Positions 1-64,000 of a stretch of 64,000 nt of DNA are shown here, piece after piece. Under the pieces are notes generated by a model, which was not told the DNA's origin, ran no database searches, and worked only from the letters and a program-made list of their open reading frames with translations. The position numbers and the translations under genes were made by a program. How positions within the stretch are numbered: the first letter of the stretch is position 1; each line of letters starts with the position of its first letter. The stretch is from Motilimonas sp. E26 (GTDB lineage Bacteria > Pseudomonadota > Gammaproteobacteria > Enterobacterales > CBDFNC01): the NCBI RefSeq assembly GCF_021278025.1, contig NZ_JAIBHJ010000016.1, positions 1 through 64,000 of the forward strand. The letters are read 5' to 3'.

Positions 1-190
1 CTTCTTAACCACCTGATGTTGCGTTGCGCCTTGCGCTGTGCCGTCTCAGTGGTTGCGCATTATAGGGAGATTCGATTTAAGCGCAACCCTTTTATTGAGC
101 TAATTTGTAAAAATATCGCTATTTTGATGTTTTCACACCGAAACGCTCAAAAACCACACTAAACTTGATAAAAATGGCGCTTTTATCAGC

Positions 191-2362
191 TTATAGTTTT
201 TCTAGTCGAGCATAAGAAGTGACTAGCCACTTGCTACCTTGGTCGTCAAAATGCACTTGAATGCGGCTATGCTCCCCACTTCCTTCATAATTAAGCACCG
301 TACCATCGCCGAATTTCACATGATTAACCCGCTGACCTAAGGCAAAGCCGGTGTTCTCAAACGATTCATTAACTGAAGTATTGGAAAAACGGCCAAATTG
401 CGTTGGTCGACTAACTTGGGTTTTCAATCTCACTTCCGTGACACACTCAGCGGGCAGCTCTTTGAGAAAACGCGAAGGGCGATGAAACTTTTCTTGGCCG
501 TATAAACGGCGACTTTCGGCGTAGCACAAATAGAGTTTTTGCATCGCACGGGTCATGCCCACATAACAAAGGCGACGTTCTTCTTCTAATCGCGTTGGGT
601 CTTCTGCAGATTGTTGGCTTGGAAACATGCCTTCCTCTACACCCACGACAAAGACCAATGGAAATTCGAGCCCTTTCGCTGAGTGCATGGTCATCATTTG
701 CACCGCATCATCAAATTCATCAGCTTGTTGTTCACCCGCTTCTAGTGCGGCGTGAGTTAAGAAAGCGGTCAAATCTGACATTTCTTCGGCTTCTTCCGGC
801 TTTTCAAATTGCTTGGTCGCCGTGACCAGCTCTTCTAAGTTTTCAATTCGCGCCTTGCCCTTCTCGCCTTTCTCTGCCAAATACATGGCTTGGAGGCCAG
901 AGTGCAAAATCACAAAATCCACTTGTTCGTGTAATGGCAACTCGGTGGTGTCTTGTTCCATTTGATTTATCAGCTGGACAAACCCTTTTAATGCAGTAGA
1001 CGCTCGCCCCGCAAAAACACTTTCATCTAATAGTTGAATCAATGTTTGCCACAAGGTTTGGCCGCGATCGCGTGCGGCGATACGTAATATGCCTAAGGTT
1101 TTATCGCCAACGCCGCGTGCTGGGGTATTAATGATGCGCTCAAACGCGGCATCGTCTAAGCGCGAATTAATCACCCGCATATAAGCCAGTGCATCTTTAA
1201 TTTCTTGCCGATCAAAGAAGCGATGACCGCCATAAATTCGATACGGTAAACTGGCCTGCATTAGGGCTTCTTCTATTACTCGTGATTGCGCGTTGTTACG
1301 ATATAAAATGGCGCAGTCTTTTAAATCGCCTTTTTCATCGCGCCACTCTTTAATTTGCCCAACCACAAAACGCGCTTCATCCACTTCATTAAAACCAGCA
1401 TATAGCGAGATCGGCTCGCCAGCGTCACCTTCGGTCCAAAGCTCTTTACCCATGCGTTCACTATTATTAGCAATGAGCTTGTTTGAGGCTTTTAGAATAG
1501 TGGCGGTTGAACGGTAATTTTGCTCAAGGCGGATGGTTTCCGCGCCTTTATTGTCATCAAGAAAACGCTGAATATTTTCAATACGGGCACCACGCCAGCC
1601 ATAAATCGACTGATCATCATCGCCAACAATCATGAGGTTATTGTCGCTACTGGTTAAAAGTCGTAGCCAAGCGTATTGGATATTGTTGGTATCTTGAAAC
1701 TCGTCGACCAGCACGTTGCGAAAACGCTTTTGGTAATGCTCGAGAATAAACGGGTTGTTGAGGAATAACTCATGGGCACGTAATAGCAGCTCGGCAAAAT
1801 CAATCAGACCGGCACGGTCACAGGCTTCTTGGTATGCCTGATAGATCTTAATAAAAGTACCTTCTATAACATCACCAAACGCATCAAGATGCTTAGGTCG
1901 TAAGCCTTCGTCTTTTTTACCATTGATATACCACTGCGCTTGCTTAGGCGGAAAGGTTTTATCATCCAGATTCATGCCCTTACATAGGCGTTTCAGTAAG
2001 CGCAGTTGATCATCTGAATCAAGCACCTGAAAGTCTTGCGGCAAACCAACATCATTATAGTGAGCACGCAATAAGCGATGGGCTAATCCGTGGAAAGTAC
2101 CAATCCACATGCCACCCGCACCACTGCCTAACAAAGCTTCCACCCGCGCGCGCATTTCTTTGGCGGCTTTATTGGTAAAAGTCACCGCCAGTACCGAGTA
2201 AGGCGAACAATGCTCGACTTGCAGTAACCAAGCAATGCGGTGCACCAGCACGCGGGTTTTACCGCTGCCCGCGCCCGCTAAGACGAGTTTACTGGATTGT
2301 GGCGCAGCAACTACGGCGCGCTGTTTGTCATTAAGACCGTCGAGCAAAAGTTCAGGATTCAT
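191..2362 (-). CDS. uvrD: DNA helicase II UvrD
   Basis: Superfamily 1A 3'-to-5' DNA helicase that removes the UvrC-incised oligonucleotide in nucleotide excision repair and acts after MutH in mismatch repair. The 723 residues match the family's usual length of about 720. Visible motifs are Walker A (AGAGSGKTRVL, near residue 30), Walker B (DEFQDTN), the QSIYGWRGA motif, the QNYRS motif and TMHSAKGLEF, with the UvrD-type C-terminal tail ending in YARLEKL. It follows yigB in the same direction, after a 116-bp gap with its own LexA-like box, so it is probably transcribed separately as well as by read-through. Identification is secure. Confidence 0.98.
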   Translation of the reverse strand: MNPELLLDGLNDKQRAVVAAPQSSKLVLAGAGSGKTRVLVHRIAWLLQVEHCSPYSVLAVTFTNKAAKEMRARVEALLGSGAGGMWIGTFHGLAHRLLRAHYNDVGLPQDFQVLDSDDQLRLLKRLCKGMNLDDKTFPPKQAQWYINGKKDEGLRPKHLDAFGDVIEGTFIKIYQAYQEACDRAGLIDFAELLLRAHELFLNNPFILEHYQKRFRNVLVDEFQDTNNIQYAWLRLLTSSDNNLMIVGDDDQSIYGWRGARIENIQRFLDDNKGAETIRLEQNYRSTATILKASNKLIANNSERMGKELWTEGDAGEPISLYAGFNEVDEARFVVGQIKEWRDEKGDLKDCAILYRNNAQSRVIEEALMQASLPYRIYGGHRFFDRQEIKDALAYMRVINSRLDDAAFERIINTPARGVGDKTLGILRIAARDRGQTLWQTLIQLLDESVFAGRASTALKGFVQLINQMEQDTTELPLHEQVDFVILHSGLQAMYLAEKGEKGKARIENLEELVTATKQFEKPEEAEEMSDLTAFLTHAALEAGEQQADEFDDAVQMMTMHSAKGLEFPLVFVVGVEEGMFPSQQSAEDPTRLEEERRLCYVGMTRAMQKLYLCYAESRRLYGQEKFHRPSRFLKELPAECVTEVRLKTQVSRPTQFGRFSNTSVNESFENTGFALGQRVNHVKFGDGTVLNYEGSGEHSRIQVHFDDQGSKWLVTSYARLEKL

Positions 2363-2369
2363 AAAAGCA

Positions 2370-2385
2370 CTGTTTATTTATTCAG
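2370..2385 (-). promoter_or_regulatory. LexA (SOS) box upstream of uvrD
   Basis: The sequence CTGAATAAATAAACAG on the minus strand has the CTG-N10-CAG form of a gammaproteobacterial LexA operator. It ends 8 bp before the uvrD start codon. E. coli uvrD is a known LexA target, which supports the assignment. LexA itself is not in the window. Confidence 0.75.
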
Positions 2386-2398
2386 TAATAAAGGGATT

Positions 2399-2460
2399 AT
2401 ACCCAAACCAGCCAAAGATGCGAATCTCGCTAGTAGGGAATATACCCAAGCAGCCTTAAG
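2399..2460. repeat. Degenerate TATACCCAA repeat relics
   Basis: Two TATACCCAA termini (about 2400 and 2443) followed by CAGCC-type sequence and AAGATGC or AAGGTGC resemble decayed ends of the palindromic element at 38812-38986. They sit between yigB and uvrD. This is a sequence-similarity call by eye. Confidence 0.45.
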
Positions 2461-2478
2461 GTGCTGAGGCATATGTGA

Positions 2479-3189
2479 TTAAAGCAGGTTTAATAACTGG
2501 CTAAGATGTGTCATTTCAATATCAGGCAACATGCGGCTATCTTGATGAGCGCGCAACTGATGCCCTTGGTCATTAAACCAGATAGCTTGCGCGCCATTCG
2601 CTTTAGCGCCCAACACATCGGTAGTTAAGTGATCGCCAACGTGTAGAATATCAGCTATTTCAATGTTTAAATGATTAGCCGCGTAAGCAAACATATCGAT
2701 ATAGGGTTTCGCCCTTAAGCCATCACCCGCTTTTAACACCAAGCTAAATGCATGGTCTAAACCTATCTGCGCTAAATTCACATTGCCGTTAGTAATCGCG
2801 ATCACAGGATAAACTTGCGCTAGCCGGTTAAGCACATCAAAACTTGCTGCAGGCACGGTAAAGTCACTGCGTACATGTAAAAAATATTCAAACACCTGCT
2901 GCGCCATTTGCGCTGGCTCTGCTACTTGTAGCTCAACGAAGATGGCTTGTAACGCCGCTAAACGCCAAGCTGTAACATCACCAACCAAAGCTGCATCTAA
3001 AGCAAGCACTTGTTGCTTGTAATCAAACCATTGTTGCTTGGTCAATCGCGCTAATCTTGGGTCTTGTTGGCGTAAATAATCAAAGCTTTGTTGTTCAGCT
3101 TTTATGATGATCGGGCGGTTGTCGTACAAGGTGTCATCGAGGTCAAAACTGATGGCTTTAAATGGCTTTAAACGGCGGTAACATTTCAT
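2479..3189 (-). CDS. yigB: HAD-superfamily phosphatase YigB
   Basis: HAD hydrolase of the YigB type; E. coli YigB dephosphorylates 5-amino-6-(5-phosphoribitylamino)uracil in riboflavin synthesis. Visible HAD motifs are SFDLDDTLYDN (motif I, residues 14-24), AITNGN (motif II), the lysine of RAKPYIDMF (motif III) and HVGDHLTTDVLGA (motif IV). Length is 236 residues. The ATG overlaps the xerC stop codon by one base (TAATG), so the two are translationally coupled, as in many gammaproteobacteria. Substrate is inferred from the family and the conserved neighbourhood. Confidence 0.9.
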   Translation of the reverse strand: MKCYRRLKPFKAISFDLDDTLYDNRPIIIKAEQQSFDYLRQQDPRLARLTKQQWFDYKQQVLALDAALVGDVTAWRLAALQAIFVELQVAEPAQMAQQVFEYFLHVRSDFTVPAASFDVLNRLAQVYPVIAITNGNVNLAQIGLDHAFSLVLKAGDGLRAKPYIDMFAYAANHLNIEIADILHVGDHLTTDVLGAKANGAQAIWFNDQGHQLRAHQDSRMLPDIEMTHLSQLLNLL

Positions 3190-4088
3190 TATTCAGACTC
3201 TTTATTTCGCTTTGATCTTGGGTGGGCATTATCGTAAACCTTCGCTAAATGTTGAAAGTCTAAATGGGTATAAACTTGCGTGGTGGCAATATTGGCGTGG
3301 CCAAGTAACTCTTGCACCGCGCGTAGGTCACCACTGGACTCCAGCATATGAGTGGCAAAGGAATGACGCAGTTTATGGGGATGAACATGACTATTTAAAC
3401 TTTGTTTTAAGCCCCATTGCTCCATTCTTGCTTGCACACTTCGTACCGAAATACGCTGCTTACGCTTCGACAAAAACAAGGCTGGCTCATCACTTAGTGC
3501 ATATTCACTACGCACCACTAACCAAGCCCGAATACTGTCGACCGCCTGGCGGCCCACAGGCAAGATACGCTCTTTGTTGCCTTTACCGATCACTCGCACC
3601 TGCCGCTCATCTAACTTTATTGACGTTAGATCCAGATTAACCAGTTCACTCAAACGCAGGCCTGAAGAATACATTAATTCCATAATGGCTTTATCGCGGA
3701 TAACTAACGGGTCGTTGGTATCTAAATCAAGCAAGCGAAGCATATCGTCAACATCGAGGTTTTTCGGCAGTGGCCGGCCTTGCTTCGGTGGGCTAATACC
3801 TTTACAGGGGTTAATTACCAACCAATCTTGGCGCAAGGCAAATTCATAGAAACTACGTAAAGCAGATAGTTTGGTGGCAATACTGGCAGAGCTAATGCCT
3901 TTTTTATGCAACTTAGCAATCAGTAAACGCACCATTTGCGCATCAACCTGCCGCCAAGACGTTACGTTTCGTTCGGCCAATAACGCCATAAACTGCACTA
4001 AATGCTGCTGGTAGTTCTGGAGAGTATGAGGACTTAACTGACGTTCGGATTTGAGGTGCTGCAAAAACGCATCCATCCACTCTTGCAT
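3189..4088 (-). CDS. xerC: Tyrosine recombinase XerC
   Basis: Site-specific recombinase that works with XerD at dif to resolve chromosome dimers. The N-terminal SAM-like domain (residues 1-90) is followed by the catalytic domain with the R of [22 protein letters not shown], the H of [11 protein letters not shown] and the nucleophile Tyr of VYTHLDF. I place the start at the second in-frame ATG because GAGGTG lies 4-5 bases upstream; this gives 299 residues, against 298 in E. coli. An upstream ATG at 4100 would add four residues. The gene lies between DUF484 and yigB, the standard arrangement. Confidence 0.96.
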
Positions 4089-4114
4089 GACACACCTCAT
4101 TATTTGGAATGGCG

Positions 4115-4825
4115 TTACGCGCTGTCGGTTTTAATTTTTACCAACCGCGGCAATAAAATAGCCACAATCTGGCAAAGCTGGTCTAATAGCAGGGTATCCA
4201 TTTCTGGCACAAAATGGTTCGCATTAGCACTACCAACGGCCAAGATCCCCAGACAACCTTGCTCTCCTAGCTCAATTAAAGCAACTGAGTTAACTAAGGC
4301 TTTTTCACCAAAAATGGCGTTTTTGTCGGCGTAATCAATACGACCAAAATAATGCTCTTCGTTACGGATCCGCTGCGCTCGCAAACCATCAAGAGTCGAT
4401 TTATCTAGGCTATAGATAGCATGCTGCGCTGGCAGATCAAAATAGTCTGTATCTAACTTGATGGCAAATGCGTTTAACCTTAATTGTTCACGAAAAACCC
4501 GACCTAAGATTCGTACTAACTGAACCAAAGATTCTGCCTGCAGTAACTCAGGATACAAATCACCATAAGTCCGCGAAATTTTCTCATTATGAGTCGCAAT
4601 GGACATCAACTGAGTAATTTCTTCTTCAAGCTGGCTAATTTTTTGCCGTTGGCGTTGCATTTGCATCTGCACCAACGAAACCGTGCCATGCTCTTCATGA
4701 GGTAAAGTTAGCGAGCTTAACAATTCAGGGTGGCGCATAAAAAACTCAGGTGAGTTAGCTAAAAATTGCGCCACATTTTCTTCATCTAATGCAACCTGAT
4801 GTGGCGCAACACTACTGTCATTCAT
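4115..4825 (-). CDS. DUF484 family protein
   Basis: A 236-residue DUF484 protein, a family almost always found between dapF and xerC in gammaproteobacteria. An N-terminal helical part with [16 protein letters not shown] leads into a coiled coil (residues about 50-80, rich in Q and E) and a GAF-like domain (about 90-230) with [11 protein letters not shown]. Its first four bases overlap the end of dapF, so it is translationally coupled. The function of the family is not settled. The assignment rests on sequence pattern and position. Confidence 0.9.
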
Positions 4826-5649
4826 ATTTGAATTTGTCCGTCAAACACATGTTCTGCCGCGCCAGTCATCATCACTGAGCCGCCCGGTTGCCACTCAAAA
4901 GACAACTTGCCACCACGCAACTCTAAAGTACATTTAGGTCCAAGCTTACCTTGCAGTTGCCCAATCACCGCGGCAGCACAAGCACCCGAGCCACAAGCTA
5001 ATGTTTCCCCAGCACCACGCTCCCATACTCGAAGCTTGCCTAAACCTTCATTAACTACTTGTAAAAAGCCCACATTTACCTTTTGCGGAAAACGTTCATG
5101 CTTTTCTAACAAGGGACCCAATATCTCTACCGGTGCAGTATCTATATCATCAACCAATACCACACAATGAGGATTGCCCATCGACACCACACCACACATA
5201 GTGGCGCCCTCATCAGTAAGCACTAAGTAAGTTTTCTCTTCTTTTTGCGCTTTAAAAGGTATTTTAGCTGGCTCAAATATTGGTTTGCCCATGTCCACCG
5301 TGATGTTGCCATCTGGCTGCACTATCAACTCAATCCGCCCCTTGGCGGTACTGACACCGATACGTTTTTTATTGGTCAAACCTTTCATGCGCACAAAACG
5401 GGCAAAACAACGCGCGCCGTTACCACATTGTTCAACTTCACTGCCATCCGCATTAAAAATACGGTAATGAAAATCTAAATCGGGGCTATATGGCGGTTCA
5501 ACAATTAACAGTTGATCAAAACCAATACCAAAGTTGCGGTCCGCCAAACGGCGGATCGCATCATTAGAAAAGAACACATTTTGGGTTACATTATCAACCA
5601 CCATAAAGTCGTTGCCCAAGCCGTGCATTTTCGAAAAATTCACTAACAT
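4822..5649 (-). CDS. dapF: Diaminopimelate epimerase
   Basis: Converts LL- to meso-diaminopimelate, the precursor of lysine and of peptidoglycan cross-links. The 275 residues match the family. Both catalytic cysteines are visible, in QCGNGARC and in [16 protein letters not shown] is the typical N-terminal motif. It lies directly downstream of lysA (13-bp gap) and overlaps DUF484, forming part of one operon. Confidence 0.98.
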
Positions 5650-5662
5650 CTAATTTCGTTCC

Positions 5663-6916
5663 TTAGGAAGGTAAAACGTTTTCACCTTTCCACAGGTCTT
5701 CATGAGTTTCACGCGCTCGCACTAGGTAAGCTTGATCCCCATCGACCATAATTTCTGCGGGGCGACAACGGCTGTTGTAGTTTGACGCCATGGTAGAGCC
5801 ATAAGCGCCAGCACTGCGCACAACAACGTAATCACCTTCAGCAATTGCTAGGTCACGATCTTTACCTAAGAAATCACCCGTTTCACAAATCGGTCCCACT
5901 ACATCATAGTTGCGGGTTTCTCGGTCGGCTTGTATGTTCATCGGCTCAATACGTTGCCAAGCGCTATAAAGTGATGGACGAATTAAGTCATTCATTGCCG
6001 CATCAACAATGGCAAAGTTTTTGTGCTCAGTTAATTTCAAGAACTCAACTTTAGACACCAAAATCCCAGCATTGGCCATGATCGCACGGCCTGGTTCAAA
6101 CAATAACTTCAACTTACGATCGCCAAGACGCGCTTTAAGTGCCTTAGTGTATTCAGCCGGTTGTGGCGGTGTTTCACCGTTGTACGGCACACCCAAGCCG
6201 CCACCAACATCTAAGTGGCTAATTTCAATGCCTTTAGACTTTAAGTTATCGATCAATATTAACAACTTATCGATAGCTTCAATAAAGGGTTCAATTTCCG
6301 TTAGCTGAGAGCCAATGTGACAATCGACACCTTTCACTTCAAGATTTTCTAGTCCACTGGCTATTTGATAAATCGCAGACGCCTTTTCGATATCGATACC
6401 AAACTTATTTTCTTTTAAACCTGTCGAAATATAAGGGTGCGTACCTGCATCTATATTAGGGTTAACGCGAATAGAAATAGGCGCTTTTTTACCCATAAGA
6501 GCGGCAACTTCATTAATACGTAATAATTCGCCTTCAGACTCAACGTTAAAACAGTAAATGCCAGCTTCTAACGCGGTACGAATTTCTAATTCCGTTTTAC
6601 CGACACCGGAAAATACAACCTTTTTTGGATCGCCGCCGGCTTTTAATACTCGTAGTAACTCACCAACAGACACAATATCGAAACCTGAGCCCAACTTAGC
6701 CATCAGATTCAATACACCTAAGTTTGAGTTTGCCTTCACTGCGTAACAAATCATATGGGGATGATCGCCTGCGGCTTGGTCAAAAGCATGCCAATGGCGC
6801 TCGATAGTGGCACGAGAATAAATATAAGCAGGCGTACCGCTTTGCTTAATAACGTCTTCTACCGCTAAGTCTTCCGCGAAAAGACGACCATCTTCCTGAT
6901 AATTAAAAAAGTCCAA
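5663..6916 (-). CDS. lysA: Diaminopimelate decarboxylase
   Basis: PLP enzyme that makes L-lysine from meso-diaminopimelate, the last step of the pathway. It is a fold-III (alanine racemase-like) decarboxylase of 417 residues. AVKANSN carries the PLP lysine, HIGSQ and the glycine-rich GGGLGVPY bind cofactor, FEPGRAI is the conserved loop, and CETGDFLGKDR carries the active-site cysteine from the partner subunit. It is followed by dapF and preceded 10 bp away by lptM. Confidence 0.98.
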   Translation of the reverse strand: MDFFNYQEDGRLFAEDLAVEDVIKQSGTPAYIYSRATIERHWHAFDQAAGDHPHMICYAVKANSNLGVLNLMAKLGSGFDIVSVGELLRVLKAGGDPKKVVFSGVGKTELEIRTALEAGIYCFNVESEGELLRINEVAALMGKKAPISIRVNPNIDAGTHPYISTGLKENKFGIDIEKASAIYQIASGLENLEVKGVDCHIGSQLTEIEPFIEAIDKLLILIDNLKSKGIEISHLDVGGGLGVPYNGETPPQPAEYTKALKARLGDRKLKLLFEPGRAIMANAGILVSKVEFLKLTEHKNFAIVDAAMNDLIRPSLYSAWQRIEPMNIQADRETRNYDVVGPICETGDFLGKDRDLAIAEGDYVVVRSAGAYGSTMASNYNSRCRPAEIMVDGDQAYLVRARETHEDLWKGENVLPS

Positions 6917-6926
6917 AGCTCTACCC

Positions 6927-7106
6927 CTACTTAGATTGATCTGTTTCGTTATTATTGGTTACATCTGCTGTCGGCATCGGCGTTGGTTCCAATGACGATT
7001 CGGGCTGAGGCTCAGGGGTTGGTAAATACAACGGCCCCTTGACACCACATCCGGCAAGCAGTAAAACCAAGCCTAAACCAAAGGCCATTTGGTTTACTCT
7101 GGTCAT
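6927..7106 (-). CDS. lptM: LPS assembly lipoprotein LptM (YifL)
   Basis: A 59-residue lipoprotein of the YifL/LptM family, which in E. coli helps oxidative maturation of LptD at the outer membrane. The signal peptide ends in the lipobox LLLAGC, followed directly by the family signature GVKGPLYLP and a proline-rich acidic tail. I chose the ATG at 7106 because a longer frame starting further upstream would place 48 unrelated residues before the signal peptide and overlap cyaY on the other strand. It is first in the lptM-lysA-dapF-DUF484-xerC-yigB operon. Confidence 0.92.
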   Translation of the reverse strand: MTRVNQMAFGLGLVLLLAGCGVKGPLYLPTPEPQPESSLEPTPMPTADVTNNNETDQSK

Positions 7107-7180
7107 GATAGACTCTATGTTAATTCGGTTATGAACACTATAATCGCATTCACCATGATAAAAGCAATAGGGATTACGCA

Positions 7181-7501
7181 ATGAATGATACTGAATTTCA
7201 CCGTTTAGCCGATGATTTTTACCAACTACTAACAGAAAAGGTCGACCCATACGAAGACGATATTGAATGGGAAATCAATGGTAGCGTGCTTGAACTGGAA
7301 TTTGCTGACCGCTCTAAAATCATTATCAATCGTCAAGAGCCACTGCATCAGATTTGGGTTGCCACTAAGTTTAACGGCCATCATTTTGAATACAAAGATG
7401 GTCCTTGGATTGATAACCGCGAAGGCGGCGAGCTATTAAGCTTCCTGAGTGCAGCAATTGAAAAGCAATCTGGTATCAAGGTTGACCTAGGCGATGCTTG
7501 A
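7181..7501 (+). CDS. cyaY: Iron donor protein CyaY (frataxin)
   Basis: Bacterial frataxin, an iron-binding modulator of Fe-S cluster assembly by IscS. The 106 residues match the family. The acidic first helix (DEDDIEWE-like region near residues 20-35) and the beta-sheet motif HQIWVATKFNGHHF are typical. It is divergent from lptM, a common gammaproteobacterial arrangement, and its last 8 bases overlap the following esterase gene. Confidence 0.95.
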   Translation: MNDTEFHRLADDFYQLLTEKVDPYEDDIEWEINGSVLELEFADRSKIIINRQEPLHQIWVATKFNGHHFEYKDGPWIDNREGGELLSFLSAAIEKQSGIKVDLGDA

Positions 7502-8162
7502 TTCCATCACGATCGAGCCAACCGGTGAAGCCCAAGCTTGTGTGATTTGGTTGCACGGTTTAGGTGACTCAGGTGCAGGGTTTGCTCCTATTGTGCCAGA
7601 GCTGAAACTGCCCAAGCAGCATGGGATCCGCTTTATCTTTCCTCATGCACCAATCCGCGCGGTCACCGTGAACCAAGGGCAAACCATGCGCGCTTGGTAT
7701 GATATTAAGACGATGGACTTAAATAATCGCGCCGATGAAACAGGCGTACTCGAGTCCATGGTGTTAGTCAGCGAATTAATTGAGCAACAAGTTGCGCAAG
7801 GAATAAAGCCAGAAAATATCGTGATAGCAGGGTTTTCACAAGGGGGCGTGATCGCGCTACACTTAGCTTGCCGTAGCCAACATCGCTTTGCTGGCGTGAT
7901 GGCGTTATCCAGCTACATGTGTAAACCAGAGAAACTGGGTAAAGAGAAAACGTCAACTAATCAAGATACCCCCTTCTTGATGCATCATGGTGAGTTTGAC
8001 GAGGTCGTGCCACTACAAGCAGCCAAGCAAGCTAAGCAAACCTTGAGCGAACATGGTTTTAGCGTAAAATGGCAAACCTACCGCATGGGCCATAGTTTGT
8101 GTGCGCAACAACTTGCCGATATTAGCTACTGGCTAAGGCAACGTTTAGGGTCTGCGATATAA
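7494..8162 (+). CDS. Alpha/beta hydrolase, carboxylesterase/phospholipase family
   Basis: A 222-residue serine esterase of the small carboxylesterase family (Pfam Abhydrolase_2). WLHGLGDSGAGF is the oxyanion-loop motif, GFSQGGVIAL carries the nucleophile Ser, HGEFDEVVP gives the catalytic Asp and MGHSLCAQ the His. No signal peptide, so cytoplasmic. It overlaps cyaY by 8 bases and is probably co-transcribed with it. The natural substrate is unknown. Confidence 0.92.
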   Translation: MLDSITIEPTGEAQACVIWLHGLGDSGAGFAPIVPELKLPKQHGIRFIFPHAPIRAVTVNQGQTMRAWYDIKTMDLNNRADETGVLESMVLVSELIEQQVAQGIKPENIVIAGFSQGGVIALHLACRSQHRFAGVMALSSYMCKPEKLGKEKTSTNQDTPFLMHHGEFDEVVPLQAAKQAKQTLSEHGFSVKWQTYRMGHSLCAQQLADISYWLRQRLGSAI

Positions 8163-8205
8163 ATGTTTTAAGGCCTAATGAATGACGAACGCCATAGGCC
8201 CAAAA

Positions 8206-10722
8206 TTAAGAAGCGCTACTAAATTGCTTTATTGGCTCACTGGTTATGGACGGTGAACGATAAGGCAATAATTCCAAGTCGCCATTGGCATCACTTACTA
8301 TTTCGTAAAACTGCGGCAAGTTGAAGTTAATCATAGACTTATCATCTTGACGCGAATGGGCAGAAGTGTAAAAACGATTCACCCCTTGCACCAATTCTTC
8401 TTTGTTACCACTGAAATGCTGATAAGTTTCTACACGATTGATTTCATCAACGATATAGATATTAAAGCCAGTGTCATGATTTTCAAAAAAGAACTGCACT
8501 AGTCCTTCACTAGAATGAGACGCGACAATCTCAGGGGTTTTGGTGTGATGGGTTTTATCCAACCGTAGTGGCATTCGCTCCAGCTTGGTATCCGCAATTT
8601 GGCTATAAAAATCAATGGCATTTTCCAGTTTCTTAACTGACACACCACGGCGTTCGTAGAACACGCCAAATTTTTGATTGCCGACCACTAAAGTTTTTAC
8701 CGCTTGATCGCGTTCAGAGCTCAACCGTGTAGTGATACCTTCTGCGACTAATTGCTGGAAACGATTACGAATTAAACCACGGAAATGTTGCGCATAGCAA
8801 AACACATCAATCCGATCGGGAGAGGCGGCATCATTATGCATTTTACCTAAAATAGTACTCAACGCATCCACCACACTCTCTTCACCATTAAAGTGTAAGG
8901 TTCTAATTTCATTCCAAGAGTTACGATAAACCAGATCAACACTACCGACTAAGCATTCTTTATTGGCACCAAAAGAAAAAACATCACTGGCGTTAACATC
9001 AAACTCAATCACCTTGTTGGCCCAGTGACAAGTAGGGTCGTTCTCTAAGTTGAGAAAAATGCTCAAATGGCGAATTTCACAAGGACGACTCAAAGCAAGG
9101 TTAGTCGCATTAGATACTTTAACTTTAAATGTCTGCGCCAAATCTTGGCTAAACTGTAAGAAGTTTTCTTGTACTAAATCCGAGCCCTGATTAAACAAGT
9201 GCAATTTAGTATCTTTGACCAGCAAACCGTTGAAATAACTCCAAGCAATTAGCTTAGATAAATAGGGGCTATGCTCAAGAGGCGCACGTCCTATAATCGC
9301 TCTCGATTCTAGGGTTGAATTATACAAGTACCACCCTTCAGGGTTAGAACGCCCCTCTGGCACCTGCACCACACTCAAGTTTGGTTCAGAAAGATCAGGT
9401 GAAATACTCGGGTTTATTAACGCGACTTTACCAGGTAAGCTTTCAAATGCAGCGTATAACTTGCGCGACAAAATGCCGATGTCTTCGGGGTTAATACACT
9501 CACCAATATTATTACGGCGGGCAAAACGGATCAGGTTACGATAGCTCACCATAAGTGCTTCGAGCAGTTCACCATGAGCACCACGCACTTCCTGCACTTT
9601 CCAATACTCACGATTATCTAAATGCTGCAGTACTTGCTCACTCCATTGCCATTGCGCAACAATTTCTTGCAATGAATTTCGACGCCAAGCCGGTTCATCT
9701 TCTTTCGCTAGTTGAGATAAGCGGTCACAGGTTTTGAGGTAAAAACAGCGTCGCGCTAAATCTAAGCGCTTATGGTCGTTGGTGGCTTCGAGATACTCCG
9801 TGACCTGATTCAGCATCAACCAATAGGCATCTAATTTTTTGTCGTAAAAACTTTGTTGATGGAACGTTTTTTTAGCGCGAACCGAAATTAACTCGGTATT
9901 AGGATAAGCCCAAGAATACGCTTCCATCAGCAAGGTTTTAATAACTGCTTTGTACGGACTATCAATTCCCTTATAAAGCTGCCATAAGCTAGAGCCAAAG
10001 TACTCTTCTGCTGGGATCCGGCCAAAGCCACCCAGATCAAGCCAGTCATCTAAATTAATCTTATTCTGCCCAACCAACTGAGCCACATATTCGTCGTAAT
10101 TACCTTCTTGCTCGGCGGGGATCATAGGCCACAATAAAGGCTTGCCCGCAATACACAAAGCACTGCGATAAAATTCATCCAGCAACAATAGATGGGATGC
10201 ACTACCACAGCCCTCTTTACTCATGTGAGCGCTATTTTGGACGCGAAATTTATTGTCAGGAACCAAGAAAAAGTTAACTTCAATACCGCGGGTTTCGGCC
10301 CACTGTGTAATCAGCAAACACTTATTCTCAAGCAATAAACGCCGTTCACGGCTTAATTCATGCTGATGACAAATCCAAATATCTAAATCACTGTCACAGC
10401 ACTGACCAATCGATGAGGTACTACCCATGGTATACAAACCTAAGATAGTGGTTTCATTTACATCGATATTGGCGTCACAGTTAGCGGTGAGGGATAAGTC
10501 TTGAACGAAGTTCCGTTGTTCACAAGAAGGTTCAAATGCGGCAATACCATGGGGCACTTCGCCATTAACGAAGCCTGGTAATAGTGGGTTATTATAATGT
10601 AGCAATACAGGGATAAAGTTAAAAACATAACGGCCTTGCGCCGGCAATGCATCCCGCGCATATTGTAAACGCAAAAGATTAAATTCATCTGCACGTTGTT
10701 GTAATGCTTCTAGCTGCTGCAA
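8206..10722 (-). CDS. cyaA: Class I adenylate cyclase
   Basis: Makes cyclic AMP for CRP-dependent control. At 838 residues it is close to the enterobacterial enzyme (848). The nucleotidyltransferase-like catalytic region is in the N-terminal half, with the family motif [10 protein letters not shown] followed by [10 protein letters not shown]; the C-terminal half is the regulatory region that responds to the PTS in E. coli. It is divergent from hemC, as in E. coli, and a CRP-like site lies in its upstream region. Confidence 0.97.
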
Positions 10723-11026
10723 AAAATGACCCTTTCTAAAAAGTATGACTCACTCACCAAGCCCAAACAGGCCGCTTACAGAGTCAACTTAAGACCACAC
10801 AAAAAGTGTGATCATGTTAACAGTATATTAGTGATAGGTAAACACAACTGCTCATAAAACCAACATCAGTGCTGGTAAAATCAGCTTTAACCATTCATAG
10901 CAAAATATTTTCGCGCTGAAACATATCAAAACAACACTATGATGAAAATATAAATTCGCAGCATTAATGAGTTGTTTAAGGGTTTTTGATAACATTCAGA
11001 GCCCTACTCAGACCAATGGAATGAAC
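10723..11026. other. cyaA-hemC divergent intergenic region
   Basis: About 300 bp without a gene between the divergent cyaA and hemC starts. It must carry the promoters for both. The only site I can point to is the CRP-like sequence at 10807-10822; the rest is AT-rich with no convincing ORF or hairpin. Confidence 0.6.
10807..10822. promoter_or_regulatory. CRP-like site upstream of cyaA
   Basis: TGTGATCATGTTAACA matches the CRP core TGTGA-N6-TCACA in nine of ten core bases. It lies about 85 bp upstream of the cyaA start. In E. coli CRP-cAMP represses cyaA, so feedback control is plausible. The position relative to the promoter is not known. Confidence 0.5.
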
Positions 11027-11959
11027 ATGGCAACACAAACATTACGTATCGCCACGCGCAAAAGCCCGCTAGCAATGTGGCAAGCACAATTTGTTAAAGA
11101 CGCTTTAGAAGCGATCCACCCTGACCTTGAAGTGATTTTGCTTCCTTTTGTCACTAAGGGTGACATTATCCTAGATACTCCGTTGGCCAAGGTGGGTGGT
11201 AAAGGGCTATTTGTAAAAGAGCTGGAAAATGCCATGCTCGCAGGTGAAGCGGACATTGCCGTACATTCAATGAAAGACGTTCCGATGGAGTTTCCTGCGG
11301 GATTAGGCTTAGCAACGATCTGTGAACGCGAAGACCCACGCGATGCTTTTGTTTCAAATCACTTCCAAACCATTGAAGAGTTACCTGCTGGTGCAGTGGT
11401 TGGCACCTCAAGCTTACGCCGTCAATGCCAACTACGCGCGAGCCGTCCCGATCTAGTGGTGAAAGACCTACGCGGTAACGTTAACACGCGTTTAGCAAAA
11501 ATGGATGCTGGTGAATACGATGCGATTATTTTGGCCGCGGCTGGCTTACTACGCCTTGAAATGAATGATCGCATTGCCAGCTATATTAGCCCTGAACAAA
11601 GTTTACCCGCAGTTGGCCAAGGCGCGGTTGGCATAGAATGTCGTAGTGACGACCACGTAACAATTGCCTTACTGGCATCATTAGATCATCCCGAAACTCG
11701 TATTCGAGTCTTGGCAGAGCGCGCCGTTAATAATACTTTAGAAGGCGGTTGCCAAGTGCCTATTGGCAGTTATGCTGAGCTAGAAGGCGAAGAGATTTAC
11801 TTACGCGCATTAGTGGGAAGTCCAGATGGTAGCGCCATGCTATACCGTGAAACCCGCGGTCCCATCGCACAAGCAGAGCAACTTGGCATAACCTTGGCCA
11901 ATAGCTTATTGGACGCGGGAGCGAAAGCGATCCTCGCAGAGGTTTATCAAAACGCATGA
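11027..11959 (+). CDS. hemC: Hydroxymethylbilane synthase
   Basis: Porphobilinogen deaminase: joins four porphobilinogens into hydroxymethylbilane in haem synthesis. The 310-residue form starting at 11027 aligns with the usual N-terminus ([15 protein letters not shown]); E. coli has 313. An ATG two codons upstream (11021) is equally possible; no strong Shine-Dalgarno decides it. [11 protein letters not shown] carries the dipyrromethane-cofactor cysteine. First gene of hemCDXY. Confidence 0.97.
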
Positions 11960-12708
11960 GGTCGCTACGCATTTTAGTTACGCGGCCGCAGCGACACCAG
12001 CAGCCGCTAATTGATGCATTAGAGCAACAAGGTTGGTTTGCTATCGGCCAGCCTTTGCTCGAAATCAGCACCAGCCCTGACATAGAATCATTGGCCATGT
12101 CACAACATGAACTAGATAACTTTCAGTTCATCATCGCGATTAGCGACAATGCCGTACGTTATGCTAATAGCTATCTAAAACGGCACCATCTAAATTGGCC
12201 AAGACAGGCTAGATACTTAGCCGTCGGCAAAAACACCGCAGACTGTTGGCATCAACTCGCGCAAATAAACGCGTGCTACCCAGAGTCAGCGGATTCAGAA
12301 GGCTTAATCGCCATGCCGGCATTGCAAGCCATCGACCAGAGAAGAATACTCATACTCAAAGGTAATGCAGGCCGCGACCTGATCGCATCAAGCTTACAAA
12401 AAGCAGGAGCTAAGGTCACAGAAGTCAGCACCTATCAACGTCAGCCGATACCCTTAAATCAAGCTGAAACTCTAACTAAATGGCAACAAAATCACATAAA
12501 TAGTGTTATTATCACTAGCGGTGAGATACTTACCGCCCTGATAAATGTTGTACCAAATTGCGAGCGTAACTGGCTGTTTAAACTAAACTTGATTGTAATT
12601 AGCCACAGAATCGCAAAACTGGCCCGAGAAGCTGGGTTTATCAAAGTTTGGATCGCTCAAGGCGCCAGCCAATCAGCCTTGATCCAATGCCTTCATAATA
12701 TTGAATAA
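11956..12708 (+). CDS. hemD: Uroporphyrinogen-III synthase
   Basis: Cyclises hydroxymethylbilane with inversion of ring D. The 250 residues match the family, which is poorly conserved; [13 protein letters not shown] at the N-terminus, ISDNAVRYA and [11 protein letters not shown] are typical. The start overlaps the hemC stop by four bases (ATGA), giving translational coupling. The context hemC-hemD-hemX-hemY supports the call. Confidence 0.93.
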
Positions 12709-12724
12709 CATAGGACAGGTGTCA

Positions 12725-13963
12725 ATGACCGCTAAAGACAGTAATTCAACCAACCCCAAAAGCACGCCGTCAACGCCTGAAAATAAAGATAAGGCCAAGG
12801 TAGAGGCTCAGGTCGATAAAAAGGCGCCGTCAAAAGCCGCCGTTGCGACGCCTCAACCAGCCACCAGCCAAGAACGCAGTAAGCCAAATAAAGGCGGCCT
12901 TTACTTAGGCATCGCAGCTATCATACTCAGTGCCGGCTTAAGCTCGTGGCTATATTGGCATCATCAGCAAACTCTAACCAACCAACAAAGTCAGTTAGAC
13001 CAACTTGAAAACCAAATTTTAGACCGCTTACAGTTACAAATAACGTCGGCCCTCGATCAACAGCAGCGTGATATTGGCGACCTAAAAGCGCTTAACCAAG
13101 CCACTTCTGAGCGCAATAAAGCCCTAGAGCAAAGCTTGCAAGCGCAAGCTAAACAAGCAACGTTAATTGAACAAGACATCGGCAACTTGCAGCGCAATAT
13201 TGCAGAAATGGACGTGCGCCGCCCTAGTGACTGGATGCTAGCAGAAGCGGAATATTTAATGCGTATGGCGGGTCGGAAGCTATGGCTAGAGCATGACGTG
13301 AAATCCAGTATTGCCCTACTACTGGCGACGGACCAACGGATTACCGAGCTTTCCGATCCCAGTTTAAACCCGTTACGCCAAGCCATCATTAACGATATCT
13401 CTCAACTAGAAGCGCTGCCTGACCTCGACAAAGACGGCTTAGTATTGAGGCTCACTAGCTTGGAGCAACAAATAGATAAGCTCAACATTGCCGGAATCAA
13501 GTTACCAGAAGTGTTGACTGAAACCGACAATACTTTGTCTTCAGATATCAGTGACTGGCAAGACAACCTAAAAAAATCATGGCGCTCATTTGCCGACAGT
13601 TTTATTACCATTGAACGCCGAGATGGCAAAGTAGAAGCCTTATTAGCACCTGACCAAGCTTGGTATTTAAAAGAGAACATTAAAAACCAACTGGTCAAAG
13701 CTCAGCTTGCTGTCTATCGCGAGCACCAAGCTATTTATACCGAGTCACTAGAAAAGGCCGCTAGTTGGATCAACCAGTACTATGATCAAAACAATCCAAA
13801 CACACAGTACTTGGTAGAAAGTCTTACGGAGCTCAGCAAAAAAGCCATCACCGTTCAGTACCCAGATCAGTTGAAATCGAAACCTATCTTAGAAGACGTC
13901 ATTGATCATCGTGTGAAGAAGTCTCTTTCTAACTCAATGAAACAGGAGTTAAGCAATGATTAA
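12725..13963 (+). CDS. hemX: HemX-like inner-membrane protein
   Basis: A 412-residue HemX family protein. The cytoplasmic N-terminus is rich in Lys, Pro and Ala, one membrane segment (LYLGIAAIILSAGLSSWLYW) follows at about residues 60-80, then a coiled coil (Q-rich, about 85-160) and the conserved WMLAEAEYLMRMAGRKLWLE block. Often labelled uroporphyrinogen-III C-methyltransferase, but the methylase motifs are absent and the role is unproven. The start at 12725 is chosen for the AGGACAGG Shine-Dalgarno just upstream; an ATG at 12701 overlaps hemD. Confidence 0.92.
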   Translation: MTAKDSNSTNPKSTPSTPENKDKAKVEAQVDKKAPSKAAVATPQPATSQERSKPNKGGLYLGIAAIILSAGLSSWLYWHHQQTLTNQQSQLDQLENQILDRLQLQITSALDQQQRDIGDLKALNQATSERNKALEQSLQAQAKQATLIEQDIGNLQRNIAEMDVRRPSDWMLAEAEYLMRMAGRKLWLEHDVKSSIALLLATDQRITELSDPSLNPLRQAIINDISQLEALPDLDKDGLVLRLTSLEQQIDKLNIAGIKLPEVLTETDNTLSSDISDWQDNLKKSWRSFADSFITIERRDGKVEALLAPDQAWYLKENIKNQLVKAQLAVYREHQAIYTESLEKAASWINQYYDQNNPNTQYLVESLTELSKKAITVQYPDQLKSKPILEDVIDHRVKKSLSNSMKQELSND

Positions 13964-15134
13964 AGCGGCGATTCTTGTTGCCATTATTATTGCGGGCCTC
14001 ATTTTTGGCCCCGAAGTGTCTGGCAGTAAAGGTTATGTTTTGGTGGCAATGGGCAATTACACCATTGAAACAAGCGTCACCAAAGCAATCATTCTATGTG
14101 TTTTATTTTACCTTTTATTATTGGGTATTGAATGGCTATTGCTTAAAACATTGGGTATCAGTAAAACATCTTATGATTGGCTACGTGGTCGCAATGTACG
14201 TAAAGCACGTAAAAATACCTACGCAGGTATGCTCGCATTAGCCGAAGGCGACTTTAAAAATGCAGAGCGCCTTACTGCCAATTCAGCCACGCATAGTGAC
14301 ACTCCCCTGCTAAACTATCTTGCTGCCGCGGAAGCAGCACAAGAGCAAGGTGATAACGCCAAGCGTGACACCTACTTAAAACAGGCGCAGCAAAATAGCG
14401 ATAACAACTTTGCCATTGGCTTAACTCAAGCCAAATTTCATTTACGCCAAGGCCAATATGAAGAAGCCCATGCCGCGTTAAGCCTACTGCATAATAAACA
14501 GCCGAAACACCAACAAGTATTAAAATTACTCAGTGAAACATACCAACAGCTGGGAGAGTGGCAAAAATTATTGGATGTACTGCCAAGTTTACGTAAAGCC
14601 GGATTAGTGGCCAATGATGATGCTGAACAGTTAGAACTAACCGCCTATGCCAAAATCTTTCAACAATTGGCACAACAAGAAGGCAGCCATGGCTTACAAG
14701 TATATTGGAACAAAATGTCCCGTAAGCTAAAAGCCGAGCCAAGCTTGATTGCTGCAATAGGTGAAGAGCTGATTGCCCTTGACGATCATGATGGTGCCAA
14801 AATTATTCTACTAAACGGCATCAAAAAGTCTGCCCCAGACAGGGTATTGGCAGTGATTAATCAGCTCAAACTAGCTGACTATCAAGCGCTCATAAACAGC
14901 TTGGAACATGGCCGGAAGAAATTCCCAGCCAGTGCGGCATTAGAATCCGCTTATGCACAATGCCAACAGAAAGCGGGCAACATTGAACTGGCGATTAAAG
15001 CCTACCAAGCTGCGATAGAGCTAACGCCCAATGCCAATGATTACTACCAGTTAGGTTTATTACTAGAACAACAAGGTGTCATTAGCGAAGCTCAGCAGTG
15101 CTTTAAGCAGGGGCTGACATTAAGCCAAGCATAA
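13956..15134 (+). CDS. hemY: HemY-like membrane protein with TPR repeats
   Basis: A 392-residue HemY protein, the usual last gene of the gammaproteobacterial hem operon. Two N-terminal membrane segments (about residues 3-20 and 40-62) are followed by RGRNVRKARKNTYAGMLALAEGD, the HemY_N signature, and tetratricopeptide repeats to the C-terminus. The start overlaps hemX by 8 bases. It is unrelated to the protoporphyrinogen oxidase called HemY in Gram-positives. The molecular function is unknown. Confidence 0.92.
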   Translation: MIKAAILVAIIIAGLIFGPEVSGSKGYVLVAMGNYTIETSVTKAIILCVLFYLLLLGIEWLLLKTLGISKTSYDWLRGRNVRKARKNTYAGMLALAEGDFKNAERLTANSATHSDTPLLNYLAAAEAAQEQGDNAKRDTYLKQAQQNSDNNFAIGLTQAKFHLRQGQYEEAHAALSLLHNKQPKHQQVLKLLSETYQQLGEWQKLLDVLPSLRKAGLVANDDAEQLELTAYAKIFQQLAQQEGSHGLQVYWNKMSRKLKAEPSLIAAIGEELIALDDHDGAKIILLNGIKKSAPDRVLAVINQLKLADYQALINSLEHGRKKFPASAALESAYAQCQQKAGNIELAIKAYQAAIELTPNANDYYQLGLLLEQQGVISEAQQCFKQGLTLSQA

Positions 15135-15154
15135 GCTCAATCCCATAAACAACT

Positions 15155-15183
15155 AAGCCCAGCAAATGCTGGGCTTATTTTTT
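15155..15183 (+). terminator. Intrinsic terminator of hemCDXY
   Basis: A perfect 9-bp stem (AAGCCCAGC / GCTGGGCTT) with a 4-base loop is followed by ATTTTTT, 20 bp after the hemY stop. Confidence 0.9.
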
Positions 15184-15283
15184 AAACGCTAAAAAGAGGG
15201 ACGGCTATACGATGCAGAGTTGTGAGCGCTTTATCTTCACCGCCAGCTTCATTTGAAAGATATCCAGCGCGACTGACAGCAAG

Positions 15284-18200
15284 TTAACCCTCAAGCCAGT
15301 CAGCCAATATTTGTCCTGCTTCTTCAAATTCATATTCATCAATCAAGTGATCAACTTTATCTGCAACCTCAGGCGCTTGCTTAGCAAGGCCTGTGCGCAA
15401 CTGCTGCCAACGTTGCTGCGCTTCACCACTAGATTGGGCTAATAATTGCTGTAGCTCTAGCCATGCGCTTTGCTTTTCATTGTCTGCGCCTTGATTTGGG
15501 TGCGAAGTCAGTTGCTCTGATACCAATTGCTCAGCAGCGAGCCAAGCTTGTAGTTGTGCTATGGTCGAAGATAAGCAATGATGAAATGGCTCTAAGAGTT
15601 CAAAATTCGCTGCCGTAACAGAATGCCACTGCAACTCTTGCTGCTCGGACAACTTATGTAACTGTTCCAAACCAATATTGCCCGAGGCTCCTTTAAGGCC
15701 ATGTACAATACTTTTTGCTTGCTCTGCATCATTAAACAGTAGGGCTTGCCTAATATTGTCTAAGTCGTTTTGATGCCCTTTCACAAATTCAGCCAACAGC
15801 TCTACTAGCAAGCTAGCATTCCCAGCCAAACGTTTCATTACCGTCTCAAGCTCCACTTCAGGAGGAGACTCAGACCAAGGAAAGGCGCTATCTTTTGTTA
15901 CACTTATTAATTTTTTCGCAACAATTTCACTCGGCTGCTCTTGAGTTATCTGGGTCGTTTCTTGATTAACTTCTTGAGCAATCTCCGAGCTTTCTTTTGC
16001 TGGTGTCGGTAACCATTTTTTTAAAACACGTTTTAGCTCATCAGGATCAATCGGCTTACTAAGGTAATCATCCATTCCTTGTTTCAAACACTTCTCTTTA
16101 TCTCCAGCCATGGCATGAGCGGTCATCGCAATAATCGGAATTTGATGATTTTCTCGTATCAGCTTGGTCGCTTGGTAGCCATCCATCTCAGGCATTTGAA
16201 TATCCATAAAGATAAGGTCAAACTCTTGTTGCTCAACCATGGCTACCGCTTCCACCCCATTTGAAGCTATCTCAATATTAATGCCTAGCGCTTTAATTAA
16301 TTCTCTTGCAACTTGCTGATTAATTAGATTATCTTCTGCTAATAGCACTCTCCCCTCTAGCGTCGAGATTGCCAACGGCTCAGATTTATTGTTATCAGTG
16401 CGCTGACCGAGCAAAATATTGTGTAAGGTATTAAATAACACTGACTGATTAATCGGCTTAGTAATTAAGTCGACAATCCCCGCTCCTTTTGCTTGCTCTA
16501 GTGCATCATCACGACCAAACGATGTCACCATCACTATGGTTGGTAAGTTAAACTGAGATTTTGCTTTAAGTAAGCGCCTGCTGGTTTCAATGCCATCTAG
16601 GCCCGGCATTTTCCAGTCCATCAAAATCAGGTCATAGGCACTGTGGTTATCTTTTAATAGATGCTCAATGGCCGCTTCACCTGACTCCAATACATCCACT
16701 TCCATACCAAATTGGGTTAGCATATCGGAAAAGATCAAACGCGCACTTTCATTATCATCAACGACCAACACCCGCTTGTCTTTCAAGGCACTTTCTTGCG
16801 TCTTTGTCACTTCACCTTCACCAACCACCAAATCAACATAGAAAAAGAACGTGCTACCTTTACCTTGCGTACTCGTTACCCAAATATCACCACCCATTTT
16901 CATCACTAGCTGCTTACTAATGGCAAGGCCTAAGCCGGTGCCACCATATTTACGCGTAGTAGAAGTATCCGCTTGAGTAAAAGATTCAAATAATTGCGAG
17001 ACCTGAGCTTCCGTTAAACCTATACCTGTGTCTTTAACAGCAAAAAGTAATCTAGCTTTTCCTGAACTGGCTGGCTTGGCACTTATTTTAACCAGAACCT
17101 CTCCCGTTTCGGTAAACTTAACCGCATTGCTGGTTAAGTTAGTCAGCACTTGGGCCAATCGAAGTGGATCACCAACCAGATGTGAAGGCACATCGGGCTC
17201 ACAATGCACTAACAACTCAATGTCTTTTTCTTCTGCTTTGGTACTGCACAGTGCCGCAACTTCTTCTAAAATGGCACCCAGCTCGAACGGTACTGACTCT
17301 AACTCCAGCTTGCCTGCTTCAATTTTTGAAAAGTCGAGAATATCGTTAATAATACCAAGCAGGTTACGAGAAGAGGCTTGAATCTTATTAACATAATCTT
17401 CTTGCGTCTCGTCTAAACCCGTTTTCAGCGCTAAGTGACTTAAACCAATAATAGCGTTCATTGGCGTACGGATTTCATGGCTCATGTTAGCCAAAAAATC
17501 ACTCTTATATTGGTTAGCCTGCTCAGCGTCCAGCTTGGCAATATTTAATTCGAGCATAGCCTGCTCAGCACGTTGACGGGCTTCTTCTAGCTCTAATACG
17601 CGCTTTTCTAATTGCTGTTCAGCCGCCTTACGATCGCTGATGTCATACAACCAAAGTAATACACCCTGCTGATTAGATTGCACTAACCGCTCTAGTGATA
17701 AAATTGCCCAAAAAATATGTCCAGAGCGACCCTTTAGCTGCACTTCTCGCGGTCTAACACGACCCGTTGCTTGAAATTCAGACTGACAAGCCGCGCGCTG
17801 TGCTTCATCCACCCAGCCAAACTGATACTGTCCAGGCGTTAATAGAAATGATAAGTCGGCACCTAACAGTTCATACAGCTGCGAGTTAGAATAAATGAGC
17901 CCGCCACCTTCATGCTGAACAATCCCCGCACCAATAGGGCTCAGATCGAGCACATTACGTAAACGTGCTTCATTGTCCCGCAGTGCCAGCTCCATACTTT
18001 TACGCTCAGTAATATCAGATGCTGTGCCGCAAACGCCACTTACGGTGTTAACCTCATCAAAAAGTGCAAAACGACTACGTAAAAAGGTCAGCTGCTGCCC
18101 ATTATTGTCCAGCTCAACCTCCATTTCATCGCCTTGATTTTGCGTTAAGATGCTTTTATCGCCAATGAAAAATAGCCGATGAGCCGCATCTGAAAATGCT

Positions 18201-19033
18201 TCATCCGCTGTTTTTCCAATCACTTCTTGGCTCTTAACGCCAAATAGCCGCTCAAAACTACGGTTAACGAATACAAAACGGTTGTCGACGTCTTTCAAAT
18301 AAAATAACGCGCTGGCGTTATTCAAAATGGCTTGGGTTCGCACTTCACCTTCACGAATGCGTCGCTCATCTATTTCACGCTGCACAATCATACGGTTATA
18401 AGCCGCTATCACTTGACCCAGTTCATCACGCGACTGCCAGCTAACGGTTTTAATCTCTTTGCCAACTGACATACCATTAATTGACTCAAGTAAACGCCGC
18501 AAAGGAATACCTAGCATACGATGGGTACTGAGTAATGAAACCCCAGCAATGAGTAAGATAAACACCACCAACATCACCAAATCTGATTTGATACGTTGGT
18601 AGCTTTTGCTGCGAATGGTGTCATCACGAAACACCACCCGTAATGCCCCCATCACAAGGGAGTCGTTACCATATTCATAACGAATATGTTTCATAATACT
18701 GATGTGACCTTGGTGCTCTACTTCTTGCTCACCAATTTCTAATAACACATTGTTTAATTCATCCATGAGTACTGCAGATACAAAAGCTTCATCAGAAGCG
18801 ATATAGCTTAACGCCAACTCTAGGGCTTGGTTATCTAAATTCCACATATGGGAACCAAGCGCTTCAGACTGCACGGACACCAGCTGGTCGAGGTGGCTGT
18901 GTAAAGACTCTCGCTCATTAACGTAATGGCGATATTCTAAAATCGCAAACAACAGGGTTAAGCCAACAGCAGCCGTCGCAATAAAAATAGTCAACATCTT
19001 CATTGCGAGGGAGCGGGTCAGTCTCAATATCAT
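15284..19033 (-). CDS. Hybrid sensor histidine kinase, REC-REC-Hpt (BarA-like)
   Basis: A 1249-residue unorthodox sensor kinase. Order: membrane segment (11-32), periplasmic sensor of about 115 residues, second membrane segment (152-172), HAMP (about 173-225), two PAS domains (about 235-345 and 355-475), coiled coil, HisKA with His519 (NMSHEIRTP), ATPase domain (about 610-740; [17 protein letters not shown]), REC1 (about 753-870, Asp806), REC2 (about 894-1005, Asp944) and Hpt (about 1060-1170, His1111 in VHGLKGASG). Every phosphorelay residue is present. It stands 3 bp downstream of a REC-GGDEF gene, so the pair is probably one operon linking this relay to c-di-GMP. The periplasmic domain is much shorter than LuxQ's. 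Ligand unknown. Confidence 0.93.
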
Positions 19034-19036
19034 AAA

Positions 19037-20011
19037 TTACCTTTCATCCTGAAAATCGGCCAACACAAAACGATTTCGCCCTTGGTCCTTGGCTTGATAT
19101 AACGCAGCATCTGCTTGATTAAATAATAGTGCCACTGAGCCACCTTGGCTTGGATAAATACTTGCCCCCCCTATACTAACAGTGACATAAGGCGCAACTA
19201 ATGAATAACCATGCTTAACAGGATGTTCTTGCAACGCTTGTTGCACACTTAAGGCCACCTTTTCGATAGCGGATAGCTCGGTCAGCGCCAATACAATAAC
19301 AAATTCCTCACCACCATAACGCGCTACTAAATCAACATTTCGTAACGGCAATGAACTTAATGTGTGAGCAACATGAACTAAGCATTCATCCCCTTGTTGG
19401 TGACCATAGTGATCGTTGAAGGCTTTGAAGTAATCAATATCAAGCAGCAAAATCGCTAACATGCCGCCACTACGCTTCAATTGCTGCCATTGGAAAGTAA
19501 GAAACTCGTCTAGCCGGCGCCGATTGGCAATTTCTGTTAAAGGGTCGATGGTGCTTAACGCTTTTAATAAATCACCGCGCCGTTTTAACTCCAGATGATT
19601 ATGCACTCGCGCACGAATAATGGCGCTACTAAATGGTTTCGTCACATAATCAATAGCACCAACACTCAGGCCTTCTTCTTCATCATTCTCTGAATCTTTG
19701 GCGGTGATAAAGATAACCGGAATATCAGCGGTCTCAGGATTACTTTTAAGGGCTTTACAAACTTGAAAGCCATTCATCCCAGGCATCACTATATCTAATA
19801 AAATAAGATCTGGTTTGTGCTCTAGCACGCGTCGCAGTGCTTGCTCACCATTTTTCGCCACCACAGTGTCATAACGGTCTTTTAGCAGCTCGACCAAGAT
19901 ACTAATGTTGACCTTCTCATCATCTACGATCAGGATTCGATTACGCGTATCAGTTGACAACTGGGCGTTCCTTTTTAGTTCAAGAAGATTGCAACTCGAT
20001 ATACACATCAA
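19037..20011 (-). CDS. Response regulator with GGDEF output (diguanylate cyclase)
   Basis: REC domain (about residues 24-140; IVDDE acidic pocket, phospho-acceptor Asp in LILLDIVMPG) followed by a GGDEF domain (about 150-318) with an intact RYGGEEFVIV active site, so it probably makes c-di-GMP when phosphorylated (PleD/WspR-like layout). No Walker or membrane part. It ends 3 bp before the hybrid kinase, its likely partner. The annotated ATG gives 324 residues; a TTG at 19963 preceded by AAAAGGAAC, starting nearer the REC domain, is a credible alternative start. Confidence 0.9.
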   Translation of the reverse strand: MMCISSCNLLELKRNAQLSTDTRNRILIVDDEKVNISILVELLKDRYDTVVAKNGEQALRRVLEHKPDLILLDIVMPGMNGFQVCKALKSNPETADIPVIFITAKDSENDEEEGLSVGAIDYVTKPFSSAIIRARVHNHLELKRRGDLLKALSTIDPLTEIANRRRLDEFLTFQWQQLKRSGGMLAILLLDIDYFKAFNDHYGHQQGDECLVHVAHTLSSLPLRNVDLVARYGGEEFVIVLALTELSAIEKVALSVQQALQEHPVKHGYSLVAPYVTVSIGGASIYPSQGGSVALLFNQADAALYQAKDQGRNRFVLADFQDER

Positions 20012-20280
20012 TTTCAGGTTGTATATACCAGTAACAGGGTGCGACCATCATCGCGACATCCATTATGCTAACTTTATCAGCCCAAATATTTGGAGTAGAG
20101 TACTAATATCAGCGAGGGCTCACATTTAACAACTTGTATGGAAACTAAATATAGACATAAATATTAAACAGCTAAAAAATATGCCTGCAAAATACACTGA
20201 TGTAATCAGCGAAGCATTGAGTTTGCCCTGAAATAACCATCTTTCGGTATAAAAGATTAACTTACTCCTCATTCAAGGAC

Positions 20281-22401
20281 ATGGTGTTGTTAAAAAAAGA
20301 CCTGCCATTACAAGCCAAATATAGCTTAACCTTACTCGGCTTAACAGGTGTTTTACTGTGCTTATTTATCTATATATTCTCTAATATCAGTAAAGATATT
20401 GCAGAGGAATTCAGTAGCAATGCACAAAATCAACTAAGTGACACACTCGTTAGCAAAGTGCGCGAGCAAGGGCAAATCACAAGCCAGTTACTCGTGGCTC
20501 AGCTCAGCCAAACCAATCAAATAAATCAACTATCTAGCCTACAAAATTTAGCTGAGCTTGTTGAAAAAAACCAATTAAGCTATGCATTTATCTATGATCA
20601 AACAGGACACTTAATTGGGCCTTATCAGCAACAAGAAAATTTATGGCCACATAACCTACCTAAATTACAGTATCAGTCAGAGCTGGTGACTAATGATATC
20701 GTCAACCTGTTCAGCCCCATCCCTAGCCCCAATAATGGTGGTCACACCATGCTAGTAATAGGTTTCCCGATAAGTACTGCCAAAGAAACCAGCTTACTAC
20801 GCAATAATCTTGAGCGTAGTTTAAGTGATAGCTCACTGCAGTTTTTAATCCAAGCTATTAGCGGCACCTTGATCTTTACTCTACTCGCTCTCGCGGCCTG
20901 CTATATGATTACCAGTCATTTTATTCACCCGATTCGATTGCTAACCAGTCGCTCGCAACGTCTTGGCGAAGGAGATTTAGATGTCACCTTGGCACTTGAG
21001 CGCACTGATGAGTTAGGGAAGTTGTCGCAGTCATTGCAAAAAATGCGTAACAATTTAGTCGACAGCTACAATGAAATGTCACAATTGGCATGGTATGACC
21101 CCCTTACTGGCCTCTATAATCGTGAAGGTTGTTTCCATCATTCACGATTATTACTCGGTGAAAAAACAGGTGCTCAAGCTAGTTTAACCGTTATTAACTT
21201 AGACGGTTTCAAACGTATTAATGACACCATGGGCTATAAAGAAGGTGATGAAACCTTACGTGCTTTTGCCAAACGCCTCACACAACTAGTTAGAAAATAT
21301 CAACAAACGGCTTTAATTGCGCGCGTATCTGGTGATGAATTTTTATTGGTTGTCGCACATGAACAAAGTGAAGCGATCAGTACACAAATTGCCAGTGAAC
21401 TATTAGCCATGTCACAGCAAGCACTCAATACCAAACAAAGTGCTCACCAACTCACCATGAGTATTGGCATTTCGTCTCGGCCACGCGATGGAAATGAATT
21501 TGATAGTTTATTAAAAGCGGCTTCAATAGCGATGCACACCGCCAAATATGAAGGGAAAAACAAATATACTCATTTTATCGCTGGTGGTAATCAAAATGAG
21601 TGGCAACCTGAAACACTGAAAAAATCCCTGCAACTAGCCATTGATAAAGGGGAGCTCTATGTACTCTTCCAAGGCATTTTTGATCCCGACAATAGCATGG
21701 TGGGTGTGGAAGCCTTAGTGCGCTGGAATCACCAAAAACTGGGTCCAGTTTCACCAGCACAATTTATTCCAATAGCAGAACAGTTCCCGGTATTAATTGA
21801 AGATTTAACCTTATACGTACTAGAGCAAAGCTGTGCGGCGTTTGAAGAGCTGCTCACTAATGAACAAGAAGATTTTAAAATATCTATCAACGTCGCCGCA
21901 TGTATGTTAAACAACCCCGAACTGGCTGAGCTACTGCTATTTAGCCTCAGTGAATACCACATCAAAGCTAGCCGTATCATCCTAGAAATCACTGAAACAC
22001 AATTATTAACTGACATTGATTTTTGCTGCCAACAGCTGGCTAAACTCAAAGCGGCAGGCTTTACCTTGTGGATAGATGATTTTGGGACTGGCTATTCATC
22101 ACTCAGCTACTTGCACAAGCTACCTGTTGACGGCCTGAAAATTGACCATAGCTTTATCGAACAACTAGACCAATCCAGTTCAGGCCAAGCATTCATAAAA
22201 GCCATTGTAGAGCTATCTAAAGCCCTAGCAGTTGAAACATTAGCAGAAGGGGTAGAAACGCAGGCGCAGCATGAATTATTAAAATCGTACGGTTGTCATT
22301 GGTTTCAGGGGTTCTACCTTCATAAACCAGCTTACCAAGCCAATGTGATGGCCTTTCACCAGCACTGTAAACCGAAAAAGTTACAGTGCGTGACGGTTTA
22401 A
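20281..22401 (+). CDS. Membrane GGDEF-EAL protein (c-di-GMP turnover)
   Basis: 706 residues: membrane segment (about 13-33), periplasmic sensor (about 34-190), second membrane segment (about 195-215), HAMP (about 215-265), GGDEF domain (about 275-425) and EAL domain (about 440-690). The GGDEF site reads RVSGDEF, so the first Gly is Ser; cyclase activity is uncertain. The EAL site looks complete (EALVRW, EITETQ, DDFGTGYSSL, LKID, AEGVET), so phosphodiesterase activity is likely. It is divergent from the REC-GGDEF/kinase pair, suggesting local antagonistic control of c-di-GMP. Confidence 0.92.
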   Translation: MVLLKKDLPLQAKYSLTLLGLTGVLLCLFIYIFSNISKDIAEEFSSNAQNQLSDTLVSKVREQGQITSQLLVAQLSQTNQINQLSSLQNLAELVEKNQLSYAFIYDQTGHLIGPYQQQENLWPHNLPKLQYQSELVTNDIVNLFSPIPSPNNGGHTMLVIGFPISTAKETSLLRNNLERSLSDSSLQFLIQAISGTLIFTLLALAACYMITSHFIHPIRLLTSRSQRLGEGDLDVTLALERTDELGKLSQSLQKMRNNLVDSYNEMSQLAWYDPLTGLYNREGCFHHSRLLLGEKTGAQASLTVINLDGFKRINDTMGYKEGDETLRAFAKRLTQLVRKYQQTALIARVSGDEFLLVVAHEQSEAISTQIASELLAMSQQALNTKQSAHQLTMSIGISSRPRDGNEFDSLLKAASIAMHTAKYEGKNKYTHFIAGGNQNEWQPETLKKSLQLAIDKGELYVLFQGIFDPDNSMVGVEALVRWNHQKLGPVSPAQFIPIAEQFPVLIEDLTLYVLEQSCAAFEELLTNEQEDFKISINVAACMLNNPELAELLLFSLSEYHIKASRIILEITETQLLTDIDFCCQQLAKLKAAGFTLWIDDFGTGYSSLSYLHKLPVDGLKIDHSFIEQLDQSSSGQAFIKAIVELSKALAVETLAEGVETQAQHELLKSYGCHWFQGFYLHKPAYQANVMAFHQHCKPKKLQCVTV

Positions 22402-22433
22402 CGTAATCTGCCTAAACACCACTCCAACGGATG

Positions 22434-23030
22434 TTATGGGCGACGATGTTTACACCGATGGCGCCACAAAAAAAACTGACACATAGCTAATAACAATAAA
22501 CCAGTAATTAACAACAGCATAGTACTCGTATACAAATTATTGCTCGCATAAAGATAAGCCACACTAGGTTGGTCCGCCTGATAAGCCAATACCAAAGGTT
22601 GTCCTGCCATTTCAGCCAACCCCGTCGCAACATTTAATGCTGGACGACGCGCCTGCTCGGTTTGGTACTCTTCACTCGCTACTTGGTAAAGGTACACAAT
22701 TTGATCACCTTGGCGTTGCCACTGTTCGGCGGTGACTCGAGGCCAGGCTTGAATGTTCTCAGTTACCTTGTTTACTTCACCTAAATGCAAGAAACAGTAA
22801 ATAGAAAGCGCAAATAAAGCGAGTCCCATAATTTGCCCAATGCGCAAACATGCGCGGTAAAATCGGCCTTTCAGTGTGGTATGGCTGATAGATTGCATCG
22901 CGCGAACGCGAAGTGAAGCATCAACGACCCCCAATTGATAAGTGTCGACCAAATACTTTTGTGCTTGTAACGGTTGCCCTTGCCCTAACAGGTCCAAAAA
23001 GGCGGGATCTTTTGTAATTTTATCGTCCAT
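22434..23030 (-). CDS. Membrane protein, DUF3592-like
   Basis: 198 residues with an N-terminal cytoplasmic part, a membrane segment (about 65-85), an external domain (about 86-160) with a tryptophan-rich start and a second membrane segment (about 165-185) with a basic tail (WRHRCKHRRP). The layout of two membrane segments around a domain ending in YLYASNN resembles DUF3592 proteins, but I am not certain of the family. No function can be assigned. It stands alone between the GGDEF-EAL gene (convergent) and hspQ. Confidence 0.75.
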   Translation of the reverse strand: MDDKITKDPAFLDLLGQGQPLQAQKYLVDTYQLGVVDASLRVRAMQSISHTTLKGRFYRACLRIGQIMGLALFALSIYCFLHLGEVNKVTENIQAWPRVTAEQWQRQGDQIVYLYQVASEEYQTEQARRPALNVATGLAEMAGQPLVLAYQADQPSVAYLYASNNLYTSTMLLLITGLLLLAMCQFFLWRHRCKHRRP

Positions 23031-23230
23031 TTAATATATCCCTGTGGATAGCGCTAGGGTCTGTCGACCTTAGGCTCCTCTTCTTATAATGTGTACATTA
23101 ACAGTAAGGTGACACGCCCCATGCTAATTTGAGCCGGATAGGGTACAACAAAATGCGGAAAGAAACAGGGAAGTGGCTAACAAAACAGCAATTTACATCC
23201 TAGCCACTACCCAGAGGGGGTTAGATAACC

Positions 23231-23542
23231 CTAATGGATAGATTCATTTAGAAAATAACGCTCACCGTTAAAATGAGTAAAAATAAGCGCTAGCATAGGA
23301 TGCTCTATATGTTCATGATCGGTGCTAACTAACAGGTTGGACTCGGCAATATAAGCCAGCTTATTAGAACCATCAACCATGACCAAATACCAAGGTTGTA
23401 GCATTTCTACCTGCGCGCTAATTAAATGTTGATATTGCTGTTCAGCTAAATTAAAAGTGGCATCAACACCATAAATCACGCCACGATACCCATGTACTTG
23501 ATGATCGACCAGCTGACCCATATGGAATTTACAATATGTCAT
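23231..23542 (-). CDS. hspQ: Heat shock protein HspQ (YccV-like, hemimethylated-DNA binding fold)
   Basis: A 103-residue protein with the HspQ/YccV pattern (FHMGQLVDHQVHGYRGVIYG near the start, PWYLVMVDGSNKLAYIAESNL in the middle). In E. coli HspQ binds hemimethylated oriC DNA, affects DnaA levels and enhances Lon specificity. I take the start at 23542 because AAGGAG lies 7 bases upstream and the N-terminus then matches HspQ; an upstream in-frame start adds ten unrelated residues. Monocistronic. Confidence 0.88.
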   Translation of the reverse strand: MTYCKFHMGQLVDHQVHGYRGVIYGVDATFNLAEQQYQHLISAQVEMLQPWYLVMVDGSNKLAYIAESNLLVSTDHEHIEHPMLALIFTHFNGERYFLNESIH

Positions 23543-23678
23543 TTTGCTTCTCCTTGCAGTTAGGCTCACCACAGCACTAGCCGCCTGCTGATTATGTTAT
23601 TATTCTGGTTTGAGTCTCAACGCAACCCCGTTTACACTACCTCTCTTTTGTAAAATCACACCCGAAGTTGGAAATACC

Positions 23679-24449
23679 ATGCGCTTTTCTGTTCTATTTA
23701 GTTTTAGTTTGCTTAGCCTCTCTTTGCTGAGCCATCTATTTCAATTTTCTTGGTTTGATTTTATTCCCCAACAAGAACTTATTGGTAATACATTAATTTC
23801 TTTAAGCTTTTTAGGATCTACACAAGGAATTTTTATTCCTCTCATTTTTTTATCAATTCACTATGCCAGCACCGCAAAGGAATGTTGGCGGGTGTTTTAT
23901 TGTGCTTTTCCACTACTCACCATTGCCTTGTTACTCGGCTGGGGATTGCAATTTATTGCCGAGCAACCGAGACCGAATGTGGTCAATTTAGTTAATGCTG
24001 GCTTATTATCTGCTGAGTACTACCAACAGCCAATGGCAGAAAAACACGCCCTAATGTCAAATGCATTAGCCCAAGCCCATGGTGTGCCTGAATACGTTAA
24101 ATCTGAATGGGTCATGGAGACCAGCTATGCGATGCCTTCTGCACATGCTATTGCTAGCATGACAATCGCACTCTACTTTGCCACCTTGTTCTTTTCACGC
24201 CAACAAACCCTCACTGGTTTCATTATTTTAGGCTGGGCGGCTGTGGCTATGTTCAGCCGCTTACTAATGGGTTTGCAACGACCGGAAGATATTTTAGTGG
24301 GCGCACTTATTGGTACTTTTGCGGCACAACTAGCCTTACTCAACCGCCGTCGAAAATTAAATCAAGATCGTGCTATCGCAGAACTTCGAGCCAAAAAGTT
24401 AGCCGAACAAGATCAAGCATCTAACGAGTCAAAAGCCGCAAACATTTAA
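23679..24449 (+). CDS. PAP2/PgpB-family membrane protein with altered catalytic motifs
   Basis: 256 residues with five or six membrane segments and the PgpB layout, including the family spacing EYVKSEWVMETSYAMPSAHA. PgpB enzymes dephosphorylate phosphatidylglycerol phosphate and undecaprenyl pyrophosphate. Here the three PAP2 motifs are changed: the first Lys of K-x6-RP is Gln, PSGH is PSAH, and the nucleophile His of SR-x5-H is Gln (SRLLMGLQRPED). I infer lost or altered phosphatase activity. The paralogue at 43596 keeps all residues. Start at the ATG preceded by GGAAATACC; a TTG start 23 codons upstream is less likely. A long charged C-terminal tail is present. Confidence 0.85.
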   Translation: MRFSVLFSFSLLSLSLLSHLFQFSWFDFIPQQELIGNTLISLSFLGSTQGIFIPLIFLSIHYASTAKECWRVFYCAFPLLTIALLLGWGLQFIAEQPRPNVVNLVNAGLLSAEYYQQPMAEKHALMSNALAQAHGVPEYVKSEWVMETSYAMPSAHAIASMTIALYFATLFFSRQQTLTGFIILGWAAVAMFSRLLMGLQRPEDILVGALIGTFAAQLALLNRRRKLNQDRAIAELRAKKLAEQDQASNESKAANI

Positions 24450-24469
24450 ACCATACTAAATACTTAAGC

Positions 24470-24504
24470 TTGGATTAGGTCAACAGCCGTTGACTTAATC
24501 AAGT
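24470..24504. terminator. Hairpin between pgpB-like gene and luxP
   Basis: GTCAAC-AGCC-GTTGAC is extended by flanking TTGGATTAG and TTAATCAA into an imperfect stem of about 14 bp. There is no T-run after it, so it may be a weak terminator or an operator upstream of luxP. Confidence 0.35.
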
Positions 24505-24605
24505 AAAGTGCTGAACAGATCTCACTTATTTAAGCTTTAAGTTGTCAAAATAAAGTAAAGAATAATGTATCTTAATGTTATTGATTAACTTTTTTGACGA
24601 AGGGA

Positions 24606-25760
24606 ATGATGTATATTTTAACTAAGCTTGCGTGGCGAACATTAGTAACAAATATTCTGTGTTCATTTTTTCTAATCTATAGCCCCATTCTCCTTGCCAG
24701 CCCTATCACTTTCACCCCACTTTCTACTTACTTAGAGCAGCACCCAGAGCAGCGTTTTATCAGCCAAAAGTTTGCCTCTATTGTTAGCTCTCCCAGTCAA
24801 AAAAGTCAGATAATACAACCTCGACCTCTACGCATATTTGTTATTTACCCTGGTAAACAAATTTCAGATTATTGGCGTCGTAGCATTGCTTCTTTCACAG
24901 CTCGTCTCAATGAGCTTAATATTCAATATGAGATAAAAACCCACTACACCCGCCCAAATATGGCGCAAGAGCAACAAGAGCGACTGATTAATAAAGCCGC
25001 TCGCTATCGCGCCGACTACATCATTTTTACCTTAGATACCGTGAAGCACAGTGAGCTCATCAGTCGCATTCTGAAAATTGGTATGAGTAAACTTATTCTG
25101 CAAAATATCACCACACCTGTGTTGCAATGGCAAGATACGCCACCATTTTTGTATGTGGGCTTTGATCATGCCAGAGGCAGTCAAACCCTAAGCCAATACT
25201 TTAAAGAGAAAACTCAGAGCCAAGGTGATTATGGCGTGGTGCTTTGGTCTCCCGGCGTCATCAGTGAGACACGTGGGCAAAGCTTTATTGATGATATAAC
25301 GCAAACTTCATCCCTAAGAATGGTGCAAAGCTACTACACTCAAGCATCAAGACAGTCGGCCTACCGCAGTGCAATAAACATTCTCACACAGAATCCTCAG
25401 GTTAAATTTATTTACGCCTGCGCGACAGATTTAGCCCTAGGGGTGCTAGATGCCATCAGGGAAAAAGGGCTGGCAGATAAAGTCATGGTGAATGGTTGGG
25501 GCGGAGGAGAACAAGAACTCGCCGCGCTGCAACAAGGTAAATTAGACGTCACTATTATGCGGATGAATGATGACAATGGCGTAGCCATGGCCGAAGCAAT
25601 TAAATTGGATATAGCGGGAAAATCGGCAATGGTACCACAAGTCTATTCAGGTGATTTTGCCTTGGTAACCAAAAAAACTAGTCAGCAGGAGTTAGATAAA
25701 CTCAAAGCAATCGCGTTTCGCTACTCTGGGCAGCCTTCACAGCAGGCTTTAACTTATTAA
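24606..25760 (+). CDS. luxP: Autoinducer-2 binding periplasmic protein LuxP (copy 1)
   Basis: Type I periplasmic binding protein, about 384 residues, closely like Vibrio LuxP, which binds AI-2 and controls the LuxQ kinase. From memory of LuxP, all ligand residues are kept: Q, S and W in PGKQISDYW, N in LQNITTP, R in ETRGQSF, T and D in ACATDLALG, W in VNGWGGG and R in IMRMNDD. An N-terminal signal peptide ends near LLASP. No luxQ is adjacent. ATG at 24606 or 24609 is preferred; AAGGGA lies just before them, and an in-frame TTG at 24594 is possible. A second homologue lies at 61956-63074. Confidence 0.9.
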   Translation: MMYILTKLAWRTLVTNILCSFFLIYSPILLASPITFTPLSTYLEQHPEQRFISQKFASIVSSPSQKSQIIQPRPLRIFVIYPGKQISDYWRRSIASFTARLNELNIQYEIKTHYTRPNMAQEQQERLINKAARYRADYIIFTLDTVKHSELISRILKIGMSKLILQNITTPVLQWQDTPPFLYVGFDHARGSQTLSQYFKEKTQSQGDYGVVLWSPGVISETRGQSFIDDITQTSSLRMVQSYYTQASRQSAYRSAINILTQNPQVKFIYACATDLALGVLDAIREKGLADKVMVNGWGGGEQELAALQQGKLDVTIMRMNDDNGVAMAEAIKLDIAGKSAMVPQVYSGDFALVTKKTSQQELDKLKAIAFRYSGQPSQQALTY

Positions 25761-25775
25761 CTACTTGCACAGGAG

Positions 25776-25806
25776 AAGTAACACCGACTAAGCAGTGGTG
25801 TTACTT
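25776..25806. terminator. Bidirectional hairpin between convergent genes
   Basis: A perfect 10-bp stem (AAGTAACACC / GGTGTTACTT) with an 11-base loop lies between the convergent luxP and 25815-26198 genes. No long T-run is present on either side. Confidence 0.6.
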
Positions 25807-25814
25807 GATATCAA

Positions 25815-26198
25815 TTAAGCCGGACGAGCGTTCTCTCGCAACCAAGACACCGTCTCAGCGGAGATGTTAAAAGCATTATCACCAATCGGAATAATTAACT
25901 CGGTTTTGGGTGGCAATGTTTGCAGTAAATCGCCGCCTTGAACCTTACTAATATGTTGGCTTAGCTCTGCTACATCAGCCGCGAATTGCGAGATAACTAA
26001 CGACTTAACGCCTTCATTAACATGAGATGGCGCGTAAGCAGGCGTATGGCTCTCGCCTTGTGCCGTTTTAATAGCATTTAATGGAATATAAAATGCCGTA
26101 TTTAAGAAGACCGGCCAAAGGGTATTTTGATCCGTACTGCCTTGCTCTAGACCTTCAATCAATTTAATAAATTCGGTTTTTTCTCTGGTTGTCATCAT
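25815..26198 (-). CDS. Conserved hypothetical protein, possibly SseB-like
   Basis: About 127 residues, soluble, no signal peptide. The pattern LWPVFLNTAFYIPL followed later by SLVISQF and a C-terminal LPPKTELIIPIGDNAF resembles the SseB N-terminal domain, but this is a weak impression. AAGGAT precedes several in-frame starts (GTG 26201, ATG 26198, ATG 26195). It is convergent with luxP and has no partner gene. Confidence 0.7.
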   Translation of the reverse strand: MMTTREKTEFIKLIEGLEQGSTDQNTLWPVFLNTAFYIPLNAIKTAQGESHTPAYAPSHVNEGVKSLVISQFAADVAELSQHISKVQGGDLLQTLPPKTELIIPIGDNAFNISAETVSWLRENARPA

Positions 26199-26448
26199 CA
26201 CATCCTTGTATGACTAAATTTCAGTTTTATATTGCACCATAAAGCAACAACAGAGAAGACTTAAAACTTTGTAAACTTCACACCTAGGCAAGAAAATACT
26301 AAGAAAGGGCAAAAAATTGATGTTATTTACGAATTGAAGCAATCAAGGTAACAAGCCCCCGTACGAGTTATTGGCACAAGGGGCTTTGTATTTTAAAATT
26401 GCAGGTTGTGAGTCAACAATGGACTTAAAGAGTCTGGCAGATGCAACC

Positions 26449-26640
26449 TTAGCAGTCACTTTCTTGAGCATCAGCAGCTTGTTTAATATCCTCACAAGCA
26501 TCTTCAAGTGCATTTCTACTATCAGTAACAACTTCGTCTATTTTCTCACCCGCTTCTTCTGCCGGACCTTCCGAACAACCAACTAAAGATAAGATAGCGA
26601 CAACACCAAAAACTTTTGCAAGATTAATAATTGTATTCAT
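26449..26640 (-). CDS. Small lipoprotein
   Basis: 63 residues: signal peptide with lipobox LSLVGC, then an acidic helical mature part (EGPAEEAGEKIDEVVTDSRN) ending in DC. The start is the ATG preceded by GGAG at 6 bases; a longer frame adds only four residues. It is 12 bp downstream of the DUF1328 gene and is the last gene of a DUF2383-DUF1328-lipoprotein operon. The function is unknown; the mature part resembles entericidin-like or YqjD-like stress peptides only in general composition. Confidence 0.85.
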   Translation of the reverse strand: MNTIINLAKVFGVVAILSLVGCSEGPAEEAGEKIDEVVTDSRNALEDACEDIKQAADAQESDC

Positions 26641-26652
26641 GTGTTTCTCCAT

Positions 26653-26823
26653 TTAACTTCGGGGTCTTTTGAACATAGGAACGATAAAAGACAAAACTAA
26701 AAATACGATAAAAACGAAAAACAATATTTTAGCTATTCCAGCTGCCGCACCAGCTATGCCGCCAAACCCCAATACACCGGCAATCAATGCAAGAATTAGA
26801 AAAGTCAATGCCCAATGTAACAT
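26653..26823 (-). CDS. DUF1328 family small membrane protein (YtjA-like)
   Basis: A 56-residue protein starting [19 protein letters not shown], with two hydrophobic segments separated by [10 protein letters not shown], and a short basic tail FKRPRS. This is the DUF1328 pattern. An ideal AGGAGG lies just upstream of the ATG. DUF1328 genes are repeatedly found among general-stress and osmotic-stress genes. Middle gene of the three-gene operon. Confidence 0.9.
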
Positions 26824-26874
26824 GTTACCTCCTCAAACTTAGTTAAGAAATCAGCTCAAAATTAGTTAAAAAAG

Positions 26875-27321
26875 TTAAGCTGTCATTAATTGCAACTGCT
26901 TCATTTCATCATGACAATTTTGCATTCGTACTTGGATTTGCAATAACTTACTTTTACAGTCTGCAGGTAGCATCTCTTGCAATGCCGCATCTACCTTTTC
27001 TAGTACTTTATCTTCAATTTCTTCTAACTGTGAAATATAAGTATGATCAGAGTCAGAGCTAACCAGTGCAATGATCTTGGTATAGGCTTCTCGCAGCTCA
27101 ACGGACAGGGCTGAATCGGTCTCGACTTGACCATCGTCAATTAAAATGAATGTTTGTAAGTCAGAAATGGCCAGGGCTTTTTCTTGAATATTGCGTTCAA
27201 AAACACGAACAAGGTTACCATTTGAGGTTTTTTCTTTTGCTGCACTGTAAAATTCAATGCCACCATTCAACACTTTTACCAATTCTTTAATTGGGCCCAT
27301 CTCATAATTTGAATTAGACAT
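26875..27321 (-). CDS. DUF2383 / PA2169-type four-helix-bundle protein
   Basis: 148 residues, all-helical, with the pattern LVKVLNGGIEFYSAAKEK and two half-bundles; ferritin-like but I see no clear metal-site pairs. The family (PA2169, DUF2383) is often stress-induced and of unknown function. It opens an operon with DUF1328 (51-bp gap) and the small lipoprotein. A sigma-54-type promoter lies 68 bp upstream of the ATG. Confidence 0.85.
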   Translation of the reverse strand: MSNSNYEMGPIKELVKVLNGGIEFYSAAKEKTSNGNLVRVFERNIQEKALAISDLQTFILIDDGQVETDSALSVELREAYTKIIALVSSDSDHTYISQLEEIEDKVLEKVDAALQEMLPADCKSKLLQIQVRMQNCHDEMKQLQLMTA

Positions 27322-27388
27322 ACTCTATCTCCTGTTCACTTATTTATGGTTTAAATTAAATGTAATCAGTTAATTACACCTGAACTAA

Positions 27389-27404
27389 TGCAGAAGACAT
27401 GCCA
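27389..27404 (-). promoter_or_regulatory. Sigma-54 (-24/-12) promoter of the DUF2383 operon
   Basis: The minus strand reads TGGCATGTCTTCTGCA: GG and GC are separated by exactly 10 bases, as in the consensus TGGCAC-N5-TTGCA. The predicted start of transcription is near 27377, about 56 bases before the ATG. Confidence 0.7.
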
Positions 27405-27468
27405 ACTAGAAAAATAATTAATAAACAACCACTTAGAAAATAATAACTACCACGTAAAACCTTCCACT

Positions 27469-27482
27469 CTGTAACAGTTACA
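27469..27482. promoter_or_regulatory. Candidate activator (UAS) site for the DUF2383 operon
   Basis: TGTAACAGTTACA is a 13-bp palindrome 65 bp upstream of the -24 element. Its minus strand contains GTTACAG, which recurs in the inverted repeat at 29062-29082. Proposed as a binding site for the NtrC-type regulator; inferred only. Confidence 0.4.
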
Positions 27483-27640
27483 TGCCCAATGTAATTAGTA
27501 CTCACCATCACTTATGAATAATTTGTAAACATTTCTTCCTAGAGGGGAGCAAAGAAAGCATATCTATAAAGTTGCATCACCTTAGACCAAATGGTGACCT
27601 TACTCCCCAGGTGAAGCTATTCGCCTAATAAATTAGCAAA

Positions 27641-27657
27641 GAACCGCAAAGCGGTTC
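27641..27657 (-). terminator. Terminator of the mscS-type gene
   Basis: Perfect 7-bp stem GAACCGC-AAA-GCGGTTC, followed on the minus strand by TTTG, about 60 bp after the mscS stop. Confidence 0.6.
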
Positions 27658-27716
27658 ATTAGGTACAAACCAGAGCGAAGTAGCACTGCTCAACCATGCC
27701 ATGGCCATATCTAAAG

Positions 27717-28832
27717 CTAAATAATGTTATTACCCTGTTCTGGATCTCGTGATTCATCGGCCTGTTCACGAATTTCATTTGCGTCACTGCTAGTATCATC
27801 CACATTACTTTGCTCGCGCTGCTCTATGACTGATGGCTTCGGATGATGCAATCTATTTTTTGCATTAGGTGCTGGAGGTTGGGCACTGGTTTCCATAGAG
27901 AAGATATCCCTGCCCTGGCTGTTTAGTAGCACTCGCTCGCGTGCATCATCAGGCATACTGATCTCATGATGTATAAATCCACTAACCAATTCCCGCATTA
28001 AGTGTGAGGAAACCTTCATCGCACTATGCTGTTCACTATTCACCCAAAAATAGATGCTGAAGTTGAGCGTTGCTGAGCCTAGATTATCAACCAACACTTG
28101 TGGGGCGGGATCGCTTAATACTGCAGGCTGATTTTTTATAATACTAACGGCAAGGCTTTGTGCGCGGCGAATATCATTATCGTACCCAATACCTAACATA
28201 AAATGCCCGCGCATCTTTGGATTAGCGGTTAGATTTTTAATCACATTCTTATAGACAGTAGCATTAGGTATTTGAATATGATTGCCATCAAAATCAACTA
28301 ATGTTGTCGCTCGCGCCGTTACTTTTTTTACTACTCCAAGGCGGCCATCCACTTCAATTACGTCATCAATCTTAAATGGCCGTTGCACACTCAGTAACAG
28401 ACTCGATATAAAGTTTTCGGCAATATCTTTGAACGCGAAGCCTAAGATTAACCCTAGCAGTCCAGTACCACTCATCACCGCAACAGCATATTGTGTTAGG
28501 CCAGCTAACTTTAGAAATAAATATACGCCAAACAATATAATTAAGATGCTAATGAATCGCCGAGTGACAACATATAACAAACGGCTCTCACTGATATAGC
28601 CCAAGGGTTTAAGTAATAGGTAAGAAAGTGGCTTAGCCAAAAAATAACTGCTTATTATTGCCACAACGCCAAGTAATAAAGCAGGTAGCATTTCTCCTGC
28701 AGCATGTAAAAACTCAACAACTTGAGCATTTACTCCCTGCATAGAAAACTGCCAGGGTTGTTCTAATGTCGGCGCGGAGGGAGTGGAGGTGGTTAGATCA
28801 GCCAGATGATTTTTGATAAGAAAGGTTTTCAT
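27717..28832 (-). CDS. MscS-family mechanosensitive channel
   Basis: 371 residues with membrane segments at about 40-65, 80-105 and 110-140, then the MscS core (GLLGLILGFAFKDIAENFIS pore helix, PFKIDDVIEVDG beta domain) and an acidic, low-complexity tail. It opens under membrane tension to release solutes on osmotic downshock. The N-terminus ahead of the first segment is short, so this is the small MscS type. Divergent from the BON gene, with its own sigma-54-type promoter, tying it to the stress block. Confidence 0.92.
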   Translation of the reverse strand: MKTFLIKNHLADLTTSTPSAPTLEQPWQFSMQGVNAQVVEFLHAAGEMLPALLLGVVAIISSYFLAKPLSYLLLKPLGYISESRLLYVVTRRFISILIILFGVYLFLKLAGLTQYAVAVMSGTGLLGLILGFAFKDIAENFISSLLLSVQRPFKIDDVIEVDGRLGVVKKVTARATTLVDFDGNHIQIPNATVYKNVIKNLTANPKMRGHFMLGIGYDNDIRRAQSLAVSIIKNQPAVLSDPAPQVLVDNLGSATLNFSIYFWVNSEQHSAMKVSSHLMRELVSGFIHHEISMPDDARERVLLNSQGRDIFSMETSAQPPAPNAKNRLHHPKPSVIEQREQSNVDDTSSDANEIREQADESRDPEQGNNII

Positions 28833-28875
28833 GAATACGGGGTCCTAATAGTTGGATTGCATAGGCTTCAGGTAA

Positions 28876-28891
28876 TGCAAAGAGAAGACCA
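28876..28891 (-). promoter_or_regulatory. Sigma-54 (-24/-12) promoter of the mscS-type gene
   Basis: The minus strand reads TGGTCTTCTCTTTGCA. The GG and GC doublets are 10 bases apart and the -12 part TTTGCA is a full match; the -24 part matches TGG only. It lies 44 bp upstream of the ATG. Confidence 0.6.
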
Positions 28892-29061
28892 ACACCCTCT
28901 TCAAAAAATATTTTTACTTATTAAACAAAAACATAAAAAAAATCATCCCCCTAATTAATACCAGGTTTCATCACATAGTACATTCAATACAAGAGATTAA
29001 GCCCATTCTTATTACTCGCCGTGTAGCAATGAGGTAAATCCGGTATTTATTACTTGAAAAA

Positions 29062-29082
29062 GTTACAGCACAACCTGTAAAC
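29062..29082. promoter_or_regulatory. Candidate shared activator (UAS) site
   Basis: Inverted repeat GTTACAG-N6-CTGTAAAC, 70 bp upstream of the BON -24 element and about 170 bp from the mscS -24 element. GTTACAG also occurs in the palindrome 65 bp upstream of the DUF2383 promoter. Confidence 0.4.
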
Positions 29083-29151
29083 CTTACAAAAATATATTTG
29101 CCACAACAAACAAAAAACAATAAAAGACTGATTTTAAAGGAAAATAATAAT

Positions 29152-29167
29152 TGGCACGTGTTCTGCA
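29152..29167 (+). promoter_or_regulatory. Sigma-54 (-24/-12) promoter of the BON operon
   Basis: TGGCACGTGTTCTGCA matches the sigma-54 consensus TGGCACG-N4-TTGCA at all but one position, with exact 10-base spacing of GG and GC. The GC doublet is about 55 bp before the BON ATG. This is the strongest of the three promoters. Confidence 0.8.
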
Positions 29168-29220
29168 ATACCTTAGCTGTGACATCAACTTAATCGTTAA
29201 ACTTAAAATGGAGAAATATT

Positions 29221-29784
29221 ATGAAACGCACTCTTATTTCATTAGCTATGGTATCTGCACTTTCTGTTTCAACTGCACAAGCAAACAACGTTTGGGAAAA
29301 AGAAGCAAACGACGCCTGGATTGATGGCAAAGCTGAAGCGACACTTTTATTTAATCCAAATGTTAACTCTTTCGATATCAATACTGATGTAAAAAATGGT
29401 GTAGTGATACTGACAGGTCAAGTGGACCATAACGTTGATAAAAAACTTGCCCGAGAACTAGTACTTGGCATTGATGGCGTAAAAGAAGTCGATAACCAGA
29501 TTACAGTGGTGGAAGGCATCGACCGTAAGGAGCTAGAAAAACAAAGAGGTATGGCTGAATCAAGCTTTACTGATGTCAAAATTGCTACGGTCATCAAAAC
29601 TCGCCTACTGTTTGATACTGATATCAGTGGTACCGATATTGATGTGGACGTTAAAAATAACATCGTCACATTAACTGGTGAAGTGGATTCACAAGCAGAA
29701 AAAGATTTAGCCATTAGTATTGCTAAAAATGCAGAAGATGTGAAAGACGTAACGGCCAACTTAGATATAGTAAAAAGCTCTTAG
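29221..29784 (+). CDS. Periplasmic BON-domain protein (OsmY-like)
   Basis: 187 residues: signal peptide (about 1-21, cleaved after AQA) and two BON domains (about 43-108 and 120-185), each with the V-x-G-x-V pattern (VVILTGQVDH, IVTLTGEVDS). OsmY-type proteins are periplasmic, osmotically induced and thought to act as chaperones or to bind phospholipid. GGAG lies 7 bases before the ATG. First gene after the best sigma-54 promoter; a hairpin separates it from the YqjD-like gene. Confidence 0.92.
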   Translation: MKRTLISLAMVSALSVSTAQANNVWEKEANDAWIDGKAEATLLFNPNVNSFDINTDVKNGVVILTGQVDHNVDKKLARELVLGIDGVKEVDNQITVVEGIDRKELEKQRGMAESSFTDVKIATVIKTRLLFDTDISGTDIDVDVKNNIVTLTGEVDSQAEKDLAISIAKNAEDVKDVTANLDIVKSS

Positions 29785-29794
29785 AATCAAACTC

Positions 29795-29817
29795 ATGACG
29801 CTCATTATGAGCGTCAT
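29795..29817 (+). terminator. Hairpin between BON and YqjD-like genes
   Basis: ATGACGCTCAT-T-ATGAGCGTCAT is a perfect inverted repeat 10 bp after the BON stop. Only a short T-run follows, so it may be a partial terminator that sets the ratio of BON to downstream transcript, or protect the 3' end. Confidence 0.55.
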
Positions 29818-29875
29818 TTCCGCTAACTCAAAAATTTTCCAGAAGTGAATACTTTTTTATTATTGAGGAGACACT

Positions 29876-30199
29876 ATGCCTACCAAGAATACAAATAACG
29901 CAAAAACTGAATCACAACAAGCCAATAATCAGGCGCCGGCTCACCCAGTGGCAGACCAAGTCGCGGCATCACTACACAGCACTGTCGACTCGCTGCATGG
30001 TTCAGCGGCCTCAACAGAGGAGAGTTTAAGAGCAAAAAGTGGCCAATCCAGTGCAGCAATGAAAGCGCAAACACGCCTGCTACAACAAAAATGGAATAAT
30101 TCACCAGTTAAAAAATACGCTTGTGAAAACCCAGTGAAAACAGTAGGTATCGCCTTCACTGCTGGCGCATTGTTAACCATGCTATTAAGGAATAAGTAA
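29876..30199 (+). CDS. YqjD/ElaB-like (DUF883) membrane-anchored protein
   Basis: 107 residues: a hydrophilic, Ala/Gln/Ser-rich N-terminal part likely helical, then ENPVKTVGIAFTAGALLTML, the C-terminal single membrane anchor typical of DUF883 proteins. E. coli YqjD and ElaB bind ribosomes at the inner membrane in stationary phase. GAGGAG precedes the ATG. Followed one base later by the YqjE-like gene. Confidence 0.85.
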   Translation: MPTKNTNNAKTESQQANNQAPAHPVADQVAASLHSTVDSLHGSAASTEESLRAKSGQSSAAMKAQTRLLQQKWNNSPVKKYACENPVKTVGIAFTAGALLTMLLRNK

Positions 30200-30200
30200 G

Positions 30201-30608
30201 ATGCAAGAGTCACAGAGTTCGGGGTATAAAACTCAAGGCTCAGCAGAGCTGGGGGCGCAGCTAAACGCGCTCCCTGCGTTAGGTAGCCGCTTAATAGATA
30301 GTTACGCATGCTTACTTAACGCTGTATTTGCGTTAATAAAAGCCAAAGCAAAGGCTAACTTAAAAATGCTGATTGCTATCATCACCCTGATCGCCACTGC
30401 CGTATTTTTAACTTGTGCCGTATGGGTTGGCTTGCAAGTACTGATTGCTTTCTCGCTCATCAGCCTAGGGTTAAATGTATTTGCGGCTTCTGGCCTTGTG
30501 TTAGTCGCTAACTTGATCGCTATTTATTATCTATTATCCACCGCAAGTTGGTTGTTTGATATCACTTACGATGAGTTTATAGATGGATTTTTTAGTCAGA
30601 TAAAATAG
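30201..30608 (+). CDS. YqjE-like (DUF1469) membrane protein
   Basis: 135 residues with two long hydrophobic segments (about 55-85 and 90-118) separated by a short turn, the layout of YqjE/DUF1469, which databases also list as a phage-holin superfamily. There are no phage genes nearby, and its place between YqjD-like and YqjK-like genes shows it is the stress-operon protein. The start follows the upstream stop by one base. Confidence 0.82.
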   Translation: MQESQSSGYKTQGSAELGAQLNALPALGSRLIDSYACLLNAVFALIKAKAKANLKMLIAIITLIATAVFLTCAVWVGLQVLIAFSLISLGLNVFAASGLVLVANLIAIYYLLSTASWLFDITYDEFIDGFFSQIK

Positions 30609-30615
30609 GATTTTT

Positions 30616-30879
30616 ATGACACGCCTTGCCGATTTTATATATCAATCCGTAAATCAAGATGTCATGGTAAAAAAAGCCAAATATCAAGCCTGTGTGTTCG
30701 ATAGCCATTTACACCAGAAAATCTTGAGCGCCCACTGTAAAAGCCTAGCGAGTTCACCCATCTTCGTTACCGGGGCAGCAATTACATCAATAATCATGTT
30801 GCGCCACGGTAAGTTTTCAACATTAAGAAAATTAGTAATGCTTAAACGATTAGCAGACAGTTTTATAAAACCGAGATAA
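30616..30879 (+). CDS. Small basic protein, YqjK-like position
   Basis: 87 residues, basic, with a weak hydrophobic stretch (SSPIFVTGAAITSIIML). It occupies the place of yqjK in the E. coli yqjCDEK operon, but I cannot confirm homology by eye. AGGATTTTT precedes the ATG; 7 bp separate it from the YqjE-like gene. Last gene of the BON operon. Confidence 0.7.
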   Translation: MTRLADFIYQSVNQDVMVKKAKYQACVFDSHLHQKILSAHCKSLASSPIFVTGAAITSIIMLRHGKFSTLRKLVMLKRLADSFIKPR

Positions 30880-30995
30880 CCCGGATCTTGGGTTAATGAA
30901 CGGTGTGCTTTCCTGCAAAAGCGCAATGTATGTGCTGCTATTCGCTTTATGCTTTCATTCCCAGACAAAGACATGTTGCTGTAAAACATACTTTA

Positions 30996-31014
30996 TCTGG
31001 CTAAGATAGCCAGA
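30996..31014. terminator. Hairpin between convergent operons
   Basis: Perfect 8-bp stem TCTGGCTA-AGA-TAGCCAGA between the BON operon and the end of the signalling operon. No T-run on either side; a bidirectional terminator is likely. Confidence 0.5.
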
Positions 31015-31051
31015 CACAGGCTGAGGCTAAATGATATCGAAAGCGGTTAAA

Positions 31052-33007
31052 TTAAGTTAACAATGCGCTCAAATCCGACAATGAAACAGGCTTTAACAAT
31101 ACATGCGCTATCCCCAGCGACACTAACTGTTCTGGCTCTGGTTCATAACCACTGATAATAGCCAAATTTTGTTCCGAGTTTTGTGCCCTAATTTGCGTGG
31201 CGGCATCCAACCCTGAGCCATCAGGCAACATTAAGTCAAGGATCACTAAATCAAGGGCATCAACCTGGCTATAAAAGGCTAAACAAGATTGAATACTGGC
31301 CGCACAATAAACTTCGGCTCCCAATGACTTAAGCAGCATGCACATCAACTCACGAGCATCATCATCATCTTCTACTAATAGTATTTTTTTGCCTGACTTA
31401 CCGGGTTGTTCATTATTGCTCGCTAACGAGCTGACACTGGCTTGCGGATGTAAAAAATGCGCTAAGCAAGCTTGTAATTGTGCGGTGTCTATCGGCTTAG
31501 TCAACACGCGATTAAATCCAAGTGCTTGTAAAGTCTCTTCACTGCCTTTTAGTGCGGCGGCTGTTAACGCCACAATTGGCAGCTCAAGCCCTTGATTTCT
31601 TGCTGCGACTACAACATCTCGTCCACCCATCACAGGCATGTGAAGGTCCATGAAAACCAAATCAAAATGATGCTGCTTACCTGTTAACAGAGCCAAACCT
31701 TGCTGACCGTCTGCCACACTGGTAACCGTCACGCCGGTAGCTGAAATAATATTACAAAGTAAAGTGCGTATTTCTGGAACATCTTCAACAACCAGCACTT
31801 GGCCATTAAGTTTCATTGGCCGTGATGCTTCTTTCTCTTGTCCCACTAACGGTGGAGCAAGAATAAGTGGTACTAAGTTAGGTCGCTTTAAGCCCGTATC
31901 AATAGAGAAGGTGAAAGTACTACCAACACCTAAAACTGATTCTACTTTTAGCTCCCCACCTAGTAACTCGATTAACGAAGCGCTGATGGCCAAGCCCAAA
32001 CCAGCGCCCTCTTCCGTGCGGGTCGTCACCTCCTGCACTTGTTCGAAAGGTTTAAAAATTCGCTTTAACTTATCCTTTGGTATACCGATCCCAGTGTCCA
32101 CCACTGAAAAAAATAACAACCCCTTTTCGGCTTGCTGCTGATACCTTAAATCGACGGAGACCTGACCAGACTCGGTAAATTTTATCGCATTGTATATGGT
32201 GTTAATCAACACTTGCTTGAGTCGAGTTGAGTCAGAAAAAATTGATTCGGGCAGTCGCTCCTTGCTGTTAATCTTAAAGCTAAGACCTTTTCTAGCCGCA
32301 GCCATATTAAATAAACTTTGTAAATCTGCTAAAAAAGGCGATAGCAAAAAGGTATCTTTATTCAAAGATAAGCTATTTTCTCTGATTTTGGATAGATCGA
32401 GCACCTCATTAAGCAGCGCTAATAAGTGCTGACTATTACTATTAATAATTGATAACTCTGGCTTAATCGCATCGAGCTCGGCTCGACTGAGCAGTAAGTC
32501 GGTGTAACCAATAATAGAAGTTAATGGCGTCCGCAATTCATGGCTTAAGTGCGCTAAAAACCGATCTTTAGCACGGCTGTCTGACTCAATTCTCAAGCGC
32601 TCTAACCTTTCATTTTCCAACTCTTTGCGCGCAAGAGCGTAACGAATGGCACGGATAAAACGCACACTATTAATTTCCGATTTTACCAGAAAATCTTCAG
32701 CCCCCAACGCTAACGCTTTGGCATCAAGCACTTCGTCAACCTGCCCCGTTAGCATGATAAAAGGCGTGTCACAGCCCATTGCTTTAGCTGCTTCTAGTAC
32801 TGAAAGTCCAGTATGAGCGCCCAATTGGTAGTCAAGTAAACATAAGTCGAACGACTCTTGTTGCAATATCTCAACAATCGATTGATAGTCACTTAACCAT
32901 TTAATTTCAAATGTAAAATCTGGTATTTCTTGCAAATAATCCATGGCAAGAATGTAGTCATCTTCATCATCTTCAACCAGTAGTAACTTAACAATGCGAT
33001 TATCCAT
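31052..33007 (-). CDS. Hybrid histidine kinase REC-HisKA-HATPase-REC-REC
   Basis: 651 cytoplasmic residues with no membrane segment: receiver (about 7-125; LVEDDEDD, Asp in CLLDYQL), HisKA (LAHLSHELRTPLTS, near 155), ATPase domain (about 260-375; DTGIGIPKDKL, GAGLGLAIS), receiver 2 (about 398-515, Asp in LVFMDLHMP), receiver 3 (about 540-650, Asp in LVILDLMLP). The N-terminal receiver suggests it takes phosphate or a signal from another protein, probably the kinase encoded upstream. No Hpt is fused, so a separate one is needed to pass phosphate on. Last gene of the signalling operon. Confidence 0.92.
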   Translation of the reverse strand: MDNRIVKLLLVEDDEDDYILAMDYLQEIPDFTFEIKWLSDYQSIVEILQQESFDLCLLDYQLGAHTGLSVLEAAKAMGCDTPFIMLTGQVDEVLDAKALALGAEDFLVKSEINSVRFIRAIRYALARKELENERLERLRIESDSRAKDRFLAHLSHELRTPLTSIIGYTDLLLSRAELDAIKPELSIINSNSQHLLALLNEVLDLSKIRENSLSLNKDTFLLSPFLADLQSLFNMAAARKGLSFKINSKERLPESIFSDSTRLKQVLINTIYNAIKFTESGQVSVDLRYQQQAEKGLLFFSVVDTGIGIPKDKLKRIFKPFEQVQEVTTRTEEGAGLGLAISASLIELLGGELKVESVLGVGSTFTFSIDTGLKRPNLVPLILAPPLVGQEKEASRPMKLNGQVLVVEDVPEIRTLLCNIISATGVTVTSVADGQQGLALLTGKQHHFDLVFMDLHMPVMGGRDVVVAARNQGLELPIVALTAAALKGSEETLQALGFNRVLTKPIDTAQLQACLAHFLHPQASVSSLASNNEQPGKSGKKILLVEDDDDARELMCMLLKSLGAEVYCAASIQSCLAFYSQVDALDLVILDLMLPDGSGLDAATQIRAQNSEQNLAIISGYEPEPEQLVSLGIAHVLLKPVSLSDLSALLT

Positions 33008-33057
33008 TAACCTGCCTCGGCATAAAAAATAAATGTAACGTTGGCGTAGTTCACTTT

Positions 33058-33537
33058 TTAAGGCAGCTCAACGATCTCAATCCAATATTTGCCTAAATGT
33101 TTCATTAGCTCAACCAACCCTTCAAAATTAACGGGCTTAGCAATATAAGAGGCCGCACCTAGATCATAACCACGAAGCTTGTCTTCTTCCTCTTTGGAAG
33201 TGGTTAATATCACCACAGGAATTGAACGTAAATCCGCATCTGCTTTAATGACTTTAAGGGCTTCACGACCATCCATTCTCGGCATATTTAAATCAAGTAA
33301 GATCAAACTCGGGCGAGGATAAAGCTCACGGTCTTGATAACGCCCTTCATTGCGTAAGTACTCAATCAGTTCTACGCCGTCATTAACAAAATTAATCGTG
33401 TTTAACACTCTGCTTTCATCAAGAGCGTCTTGAGTCAGCATGCGATCATCTTCATCATCATCTGCCATTAGAATACTAATTGCTTGGGGTTTTAAGTAAT
33501 TCAACTTTTCCGTCCTCAACTGTAAAAAGGTCTGCAT
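33058..33537 (-). CDS. Single-domain response regulator (Rcp1/CheY-like)
   Basis: A lone receiver domain with ILMADDDEDDRML (acidic pocket), LILLDLNMPRMDG (phospho-acceptor Asp), the VILTTSKEEED Thr and the AKPVNFEG Lys. The Rcp1 type typically serves soluble or CHASE3 kinases. With the ATG at 33537 it overlaps the upstream kinase by 62 bp; a TTG at 33504, preceded by GAGGACGGAAAAG, would give 148 residues and an overlap of 29 bp, closer to the family norm. With no output domain, it must act by protein contact or as a phosphate shuttle. Confidence 0.9.
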   Translation of the reverse strand: MQTFLQLRTEKLNYLKPQAISILMADDDEDDRMLTQDALDESRVLNTINFVNDGVELIEYLRNEGRYQDRELYPRPSLILLDLNMPRMDGREALKVIKADADLRSIPVVILTTSKEEEDKLRGYDLGAASYIAKPVNFEGLVELMKHLGKYWIEIVELP

Positions 33538-34993
33538 CTATGGGCAGTAATATAGTAAAAGTAGCACCGACACCTGGTGTGCTGGATGCAGAAATTTGGC
33601 CACTATGGCGCTCGATGATCCGCCGACAAACGGCTAAGCCTATGCCTGTTCCGGCATATTCACTGCGACTGTGCAGGCGTTGAAATGGAGTAAATATTTT
33701 TTCACTGTATTGCTCTGAAAAACCAATGCCATTATCAGCTATAGTGAGTTCAAGCCAAGGTTTATCATTCGATATGTTCGCCTGTACAGGAGGGCTAATA
33801 CTATTAGCTCCGATGATGATATTGGGTGTTTGCTCTGGTTCGCGAAATTTAATCGCATTAGAAATTAAGTTTGAAAATAACTGACTCAACTGGCTGGCAT
33901 CAGCTTGAATGCAGGGCAGTGAAGCGACCGTAATTTGGGCCCCACTGTCTTGGATTGCAATTTCTAAGTCATCGAGCACTCGCATTAACAAGTCATTGAG
34001 ATCAACCAACTGGAAAGGCTTGCCTCGCGTGGTAACACGAGAAAGCTCTAATAAGTCACTGATCAAAACAGACATACGCTGCGCTGCTGAGTTCATACGA
34101 GCTAAATAATCCATGCCCCTGTCACCAAGCTGATCCGCATAATTACTGCTAAGACGGTCACCAAAAGCACGAATTTTTCTCAGTGGCTCTTGCAGATCAT
34201 GGGAAGCAACAAACGCAAAATCTTCTAGCTCTCGGTTACTTCGATTTAGCTCTTCGGCATACACTTCCAGTGCGTGAGTGCGCTCTTGCACCTTCGACTC
34301 TAGCTGGGCATTGTATTTCTCTAAATTGCTTTTTGCCGTTCGAATACTATTTAAATGTTTTGCTAGCAGCACCAATACCGCACCAGACATCAGTATGCTG
34401 AGCAACGTAAACCAAATAATATTACGGTTTGCCTTAGCTCGAGAGTCATCTAAGCGAGCAAGCAAGTCATTGCGAATATTGGTTTCCTGGATAATAATCG
34501 ATTGATACAAATGGCGAATATTCATTTGAGTTAAATCAACTTCTTCCTCACCCTGCTGCGCAACTTCTGCCCCTAACCCTACCGCGAGTTCAACACTTTC
34601 CTGCAACGACTTCAGCTTAGCTTCTGCAAGCCGAGCGAAAGCATCAATTCTTTGCTGCTGTTCGTGGCTTTGTGATTGAACCTGTTCTACTTGCTTTAAG
34701 CTGTCAGAAAATTTTTCCAAAGCTTTAATGAAAGGCTCAAGATGGCTGGCGTTTTCTGATAATAAATATCCCCGTTGACCCGTTTCAGCGTTCAAAATAT
34801 CAATATGCAGGCTATCGACGACCAACATGACTTTACTGGTGTTTTGTAACCGCTTTTGTATGTTTGCCAAATCCTGAATATTATCAAGACCAATGGCTGC
34901 ATTAACAATAATCGCTACCACAATGATCGCCGCACCTAACCACGCCAAACTAGTGGTATTTAACCGATTGTAAAGGCTTGATAGCTGCATCAA
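33476..34993 (-). CDS. CHASE3 sensor histidine kinase
   Basis: 505 residues: membrane segment (about 17-37), CHASE3-type helical periplasmic domain (about 38-190, with NAETGQRGYLLSEN, the CHASE3 signature), second membrane segment (about 195-215), coiled coil, HisKA (ASHDLQEPLRKI), ATPase domain (NLISNAIKF, ADNGIGF, GTGIGLAVCRRI). The HDLQEPL type is typical of kinases paired with Rcp1-type regulators. The receiver gene overlaps its 3' end, strong evidence for a pair. Confidence 0.93.
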   Translation of the reverse strand: MMQLSSLYNRLNTTSLAWLGAAIIVVAIIVNAAIGLDNIQDLANIQKRLQNTSKVMLVVDSLHIDILNAETGQRGYLLSENASHLEPFIKALEKFSDSLKQVEQVQSQSHEQQQRIDAFARLAEAKLKSLQESVELAVGLGAEVAQQGEEEVDLTQMNIRHLYQSIIIQETNIRNDLLARLDDSRAKANRNIIWFTLLSILMSGAVLVLLAKHLNSIRTAKSNLEKYNAQLESKVQERTHALEVYAEELNRSNRELEDFAFVASHDLQEPLRKIRAFGDRLSSNYADQLGDRGMDYLARMNSAAQRMSVLISDLLELSRVTTRGKPFQLVDLNDLLMRVLDDLEIAIQDSGAQITVASLPCIQADASQLSQLFSNLISNAIKFREPEQTPNIIIGANSISPPVQANISNDKPWLELTIADNGIGFSEQYSEKIFTPFQRLHSRSEYAGTGIGLAVCRRIIERHSGQISASSTPGVGATFTILLPIDADLFTVEDGKVELLKTPSN

Positions 34994-35010
34994 TTTTTAA
35001 TTCCCTGTGA

Positions 35011-35205
35011 CTATTTAACGAGAGTTTGCAGGATAGCGCTGCATTCTTTAGCGGCTTTAATGATCTGGTCTGCGGCTTGTTTTAAATCTGTTTCACTCGC
35101 TGATTGATCGGCCATCAGCTTAATTAACTCTGCGTGCATTGAAATATGATTAAGGGGTTTACGCGCATCATGGATGACGGTTTCTAACTCTTCTGGCTGC
35201 TGCAT
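35011..35205 (-). CDS. Small lone HisKA/Hpt-like protein
   Basis: 64 residues, wholly helical, containing IHDARKPLNHISMHAEL, which resembles the H-box of HisKA domains (compare SHDLQEPLRKI in the next gene), then a second helix. There is no ATPase domain. It could be a stand-alone dimerisation/phosphotransfer domain that passes phosphate between the receivers of this operon. It lies between the NtrC-type regulator (25 bp) and the CHASE3 kinase (17 bp), in the same direction. Homology is by eye; the function is inferred. Confidence 0.75.
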   Translation of the reverse strand: MQQPEELETVIHDARKPLNHISMHAELIKLMADQSASETDLKQAADQIIKAAKECSAILQTLVK

Positions 35206-35230
35206 TTCCCATCACTCCTTTGGGTTGATT

Positions 35231-36664
35231 TTAAGGTGCGGAAGACTCTTCATAAGCATTCAGGCGGTTGTATAATGTTTTGGTGCTAATACCCAGCATT
35301 TTAGCAGCATTAGTTTTGTTACCTTCTACTGAAGCCAACGTCTTATAGATCAATTCTTTTTCAAGTTCATCAATCGTTTGGCCAACGGTAATTGAAGTTT
35401 CCACGGCTGTTATCGGTGCGCTAGGTGCGACATATTGTAAGTTAGCAGGCTCGGAATCAGCCGAAACGTTGACTGCGTTCGCGCCTCCTTTCCCCGTAAG
35501 TGAGTCTCGCGCAAGAGAGAAAGGAGACTCAAAAGTAGTCGGAAAAACCAGATTGCCCGCTTGCATATCAGCCATAATAAAGGCGCGATGAATGGTGTGC
35601 TTTAACTCGCGAATATTACCTGGCCAATGATGCTCTAAAAGCTTTGCCATATCTTCATCTCGCAGGCGAAGTTGACTACTATGTTCTTTGTTTAATAACC
35701 CTAAAAAATAATGTGCAAGCAAAGGAATATCTTCTTTACGAGCCCGTAAGGGAGGAATCGTGATAGGAAAAACGGCTAAGCGAAAATACACATCTTCGCG
35801 TAGCACATTGTTCATTGCAATATCTTCTACAGTGCGATTCGTTGCTGAAACGACACGACAATTAATAGGGATGCTCTTATTACCACCCACTCGAGTAACC
35901 GTTTGTGTTTCTAACACACGCAATAAATTTGGTTGCATATCAATAGGCATTTCAGTTAGCTCATCCAAAAACAAGGTACCACCTTGAGCTAATTCAAAAA
36001 CCCCCTGTTTTTGTCCACTTGCACCAGTAAACGCCCCTTTTTCGTGACCAAATAACTCACTGCCAATCAAGTCTTTCGGGATCGCTCCACAGTTAACAGA
36101 AACACGCTCTCCAGTATATTCACTGGCATTATGTATTGCTTGTGCCACCATTTCTTTACCGACACCACTTTCACCCAGCAACATGACATTGGCATTGGTT
36201 TTTGCCACCCGCTCAATCATGGTGTACATCTCTTTCATTGGTGCTGATTCGCCAAGTAAGCAGTCAAAGTAAAGCACAGCATCGGGTTGTTCTTTGTTCG
36301 CTTTAGCTCGAGCCGAGCGAGGATAAAAAATTGCTTTAAGGTCTTCCGCCTCAATAGGTTTAGTTAAATGACCAATATCATCATGGCACATCGCTGAAAT
36401 GGCTGTTTTAACCGCCGGATGACCAGTGATCATAGTAATAGTTGACTTAATTTTATTCGCTTTTACGAAATCAATTAAATGCAAGCCACTGCCATCAGGC
36501 AACATAAAGTCGAGTAAAATATGATCGAATAACTGGCTATTCAGCCACTGCTTTGCTTCTGCCAAAGTGGCGGCAGAATAAACATCGCAATCAAGATATT
36601 CAATAATACGACAAGCTAACTCAGTAAATTCAAGATCGTCATCAACGAGTAAAACTGTCTTCAC
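35231..36664 (-). CDS. Sigma-54-dependent response regulator (NtrC family)
   Basis: 477 residues: receiver (about 1-118; LLVDDD, Asp in ILLDFMLP), AAA+ domain (about 135-370) with Walker A GESGVGKEM, the sigma-54 contact loop GAFTGA, Walker B GTLFLDELTE and the arginine finger region, then a Fis-type helix-turn-helix (about 435-474, KTNAAKMLGISTKTLYNRL). All parts needed to activate sigma-54 holoenzyme are present. First gene of the signalling operon and facing a block with three sigma-54-type promoters, it is their likely activator. Confidence 0.94.
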   Translation of the reverse strand: MKTVLLVDDDLEFTELACRIIEYLDCDVYSAATLAEAKQWLNSQLFDHILLDFMLPDGSGLHLIDFVKANKIKSTITMITGHPAVKTAISAMCHDDIGHLTKPIEAEDLKAIFYPRSARAKANKEQPDAVLYFDCLLGESAPMKEMYTMIERVAKTNANVMLLGESGVGKEMVAQAIHNASEYTGERVSVNCGAIPKDLIGSELFGHEKGAFTGASGQKQGVFELAQGGTLFLDELTEMPIDMQPNLLRVLETQTVTRVGGNKSIPINCRVVSATNRTVEDIAMNNVLREDVYFRLAVFPITIPPLRARKEDIPLLAHYFLGLLNKEHSSQLRLRDEDMAKLLEHHWPGNIRELKHTIHRAFIMADMQAGNLVFPTTFESPFSLARDSLTGKGGANAVNVSADSEPANLQYVAPSAPITAVETSITVGQTIDELEKELIYKTLASVEGNKTNAAKMLGISTKTLYNRLNAYEESSAP

Positions 36665-36926
36665 TTTTTTAATCCTTTCAACCAGTATCTATACTACTCT
36701 ACCCTATTAATTGACTGATTTATATTAACTATTGTTAGAGTCTACTGAGCTTTCATGGTTTAATTCTGCTCGAGATAAAAGCGTGTCTATCGTGACGAGT
36801 AGTGTACCGCTTAGGCATCCTAAACAAATACTACTCAACAAAAAGAAAATGTTTACGCCAGAAGGGCTTTGGCCGACCCCTTCGGACAGCATTTGTTATA
36901 AAAATCATCACCAAAGATCATTGCCC

Positions 36927-38558
36927 CTAGCATATAACGCGCAAGCTGGCAGGCAACACTTCGATATCCAACTGTGTTGCCTGGGCTATTTCACCGTCAA
37001 TACTGTATTGAAAGCCAGCCTCACTAAACAACTGAACCTTCTTCGCTTGGCAATGAGCAACACGATAGTTAGGAGACGCTTCACCATTTAACGCATTGTT
37101 TAAAGAGTTATTAATTAGCTCTACCAAGCTTAAAACTCGGTGCGTGACACTTGGATCATGCTCAATTTGTGTAATATCCAACAAACCATCTTGCCAATCA
37201 GGCTCACCACCACCCTGCGCTAACACTGTGGTACTCGGGGCAGCATTAGCAATCGCTAAACTACAACAAGAAAAATCTTGCTGCTCACCCTCATCTATTC
37301 GCACCTTTAAGTCTTGCGCTTTATTATCTATGACCGCGTTGATAAAGCCTTGTATATAAGCAAGCTGGCCAAACTGATTTTTTTGCGTACGATCGGCCTG
37401 ATCGATCATTTGCTCTGCAAAACCAACGGCGATCACTAACAGTACAATTTTCTGGTTACAAAGCATGGTATCCATTTGCTTTTCTTCATTTTTAAACAAT
37501 GCTTGGCAGGCTTGAGTAATGGGATCAATTTTAGTGCCAACACCAAACAGCACGTGAGCCAACGCATTCGCCGTGCCAAAAGGTAAAATAGCTAAACGAT
37601 GTGGGCTATTTTTCACTGCGGTTGCCACTTCAGCCACCGTACCGTCGCCACCACAGGCAACAAAAGTCATGGCTTGATCTTGTTGCAGCATGGATTTCAC
37701 CGCATCAGTAACATTGACGTCAGGCTCAGTAAAATAAAAATTCAGTTCATATTGCTGCGTTAACTGGCCCACAATTTGATTCGCATACTGTTGCCACTTA
37801 CCTGAACCTGAAACGGGGTTAACAATCAAATGAAGCTGGGGATTTATTCGCTCTGCCATGTCTTTACTTAGGGTTAGCAATGACTTCATTTGTTTCGCAT
37901 TCAATCTAGCCGTGGTTCTAACTGCTTGGATTTTTTCAATGGCTTCTCTGACCGTTAAATCTGGCTCAGACATCAACAAATACGCACAGGTCATATAAAA
38001 CGAACGGCCCCTACCTAAGGCGCAATGCACAACCACCTTTTGCTTTAACTTATGTTGTGCACCAATCCAGCGGATAGCGTGTTGCAGCTGTGCCTCAGTT
38101 GGTGAAAAGTGATCCAAAATAGGAATATTCAAATAATAAAGCCCTTCTTGCTCTGCCGACCAATTAAAGCCATCAAACTCAGAGGTGACATCTAGAATGG
38201 CGGTAACACCTTCAGCTTTAAGTGTTTCAATATCGCTGGGGAAAAGCCGAGCAGCCAAATATAAGTTTGGTGTAATTTGTTGTATGGCGGGCACTGAGTC
38301 GTACAAGCGCATAAAAGAGTTATACAACTGAGCGCCAACCAAGTAAGGCAGTAAAATTAGCTTAACCCACCAAGGAATTTGACCTGTCACCGACTTCCGA
38401 AATAAAGCCGGATAATTCATAGTGTAAGCAAAGGTCACACTCGCAAGAGCAGTAAAAAGCCACAAGCTGGGTATCAATAGATACCAATGACCAAAACTAA
38501 ACCAAACAAAGCAAGCTGCTATTAATAGTAGTAGCACGTAGTACTTGGTCATTTTCAT
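36927..38558 (-). CDS. Dual-specificity phosphatase / diacylglycerol-kinase-family fusion
   Basis: 543 residues: two or three N-terminal membrane segments (about 5-45, 60-80), a dual-specificity protein-phosphatase-like domain (about 95-235) with the C-x5-R loop VHCALGRGRS, and a lipid-kinase domain of the YegS/DAGK type (about 240-540) with VACGGDGTVAEV and LPFGTANALAH. Both active sites look intact. The pair suggests a lipid phosphorylating/dephosphorylating protein at the inner membrane, but the substrate is unknown. Such fusions are known in several marine gammaproteobacteria. Monocistronic, with a 24-bp palindrome upstream. Confidence 0.9.
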   Translation of the reverse strand: MKMTKYYVLLLLIAACFVWFSFGHWYLLIPSLWLFTALASVTFAYTMNYPALFRKSVTGQIPWWVKLILLPYLVGAQLYNSFMRLYDSVPAIQQITPNLYLAARLFPSDIETLKAEGVTAILDVTSEFDGFNWSAEQEGLYYLNIPILDHFSPTEAQLQHAIRWIGAQHKLKQKVVVHCALGRGRSFYMTCAYLLMSEPDLTVREAIEKIQAVRTTARLNAKQMKSLLTLSKDMAERINPQLHLIVNPVSGSGKWQQYANQIVGQLTQQYELNFYFTEPDVNVTDAVKSMLQQDQAMTFVACGGDGTVAEVATAVKNSPHRLAILPFGTANALAHVLFGVGTKIDPITQACQALFKNEEKQMDTMLCNQKIVLLVIAVGFAEQMIDQADRTQKNQFGQLAYIQGFINAVIDNKAQDLKVRIDEGEQQDFSCCSLAIANAAPSTTVLAQGGGEPDWQDGLLDITQIEHDPSVTHRVLSLVELINNSLNNALNGEASPNYRVAHCQAKKVQLFSEAGFQYSIDGEIAQATQLDIEVLPASLRVIC

Positions 38559-38646
38559 TGCAGTGACTCTCCTGATAGTTAGCGATACGCGGTTACCTGT
38601 ATGGTCTTCAAGTTTTATGCCTAAACATAAAAAACTATAACAATAT

Positions 38647-38670
38647 GAATGTTAAAGATATTTAACATTC
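38647..38670. promoter_or_regulatory. 24-bp palindrome upstream of the lipid-kinase fusion
   Basis: GAATGTTAAA-GATA-TTTAACATTC is a perfect 10-bp inverted repeat, 89 bp upstream of the start of the fusion gene. Its symmetry and position suggest an operator; no known regulator is recognised. Confidence 0.4.
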
Positions 38671-38811
38671 TCAGCCGGTATCAAAATACTACTCGATAGG
38701 TACATATTACAAAATAAAAGTGAACTAGGTAAAAGTTACACACTTCTTCCAAGACCTCGCTCTTTGTAAAATTAGTCTTAGTGAACACTCATCGGTTAAC
38801 ATTGTCCATGA

Positions 38812-38986
38812 TATACCCAAGATACCTCAAGATGCAGGATTCAGAGCCGCTCCCAAAGGGCGAGTTTTGTAGGCTGTTATGCTTTGTTGCTGATTTTCAA
38901 CGTAGAATAACTATGTCTCAAATCAGCGTCGCGCCTAACAGCCTACAAATTCTCGCTAAACAAGCATCTTGAGGTAACTTGGGTAT
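38812..38986. repeat. 175-bp palindromic MITE-like element
   Basis: Terminal inverted repeats of about 24 bp (TATACCCAAGATACCTCAAG... and its near-perfect complement ending CTTGGGTATA) enclose an inner inverted repeat (GTAGGCTGTTA / TAACAGCCTAC), so the whole element can fold into one long hairpin. Elements with these ends are, from memory, common in Shewanella, Vibrio and relatives. It ends 28 bp before the LysR gene start and may affect its transcription. Confidence 0.8.
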
Positions 38987-39014
38987 AAAGATTGCACTAA
39001 CGAGAAGGCATTTA

Positions 39015-39899
39015 ATGAATATCACGCTGAAGCAATTGCGCATCTTCACCACCTTGGCAAAAAGCGCCAATATCGGCCAGGCTGCACTGGCCCTCTCACT
39101 GACTAAGCCAGCCGTGAGCATGGCCATCAAAGAGCTAGAGCATCAGCTTAATCAAAGCCTATTTGAGCGTTTGCCTAACCGTCTCAAACTCAACAGCCAA
39201 GGAGAGCTATTACTGCCTTTAGCCCATGAGTTACTATCGCGCAGTGACGAAATTAGCAGCTTGTTTGATGGCAACCAGCTCAGTGGTGAGTTGCACATAG
39301 GTTGCAGTAAAACCATTGGTAATCAACTGATGCCGGCGTTGTTAGCACAATTTCGTCAACTGACTGGCCATCAAAGACAAAGCCTGCAAATTATGAACAG
39401 CCGTGATGTGTGCCAGTTAGTGGCCCGCTACGAGCTCGATTTAGGCTTAATTGAAGCTAATGTCTGTTTACCCGGCCAAGTGTTGATCCCTTGGCATCAA
39501 GACAGCATGTGTATTATTGCGCCTCCCAACCACCCTTTAGCACAACAGAAACAACTGCCACTGCACGCGTTCGATCAGCAAAATTGGGTATTAAGAGAAG
39601 ATGGCTCAGGCAGTCGCGCCCTATTTAATCGTGAAGTTGCCCCACATTTAAACCAGTGGCACCTCGCCCTTGAGCTTAATGAAGCCATGGGCATTATTAA
39701 CTGCGTGTCGAGTAATTTAGGGCTGTCTTGTATCTCCGAATTAACCGCCACCGATGCCCTGCAAAGCGGCAAGGTAGTGGCACTCGATTTAGCCAAGCCG
39801 TTATACCGACCACTGTATTTAGTATTCCAAGAGAACAAGAGACAAAGCGTACTATTTCAACGCTTTGTCGAGCATTTAAAGCAGAGTGTTAATGGCTAA
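39015..39899 (+). CDS. LysR-family transcriptional regulator
   Basis: 294 residues: N-terminal winged helix-turn-helix (ITLKQLRIFTTLAKSANIGQ, ALSLTKPAVSMAIKELE) and a periplasmic-binding-protein-like effector domain (about 88-290). GAGAAGG lies 8 bases before the ATG at 39015; an upstream in-frame start would fall next to the hairpin element. It is convergent with the TehA-like transporter gene, which could be a target. The effector is unknown. Confidence 0.93.
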   Translation: MNITLKQLRIFTTLAKSANIGQAALALSLTKPAVSMAIKELEHQLNQSLFERLPNRLKLNSQGELLLPLAHELLSRSDEISSLFDGNQLSGELHIGCSKTIGNQLMPALLAQFRQLTGHQRQSLQIMNSRDVCQLVARYELDLGLIEANVCLPGQVLIPWHQDSMCIIAPPNHPLAQQKQLPLHAFDQQNWVLREDGSGSRALFNREVAPHLNQWHLALELNEAMGIINCVSSNLGLSCISELTATDALQSGKVVALDLAKPLYRPLYLVFQENKRQSVLFQRFVEHLKQSVNG

Positions 39900-39901
39900 T
39901 T

Positions 39902-40117
39902 AACCTCAGTTTTGTTTAAGCTTATGACCAGCGGATAAAGTATATATTTGCAGCAACATTTCGTTTAAGGGATGAAAACGCAAAGCATATAGGGATATAT
40001 ACCCAAACAAGCTTAAGAACTTCTGGTTGATAATTATTTACAGGGTCTTGTTTGGGTCTATTCACCGCGTCTTTGCAGGAAAAACAGACTGTGTTGCTTA
40101 TCCATAACTCGGGCTAA
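39902..40117. repeat. AACCTCAGTTTTG-type repeat with nested insertion (copy 1)
   Basis: Closely matches 60942-61100 (shared blocks: taacctcagttttg, gatgaaaacgcaaagc, ttgcagg, ttgcttatcca, aactcggg). Compared with that copy it contains a 61-bp insertion at 40000-40060 bounded by CCCAAACAAG / CTTGTTTGGG inverted ends. It fills the space between the convergent LysR and transporter genes. Confidence 0.75.
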
Positions 40118-41083
40118 TTAACATTTCACCTGAAAACCGCGTTGGCTTTGCACTTGGTCAACCAGATAATGCAATGCGACATAACTGACCACCACAGTGG
40201 CAACCACCAGCTCTAATTTAGCCAAGTGCTGTAACACCTCAACCCATGCAGGATTATGGCCCTGCTGTTCGATGTAGCCTGCTAATTTAAACAACGCAGT
40301 GGCACCGATTACCGTAGGGAAGGTAAAAGCAGCGTAACCGGGGCTGAAAGGTAGTTGCAGTAAACGAAAGAAGGCTAAGTACAAAAAGCCGGTCATCAAT
40401 ATTGCCAACACCAAAAGCACGGCTAACAAATGATAATCGGGTTGAGTCACTAAGTTTAAGTACCCAGCTAAACCTAAACTGGCGGGCGCCGCTAAAATAG
40501 CTAATGTTGGTTTAGCAGCAACAGGTAATGAACCACAGCAACACAAACGAAACAGCATTAAGGGCAATAATACGCCATAGCAAGTTAAGCCAAAGTAGAG
40601 TAGCACAGTTGCTAAGCCATTAAATTGCACCGCAGGACAAGTCAGTGCCGCCACAATAATCCCGACTGGTGGCACAAACCAGCTTGGCACCATATCTGTT
40701 AACTTAAACTGACGCGCACGGTGGTAAGTAAACATCAGTAAAAAAGTAATGTGCAAGGCAATCGCTGCTAACCAGACCAACTTAGCGCCCAATACATGAT
40801 GACTAGCAAACGTGCTCGCCACCACCATGCTCGCCATGGCGAAAGTAGGCACTACGCTGCCCACCACAGGATGGGCAAGATCAGCCCGTAGGCTATTGGG
40901 ATGTAATACAAATTTAACCAGCAACAGTAACAGCAGTAATGCAGCAACTTGCGCACTTAACAACTGAAAGTGCCCCGCACCATTGGACACCTGATCCCAA
41001 CCCCAACCTAAACTCGCAATGGCTAGCGCAAGACCGGCCATTGGCGTATGGATCATAGTGGTTCGTTGTCTGATACTTCTCAT
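40118..41083 (-). CDS. TehA/SLAC1-family (TDT) transporter
   Basis: About 321 residues with ten hydrophobic segments, the layout of the tellurite-resistance/dicarboxylate (TDT) family. FVLHPNSLRADLAHPVVGSV and MVPSWFVPPVGIIVAA are typical conserved blocks. Members are anion channels or exporters (TehA, Mae1, SLAC1); the substrate cannot be told. The ATG at 41083 is preceded by GAGG; another start 16 codons upstream adds a non-membrane stretch. It lies 110 bp downstream of radD; an AT-rich palindrome (ATATTTAA-N7-TTAAATAT, 41149-41171) lies between them. Confidence 0.88.
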   Translation of the reverse strand: MRSIRQRTTMIHTPMAGLALAIASLGWGWDQVSNGAGHFQLLSAQVAALLLLLLLVKFVLHPNSLRADLAHPVVGSVVPTFAMASMVVASTFASHHVLGAKLVWLAAIALHITFLLMFTYHRARQFKLTDMVPSWFVPPVGIIVAALTCPAVQFNGLATVLLYFGLTCYGVLLPLMLFRLCCCGSLPVAAKPTLAILAAPASLGLAGYLNLVTQPDYHLLAVLLVLAILMTGFLYLAFFRLLQLPFSPGYAAFTFPTVIGATALFKLAGYIEQQGHNPAWVEVLQHLAKLELVVATVVVSYVALHYLVDQVQSQRGFQVKC

Positions 41084-41193
41084 GGTGTGTGCCTCATTAA
41101 CTACATACACTGAGTGTAAGCTAATCAACAAGGTAAGAATATTTTAATATATTTAATGCAGTGTTAAATATTAATTAACGAATGAAATAAAAC

Positions 41194-42942
41194 CTACAGC
41201 TGGTTCGCTTTACGATACGCCCCTTCATAATCAAATATTTTATCGCTAATCTGCCAAAAGTTCTTTTGCTTACGCGCAATCACAAAATCAGGTGCAATTA
41301 AGTGCTCGGCCTCATCGAGTACTTGTTGCAGCTGAGTAAACACCTTAGGCGCACTGCCTTGATCAACACGCCGACCAAATTGTTGATTAAAAATAAACGC
41401 CTGGCCTTTGTTCGCAAGGTTAAAGTATTCCTGCAGCTCTAAGCCCTCTTCATCAAAATAAGTGATTTTCAATTTGCCCTTATGCTCACTGCACACCATA
41501 CCCGAGCATCGGATCACTAAGGCATCTTTTAACTTTAATGCTGCCTTTAACTTATCGTCTGGGTCCACCAAGGGCTGCTGACATTCGTGACACACCCGCG
41601 CGGCAATGTCATTTTCAGCATTACAATTAGGACAATTTTTAAAGCGAAAGCGAAAATCACAGGCTTCAATCGTGCCATCATCTTCTTCGAAAAAGCCCTG
41701 ACAGCGCCGACCGAAATGTTCAGTCACCTTACCTGCGCCATCAGTACGGCCCCAAAACACATTAGCAAAGCCACATGCCGGACATAATACTTGCACTGGT
41801 TCCGTATCACTCGCAGGCTTTTTCTCACCCACTTCTGGCGCATATAAGTCATATTGATTACCCGCGTAATCAATCACTAAACAGTCTTCTTTACCCGGCG
41901 CTAAACGCAAACCCCGACCAACGATTTGCTGATACAGACTGACCGACTCGGTCGGGCGTAAAATAGCAATAAAATCAACGTGAGGGGCGTCAAATCCCGT
42001 GGTGAGCACCGACACATTAACCAAGTATTGAATTTGTTTCGCTTTGTAAGCTTGGATCAAGGCATCGCGCTCAGGGGTTGGCGTATCACCAGTGATCAAG
42101 GCGCAAGAATAGCCAGCCAGATAACCCGCAATTTCCTTGGCATGCATCACGGTGGCGGCAAAAATCATAATGCCTTGGCGCTGCTGCTGTTGGGCAAGCT
42201 GGGTAATGTGCTGCACAATGCTCAAGGTGGCGCGCTGCTGTTGTTTGAGCAGCAAGTTAACATCATCCGCCTTATATTCCCCATTGGCCGTGGCCGACAA
42301 ACTAGAAAAGTCATACATGGCAACAGTTGCGTCAATTTGCTTGGGTGGAGTCAGGAACTTATTTTTGATCATATAACGCAATGGCAATTCATAAATGCAG
42401 CGCTCAAATACTCGCGGTTGATGGGAGCGTACAATGCCGTGATAGTGGTATTGATAAATCCAGCCTGTGCCCATGCGATAAGGCGTAGCGGTTAAGCCTA
42501 GCACTTTAAGTTTGGGGTTAAACTCACGCAACTTTTGGATCACTTGCTGATATTGACTGGTGTCTTGATCCGAAACGCGATGGCATTCATCAATGATCAA
42601 CAACGAAAACTCACTGGCGAATGCCTCAAGGTTGCGCGATACCGATTGCACACTGGCAAAAGTAACTTGGTGTTGGGTGTTTTTTTGTTTTAAACCAGCG
42701 GAAAATATCCCCGCCGTTAAGCCATAGCTTTGATATTTCGCGTGGTTTTGCTCAACCAACTCTTTCACATGTGCCAGTACCAGCACCCGACGCCGCGCCA
42801 ATTTTGCCAGCTCAGCAATCACTAAACTTTTCCCCGCCCCCGTTGGCAACACAATCACCGCAGGCGCATCACTGCGTCGAAAGTGATTCAGCGTAGCATC
42901 TACCGATTCTTGCTGGTAAGGGCGCAGGGTAAATTTAGGCAT
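41194..42942 (-). CDS. radD: DNA repair helicase-like protein RadD (YejH)
   Basis: 582 residues matching E. coli RadD (586) throughout: [20 protein letters not shown] at the start, Walker A PTGAGKS, DECHR box, [13 protein letters not shown] motif VI, and a C-terminal zinc-finger region with CPACGF and CPNCNAEN. RadD is an SF2 ATPase that stimulates RecA-mediated strand exchange and protects against ionising radiation. There is no visible Shine-Dalgarno: the ATG directly follows the T-run of a terminator hairpin. Confidence 0.97.
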
Positions 42943-42971
42943 AAAAAAGGCTCAGTAATTAACTCAGCCTT
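42943..42971 (-). terminator. Terminator hairpin abutting the radD start
   Basis: On the minus strand AAGGCT-G-AGT-TAATT-ACT-G-AGCCTT is followed by a T-run that runs straight into the radD ATG. It is probably the terminator of the upstream nlpE gene. Confidence 0.65.
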
Positions 42972-43035
42972 ATTATACCCAACTCGCGGCTTAGTGCAGA
43001 GTCGATATGACGGCTGCACGCCTTTGTTTGGCAAA

Positions 43036-43464
43036 TTACATTTCTTTAAGAATAGCGCGAGCATCATCCATCAGGCGCTCACCATTCTCATCAACTAGCC
43101 ACATTTTATTTTCGCCAATAAAAAACTGTGTACCACCTTCAATAGTGATGGTGTTACCTGCATCGTTCCAGGTAAATGGCGCAGCTTCAACAACCGCAAC
43201 GCCCATTTTGCCAAGAAACTTACGACTAAGCGCATAAGTATTATTGGGCTTGAGCTCGATAAAAATCTCAATGCCATCACAATCATCACAAGGTAAAATC
43301 CCACGATACACGCCATTCCAATCCAATGACGAACGGGCGTTGGCAGCATCCACGACTATCATGGTTTCAGGTGCTGTCGTTTTGGTCTCTTGAGCCGCTT
43401 GTTTTGACTGACAACCAACCAGAGCTAATGCTGCTAATAACGATAAAAATGGCGCTTGTTTCAT
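43036..43464 (-). CDS. NlpE-N-domain lipoprotein
   Basis: 142 residues: signal peptide with lipobox ALVGC, then an NlpE N-terminal-type beta-barrel domain with YRGILPCDDCDGIEI (CxxC pair) and a WNDAGNTITIEGG strand. In E. coli NlpE, the N-domain senses lipoprotein-trafficking faults and activates Cpx. The C-terminal NlpE domain is absent, so the name is limited to the domain. Same direction as radD and pgpB. Confidence 0.88.
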   Translation of the reverse strand: MKQAPFLSLLAALALVGCQSKQAAQETKTTAPETMIVVDAANARSSLDWNGVYRGILPCDDCDGIEIFIELKPNNTYALSRKFLGKMGVAVVEAAPFTWNDAGNTITIEGGTQFFIGENKMWLVDENGERLMDDARAILKEM

Positions 43465-43595
43465 TTACATACTCCACAATGAATAACTGCGAACTAGGGT
43501 AGCATCTAAAGAACAAAATGCATTGGTCTGATCGCGCCAACATCATTGCCCCAAGCTCAGCCCTGCAATAAACCATGGCAGCGCTGTAGCGGTGA

Positions 43596-44351
43596 TTATT
43601 TTGGCCGTTGGACTTTCTCAATAACGCTGATACAGACAACACTGATCACCGCCGCTAAGCAGGTAGAGACTAAAACATCTTGCGACCAATGCATACCCAG
43701 TAACATTCGGCTCAGTCCCATTGCCGCGCCCCAGCACAGCAAAATAATATTCAAACCAAGCGCACCGGATAATAATAAATAATAGCTCGCGGTGAGTACT
43801 AATGTGGTGGCAAAAATAGTGTGGCCAGAGGGAAATGCATACCCCACTTCATTGATCCAATGTTGTTGGATCGTCGGCGATATTTGGAGCGGCGGTTGGG
43901 TGGTTAATTGGGCGCGATTATCAGGGTGCTGATACTGCTCTAAAGCCTGCGCAACTAACGCGCTTCTCTGGCTAGAATGTTGATTATAAAACGAATAAAG
44001 ATCAACAGGAGAGCCCATTTGGCTAGCAAGAAACGTAATGTTAGGCCGCGCTTCCGCAAAATACGATTTCAACTGATGATTTAATCCAAGGCTACTGAGC
44101 AAGCTAAGGGCCATGGCCGCTGTCATTCTTAGCCAGTTAGGTTTAGGAATGCAAAAATAGCTCACCGCTAAAAAGATCACCACAGTCATCACCGCATAAG
44201 GCGCTGTGCCCGTTGAGGTTAACAAATAAGTTGCGGCAGCAAACCCACTGGTTAAGTCAAGCCAAGGGAATAGCGCTTGATGCTCAAGCAATAACACACT
44301 GGGCGTAGCCAATAAAATCAACCAGATAACCAGCCAAGCCACGTACTTCAT
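43596..44351 (-). CDS. pgpB: PAP2 phosphatase, PgpB type
   Basis: About 251 residues, six membrane segments. All three motifs are intact: K-x6-RP (LKSYFAEARPN), PSGHT and SR-x5-H-x3-D (SRMLLGMHWSQD), and the layout matches E. coli PgpB, including HWINEVGYAFPSGHT. It dephosphorylates phosphatidylglycerol phosphate and undecaprenyl pyrophosphate. The ATG at 44351 is preceded by GGAAC; a GTG at 44366 is also possible. Paralogue of the altered gene at 23679. Confidence 0.9.
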   Translation of the reverse strand: MKYVAWLVIWLILLATPSVLLLEHQALFPWLDLTSGFAAATYLLTSTGTAPYAVMTVVIFLAVSYFCIPKPNWLRMTAAMALSLLSSLGLNHQLKSYFAEARPNITFLASQMGSPVDLYSFYNQHSSQRSALVAQALEQYQHPDNRAQLTTQPPLQISPTIQQHWINEVGYAFPSGHTIFATTLVLTASYYLLLSGALGLNIILLCWGAAMGLSRMLLGMHWSQDVLVSTCLAAVISVVCISVIEKVQRPK

Positions 44352-44433
44352 TTTGTTCCAAACCACAGCTGCCCCTTATTATTTATCGCCTTAAGTTTGA
44401 GCTTACTAAAACAATCACTTTGGCAACAGTCGG

Positions 44434-44514
44434 TCAACTTTGCAGATCGCTCGGGCCATCCATGGTCGCTCGGAAAAAGGCATCCCTGCCTTTTAACGTC
44501 TGCTACATTGACCA
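44434..44514 (+). repeat. Inverted-repeat arm A flanking an orphan gene
   Basis: About 80 bp that matches the reverse complement of 45111-45190 along its length (shared blocks: CTTTGCAGATCG/CTCTGCAAATCG, CCATGGTCGCTC/CCTTGGTTGCTC, CATCCCTGCCTTTT/CGTCCCTGCCTTTT, GTCTGC). Confidence 0.65.
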
Positions 44515-44539
44515 CTGTTGCCTCATTTCAACTTATTGA

Positions 44540-44935
44540 TCATTCATCAAGCCTGTTCTTACATGTGACCTTCTTGAAAAGAATGTCTATTTCTTCTGCT
44601 TTGTCATTAGTCCCCATTGATCGATTTTCATCATTCTCAAACTTATGCAATTGAACCATTAGAACCATCAACTCATCATATAATTCAGTAGAAATTATAT
44701 ACTTTGAAGCGAGTATTATATTCTGAGCTTCAATATGTTCTGAAAATTTAAAAGACATCCATTCATGCTGAAACTCCTTATGTAGCCGGTGCAGAGCTAA
44801 GGCTAGCCGATTCCTATCTTTCAGAAATATATTTTTTTTGTTTTCTCGCATAGCCCTGTAAGCGTAATACGTAGCAAAGGCCGCCGCTAAAGCGGATACA
44901 ACTGAGGTAAAAGACTGCACATAATCGATAATCAT
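44540..44935 (-). CDS. Hypothetical membrane-anchored protein
   Basis: 131 residues: an N-terminal membrane segment (about 5-25, VQSFTSVVSALAAAFATYYA), then a helical cytoplasmic part rich in charged residues. No family recognised. It is AT-richer than its neighbours, has no operon partner and sits between two copies of an inverted repeat, all suggesting an acquired gene. The C-terminal end (KNRLDE) reaches into the spacer before arm A. Confidence 0.65.
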   Translation of the reverse strand: MIIDYVQSFTSVVSALAAAFATYYAYRAMRENKKNIFLKDRNRLALALHRLHKEFQHEWMSFKFSEHIEAQNIILASKYIISTELYDELMVLMVQLHKFENDENRSMGTNDKAEEIDILFKKVTCKNRLDE

Positions 44936-45247
44936 TTTTAAAGCTCTCTATTTGATAGGCCAAACGAAGTTTCTTAATTCAGAATAAAATATGGCATTCT
45001 TAAAAACAACATATCAACAGCACTATTCTTTTAATAACAAAAACTTAAAATCAATTTTGATACCTAGATGTAAAACTAATTATTTTCAGTATTTTTGATA
45101 GTTGAAGCATTATTCAATCGGCAGACATAAAAAGGCAGGGACGCTTTTTGTTGAGCAACCAAGGGTGGCTAGCGCGATTTGCAGAGTGAACCATGCTTAA
45201 TCTGGGGCTATCACCAAAACTAAACAGGGTTCAATCTAAAAGAGGAA
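44936..45247. other. Intergenic region between orphan gene and leuA
   Basis: 312 bp, very AT-rich in its first half with no ORF of note; the second half is inverted-repeat arm B (45111-45190). No clear leuA terminator is visible. Confidence 0.55.
45111..45190 (-). repeat. Inverted-repeat arm B flanking an orphan gene
   Basis: Reverse complement of arm A at 44434-44514, about 80 bp with roughly three quarters identity judged by eye. It encloses the hypothetical gene together with arm A. Confidence 0.65.
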
Positions 45248-46939
45248 CTAACCCGCTACCGCCACCTCAGCAACTTGCTGCGCGGTGTAAATGTTTAACG
45301 CAGTTAACACTGCGCCCAACGAGGCGGTCATAATATCTTGATGCACAGCAACACCTAATACACGCGTGTCTTCAACCTTCACTAATAGATATGTAATCGC
45401 TTCTGCTTCCGCGCCCGAAGTCATGGCATGCTCAGCAAAATCAATCACGTCTATGGCTAGGCCCGTTTGTTGTTGCAAGCCATTAACAAAAGCATCTAGC
45501 GCGCCACGACCAATGCCTTCCACTTCTAATGCTGTTACCTCGCCTTGTCCTTGATATTCAAGCTTAGCTTTAACATGATCACTGTGCTTACGCTCAATGT
45601 GATAGTCACCTAACACATACGGCCCCGTGGTTGATAGATAAGTCGTTTTAAATAGATCGCTTATTTGATGCGCTGACACTTCTGCACCGGTTTGTTCGGC
45701 GGTTTTTTGCACCACGCTACTAAATTCAATTTGCGCCCAACGCGGTAATTGCACTCCTAATTCACGCTCTAAAATCCACGCTATGCCGCCTTTACCCGAT
45801 TGACTATTAATACGGATCACTTCTTGGTAATCACGACCTAAATCCGTTGGGTCAATTGGCAAGTAAGCTACATTCCAAATATCGTCAGGCTGGCGTAATG
45901 CTAAGCACTTTTTAATTGCATCTTGGTGGCTACCAGAAAACGCAGTAAACACTAACTCACCAGCATAAGGATGACGTGGATGCACTGGTAATTGAGTACA
46001 AGCTTTAACCACTTGCACCACTTCATCAATATTGGAGAAATCTAACTCAGGATCGATGCCTTGGCTGTAAAGGTTCATCGCCATTGTCACGACGTCCATA
46101 TTGCCGGTACGCTCGCCGTTACCAAGCAAGGTACCTTCAATGCGATCGGCTCCAGCCATGACGCCTAATTCAGCGGCAGCAACACCACAACCACGGTCAT
46201 TATGAGTGTGTAAACTAATGATGACGTTTTCACGCTGCGCGACATGATTAATAAACCATTCAATTTGATCGGCATACACATTCGGCGTCGACATCTCAAC
46301 CGTCGCTGGTAAGTTCAAAATCACCTTTTCCCCACCACTTGGCTGCCAAGTCGCGACTACGGCATCACAAATCTCCACCGCAAAATCCAGCTCTGTACCC
46401 GTGAAGCTTTCAGGCGAATATTGCAAGGTCCACTGGGTTTCAGGGTTTGCTTGTGCTAACGCTTTTACGCACTGTGTGCCTTTTACCGCAATATCGAGAA
46501 TACCGGCACGATCAAGTTTAAATACTTGCTCACGCTGCACCGTCGAGGTGGAGTTATATAAATGTACAACAGCGCGTTTTGCCCCTTTTAATGCCTCAAA
46601 GCTACGTTCAATTAAAGCTGGGCGGGCTTGGGTCAGCACTTGAATGGTCACATCGTCAGGAATTTGGTCTTCTTCTATTAACCAGCGTACGAAGTCAAAG
46701 TCAGGCTGTGATGCAGCAGGAAAGCCCACTTCAATCTCTTTAAAGCCAACTTTAACTAACAAAGCCCATAACACTTTTTTTTGTTCTACCGACATAGGCT
46801 CAATCAGGGCTTGATTGCCGTCGCGCAAGTCCACACTACACCAGAGTGGAGCCTGACTAATCACTTGGTCTGGCCATTGTCTGTTAACCATTTTTATTGG
46901 TTGAAACGCTTTATATTTTTTGTGATTAAATGACGACAT
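45248..46939 (-). CDS. leuA: 2-Isopropylmalate synthase, long form
   Basis: First enzyme of leucine synthesis: condenses 2-ketoisovalerate with acetyl-CoA. 563 residues of the long LeuA type (TIGR00970-like), different from the 520-residue enterobacterial enzyme. CSVDLRDGNQALIEPM is the catalytic N-terminal motif, SLHTHNDRGCG binds metal, and a C-terminal leucine-sensing domain (about 430-560, GRGALDAFVNGL) is present. It stands alone: leuB, leuC and leuD are not in the window. No leader peptide was recognised in the 290 bp upstream. Confidence 0.96.
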   Translation of the reverse strand: MSSFNHKKYKAFQPIKMVNRQWPDQVISQAPLWCSVDLRDGNQALIEPMSVEQKKVLWALLVKVGFKEIEVGFPAASQPDFDFVRWLIEEDQIPDDVTIQVLTQARPALIERSFEALKGAKRAVVHLYNSTSTVQREQVFKLDRAGILDIAVKGTQCVKALAQANPETQWTLQYSPESFTGTELDFAVEICDAVVATWQPSGGEKVILNLPATVEMSTPNVYADQIEWFINHVAQRENVIISLHTHNDRGCGVAAAELGVMAGADRIEGTLLGNGERTGNMDVVTMAMNLYSQGIDPELDFSNIDEVVQVVKACTQLPVHPRHPYAGELVFTAFSGSHQDAIKKCLALRQPDDIWNVAYLPIDPTDLGRDYQEVIRINSQSGKGGIAWILERELGVQLPRWAQIEFSSVVQKTAEQTGAEVSAHQISDLFKTTYLSTTGPYVLGDYHIERKHSDHVKAKLEYQGQGEVTALEVEGIGRGALDAFVNGLQQQTGLAIDVIDFAEHAMTSGAEAEAITYLLVKVEDTRVLGVAVHQDIMTASLGAVLTALNIYTAQQVAEVAVAG

Positions 46940-47229
46940 AAAAAACCCTTAGCATTGACTTATTTTGTGAAGAAGCACCAGTATAAATAGCCACACACGC
47001 AATGACTGCGCTATTTTTGATTCATTACCATCAATAGTCGCAATAATTCACCCTTATAATTCACATAGTTGGTAAAAATAGCCACAATAACCGAAATAGA
47101 TTAAATAATTCACCCTAAACCAGTTATGCTCTACCTAACAGAATTTCAACCTTAACCTAGACAGCGGCCGACTCGAGGTCTAAAACCTTAATTAACCCGC
47201 TTCGATCAGCAATCAAACAAGGCTTTAAC

Positions 47230-48186
47230 ATGGCAGATGATGACGACATTCTAATTTTTGAGGATGATGAACCTGCAGAGGAAACTTTACACGCTAAATC
47301 AGCAGAAGGTCGCTATTGGAAAGTGATGATTGTTGACGACGAACAGGACATTCACTCCGTGACGCGCATGGTCACCCATCAAATGGAGTTCATGGATTTA
47401 CCCGTTAAAACCATCAGTGCTTATTCGGGTGCCGAAGCAAAGAAAATGATCAAAGAAAATCCAGACACGGCCTTAATGTTCCTTGATGTAGTCATGGAAA
47501 CAGACCATGCTGGTTTAGATGTGGTTAAATATGTGCGCGATGAATTACAAAATACCCAAACCCGCATTATTCTTCGCACAGGCCAGCCGGGGCAAGCACC
47601 AGAGCTTAATGTTATTGTTGAGTATGATATTAACGACTACAAAGAAAAAGCGGAGTTGACGTCACAAAAACTACGCACCACTATCTATGCCTCCCTCAGA
47701 AACTATCGCGATATACAGGCCATTGAGTTGACCAAACGTAGTCTTGAGTCGATGATAAAATACTCACATGAACTCTTACACGAACAAGCTATTCATGACT
47801 TTGCCACTCATGTATTAACGCAATTAACCACCTTACTGCATTTAGGCGATGACGCCCTGTATTATCGCATTGCGGAAAATACAGACGAACGAGAGGTGTT
47901 AGTGGGGATCGGAGAGTTTGCTGAATATTCAGATTTTAAAATCCATAAACTACCTGAATGTATCCAAGCAGAATTAAGCGAAGTACATCGCACTCAAAAT
48001 AGCCTATATTATGGCGATCGTTATATCGCTTACTTCAGAACCGAGGAAGGCTCAGAACATATACTTTATTCGCGGGGCAAACCTCGCCATGAGTTTTCTG
48101 AGTACGACCAGCATTTAATTGAGGTGTATTGCCATCACGTGGCAACGGCTTTTAGTGTATTTAATCGCAGCGATCACAAAAAATAA
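47230..48186 (+). CDS. Response regulator with DUF3369 domain
   Basis: 318 residues: an acidic N-terminal tail, a receiver domain (about 30-165; IVDDEQD, phospho-acceptor Asp in MFLDVVMET, Lys in YKEKAE) and a DUF3369 GAF-like domain (about 175-312). Many DUF3369 regulators carry a further C-terminal HD-GYP domain; here the protein ends after DUF3369. It may therefore work by protein contact. No partner kinase is adjacent. Confidence 0.88.
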   Translation: MADDDDILIFEDDEPAEETLHAKSAEGRYWKVMIVDDEQDIHSVTRMVTHQMEFMDLPVKTISAYSGAEAKKMIKENPDTALMFLDVVMETDHAGLDVVKYVRDELQNTQTRIILRTGQPGQAPELNVIVEYDINDYKEKAELTSQKLRTTIYASLRNYRDIQAIELTKRSLESMIKYSHELLHEQAIHDFATHVLTQLTTLLHLGDDALYYRIAENTDEREVLVGIGEFAEYSDFKIHKLPECIQAELSEVHRTQNSLYYGDRYIAYFRTEEGSEHILYSRGKPRHEFSEYDQHLIEVYCHHVATAFSVFNRSDHKK

Positions 48187-48279
48187 CCTCTTACTCAGTA
48201 AATATATGGGTTATCCCTGATAGTGAGGTAGCCCTATTCTTCATATAGTGTCAGCATATCATTATCACAGGATGCAATT

Positions 48280-48471
48280 ATGGCTCACATTATTTTCTGC
48301 GCTGACTACGACAAAAAAACACAGCAAAAGCAAAGAGTAAGAAAGGAAATTGTACTGACACATCAAGACCCGAAGGGACATTGTTTCCACGCCAGCTGTG
48401 ATATGCAAGAACAAGAAATTGTGTTCACTTCCCTCTGGGAAAATAACGCAACAACACAGGTTGGACTGTAA
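48280..48471 (+). CDS. Small hypothetical protein
   Basis: 63 residues, hydrophilic, with two Cys-His pairs (HCFHASC). AGGA lies 7 bases upstream of the ATG, and the frame is longer than chance would give in this AT-rich stretch. No family recognised. An antisense frame of similar length exists but lacks a ribosome binding site. Moderate confidence only. Confidence 0.45.
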   Translation: MAHIIFCADYDKKTQQKQRVRKEIVLTHQDPKGHCFHASCDMQEQEIVFTSLWENNATTQVGL

Positions 48472-48574
48472 CAAATAGCTTGCGCAGCAATAAATAGCTT
48501 TCGCACTGGTCAACACACAGATAAAAAAGCTATATTTATTTTATATTTTCACTATTAAGAAATAATAAAAGCTT

Positions 48575-49372
48575 ATGTTGCTGCGCTTTGCACTATCAAT
48601 ATTTTTTTTATTCTACTTTTCATTAAGTGCATACGCCCACGCCAAAATTGTAATTAAGGTTGGCGGTTATCCTTTCTCTCCTTATGTAACCAAAGCGCCT
48701 GATGGCACCTATTCCGGCTTAACGTTAGACGTACTTAAGCAGCTAAATAAAATACAAGATAAATACGACTTCACTTTTGTTTCAACGTCAAGCCTATATC
48801 GATATCAAGCCTTCAGCCGTAACCGTTTTGAGTTAATCTTATTTGAAAATAAAATGTGGGGCTGGCAACACGTCAACTTTTACACCATTCCGCTCCCACT
48901 CGATGACGGCGAAGTGTATATCACACAGAATAGACCCGATCGTAACCAAGATTTTTTCGAGGACCTAAAAAGTAAAAAGCTGGTTTTAGTCGATGGTTAT
49001 CATTACAACATTACCCGTGATATCACTGATAAAGCTTTGCTCAAGAAAGAATTTGATGTTTCGTTCGTTAACAACAATCACGCCAGTATCGAGGCAGTAT
49101 TAAGAGAGCGAGGCGAAGTTGCTCCTGTTACTTGGTCTTACTTGCAATTTTATTTAAAACAACACCCTGAAAGTAAAAAATTATTATTAAGTTCAAAGCG
49201 CTGGGATCAGCGCTACCAGCATCAAGCTTTGTTGAGTCATCGAGCACTTATTTCACAAGATGAATTGCTTGGATACTTTCAGCTACTTGAGAGCAGTGGC
49301 ACTTTGGATAAGCTGGCTAAAGACTACAATTTATCGCGCAAAATACACTATAGGTCGATCCCTTTAAGGTAA
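48575..49372 (+). CDS. Periplasmic solute-binding protein (SBP_bac_3 type)
   Basis: 265 residues: signal peptide (about 1-23, ending AYAHA), then a type II binding-protein fold with VGGYPFSPYVTKAPDGTYSG and a short C-terminal half. The fold binds amino acids or similar small molecules. No ABC transporter permease is nearby, so it may serve a distant transporter or a sensor. Ligand unknown. Confidence 0.85.
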   Translation: MLLRFALSIFFLFYFSLSAYAHAKIVIKVGGYPFSPYVTKAPDGTYSGLTLDVLKQLNKIQDKYDFTFVSTSSLYRYQAFSRNRFELILFENKMWGWQHVNFYTIPLPLDDGEVYITQNRPDRNQDFFEDLKSKKLVLVDGYHYNITRDITDKALLKKEFDVSFVNNNHASIEAVLRERGEVAPVTWSYLQFYLKQHPESKKLLLSSKRWDQRYQHQALLSHRALISQDELLGYFQLLESSGTLDKLAKDYNLSRKIHYRSIPLR

Positions 49373-49477
49373 GGGATACCAACTAAAGCGATATCCACTG
49401 GTTTCACTGCCTATTCTTGATTAGACTGCAGCTTATTGAGTGGATCGCCATTCATACCATCAAGAAAGAGAATTGGC

Positions 49478-50164
49478 ATGCGTCTAGATAAATACTTATG
49501 TGAAACCACCAAGCTGTCTCGGGCTGACGCCAAAAAAGCGATTCTACGCGGCCGAGTAAAAGTAGCGGATGCACTGATCACTAACCCAGCACAAAAAATA
49601 GATATCACAAAAACCGTGTTATTTGATAGTTCCCCCCTAACATTAACCGGCCCTATCTACATTGCCCTACATAAGCCACAAGGCTATATCTGCTCGACCC
49701 AAGATGAAGTCCACCCTTGTGTGCTAAACCTCATAGAGCATGAGAAAAAAGATAAACTGCATCCAGCAGGTCGACTCGATGTGGATACCACAGGCTTAGT
49801 GCTACTCACCGATGATGGCCAATGGTCACACCGCGTTACCTCGCCAAAGAAAAGTTGTGCAAAAACTTATTTTGTGGCGCTAGCTGAACCTTTACGCGAA
49901 GACGCGGTTGAGCGCTGCCAAGAAGGCATAATGCTTAATAATGAAACCAAGCCAACGCTGCCAGCCAAACTTGAGATGATTAGTCCAACGCAAGTAAAAA
50001 TCACCTTGCAGGAAGGCAAATATCACCAAGTAAAACGCATGTTTGCGGCGTTAGATAACAAAGTGATTGGATTGCATCGCGCCACTATTGGCCACGTTGA
50101 TTTAACAGATTTGGCGGAAGGAGAGTGGCGTTATTTAACCGCCCAAGAGATGGCGCAATTTTAA
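49478..50164 (+). CDS. rsuA: 16S rRNA pseudouridine(516) synthase
   Basis: 228 residues: N-terminal S4 domain (MRLDKYLCETTKLSRADAKK) and a TruA/RsuA catalytic domain with AGRLDVDTTGLVLLTDDG, the Asp of RLD being catalytic. Length matches E. coli RsuA (231). The start is the ATG preceded by AAGAAAGAG; a longer frame adds 14 unmatched residues. Monocistronic, convergent with the DUF6572-like gene. Confidence 0.93.
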   Translation: MRLDKYLCETTKLSRADAKKAILRGRVKVADALITNPAQKIDITKTVLFDSSPLTLTGPIYIALHKPQGYICSTQDEVHPCVLNLIEHEKKDKLHPAGRLDVDTTGLVLLTDDGQWSHRVTSPKKSCAKTYFVALAEPLREDAVERCQEGIMLNNETKPTLPAKLEMISPTQVKITLQEGKYHQVKRMFAALDNKVIGLHRATIGHVDLTDLAEGEWRYLTAQEMAQF

Positions 50165-50215
50165 TTTAAAGACGCGCGAACACTTATGCTCGCGCGCATA
50201 AACAGACATTGACGG

Positions 50216-50569
50216 TTAAGAATCGCTGTCCACATACCCGGTAGCGGGGTTGGGACCATAGCTAAATTTCACTCGGGTTTGCTCGTAAAGCATGGTTTCC
50301 ACTTTTGCCAGAAAGGCTTCAGCTGCGGCATGGGGCTTATGCTTAAACATAGCTTCTATCGCCATACGCATGCCCTGGGCCTCAGGCTCCGCCTTATATA
50401 CCTCCCCGGTACGGATAAACTCAAGATACGCATTAATCTTACTTTGCAGCGTAAATAAGTGTACATCCTCTTCATCCCACTCAAGGGCATCTAAAATGGT
50501 CAGCACTAAGGTTTCGTTTTCCTTGTCGATGCTCATCAAGTCGACTTTTTCTAACTGCTCTACACTCAT
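50216..50569 (-). CDS. DUF6572-like protein
   Basis: 117 residues, soluble, starting MSVEQLEKVDLMSIDKENET, with the pattern LTILDALEWDEEDVHLFTLQ followed by KINAYLEFIRTGEVY. This resembles DUF6572 proteins, of unknown function. Its start codon lies directly after the 87-bp tandem repeats, and each repeat unit contains a similar ATG-AGC start. It is probably the last gene of the 51407-50216 unit. Confidence 0.75.
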   Translation of the reverse strand: MSVEQLEKVDLMSIDKENETLVLTILDALEWDEEDVHLFTLQSKINAYLEFIRTGEVYKAEPEAQGMRMAIEAMFKHKPHAAAEAFLAKVETMLYEQTRVKFSYGPNPATGYVDSDS

Positions 50570-50583
50570 GTTAACTCTCTACT

Positions 50584-50958
50584 GCTTGTAAACTTTGCAC
50601 GACTATTAATTCACACAGGAATATTATCTAGTTCACTGCCTAGATAATACGCTCATGTTATTTCTCTACCGCTTGTAAACTTTGCACGACTATTAATTCA
50701 CACAGGAATATTATCTGGTTCACTGTCTAGATAATACGCTCATGTTATTTCTCTACCGCTTGTAAACTTTGCACGACTATTAATTCACACAGGAATATTA
50801 TCTAGTTCACTGTCTAGATAATACGCTCATGTTATTTCTCTACCGCTTGTAAACTTTGCACGACTATTAATTCATACAGGAATATTATCTGGTTCACTGT
50901 CTAGATAATACGCTCATGTTATTTCTCTACCGCTTGTAAACTTTGCACGACTAATGCT
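50584..50958. repeat. 87-bp tandem repeat, four units plus a partial copy
   Basis: Units begin at 50584, 50671, 50758 and 50845, each 87 bp, and a fifth partial copy is the 3' end of the next gene (from 50932). Units 1 and 3 share TCTAGTTCACTG while 2 and 4 share TCTGGTTCACTG, so a dimer seems to have been duplicated. The units look derived from the last codons, stop and downstream start of the upstream gene. They fill the 349-bp gap between the two genes. Too long, spacer-free and uniform to be CRISPR. Confidence 0.95.
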
Positions 50959-51407
50959 GGAATATTATCTAGTTCACTATCTTGCCTAAAATGTTCAACC
51001 ACTGCATCAGCCATTTTAATTAAACTTGCTTGCTGGTAACCATCTGACTTTACTTGCTGATACAGCTGCTCTAAAAAGCCTTCTGCGCCAAGGTGCCGCC
51101 ATTGTGCTAAATGCACCAATTCTCGGCAATGCAGAGACCAATCATCAGCATACTCACGCAATATGTAGTAGCCGTGGGCATATGAAATTGAACGCAAATT
51201 TTTCGGCATAAACTGCTGCGCCAACATGCCTTTTAGCCCAGTTAAGTTTGGCAATGGCAAGGTGTCCACCACCATGAACGCGGTTTGCTGTAAATACGGC
51301 TCAGGAAAATAGCCCTTCAAGTAAGGCTTCAATACTGCGCAACCATGTAATTCGTCTTCATGCTCACGCGCGAGAGTTTGCATCCAAGTTAAAATTTGCT
51401 CTGTCAC
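50919..51407 (-). CDS. Hypothetical protein at the 87-bp repeat
   Basis: 162 residues, soluble, with a Trp/Tyr-rich middle (YAHGYYILREYADDWSLHC). No family recognised. The C-terminus (about 20 residues, QDSELDNIPALVVQSLQAVE) corresponds to the sequence from which the downstream 87-bp repeat units appear to have arisen. It lies 9 bp after the UPF0149 gene. Confidence 0.7.
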   Translation of the reverse strand: MTEQILTWMQTLAREHEDELHGCAVLKPYLKGYFPEPYLQQTAFMVVDTLPLPNLTGLKGMLAQQFMPKNLRSISYAHGYYILREYADDWSLHCRELVHLAQWRHLGAEGFLEQLYQQVKSDGYQQASLIKMADAVVEHFRQDSELDNIPALVVQSLQAVEK

Positions 51408-51416
51408 GTTTACTAC

Positions 51417-52085
51417 CTATTGGTTGTCATCGGCATCGACTTCTTCGTCCCAATCATCTTCAGCAATTAAACCTGAAGCTAACGCCGCTTCTTCGACTAG
51501 CGCAGCAAAACCCAAACTAAAATCAGGCATGAGGCCATACATCTCTTGGCTAAAAGTTTGTAAATCGCCATGATCTTGAAATTCGGCAATGGCTTCTGCG
51601 TTGGCTTTACTGGCAAAAAAACTCAGCGTCATATAAGCCATCGAAAATGCTTCAAATAAATCTTCATCTTCCGGCAAAGCATCCATGAGATCTTGGGCAT
51701 AAAAACCACTGCCTACCGCAAAGCCTAAGCACCATTCGTGTAGCGGATGCCCTGCAAGAAAGTTAGCTTCACAGCCCGCCGAAAATTCTAATTGTTGCGG
51801 CAGCTTCATGCCCTCTTCATAAACTTGATTACCAATTTGATTGTGTAACGTAATCAAAGCAAATAGCTTGTCTTCTGCTATATCTGCAGGTAATTCACCA
51901 CCTAAAATCTGACTTAACCAAACATCGGTTTCTATTGGCTTGGGGGCGCAAACCAAAGCGAATAAAAACCCTTTTGTCGCCATCAACGAAAAAGTGTTAT
52001 TAGGTGTTTCGGCGCTGTTTAACCAGGCTGATAGTAATATTTCGTCTTGCTGGCTGAGACTTGAAGCTAGTTCCACGTTATTCAA
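51417..52085 (-). CDS. UPF0149 (YecA/YgfB-like) protein
   Basis: 222 residues of the UPF0149 family: MATKGFLFALVCAPKPIE at the N-terminal half, EWCLGFAVGSGF in the middle and an acidic tail. No C-terminal SEC-C zinc motif (present in YecA), so it is the YgfB-like form. YgfB-type proteins have been tied to beta-lactam resistance and gene control in Pseudomonas. First of a three-gene unit with the hypothetical gene and the DUF6572-like gene. Confidence 0.85.
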   Translation of the reverse strand: MNNVELASSLSQQDEILLSAWLNSAETPNNTFSLMATKGFLFALVCAPKPIETDVWLSQILGGELPADIAEDKLFALITLHNQIGNQVYEEGMKLPQQLEFSAGCEANFLAGHPLHEWCLGFAVGSGFYAQDLMDALPEDEDLFEAFSMAYMTLSFFASKANAEAIAEFQDHGDLQTFSQEMYGLMPDFSLGFAALVEEAALASGLIAEDDWDEEVDADDNQ

Positions 52086-52158
52086 TCCAAAAATAGTGCG
52101 GCGGCAATCAAATAGCCACCGAAAAATACATGATAATGGTTGGGCCTAGAGCGCCAAC

Positions 52159-52989
52159 TTAGTCATAAATAGTAGGTATAGGCTGACGTTTGTGCTGAGT
52201 ACGTTGGTAAATTGCAATCAACTTTGCCTCTATCTCAGCTGGCACCGTTTTACCTTCTAAAAAGTCATCAATTTGATCATAGGTCATACCAAGAGCCACT
52301 TCATCTTCAAGTTGTGGTTTTAGAGACTCCAAATCAGCGGTCGGCGCTTTATTTACTAGCAATTCTGGCGCGCCCAAGGCGCTCGCCACTGATCGCACTT
52401 GGCGTTTATTTAAACCAAATAAAGGGGCTAAATCACAAGCGCCATCACCAAACTTGGTATAAAAACCAGTAATGTTTTCGGCGCTATGATCGGTTCCAAC
52501 CACTAGCCCGCGGGTCAAACCGGCCACTTCATATTGCGCCACCATGCGTTGACGCGCTTTCACATTACCTTTTACGAAATCAACGGCCCCTTCTTCCGGC
52601 AAGTTCAAACCCGACGTCAGCAAGCCCGCGACACTGGCGGCATGTAAACCTTCAACGGCATCTTTAATATTAACCGTGACACGCTGACTTGGTTGAATGA
52701 AATCTAAAGCTAATTGCGCTTCATCTTCATCTTGCTGCACACCATAAGGTAAGCGCATGGCGATAAATTGGAAATCGGAACCGTCTTGCTGCTGATTTAA
52801 ACCTTCAATAGCGAGCTGGCACAAACGGCCTGCAGTGCTGGAGTCAACACCGCCACTAATACCAAGCACTAAGCTTTTACAACCAGACTGAGTTAGGCGT
52901 GACTGGATAAATGCAATGCGTCGATTAATTTCAAACTCAACATCGATTTCAGCCTGAACCTTCATTTCAGCCAATATTTGCGCCTTCAT
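52159..52989 (-). CDS. nadE: NAD synthetase, ammonia-dependent
   Basis: 276 residues, against 275 in E. coli. Makes NAD from nicotinate adenine dinucleotide, ATP and ammonia. The P-loop [12 protein letters not shown] and [20 protein letters not shown] are the typical motifs. There is no glutaminase domain. I take the ATG at 52989, preceded by AAGGAT; a longer frame to 53118 adds 43 residues not found in the family. Divergent from the NrtR-like regulator, which is probably its controller. Confidence 0.96.
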
Positions 52990-53175
52990 ACTTGTATCCT
53001 TTATTGCAGCTAACGATAAATAGGCAACAAATTTAGCATTATCGAGCCACTGGGCAAAGCTTGGCATGAGCAACTCAGGCCTAAAGAGGCCAATTATTGT
53101 GCTAAACGCATAAAACATAGCAAGTTTATCGCTGTAATCTCTTTACCAAATGGATAAAAGTAACTAAATTTCATA

Positions 53176-53196
53176 TAAGTACCTGTGCAATACTTA
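53176..53196. promoter_or_regulatory. Candidate NrtR operator
   Basis: TAAGTA-N9-TACTTA, a 21-bp palindrome in the nadE-nrtR divergent intergenic region, 28 bp upstream of the regulator start. NrtR sites are known as palindromes in front of NAD genes; the exact motif for this lineage is not verified here. Confidence 0.45.
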
Positions 53197-53224
53197 AGAT
53201 ATCTATTTAACCAAGGGCGAAAAA

Positions 53225-53914
53225 ATGATTGGCACTATCGAAGTATGTTGTTTTCGACTTCAGCAAGGACAGCTACAAGTTTTGCTGTCTAAGCGTAAAA
53301 GTGAGCCTTACCTTAATCAATTTGGCTTAATCGGAGGGGGGATCCAACCAGCAGAAGATACAGATATTCGCGACACGGCCACCCGCATTTTGCAACAACG
53401 AGCCCACATAGAAAGTGCCTATCTAGAGCAAGTAAACACCTTAGCCAATAATCACCGCGATCCAAGAGACTGGTCAATTTGCTGCTTATTCTTGGCTATT
53501 ATTACCCCCGAGCAAAAAGTATTTACCCACTGTAAGTGGATCAATGTGTTTGACTTAATTAACTCAAAAGTTAATTTGGCATTTGACCATTTATCCTTAA
53601 TCCAACAGGCGCTATTGCGTTTAATAAGCAAATCTCAATACACCAGCCTGCCCGTGCATTTTTTTCAAGATCAATTTACCTTGCCTGAACTTCAGGACGC
53701 TTTTGAAACTATATTACGCAGCAAATTACCTAAAGCAGCTTTTCGGCGCCGCATGAATCGCCCTGATATTTTGGTCGAAACAGGAGAAAAAGACCGAAGC
53801 CAAAACCGTCCGGCACTGCTTTATCGCGGTGCAGAGCAGCATTTGTTGGTTCACTTTGATCAGTTAATGAAGGGTCACAGCACAATTCATACCGAAGTAG
53901 AAACATCGATTTAG
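53225..53914 (+). CDS. nrtR: NrtR-like Nudix-related transcriptional regulator
   Basis: 229 residues: a Nudix-fold N-terminal domain (about 1-140) with a broken Nudix box (GGIQPAED then ATRILQQR where REUxEE is expected), so no hydrolase activity is likely, and a C-terminal winged helix (about 150-225; FRRRMNRPDILVETGEKD). This is the NrtR layout, which represses NAD genes and senses ADP-ribose. Position divergent from nadE supports this. Confidence 0.85.
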   Translation: MIGTIEVCCFRLQQGQLQVLLSKRKSEPYLNQFGLIGGGIQPAEDTDIRDTATRILQQRAHIESAYLEQVNTLANNHRDPRDWSICCLFLAIITPEQKVFTHCKWINVFDLINSKVNLAFDHLSLIQQALLRLISKSQYTSLPVHFFQDQFTLPELQDAFETILRSKLPKAAFRRRMNRPDILVETGEKDRSQNRPALLYRGAEQHLLVHFDQLMKGHSTIHTEVETSI

Positions 53915-54020
53915 TTCAAAAGTTAGCCGATTACTATGTCGTAAATTAATAAATAATTAAACCAGATAAGTTTTTGCCTATATTATTCAGAATAGACACT
54001 TTGGCTATGCGAGTGAAAAA

Positions 54021-56144
54021 TTGGATTTATCGGTCACACAAGTTAATGAGATACAAGAACGGCTCGAACAGTGCCAACAATCAAGCGAGTTGATTGCCTT
54101 GACGCTCGAGTTGTTCCTGTCGATGAGTAAAGCGATTGAAACTAGATTAATTGATTTAGTTCCAGAGCCCCACCAATTGGCATTAAAAACGGTAGGCCAA
54201 CCGTGTGTGTTTGACCAAACAGACACTGAAACACTGCCTCACCAGCAACTTACAAATGCAATGGCAAGAGACCAAGCAGGTTGGCACTACCAATTTATAC
54301 CACTTAATAACTGGCACATATTAGCTTGGCCGAAAGCCATTAGCCCTGACTTATGTATTGTGTTTGCTAGCCAACACTTTTCACTTTCTTGGCTGACACA
54401 GCGGCCACAGTTTGCAAGTCTACTTAGACAAATGGGTTATCAATATCAACTACAAAAAAACCAGCAGCTGTTAAAGAAAAAAGTACAAGCTAAGCAAGCG
54501 TTTGCTGAACAAGCAGAAGAACAAAAAATCCAAGAAGCGCAATTTATAGAATCCTTAATGCTATTGCAAAATATCAATTTAAAGTTGAGTAATGCAAGTT
54601 CTCTTGATCAGTTACATAAACAAGCCGTTGAAAGTTTGCGCTCACCCCTCGGCTTTGACCGTTCAGCGTTATTTTTAATGAACCCCTTAACAGCAACCTT
54701 TAACCCAACCTATGGTACCGATGCTCATGGCAACACGACAGATGAGCACACCCATGTATATGATGTACATAAAATGTCTCCCGTATTTATGCAAACTTGC
54801 TTAGAGACCAAAGACTACTTTGTCGTGTTAGAAGACGTGCCTCTTTTTACCGACAGTTACATTGTTGGCCACGGCTGGAATGCCATGTTGATCCTGCGTG
54901 ATGGTGAAGCATTTCTCGGCTGGATAGCGTTGGATAACCTCATAAATAACAAACCTATAACGCGGCACGATAAAGAAATCCTGCGCTCGTTTTCCCACAT
55001 GTTCAGCCAAATTTTGGTTCGAAAACGTGCTGAAGAAAGTTTAAAAATGCTCTACAACAGTTTCGAACAGCTGTCTCATGCCGATACCGTACTGGATGTA
55101 TGCCGCGCCGCAGTATTGCTTGCCAAAAAAGAACTCATGCTGGATCGAGTGGCTATCTTTTTGAGTGATGATAATGGTAAGACGATTCGTGGTACTTATG
55201 GAACGGATATCAACGGCCAACTAGTCGATGAAACCTGGTATCACACCTTAGTTCCAAAAAGTACCTTAATTCAAGACGCCATCGCTAATGAAAATGTCCT
55301 TGTGGTTGAGGAGCCAGCGACCCTCTATCACAATAATGAGCCAGTAGGGACAGGTTGGAATGCCATTTTACAATTGCGCAGCGATAATAAAGTCATCGGC
55401 TTTATCTTTGCTGATAATTTGGTTCACGGCCATACTCTGAACCTACACACCCAGCAACTCATAAGGATCTTCGGCGCGAACCTTTCTGAAATGATTGCCC
55501 GCAAACAAGCAGAAGAAGACTTAATAAAATTAAACAAACAATTAGAAGACAAGGTTCAACTGCGTACATTAGAGCTTGAGCTAGCCAATCAAAACCTAGC
55601 TCAAACCAACCTAAAACTAGAGCAGCTAATTCAAACCGATTCATTAACGGGGGTCGCAAATCGACGTTCACTGGACTTATGCCTGAATCGCGCTTGGCAT
55701 CAAGCCTGCCGCCACCAACTACCGCTCATCGTCACCATGTTAGATATTGATAACTTCAAGCCTTATAACGATCACTATGGACACTTGCAAGGAGATGAAG
55801 CCCTTAAGAGCGTGGCTCACTTACTCGCCACACACTTTCGCCGCGCAGATGACACCATTGCTCGTTATGGTGGTGAAGAATTTGCGGTGGTCATGTTAGG
55901 TGTTAACTTAACTGAGGCAGCAGCGCGAATAAACCAAGCCATTCAGTCGCTGGCAAGCAAAAAACTGTCCCACCAAGCCAGCCCATTAGGCTTTATTAGC
56001 TTATCAGCGGGCATAGCTCAGCTGGATAATGCGCAACCACAAAGCGAAAAAACATTGCTAAACCAAGCCGATGTCGCACTTTACCAAGCCAAGAAAAACG
56101 GCAAAAACCAATTAGCCATTTTTACCCTTGATACGCTCCCTTAA
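54021..56144 (+). CDS. GAF-GAF-GGDEF diguanylate cyclase
   Basis: 707 residues: an N-terminal region of unknown fold (about 1-150), a coiled coil (about 150-185), two homologous GAF domains (about 190-330 and 345-485; both have YGTD, NAM/NAI and L-R-x-D/E-G patterns), a second coiled coil and a GGDEF domain (about 530-700) with an intact RYGGEEFAVV. Probably a sensory c-di-GMP synthase. No ATG start fits; a TTG at 54021 preceded by GAGTGAAAAA is the likely start. No membrane segments. Confidence 0.9.
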   Translation: MDLSVTQVNEIQERLEQCQQSSELIALTLELFLSMSKAIETRLIDLVPEPHQLALKTVGQPCVFDQTDTETLPHQQLTNAMARDQAGWHYQFIPLNNWHILAWPKAISPDLCIVFASQHFSLSWLTQRPQFASLLRQMGYQYQLQKNQQLLKKKVQAKQAFAEQAEEQKIQEAQFIESLMLLQNINLKLSNASSLDQLHKQAVESLRSPLGFDRSALFLMNPLTATFNPTYGTDAHGNTTDEHTHVYDVHKMSPVFMQTCLETKDYFVVLEDVPLFTDSYIVGHGWNAMLILRDGEAFLGWIALDNLINNKPITRHDKEILRSFSHMFSQILVRKRAEESLKMLYNSFEQLSHADTVLDVCRAAVLLAKKELMLDRVAIFLSDDNGKTIRGTYGTDINGQLVDETWYHTLVPKSTLIQDAIANENVLVVEEPATLYHNNEPVGTGWNAILQLRSDNKVIGFIFADNLVHGHTLNLHTQQLIRIFGANLSEMIARKQAEEDLIKLNKQLEDKVQLRTLELELANQNLAQTNLKLEQLIQTDSLTGVANRRSLDLCLNRAWHQACRHQLPLIVTMLDIDNFKPYNDHYGHLQGDEALKSVAHLLATHFRRADDTIARYGGEEFAVVMLGVNLTEAAARINQAIQSLASKKLSHQASPLGFISLSAGIAQLDNAQPQSEKTLLNQADVALYQAKKNGKNQLAIFTLDTLP

Positions 56145-56145
56145 A

Positions 56146-56688
56146 TTAAAGAAATACCAGTGAATCAAAAAAAGCTTCAGCGGTTTTTTCATCACCCAAG
56201 CCACCTTGATGCATCGTCATTAATAACAGCATATGAGCCTGATAAACAAACATACGCTGCTCCATTATCATTTCTTTGCCTTTGTTATTAAGATTAAATA
56301 CAACTCGATAGCCTCGTTGGCCAGCCTGCTCAACGAAGCCACGTTCAATTAAACTCACCGAATCATTCGCTAGTCGCTTATCCATTTTACTGATCAACTC
56401 ATAGAAATCTTCTTGGTCTAACTCTTCAATAGACTGCTGTGTCATGTCTTCTACCACTGTATCTAACACTAACCCAGTCAGAACCACCTTGTCTTTCGCC
56501 CCAGAGCTGGCAAGTTCAAAGGTCATTTCTTCAGTGACTTTTGATTCAACATTTACATCGGGTCGAGTCGCAATCGAAACAGGGATGGTTTTAAAATAAT
56601 AAGTTTGCAGTGGCTCCGCCGTTAGAAATTGGCGATATGCCAGTACCGCCACCACGATCAATATGAGGAGTCCAATCAGTTTTTTCAT
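56146..56688 (-). CDS. Hypothetical membrane-anchored protein
   Basis: 180 residues: an N-terminal membrane segment (about 3-20, LIGLLILIVVAVLA) as signal anchor, then a mixed alpha/beta domain, probably periplasmic. No family recognised. It converges with the GGDEF gene, leaving a single base between their stops. Confidence 0.75.
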   Translation of the reverse strand: MKKLIGLLILIVVAVLAYRQFLTAEPLQTYYFKTIPVSIATRPDVNVESKVTEEMTFELASSGAKDKVVLTGLVLDTVVEDMTQQSIEELDQEDFYELISKMDKRLANDSVSLIERGFVEQAGQRGYRVVFNLNNKGKEMIMEQRMFVYQAHMLLLMTMHQGGLGDEKTAEAFFDSLVFL

Positions 56689-57036
56689 TGTTTGTCCTAG
56701 GGTAAATTCAGGTTAAGCATCAAGCCATTGAATTATCAACTTTATCTTTTTTTGAGTAAACACCAATAAACTAAAGCGTGAACATAAACCCCTAATACTT
56801 TTGAATTAATATTTTTTGAGCAATAGAAACATTTTCTTATTCAAATATCTGCCGCAAGGAAACACCAAGAGGCCATCAGAGAGGGTTGCTCGGCGCTTGC
56901 TAATTAAGGCGCGACAAAGTAGTCGCTTGGCGCTCACAAATAAAAGTTTTTAACCCCAAAAAAAGAATGACAGTGTTTAACTAAACTGTAATGCGAATGT
57001 ATTAAATATTAGTGTTTAATTAGGGGGCAAGGAACA
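56689..57036. other. Intergenic region, nothing recognised
   Basis: 348 bp between two divergent hypothetical genes, AT-rich. I see no ORF, strong hairpin or known site apart from the Shine-Dalgarno of the plus-strand gene. Confidence 0.5.
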
Positions 57037-57366
57037 ATGCAAATGTCATTATCGCAAGCATTAGCCAGAATGAGTGAAATCCATGGCTATAAACAAGTCA
57101 TGCTTTACCATCAACATCAAGTTCGTAGCTTTAGCATCAGCGACGAAGTAAGCCTAACTGCATTAAAACAAGAGTTACAAACATTACGCAGTTTTGAGCT
57201 GTATATTTCTCACCGTGAAGGTGATGAAGTGATAGTAAGCGGCTTGAAGTTTGCGCAGAACCAATTTTTTGATGTCGCACCAATTGAACTAGCGAATAAG
57301 CTTAATCACGCTGGCTTATTGACTAAAGACATGAGTTACCGTCGCTTGGTCGCGTCATTAAATTGA
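57037..57366 (+). CDS. Hypothetical protein
   Basis: 109 residues, soluble, no signal peptide, no family recognised. AAGGAACA precedes the ATG. The last 30 codons (LLTKDMSYRRLV) have a second, partial copy in the spacer just downstream. Confidence 0.65.
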   Translation: MQMSLSQALARMSEIHGYKQVMLYHQHQVRSFSISDEVSLTALKQELQTLRSFELYISHREGDEVIVSGLKFAQNQFFDVAPIELANKLNHAGLLTKDMSYRRLVASLN

Positions 57367-57435
57367 AAAATACCTTTCCAGACGCGCTTAAACCGACCAA
57401 ACAAATCTTATTAACTAAAGGCATGAGCTAGCGCC
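57367..57435. repeat. Chimeric partial duplication of two neighbouring gene ends
   Basis: About 57366-57415 resembles 57471-57525 (direct repeat: ccTTTCgAGACGCGCTcAAACC-like block), while ttattaactaaaggcatgag resembles the end of the 57037 gene (ttattgactaaagacatgag). The spacer thus looks like pieces of both flanking genes. Confidence 0.55.
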
Positions 57436-58096
57436 ATTGATCAATCTCAGTTCGTCCCTGTTTAGACAATTGATATATTCCTTTCGAGACGCGCTCAAAC
57501 CAACCATATAAGTTATTCGCTAACATAGTTCCGGCCTTTGGCTCATTAATATCTTGCGCCACATTCGCGGCCTTAGTCGCACCATGACTTTCTAAATAAA
57601 GCGCCAGCCGTATCATTCGCTGTCGGTAAACGGTCATTTTCTTACTGCTATTATTAGCTCCCCCTTGCTCAGGATCGCCCTGACGCTGATGAAACTCATT
57701 TAAAGCCATCTTAACTTTGCCATGGTTTTTACGTGGCTGATAATCACCCGGTGAAACCACTGTTTCAACATAGGTTTGTTCGCCAACAAACGCCACCACA
57801 ATTAAGCCAAGACCTAAGCGCCGTAATAGCTTAACAATGCTTTTTTGCTGTTTTTTAATGGGGGCGCAATCCGCGGGCACCGCAATATAAACGTAATCAG
57901 TTAATGCTAAACGCTCTACGGCCTGCAGCACTAAGGTCAAGTTTAGGGTGGTTTTAAGCTCAACCACCAGCACCTGTTCATCACGCACAGCCATAACATC
58001 ACACTGCTTTATCTCACCTTTCACAATAAAGCCTTGCTGCTCTAACATGTTTTTAATGGGTAGATATAAATCGGTTTCTAATCGTTTTATTGTCAT
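57428..58096 (-). CDS. DUF2161-family protein
   Basis: 222 residues, DUF2161 (PF09929) pattern: LETDLYLPIKNMLEQQGF, then CDVMAVRDEQVLVVELKT, a nuclease-like core with an acidic D...E-x-K triad, and a C-terminal winged-helix-like part (YQLSKQGRTEI). Annotated in databases as phosphodiesterase-like; a PD-(D/E)xK fold is plausible from ELKT. Function unknown. Divergent from the YdjM-like gene. Confidence 0.85.
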   Translation of the reverse strand: MTIKRLETDLYLPIKNMLEQQGFIVKGEIKQCDVMAVRDEQVLVVELKTTLNLTLVLQAVERLALTDYVYIAVPADCAPIKKQQKSIVKLLRRLGLGLIVVAFVGEQTYVETVVSPGDYQPRKNHGKVKMALNEFHQRQGDPEQGGANNSSKKMTVYRQRMIRLALYLESHGATKAANVAQDINEPKAGTMLANNLYGWFERVSKGIYQLSKQGRTEIDQWR

Positions 58097-58166
58097 AACT
58101 CACACAGTAAAGTAATGTTTTAAGTCAACCGCTGTGGCATCTTACCGCAAAAGGAAAATTACTATT

Positions 58167-59168
58167 ATGGATTCAGTCACGCAAATTGCGCTCGGCGCAT
58201 CAGTTGCCGCTGCAATAGGGTTTAAACCCTTTGGCAAAAAAGTATTACTAACGGGCGCACTATTGGGTACGCTGCCCGATATGGACGTGCTGGTTAACTA
58301 TGGCGATGATATTGCCAATTACACTAGCCATCGCGGTTTTAGTCATTCCTTATTTGTCCTAACAGCTCTATCAGGCGTATTTTTTTTACTGGCTCGGCAG
58401 TATTGGCAAAGTGTAAAAGAACACCCATGGGCGGGTTTTTTGGTTATTTGGCTTGCGTTAATCACCCACCCACTACTCGACTCGTTTACCACCTATGGCA
58501 CGCAAATTTGGTGGCCACTCACCTCTCCGCCAGTTTCTTGGTCCAGCGTGTTTATTATCGACCCGCTTTACACCTTGCCGTTACTCGTCGCCATTATTGG
58601 CCTAGCCATAAGTAAACGTCCTCCACGCTGGCAAAAAATTAACATTTACGCATTAACTTTTAGCTGCTTGTATCTGGCTGCAGGACAATTTTCTAAATGG
58701 CAGGTACAGCAACAGCTTAGTGCTGATGAAGCCGCGGGCCAGCAAATTTTTGTAGCACCAACCCCCTTTAATATTTTGGCTTGGCGCGTTTTGCGTTATC
58801 AACAAGACAGTTACGCCGAAGGCTTTACCTATGTGTTTAACTCACACCCAATACATTGGCAACACTACCGCACAGGTCGTCAATATTTGAACCAATATCA
58901 ATCTGCCGAGCTGGAGCGGCTAGAATGGTTTAGCCAAGGTTTGCTCATGTTTTCACCACTCAATGACCAATTGCAAGTGACAGACCTGCGCCTTGGTATG
59001 GGCGGGTATTACCCATTCAGCTTTGCCATTGCGCAAAGTGAATCAAACAGCAACCTATGGCAAACCATGGCGCCAATCCAGTTGCCCCCACCTATAGCTG
59101 ATTTTTCACAATTAGTTGAACGCTATAAAAATATCGCCAAAGCCAATCCCAGTAATGATTCAAAATAA
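58167..59168 (+). CDS. YdjM-like (LexA-regulated family) membrane hydrolase
   Basis: 333 residues. The N-terminal half has the YdjM/metal-dependent hydrolase pattern: MDSVTQIALGA, LLGTLPDMDVLV, SHRGFSHSL, THPLLDSFTTYGTQ, with His and Asp residues for a metal site, and four hydrophobic segments. The C-terminal half (about 180-333) is a soluble domain. E. coli YdjM is a LexA-regulated inner-membrane protein, but I see no LexA box here. ATG at 58167 is preferred, with AAGGA 11 bases upstream. Confidence 0.85.
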   Translation: MDSVTQIALGASVAAAIGFKPFGKKVLLTGALLGTLPDMDVLVNYGDDIANYTSHRGFSHSLFVLTALSGVFFLLARQYWQSVKEHPWAGFLVIWLALITHPLLDSFTTYGTQIWWPLTSPPVSWSSVFIIDPLYTLPLLVAIIGLAISKRPPRWQKINIYALTFSCLYLAAGQFSKWQVQQQLSADEAAGQQIFVAPTPFNILAWRVLRYQQDSYAEGFTYVFNSHPIHWQHYRTGRQYLNQYQSAELERLEWFSQGLLMFSPLNDQLQVTDLRLGMGGYYPFSFAIAQSESNSNLWQTMAPIQLPPPIADFSQLVERYKNIAKANPSNDSK

Positions 59169-59201
59169 TCACCTGGTTAGAATATTGCTCGATAACCCCT
59201 T

Positions 59202-59240
59202 CATCCTTGATGGCTTGTCATAGCATTGCCATCAAAGATG
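59202..59240. terminator. Bidirectional terminator hairpin
   Basis: CATCCTTGATGGC and GCCATCAAAGATG form a 13-bp stem with one mismatch, between the convergent YdjM-like and Lrp genes. Confidence 0.7.
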
Positions 59241-59259
59241 GAAAGGCATTAGCCAATAC

Positions 59260-59754
59260 TCACGACTGAATTGGCTGTTCTTCCTTGATCAAAGCCGATG
59301 AAAGGGGCAGCTCGGTAGTATATTTGAGCTGCTCCATGGCAAAACTAGACGTCACCTCCGTTAACCCCGATACTCGGTTTACGAGTTTTTTGTAGAAAGC
59401 ATCGAAGCTACGCATATCTTTTACCACCACTTTGAGCATGTAATCGTACTCACCCGCCATCCGGTAGCATTCCATTACCTCATTCAAGTCCTTTATTTGC
59501 AATAAAAATGCCTCCGACCAAGCGACGCTGTGTTGCTGCGTTTTAACTTGTACCATGGCAGTCAAATCTAAGTTAAGTTGCAGAGGATCGAGTAACGCAA
59601 CTTTATGACGAATAACACCTTCATCTTGCAGTCTTTTAATTCGCTTCCAGCAAGGCGTTGTGGTTAAGTTAACTTGCTCAGCGATATCACTGACCGACAA
59701 ACTGACATCTCGTTGCAACAACGCTAATATCTTCAAATCGACCCTATCTAGCAT
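59260..59754 (-). CDS. Lrp/AsnC-family transcriptional regulator
   Basis: 164 residues: N-terminal helix-turn-helix (LDRVDLKILALLQRDVSLSV, CWKRIKRLQDEGVI) and a C-terminal AsnC ligand-binding/assembly domain (about 65-150). Divergent from the PLP enzyme gene, its likely target; amino-acid responsive control is expected. The intergenic GAAAAATTTTC palindrome (59781-59791) may be its site. Confidence 0.93.
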   Translation of the reverse strand: MLDRVDLKILALLQRDVSLSVSDIAEQVNLTTTPCWKRIKRLQDEGVIRHKVALLDPLQLNLDLTAMVQVKTQQHSVAWSEAFLLQIKDLNEVMECYRMAGEYDYMLKVVVKDMRSFDAFYKKLVNRVSGLTEVTSSFAMEQLKYTTELPLSSALIKEEQPIQS

Positions 59755-59881
59755 AAATTTCTTACCTTGGATAAATTACGGAAAAATTTTCTAAATAATA
59801 GGTGTTAATAAGATTTTTTAGCACATTTTTTCTCCCTAATATTCTCTATCATTGAGATCTTATCTATTTAGGACACAGCCC

Positions 59882-60928
59882 ATGCAGCAATCGACTTGGC
59901 TCCAACAAGCTATACAAATAATCGAAGCGGATATACAACGCTCAGCCGATACTCACTTAATCAAGCTCGATATGCCGCAATTCTCAGGAATAGATATCTA
60001 CCTTAAAGATGAAAGCACGCATCCTACGGGCAGCTTAAAACACCGATTAGCACGATCGTTATTTTTATATGGCCTGTGTAACGGCTGGATCAAACAAAAC
60101 ACCCCTATCATTGAAGCCTCAAGTGGTAGCACGGCTATTTCAGAAGCGTATTTTGCTCGCCTACTCGGATTACCTTTTATTGCCGTAATGGCCAAAAGCA
60201 CCGCGAAAAAGAAAATAGAAGAAATTGAGTTTTTCGGTGGTCAAGCGCACTTGGTCGATTCAACAGAGAAAATCTATAGCACAGCACAACAATTAGCTGA
60301 TCAGCTTAATGGCCATTATATGGATCAGTTTACTTATGCCGAGCGCGCAACAGATTGGCGCGGCAATAACAACATTGCCGATTCTATTTTTCAACAAATG
60401 CAGTTGGAGCCACACCCGCAACCAAGCCATATTGTAATGAGCGCGGGCACTGGCGGGACCAGTGCAACCATAGGCCGTTACATTCGTTATCAGCAACTTG
60501 CCACCCAATTAACTGTGGTGGATCCCGAACATTCGGTGTTTCATTCTTATTATCAAACGGGTAGGAAAGATCTCACTAACCACCTCAGCAGCCGTATCGA
60601 AGGCATTGGTCGACCAAGGGTTGAGCCATCCTTTATTCCCAGTGTAATAGACAATATGATGACCGTGCCCGATGCTGCTAGTGTTGCTTGCATGCTTTGG
60701 TTACAACAGAAATTGAATCGTAAAGTGGGCCCTAGCACTGGCACGAACCTTTTTGGTGTGCTTAAACTGGCGCAACAAATGCAATCACAACAAGAAAGCG
60801 GCTCAATAGTGACGCTAATATGTGATTCCGGTGAGCGATATTTAGACTGCTACTACGATGAAAAGTGGGTTGAGCGGCATATTGGCTCACTACAGCAGCA
60901 CCAAGCTTGGCTAGCCCAATGGCATTAA
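59882..60928 (+). CDS. PLP-dependent cysteine synthase family protein
   Basis: 348 residues of fold-type II PLP enzymes. The PLP lysine is in GSLKHRLA, the substrate loop in [11 protein letters not shown] and the phosphate-binding loop in [12 protein letters not shown]. It belongs to a branch labelled cysteine synthase family in databases; related Cds1 enzymes are cysteine desulfhydrases. With a divergent Lrp-type regulator, degradation of cysteine or a related amino acid is the better guess. ATG at 59882 has AGGA 8 bases upstream; an earlier start 10 codons upstream is less likely. Confidence 0.9.
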
Positions 60929-61233
60929 CACTGCTACTAGTTAACCTCAGTTTTGCTTAAGCCTATTACAAATGGATACAGTATATTTTACTGAAAAATT
61001 TCGTTTTCAGAGATGAAAACGCAAAGCCTGTAGGGACATATTCACCGTGTTTTTGCAGGGGAAATAGACTATTTTGCTTATCCAGAACTCGGGTTAGTTT
61101 AAGTAAGCCGAATTTTGGATAAGCAAAACTGAGGTTTAACAAATAACCTCAGTTTTGCTTGAGCCTGTTGCTTGCCCATAGAAGACGTTTGACTGATAAC
61201 TTTAAAAGCTTATAAATCAATACAATGACTCAT
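60929..61233. other. Intergenic region filled by repeats
   Basis: 305 bp between convergent genes. 60942-61137 is repeat copy 2 and 61143-61170 a truncated third copy. No gene. Confidence 0.6.
60942..61170. repeat. AACCTCAGTTTTG-type repeat (copy 2 and partial copy 3)
   Basis: Bounded by TAACCTCAGTTTTGCTTAA and its complement TAAGCAAAACTGAGGTTTA (61118-61138), so the element has terminal inverted repeats of about 18 bp. It matches 39902-40117 except for the 61-bp insertion there. A third left end starts at 61143. Confidence 0.75.
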
Positions 61234-61836
61234 TTAAGCTTTATAAACTGCCTTATAACTGTCGGTTAATAAACCTGAATAAAGATTCTCTAATACTTGG
61301 CGCTTCGCTTCTTGCGATAGCGACTCTGATAATGGTGACAGCCGGTTTGATTGAATGTGTGCCAAACCTTGAATCATCGACCAAGCAGAGAGGGATAAAA
61401 CAGGTTCATATTTTGCGACAAACACACCTTTTTCAATGCCTTCTTTGATAGTTTGCTGTAACAAAGCAAAGTTTGCATGTGCAATTTCCGCAAAGTTTTG
61501 ATCCAACCATTTGTCTTTATCTTCATAACTAAACATATAGTTAAATAAGCCGGGATGGCTTTCGGCAAAGTCCAAATACATCATACCCATGTCGATCAAA
61601 CGTTCGGCTGGCGTTAATTGATAATCTGCACTGGAAATAAAGCGTGCTAATAACCGATTGGCTTGTTTGGCTAATTCAAAATTTAAGCCGACATCATCAA
61701 CAAAAGTATCTATGACACTTGCATAACTATGTTCAGTATGTGCGACCACCGACTCAACATCCGTTAATTTTAATTCTCCTGCATCTAGCGCAGCGATCAC
61801 ATCAGAAATAATGGTTACTTTTAACACTTCACTCAC
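61234..61836 (-). CDS. TetR-like protein with WHG-type C-terminal domain
   Basis: 200 residues. The C-terminal two thirds match the TetR WHG domain (YLDFAESHPGLFNYMFS), seen in several TetR regulators. The N-terminal part, where a helix-turn-helix is expected, is poorly conserved (TDVESVVAHTEHSYASVIDT) and lacks the usual VAxxAGVS pattern, so DNA binding is in doubt. The neighbouring luxP gene lies in the same direction, 160 bp away on its upstream side. Confidence 0.8.
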   Translation of the reverse strand: MSEVLKVTIISDVIAALDAGELKLTDVESVVAHTEHSYASVIDTFVDDVGLNFELAKQANRLLARFISSADYQLTPAERLIDMGMMYLDFAESHPGLFNYMFSYEDKDKWLDQNFAEIAHANFALLQQTIKEGIEKGVFVAKYEPVLSLSAWSMIQGLAHIQSNRLSPLSESLSQEAKRQVLENLYSGLLTDSYKAVYKA

Positions 61837-61955
61837 GGGTTATCCTCCTTGATAACAGATAAAGTCAGCGACTAGTCTATAACTATTTACTTATTATGTA
61901 TTTGATGAAACCAAAGTTTAATGAAAATACAGTGAAAAGATGACGCTTGCTAGGG

Positions 61956-63074
61956 TCATTGGCTAGCTGATGAATAGCGAAACGCTCTTTTCTTATACTC
62001 TTCTAACTTAGCGGGATGAATACGCTTGTCAACAAGCTTAAAATCACCAGAAAAGACTTGCGGGATAAGTTTTGCTCGACCTTGAAGATCTAACTTGATG
62101 GCTTCTGCCATTGCCACCCCATTATCATCATTCATGCGCATCACGGTCACATCTAGCTCACCAGACAAAATAGCATCTAACTCTTTGTCACCTCCCCCCC
62201 AACCATTAACGGCAATTTTATGGCCTTCAAATTGCGAGTCTCTCACTAATGCTGCGGTAATTCCAAACGCCACATCTGTTGAGCAAGCATAGACAAAATC
62301 AACTTGCGGATGCTTCTTAAGCATGTCTCGAGTCGCCACAGCTGCGCCGTGTTTGGATGCATCCGAATAATGAGAATCAACCAATTGCGCACCAGCGGCT
62401 TCTTGCATGCGAATAAAACTATCACCACGCATTTCACTCACATAACCAGGGCTACGATAAACCAAGCCATACTTTGCCTTGGGGTAATGTTGAGTAAAGT
62501 AGCCATGCAACAGTTTAGTGCCTTCAACATGGTCAAACCCCACGTACATAAAAGGGGGGTTGGCTTGCCACGCCTTATAGGGGGTCGTTATATTTTGCAA
62601 AATGAGTTTCATTTTCTTTTGCTCAAGAACATGAGCAATCAAGTTAGCATGTTCTGATACGTCCAGAGTGAAAATCAAATAATCTGGTTGATAGCGCTCG
62701 GCTTTTTCAATCAAGCGCTGTTGCTGTTCAACTGCAACCGTTGGCCGAGTGTAATGGTTATATATTTGATAGTGAATATTTAGCTCATCTAAGCGCGCGG
62801 TAAAAGAAGCAATGCTGCGGCGCCAATAGTCGGATACTTGGTGCCCAGGGTAAACCACAAAAATACGAATTTCTTTATCTTGCTCTACCGTCAACGGCTG
62901 GCTCTCTCCCTGCACTAATTGCTCAAAGTTACGGGAAAGCTCTACTTGCTGAGGGAAAGCCTGATAAAATTCATCAAGCGGCCAGTATTCAGACGATGAA
63001 TTGCTTTGAGCAAACCCGATTGAAGCAGTAAATAAGAATCCCGCAAGTAGCGAAAAAATGAGCTTCATTGGCAA
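61956..63074 (-). CDS. luxP: Autoinducer-2 binding periplasmic protein LuxP (copy 2)
   Basis: 372 residues, signal peptide (about 1-22, ending GFAQS) and closely like Vibrio LuxP, including the N-terminal EYWPLDEFYQAFPQQ. From memory of LuxP, the AI-2 ligand residues are all kept: Gln79, Ser81 and Trp84 in PGHQVSDYW, Asn161, Arg216, Thr266, Asp267, Trp292 and Arg313. It is more LuxP-like at its N-terminus than copy 1. No luxQ adjacent. Monocistronic. Confidence 0.92.
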   Translation of the reverse strand: MPMKLIFSLLAGFLFTASIGFAQSNSSSEYWPLDEFYQAFPQQVELSRNFEQLVQGESQPLTVEQDKEIRIFVVYPGHQVSDYWRRSIASFTARLDELNIHYQIYNHYTRPTVAVEQQQRLIEKAERYQPDYLIFTLDVSEHANLIAHVLEQKKMKLILQNITTPYKAWQANPPFMYVGFDHVEGTKLLHGYFTQHYPKAKYGLVYRSPGYVSEMRGDSFIRMQEAAGAQLVDSHYSDASKHGAAVATRDMLKKHPQVDFVYACSTDVAFGITAALVRDSQFEGHKIAVNGWGGGDKELDAILSGELDVTVMRMNDDNGVAMAEAIKLDLQGRAKLIPQVFSGDFKLVDKRIHPAKLEEYKKRAFRYSSASQ

Positions 63075-63345
63075 ACAATCCTTATCTCATCAAGCCATAT
63101 ATCAACGGCGTAGAGTATAAGATAAATTAACCATAATTGCTTACCTAAGGCAGCCACTTTAAGCTAAACCGTTAATACACAAAATAGGCTGTCGCTAACG
63201 CCGACAGCCTACTTGATTAAGTGTCATTGTAGTGGCTGAATTCTATTCAAAGTCTAAATGCTACTTTCTTGCCCAACAATCCCAACCATCAATCGCTGAG
63301 ACAATCTTAGCAAATGTTGTTCAGCTCTTAACCCTGATCTGCAAG

Positions 63346-64000
63346 CTACTTTGCCACTAAAATCACTTGTCCAAGATGCGGTTTAACATTGACCAAGTAT
63401 TGAGTTGCAGACACAGCTGTCACGCTAGGCTGCGCTTCATCTGCTGGCGCAACAAGGTAGCTAGCGGACACCCCAAGCACATCTTGGTCAGTATTAATCA
63501 CTAAAGTCAGCTCAGTCTCATCAGCAAGATACTTTTGACATTGTGCATCAGACAAATCAAAACTAACCACTAGGTTACCATTATACTGAGTGTCTGCTTG
63601 AGTGGTACAGCTGCGGCGCGACATACCATAACGAATAATATCACTGGCGCCAGCTACCCAAAGCTTACCGTCATCCACCAAAGATTTAACGTAATCTAAG
63701 TGACCTTGATAACGGGCTAGCGGCACCATTTCCCATGACGTATCTTCTACGCCGTGAAACGTGCGCAGTGCCCAACCCCCTTTGGCAATCGCGTCATCTA
63801 CATAAGCACGTAAAATGTCATCACTGCCCTCATACACCGACCAAATGCCAGAATTAGTGAAGAGATCGTTTTTAATAAAGTATGGGTCAAAGGTGTTCGC
63901 ATCATTCACGCCACGAGCTTGCCAATAGTTTACCGAACGCATACCGATTAAGTTTGGCTCCGCTTTTAATGCGGCAATAGAAGCTGGCGTCGCTTGATCT
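63346..64000 (-). CDS. Polysaccharide deacetylase-like protein, 3' part
   Basis: The reading frame stays open to the window edge, so the start is missing. The visible C-terminal 218 residues include LRTFHGVEDTSWEMV, YQGHLDYVKSLVDDGKLWV and DIIRYGMSRRSC, the C-terminal pattern of NodB-type polysaccharide deacetylases, followed by a beta-rich tail domain. The metal-binding HxxxH motifs would lie in the missing part. Substrate unknown. Confidence 0.75.
   Translation of the reverse strand, partial: DQATPASIAALKAEPNLIGMRSVNYWQARGVNDANTFDPYFIKNDLFTNSGIWSVYEGSDDILRAYVDDAIAKGGWALRTFHGVEDTSWEMVPLARYQGHLDYVKSLVDDGKLWVAGASDIIRYGMSRRSCTTQADTQYNGNLVVSFDLSDAQCQKYLADETELTLVINTDQDVLGVSASYLVAPADEAQPSVTAVSATQYLVNVKPHLGQVILVAK

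Follow-up and report, generated by a model that had tools for sequence, protein, structure and literature searches.

What does a histidine phosphorylation domain do when it is encoded on its own, between a response regulator gene and a sensor kinase gene? This question is raised by a 64-codon gene in the DNA of Motilimonas sp. E26 analysed here (the window, 64,000 nucleotides of contig NZ_JAIBHJ010000016.1). A preliminary description of the locus had taken its product for a stand-alone HisKA H-box protein without an ATPase domain, and perhaps for the missing phosphotransfer hub of its operon. The gene and its neighbours are arranged as follows.

35231..36664, minus strand: NtrC-type sigma-54 activator, REC-AAA+-Fis HTH, the probable phosphate receiver (Pfam; residues)
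35215..35221, minus strand: Shine-Dalgarno sequence AAAGGAG, 9 nt before the ATG of the H-box gene (sequence)
35011..35205, minus strand: H-box protein, a 64-aa stand-alone HisKA/DHp hairpin (ORF listing, Pfam, alignment, AlphaFold)
35170..35172, minus strand: codon of the invariant phospho-acceptor His12 (sequence, 46-row alignment, structural register)
33476..34993, minus strand: CHASE3-HisKA-HATPase sensor kinase (Pfam; residues; present in all 22 of the 22 genomes that have the H-box gene)
33058..33537, minus strand: single-domain receiver of 159 aa, Rcp1-like (Pfam; Asp and Lys in 45/45)
31052..33007, minus strand: hybrid kinase REC-HisKA-HATPase-REC-REC (Pfam; residues; receiver comparison)

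The H-box gene lies 25 nt after the NtrC-type gene and 17 nt before the CHASE3 kinase gene. Counted from the first ATG, the ORFs of the CHASE3 kinase and the receiver overlap by 62 nt (33476-33537, minus strand), and the true start of the 159-aa receiver may lie further in.

A protein made up of a HisKA domain alone

The ORF was exact at 35011-35205, and IHDARKPLNHIS in its product is a genuine HisKA H-box recognised by Pfam. Using HMMER, the protein matched PF00512 with E=3.8e-5 and 24.1 bits, just below the cut-off of 26.9, and its residues 7-62 aligned to profile positions 6-57 of 66. The same profile was matched by 45 of the 46 family members, and two diverged copies described below passed the cut-off with 32.4 and 27.9 bits. 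A sequence search of the PDB with the family profile gave no significant match (best KdpD, E=0.14). The AlphaFold monomer, modelled with 46 sequences, consisted of two antiparallel helices (residues 4-33 and 38-60; mean pLDDT 92.8), with the phospho-acceptor His of the H-box on the first. The best PDB match of this hairpin by Foldseek was the DHp domain of HK853 (TM 0.82, 1.3 A over 59 columns, 25% identity), at an E-value of 0.07, a weak value such as any short hairpin gives. A second structural aligner placed residues 1-64 on residues 249-311 of HK853, and on EnvZ starting at residue 232; counted along the aligned ranges, His12 falls on the phospho-acceptors H260 of HK853 and H243 of EnvZ. 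DALI-like scores were non-discriminating, with Z of 8-9 for any helical hairpin, and only the register of the HK853 and EnvZ alignments was used.

The H-box protein consists of a HisKA domain and nothing more, as the preliminary description had proposed. From what holds for the HisKA family, two copies of the hairpin would pair into a dimeric four-helix bundle. The HATPase catalytic domain that a histidine kinase carries in the same protein is absent, the 64 aa comprising the hairpin only. No match to the Hpt domain of the LuxU type (PF01627) was obtained at E<=1, and the C-terminal ATPase-like domain of the ChpT/Spo0B type is lacking, since the chain stops shortly past the hairpin in every orthologue. 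Among the 44 HisKA matches in the genome, that of the H-box protein is the only one in a frame shorter than 230 aa.

The histidine and the gene order are conserved

A scan of 84,980 species genomes recovered 45 relatives of the H-box protein, chiefly in Colwellia, Pseudoalteromonas, Alteromonas, Salinimonas, and Aestuariibacter. HDARKPLN, M23, E26, and K29 were invariant in the resulting alignment (46/46). His12 was retained in all operon-linked copies examined, namely the 46-row alignment and 21 further operon copies, two sets in which some species may occur twice. Among close orthologue pairs the median dN/dS of the gene was 0.06, and synonymous changes dominated. A chance ORF was ruled out by the orthologues, the dN/dS, and the invariant residues, and a fragment of the neighbouring kinase gene or a pseudogene by the presence of the same short gene in every operon.

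All 45 loci of this five-gene operon of marine bacteria had the same order of NtrC, H-box protein, CHASE3 kinase, Rcp1-like receiver, and hybrid kinase. It had been expected that orthologues would keep the His and would always lie beside an NtrC-type gene, and both expectations were borne out. Within the order, the H-box gene was found in 22 of 394 genomes (E<=1e-6), and a CHASE3 kinase orthologue (E<=1e-80) in exactly the same 22. The species' own genus and GTDB family were represented by four genomes; the window species has the operon, and the three congeners have neither the H-box gene nor the operon. A class-wide profile search (E<=1e-5) returned no stand-alone copies in other orders, only NtrB-like kinases.

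We found the remaining parts of the operon intact. Both kinases keep their His and ATPase residues, including the N and G1 boxes, in 45/45 loci; the Asp, Thr, and Lys of the NtrC REC and the AAA+ residues are likewise invariant in 45/45. The receivers keep Asp and Lys in 45/45 loci, or 44/45 for the first hybrid receiver on account of an alignment gap. The earlier count of four receivers besides that of NtrC was right, but they reside in two proteins and not in three, the hybrid kinase having three and the 159-aa protein one, with NtrC providing the fifth. The accompanying statement that the operon has no recognisable Hpt agreed with our search, in which no operon protein matched PF01627 at E<=1. 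The genome does have canonical Hpt relays, given a 1250-aa frame with HisKA and a C-terminal Hpt at 15542-17506 of the window (minus strand). In addition, a frame of 112 aa at G000:C12:247385 has an Hpt match below the threshold.

Residues around the histidine and the activity of the hairpin

Given an invariant His and no catalytic domain, the hairpin could take part in phosphate transfer in several ways. In HisKA proteins, only the kinase reaction depends on the acid that follows the His, and phosphatase activity requires T or N at position H+4 (PMC3510030). The acid was kept in 46/46 rows of the alignment and in nearly all copies overall, although the hairpin carries no ATPase; this would be equally in keeping with an operon kinase phosphorylating the His in trans. 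In such a split kinase, of which M. tuberculosis has an example, the ATPase of the CHASE3 or hybrid kinase would phosphorylate His12 from ATP, and the hairpin, a detached substrate domain without any receiver-to-receiver shuttle, would then phosphorylate NtrC. The intact N and G1 boxes of both operon kinases agree with this arrangement. However, it leaves the intact extra receivers of the hybrid kinase without explanation, and the acid has been lost from two diverged copies (HS.RN and HN.RN) and from one operon copy (HNTRG), yet the His is kept in all three. We regard a split kinase as rather unlikely.

The hairpin could instead be a dedicated phosphatase or phosphate sink that strips phosphate from NtrC, given that EnvZ and NtrB need no more than their DHp domains to act as phosphatases (PMC3510030). 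Position H+4 argues against this. It is occupied by Lys, Gly, or Ala, and never by Thr or Asn, in every operon-linked copy examined (the 46-row alignment and 21 more), with Lys16 in the window protein; a canonical phosphatase role is therefore unlikely for the operon-linked hairpin. Moreover, the phosphatase activity of EnvZ does not require the His (PMC3510030), while the His is invariant in the hairpin family. The diverged copies beside REC-GGDEF genes and a second NtrC gene do have the Asn at H+4 that this explanation calls for. With that residue present and the acid gone in two of them, their balance of activities may differ. We give the phosphatase explanation little chance overall.

Acceptance of phosphate from a receiver must also be considered with respect to H+4. 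Large or charged residues at this position of the Hpt protein Ypd1 nearly abolish phospho-acceptance from a receiver, but DHp domains dock differently from Ypd1 according to the same authors (PMC6341664), so that the Lys of the window protein is a reason for caution only.

We further compared the divergence of the hairpin with that of the operon receivers. The pairwise divergence of the hairpin was correlated most closely with that of the NtrC receiver (r=0.964, partial 0.37) and least with that of REC3, the third receiver in the hybrid kinase (r=0.805), in a mirror-tree signal that is small and drawn from non-independent samples. REC3, the last receiver in that kinase, is at the same time the one in the operon that most resembles the NtrC receiver. 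The mirror-tree data give no support for the third hybrid receiver as phosphate donor, and our reading of the sequence comparisons is that NtrC is the constant partner of the hairpin.

Diverged copies and the origin of the hairpin

Three operon-bearing genomes contain a second, diverged H-box copy. In L074 this copy comes after another NtrC-type gene, next to a bacteriophytochrome hybrid kinase that ends in a receiver. In L073 and L075 a REC-GGDEF gene precedes the copy, and a few kb away there is a PAS hybrid kinase with a terminal receiver. No Hpt match was found in the hybrid kinases near the diverged copies. The hairpin thus directly follows output response regulators of two kinds, in each case with a hybrid kinase that has a terminal receiver and no Hpt nearby, as one would expect for a partner in phosphotransfer. 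The REC-GGDEF and hairpin gene pairs, with the H-box motifs HS.RN and HN.RN, lie at 6650-7900 of L073 and at 4667-5917 of L075; they are possibly a relay into cyclic-di-GMP signalling.

Elsewhere in the class, the only full-length kinases reached by the family profile (E<=1e-5) were NtrB/DctB-like, and the best other match in the genus was of the same kind; the motifs of these kinases are GIAHExNNPLN and GIAHELNQPLQ. The NtrB/DctB-like class pairs with NtrC-type regulators. Since the nearest full-length kinases belong to this class, the hairpin probably descends from a kinase of this kind.

This relationship bears on a further explanation, in which the hairpin is a non-catalytic adaptor or decoy that mixes into dimers with a kinase DHp, or occupies and blocks the NtrC receiver. 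DHp domains dimerise, and the size and fold of the hairpin would allow such a role. An adaptor or decoy, however, has no need for an invariant phospho-acceptor His, Arg, and entire H-box, and the nearest full-length relatives are NtrB-like kinases and neither of the operon kinases. We hold this explanation to be highly improbable.

A partial copy of the locus was observed on the E. coli plasmid pB39_C (L047, NZ_OQ420468.1, 3859-5087), where a Tn3-family transposase and erm(42) flank a truncated NtrC gene together with some 30 codons from the start of an H-box gene (HDVRKPLN). The sequence adjoining this resistance gene on pB39_C thus seems to derive from an Alteromonadales-like chromosome.

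A BON-domain envelope gene is the probable output

Two features on the opposite strand concern the output of NtrC.

29152..29167, plus strand: sigma-54 -24/-12 element TGGCACGTGTTCTGCA, the best of the window (11/12)
29221..29784, plus strand: BON-domain envelope protein, probable NtrC target (Pfam; co-occurrence)

A window-wide sigma-54 scan gave a count of elements not above chance, and only position-specific conservation upstream of BON was counted as informative. Most of the 20 BON genes compared have a similar element, placed at approximately -49 to -57. The BON gene was present in 19/19 operon-bearing genomes tested and absent from 32 of the 35 genomes without the operon. In the three operon-less genomes that have it, the gene adjoins a different NtrC-type gene, and two of these three BON genes also have a sigma-54 element, which argues that sigma-54 control of the BON gene predates the operon. 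On this comparison of genomes, the relay would be one way of driving an envelope gene whose sigma-54 control is older, and NtrC probably regulates the BON-domain gene via its sigma-54 promoter.

In the window, the BON gene is followed by a DUF883-like gene and two small genes, the group being convergent with the operon (29152-30879, plus strand). In relatives, genes for MscS and DUF2383 proteins are repeatedly found close by. In two operon-less genomes (L159, 10431-11816; L160, 9656-11062), BON lies beside NtrC-type activators with an N-terminal domain unlike a canonical receiver.

Proposed mechanism and comparison with known systems

The best explanation, and in our judgement a reasonably probable one, is that the H-box protein is a histidine phosphotransfer protein pared down to one DHp hairpin. 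Two hairpins would form a four-helix bundle, as in the HisKA family. The phosphate would come to His12 from a phosphorylated operon receiver, perhaps REC3 of the hybrid kinase, and would go from there to the receiver of NtrC, whose gene lies immediately upstream. Phospho-NtrC would then activate sigma-54 promoters, a probable target being the promoter of the BON-domain envelope gene, which lies at a distance of a few kb. A phosphotransfer role, as anticipated in the preliminary description, is the reading that best suits the anatomy of the operon and the diverged copies, and the evidence favours a dedicated partner of NtrC over a many-way hub.

It is also conceivable, though we would stop somewhat short of calling it probable, that the protein represents a class of bare single-DHp-hairpin phosphotransfer proteins, perhaps the smallest kind. 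Such a class would have arisen from an NtrB-like kinase by loss of the sensor and ATPase and been duplicated to serve response regulators of both the NtrC and the diguanylate-cyclase type. The role of each copy would then depend on whether the phosphatase residue was lost or kept. If true, a natural hairpin of ~64-80 residues acting alone sets a lower limit for His-Asp phosphotransfer, shows a kinase pared down to its partner-recognition part, and offers a ready-made part for rewiring signalling. The natural system makes the question of relay versus phosphatase directly testable for a lone DHp hairpin.

In known phosphorelays, the transfer step falls either to a protein of the Hpt fold or to one that resembles a kinase and carries an additional, degenerate ATPase-like domain. 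Our literature search, which covered part of the literature, yielded no described example of a natural stand-alone DHp protein. The closest artificial counterparts are isolated DHp constructs of EnvZ and NtrB, which, like the H-box protein, are hairpins without an ATPase, and the hairpin superposes on the EnvZ DHp. These constructs, however, are fragments with phosphatase activity (PMC3510030), whereas the H-box gene is natural and its product lacks the phosphatase residue.

LuxU is a monomeric Hpt-fold protein. The LuxU-LuxO pair of Vibrio quorum sensing resembles the proposed relay in that a small phosphotransfer protein serves an NtrC-type sigma-54 activator and is fed by hybrid kinases, but LuxU has the Hpt fold and the H-box protein a HisKA match. 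In Spo0B, the helical hairpins of two subunits build the phosphotransferase four-helix bundle (PMC3433190). This protein of the Bacillus sporulation relay therefore resembles the proposed H-box dimer, whose bundle would likewise come from the hairpins of two subunits, in a comparison made by architecture and not by sequence. Unlike the H-box protein, Spo0B has an extra C-terminal domain. ChpT is a dimer in which residues 20-83 form a 64-residue DHp hairpin; the His of this hairpin carries phosphate between a hybrid kinase, CckA, and the regulator CtrA (PMC3433190). The H-box protein shares the 64-residue hairpin with ChpT, which was a weak Foldseek match, but the Caulobacter protein has a C-terminal Bergerat-like domain and belongs to another operon and lineage. 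By analogy with these systems, we judge that the H-box protein would act like ChpT, Spo0B, or LuxU, yet belongs to none of their families.
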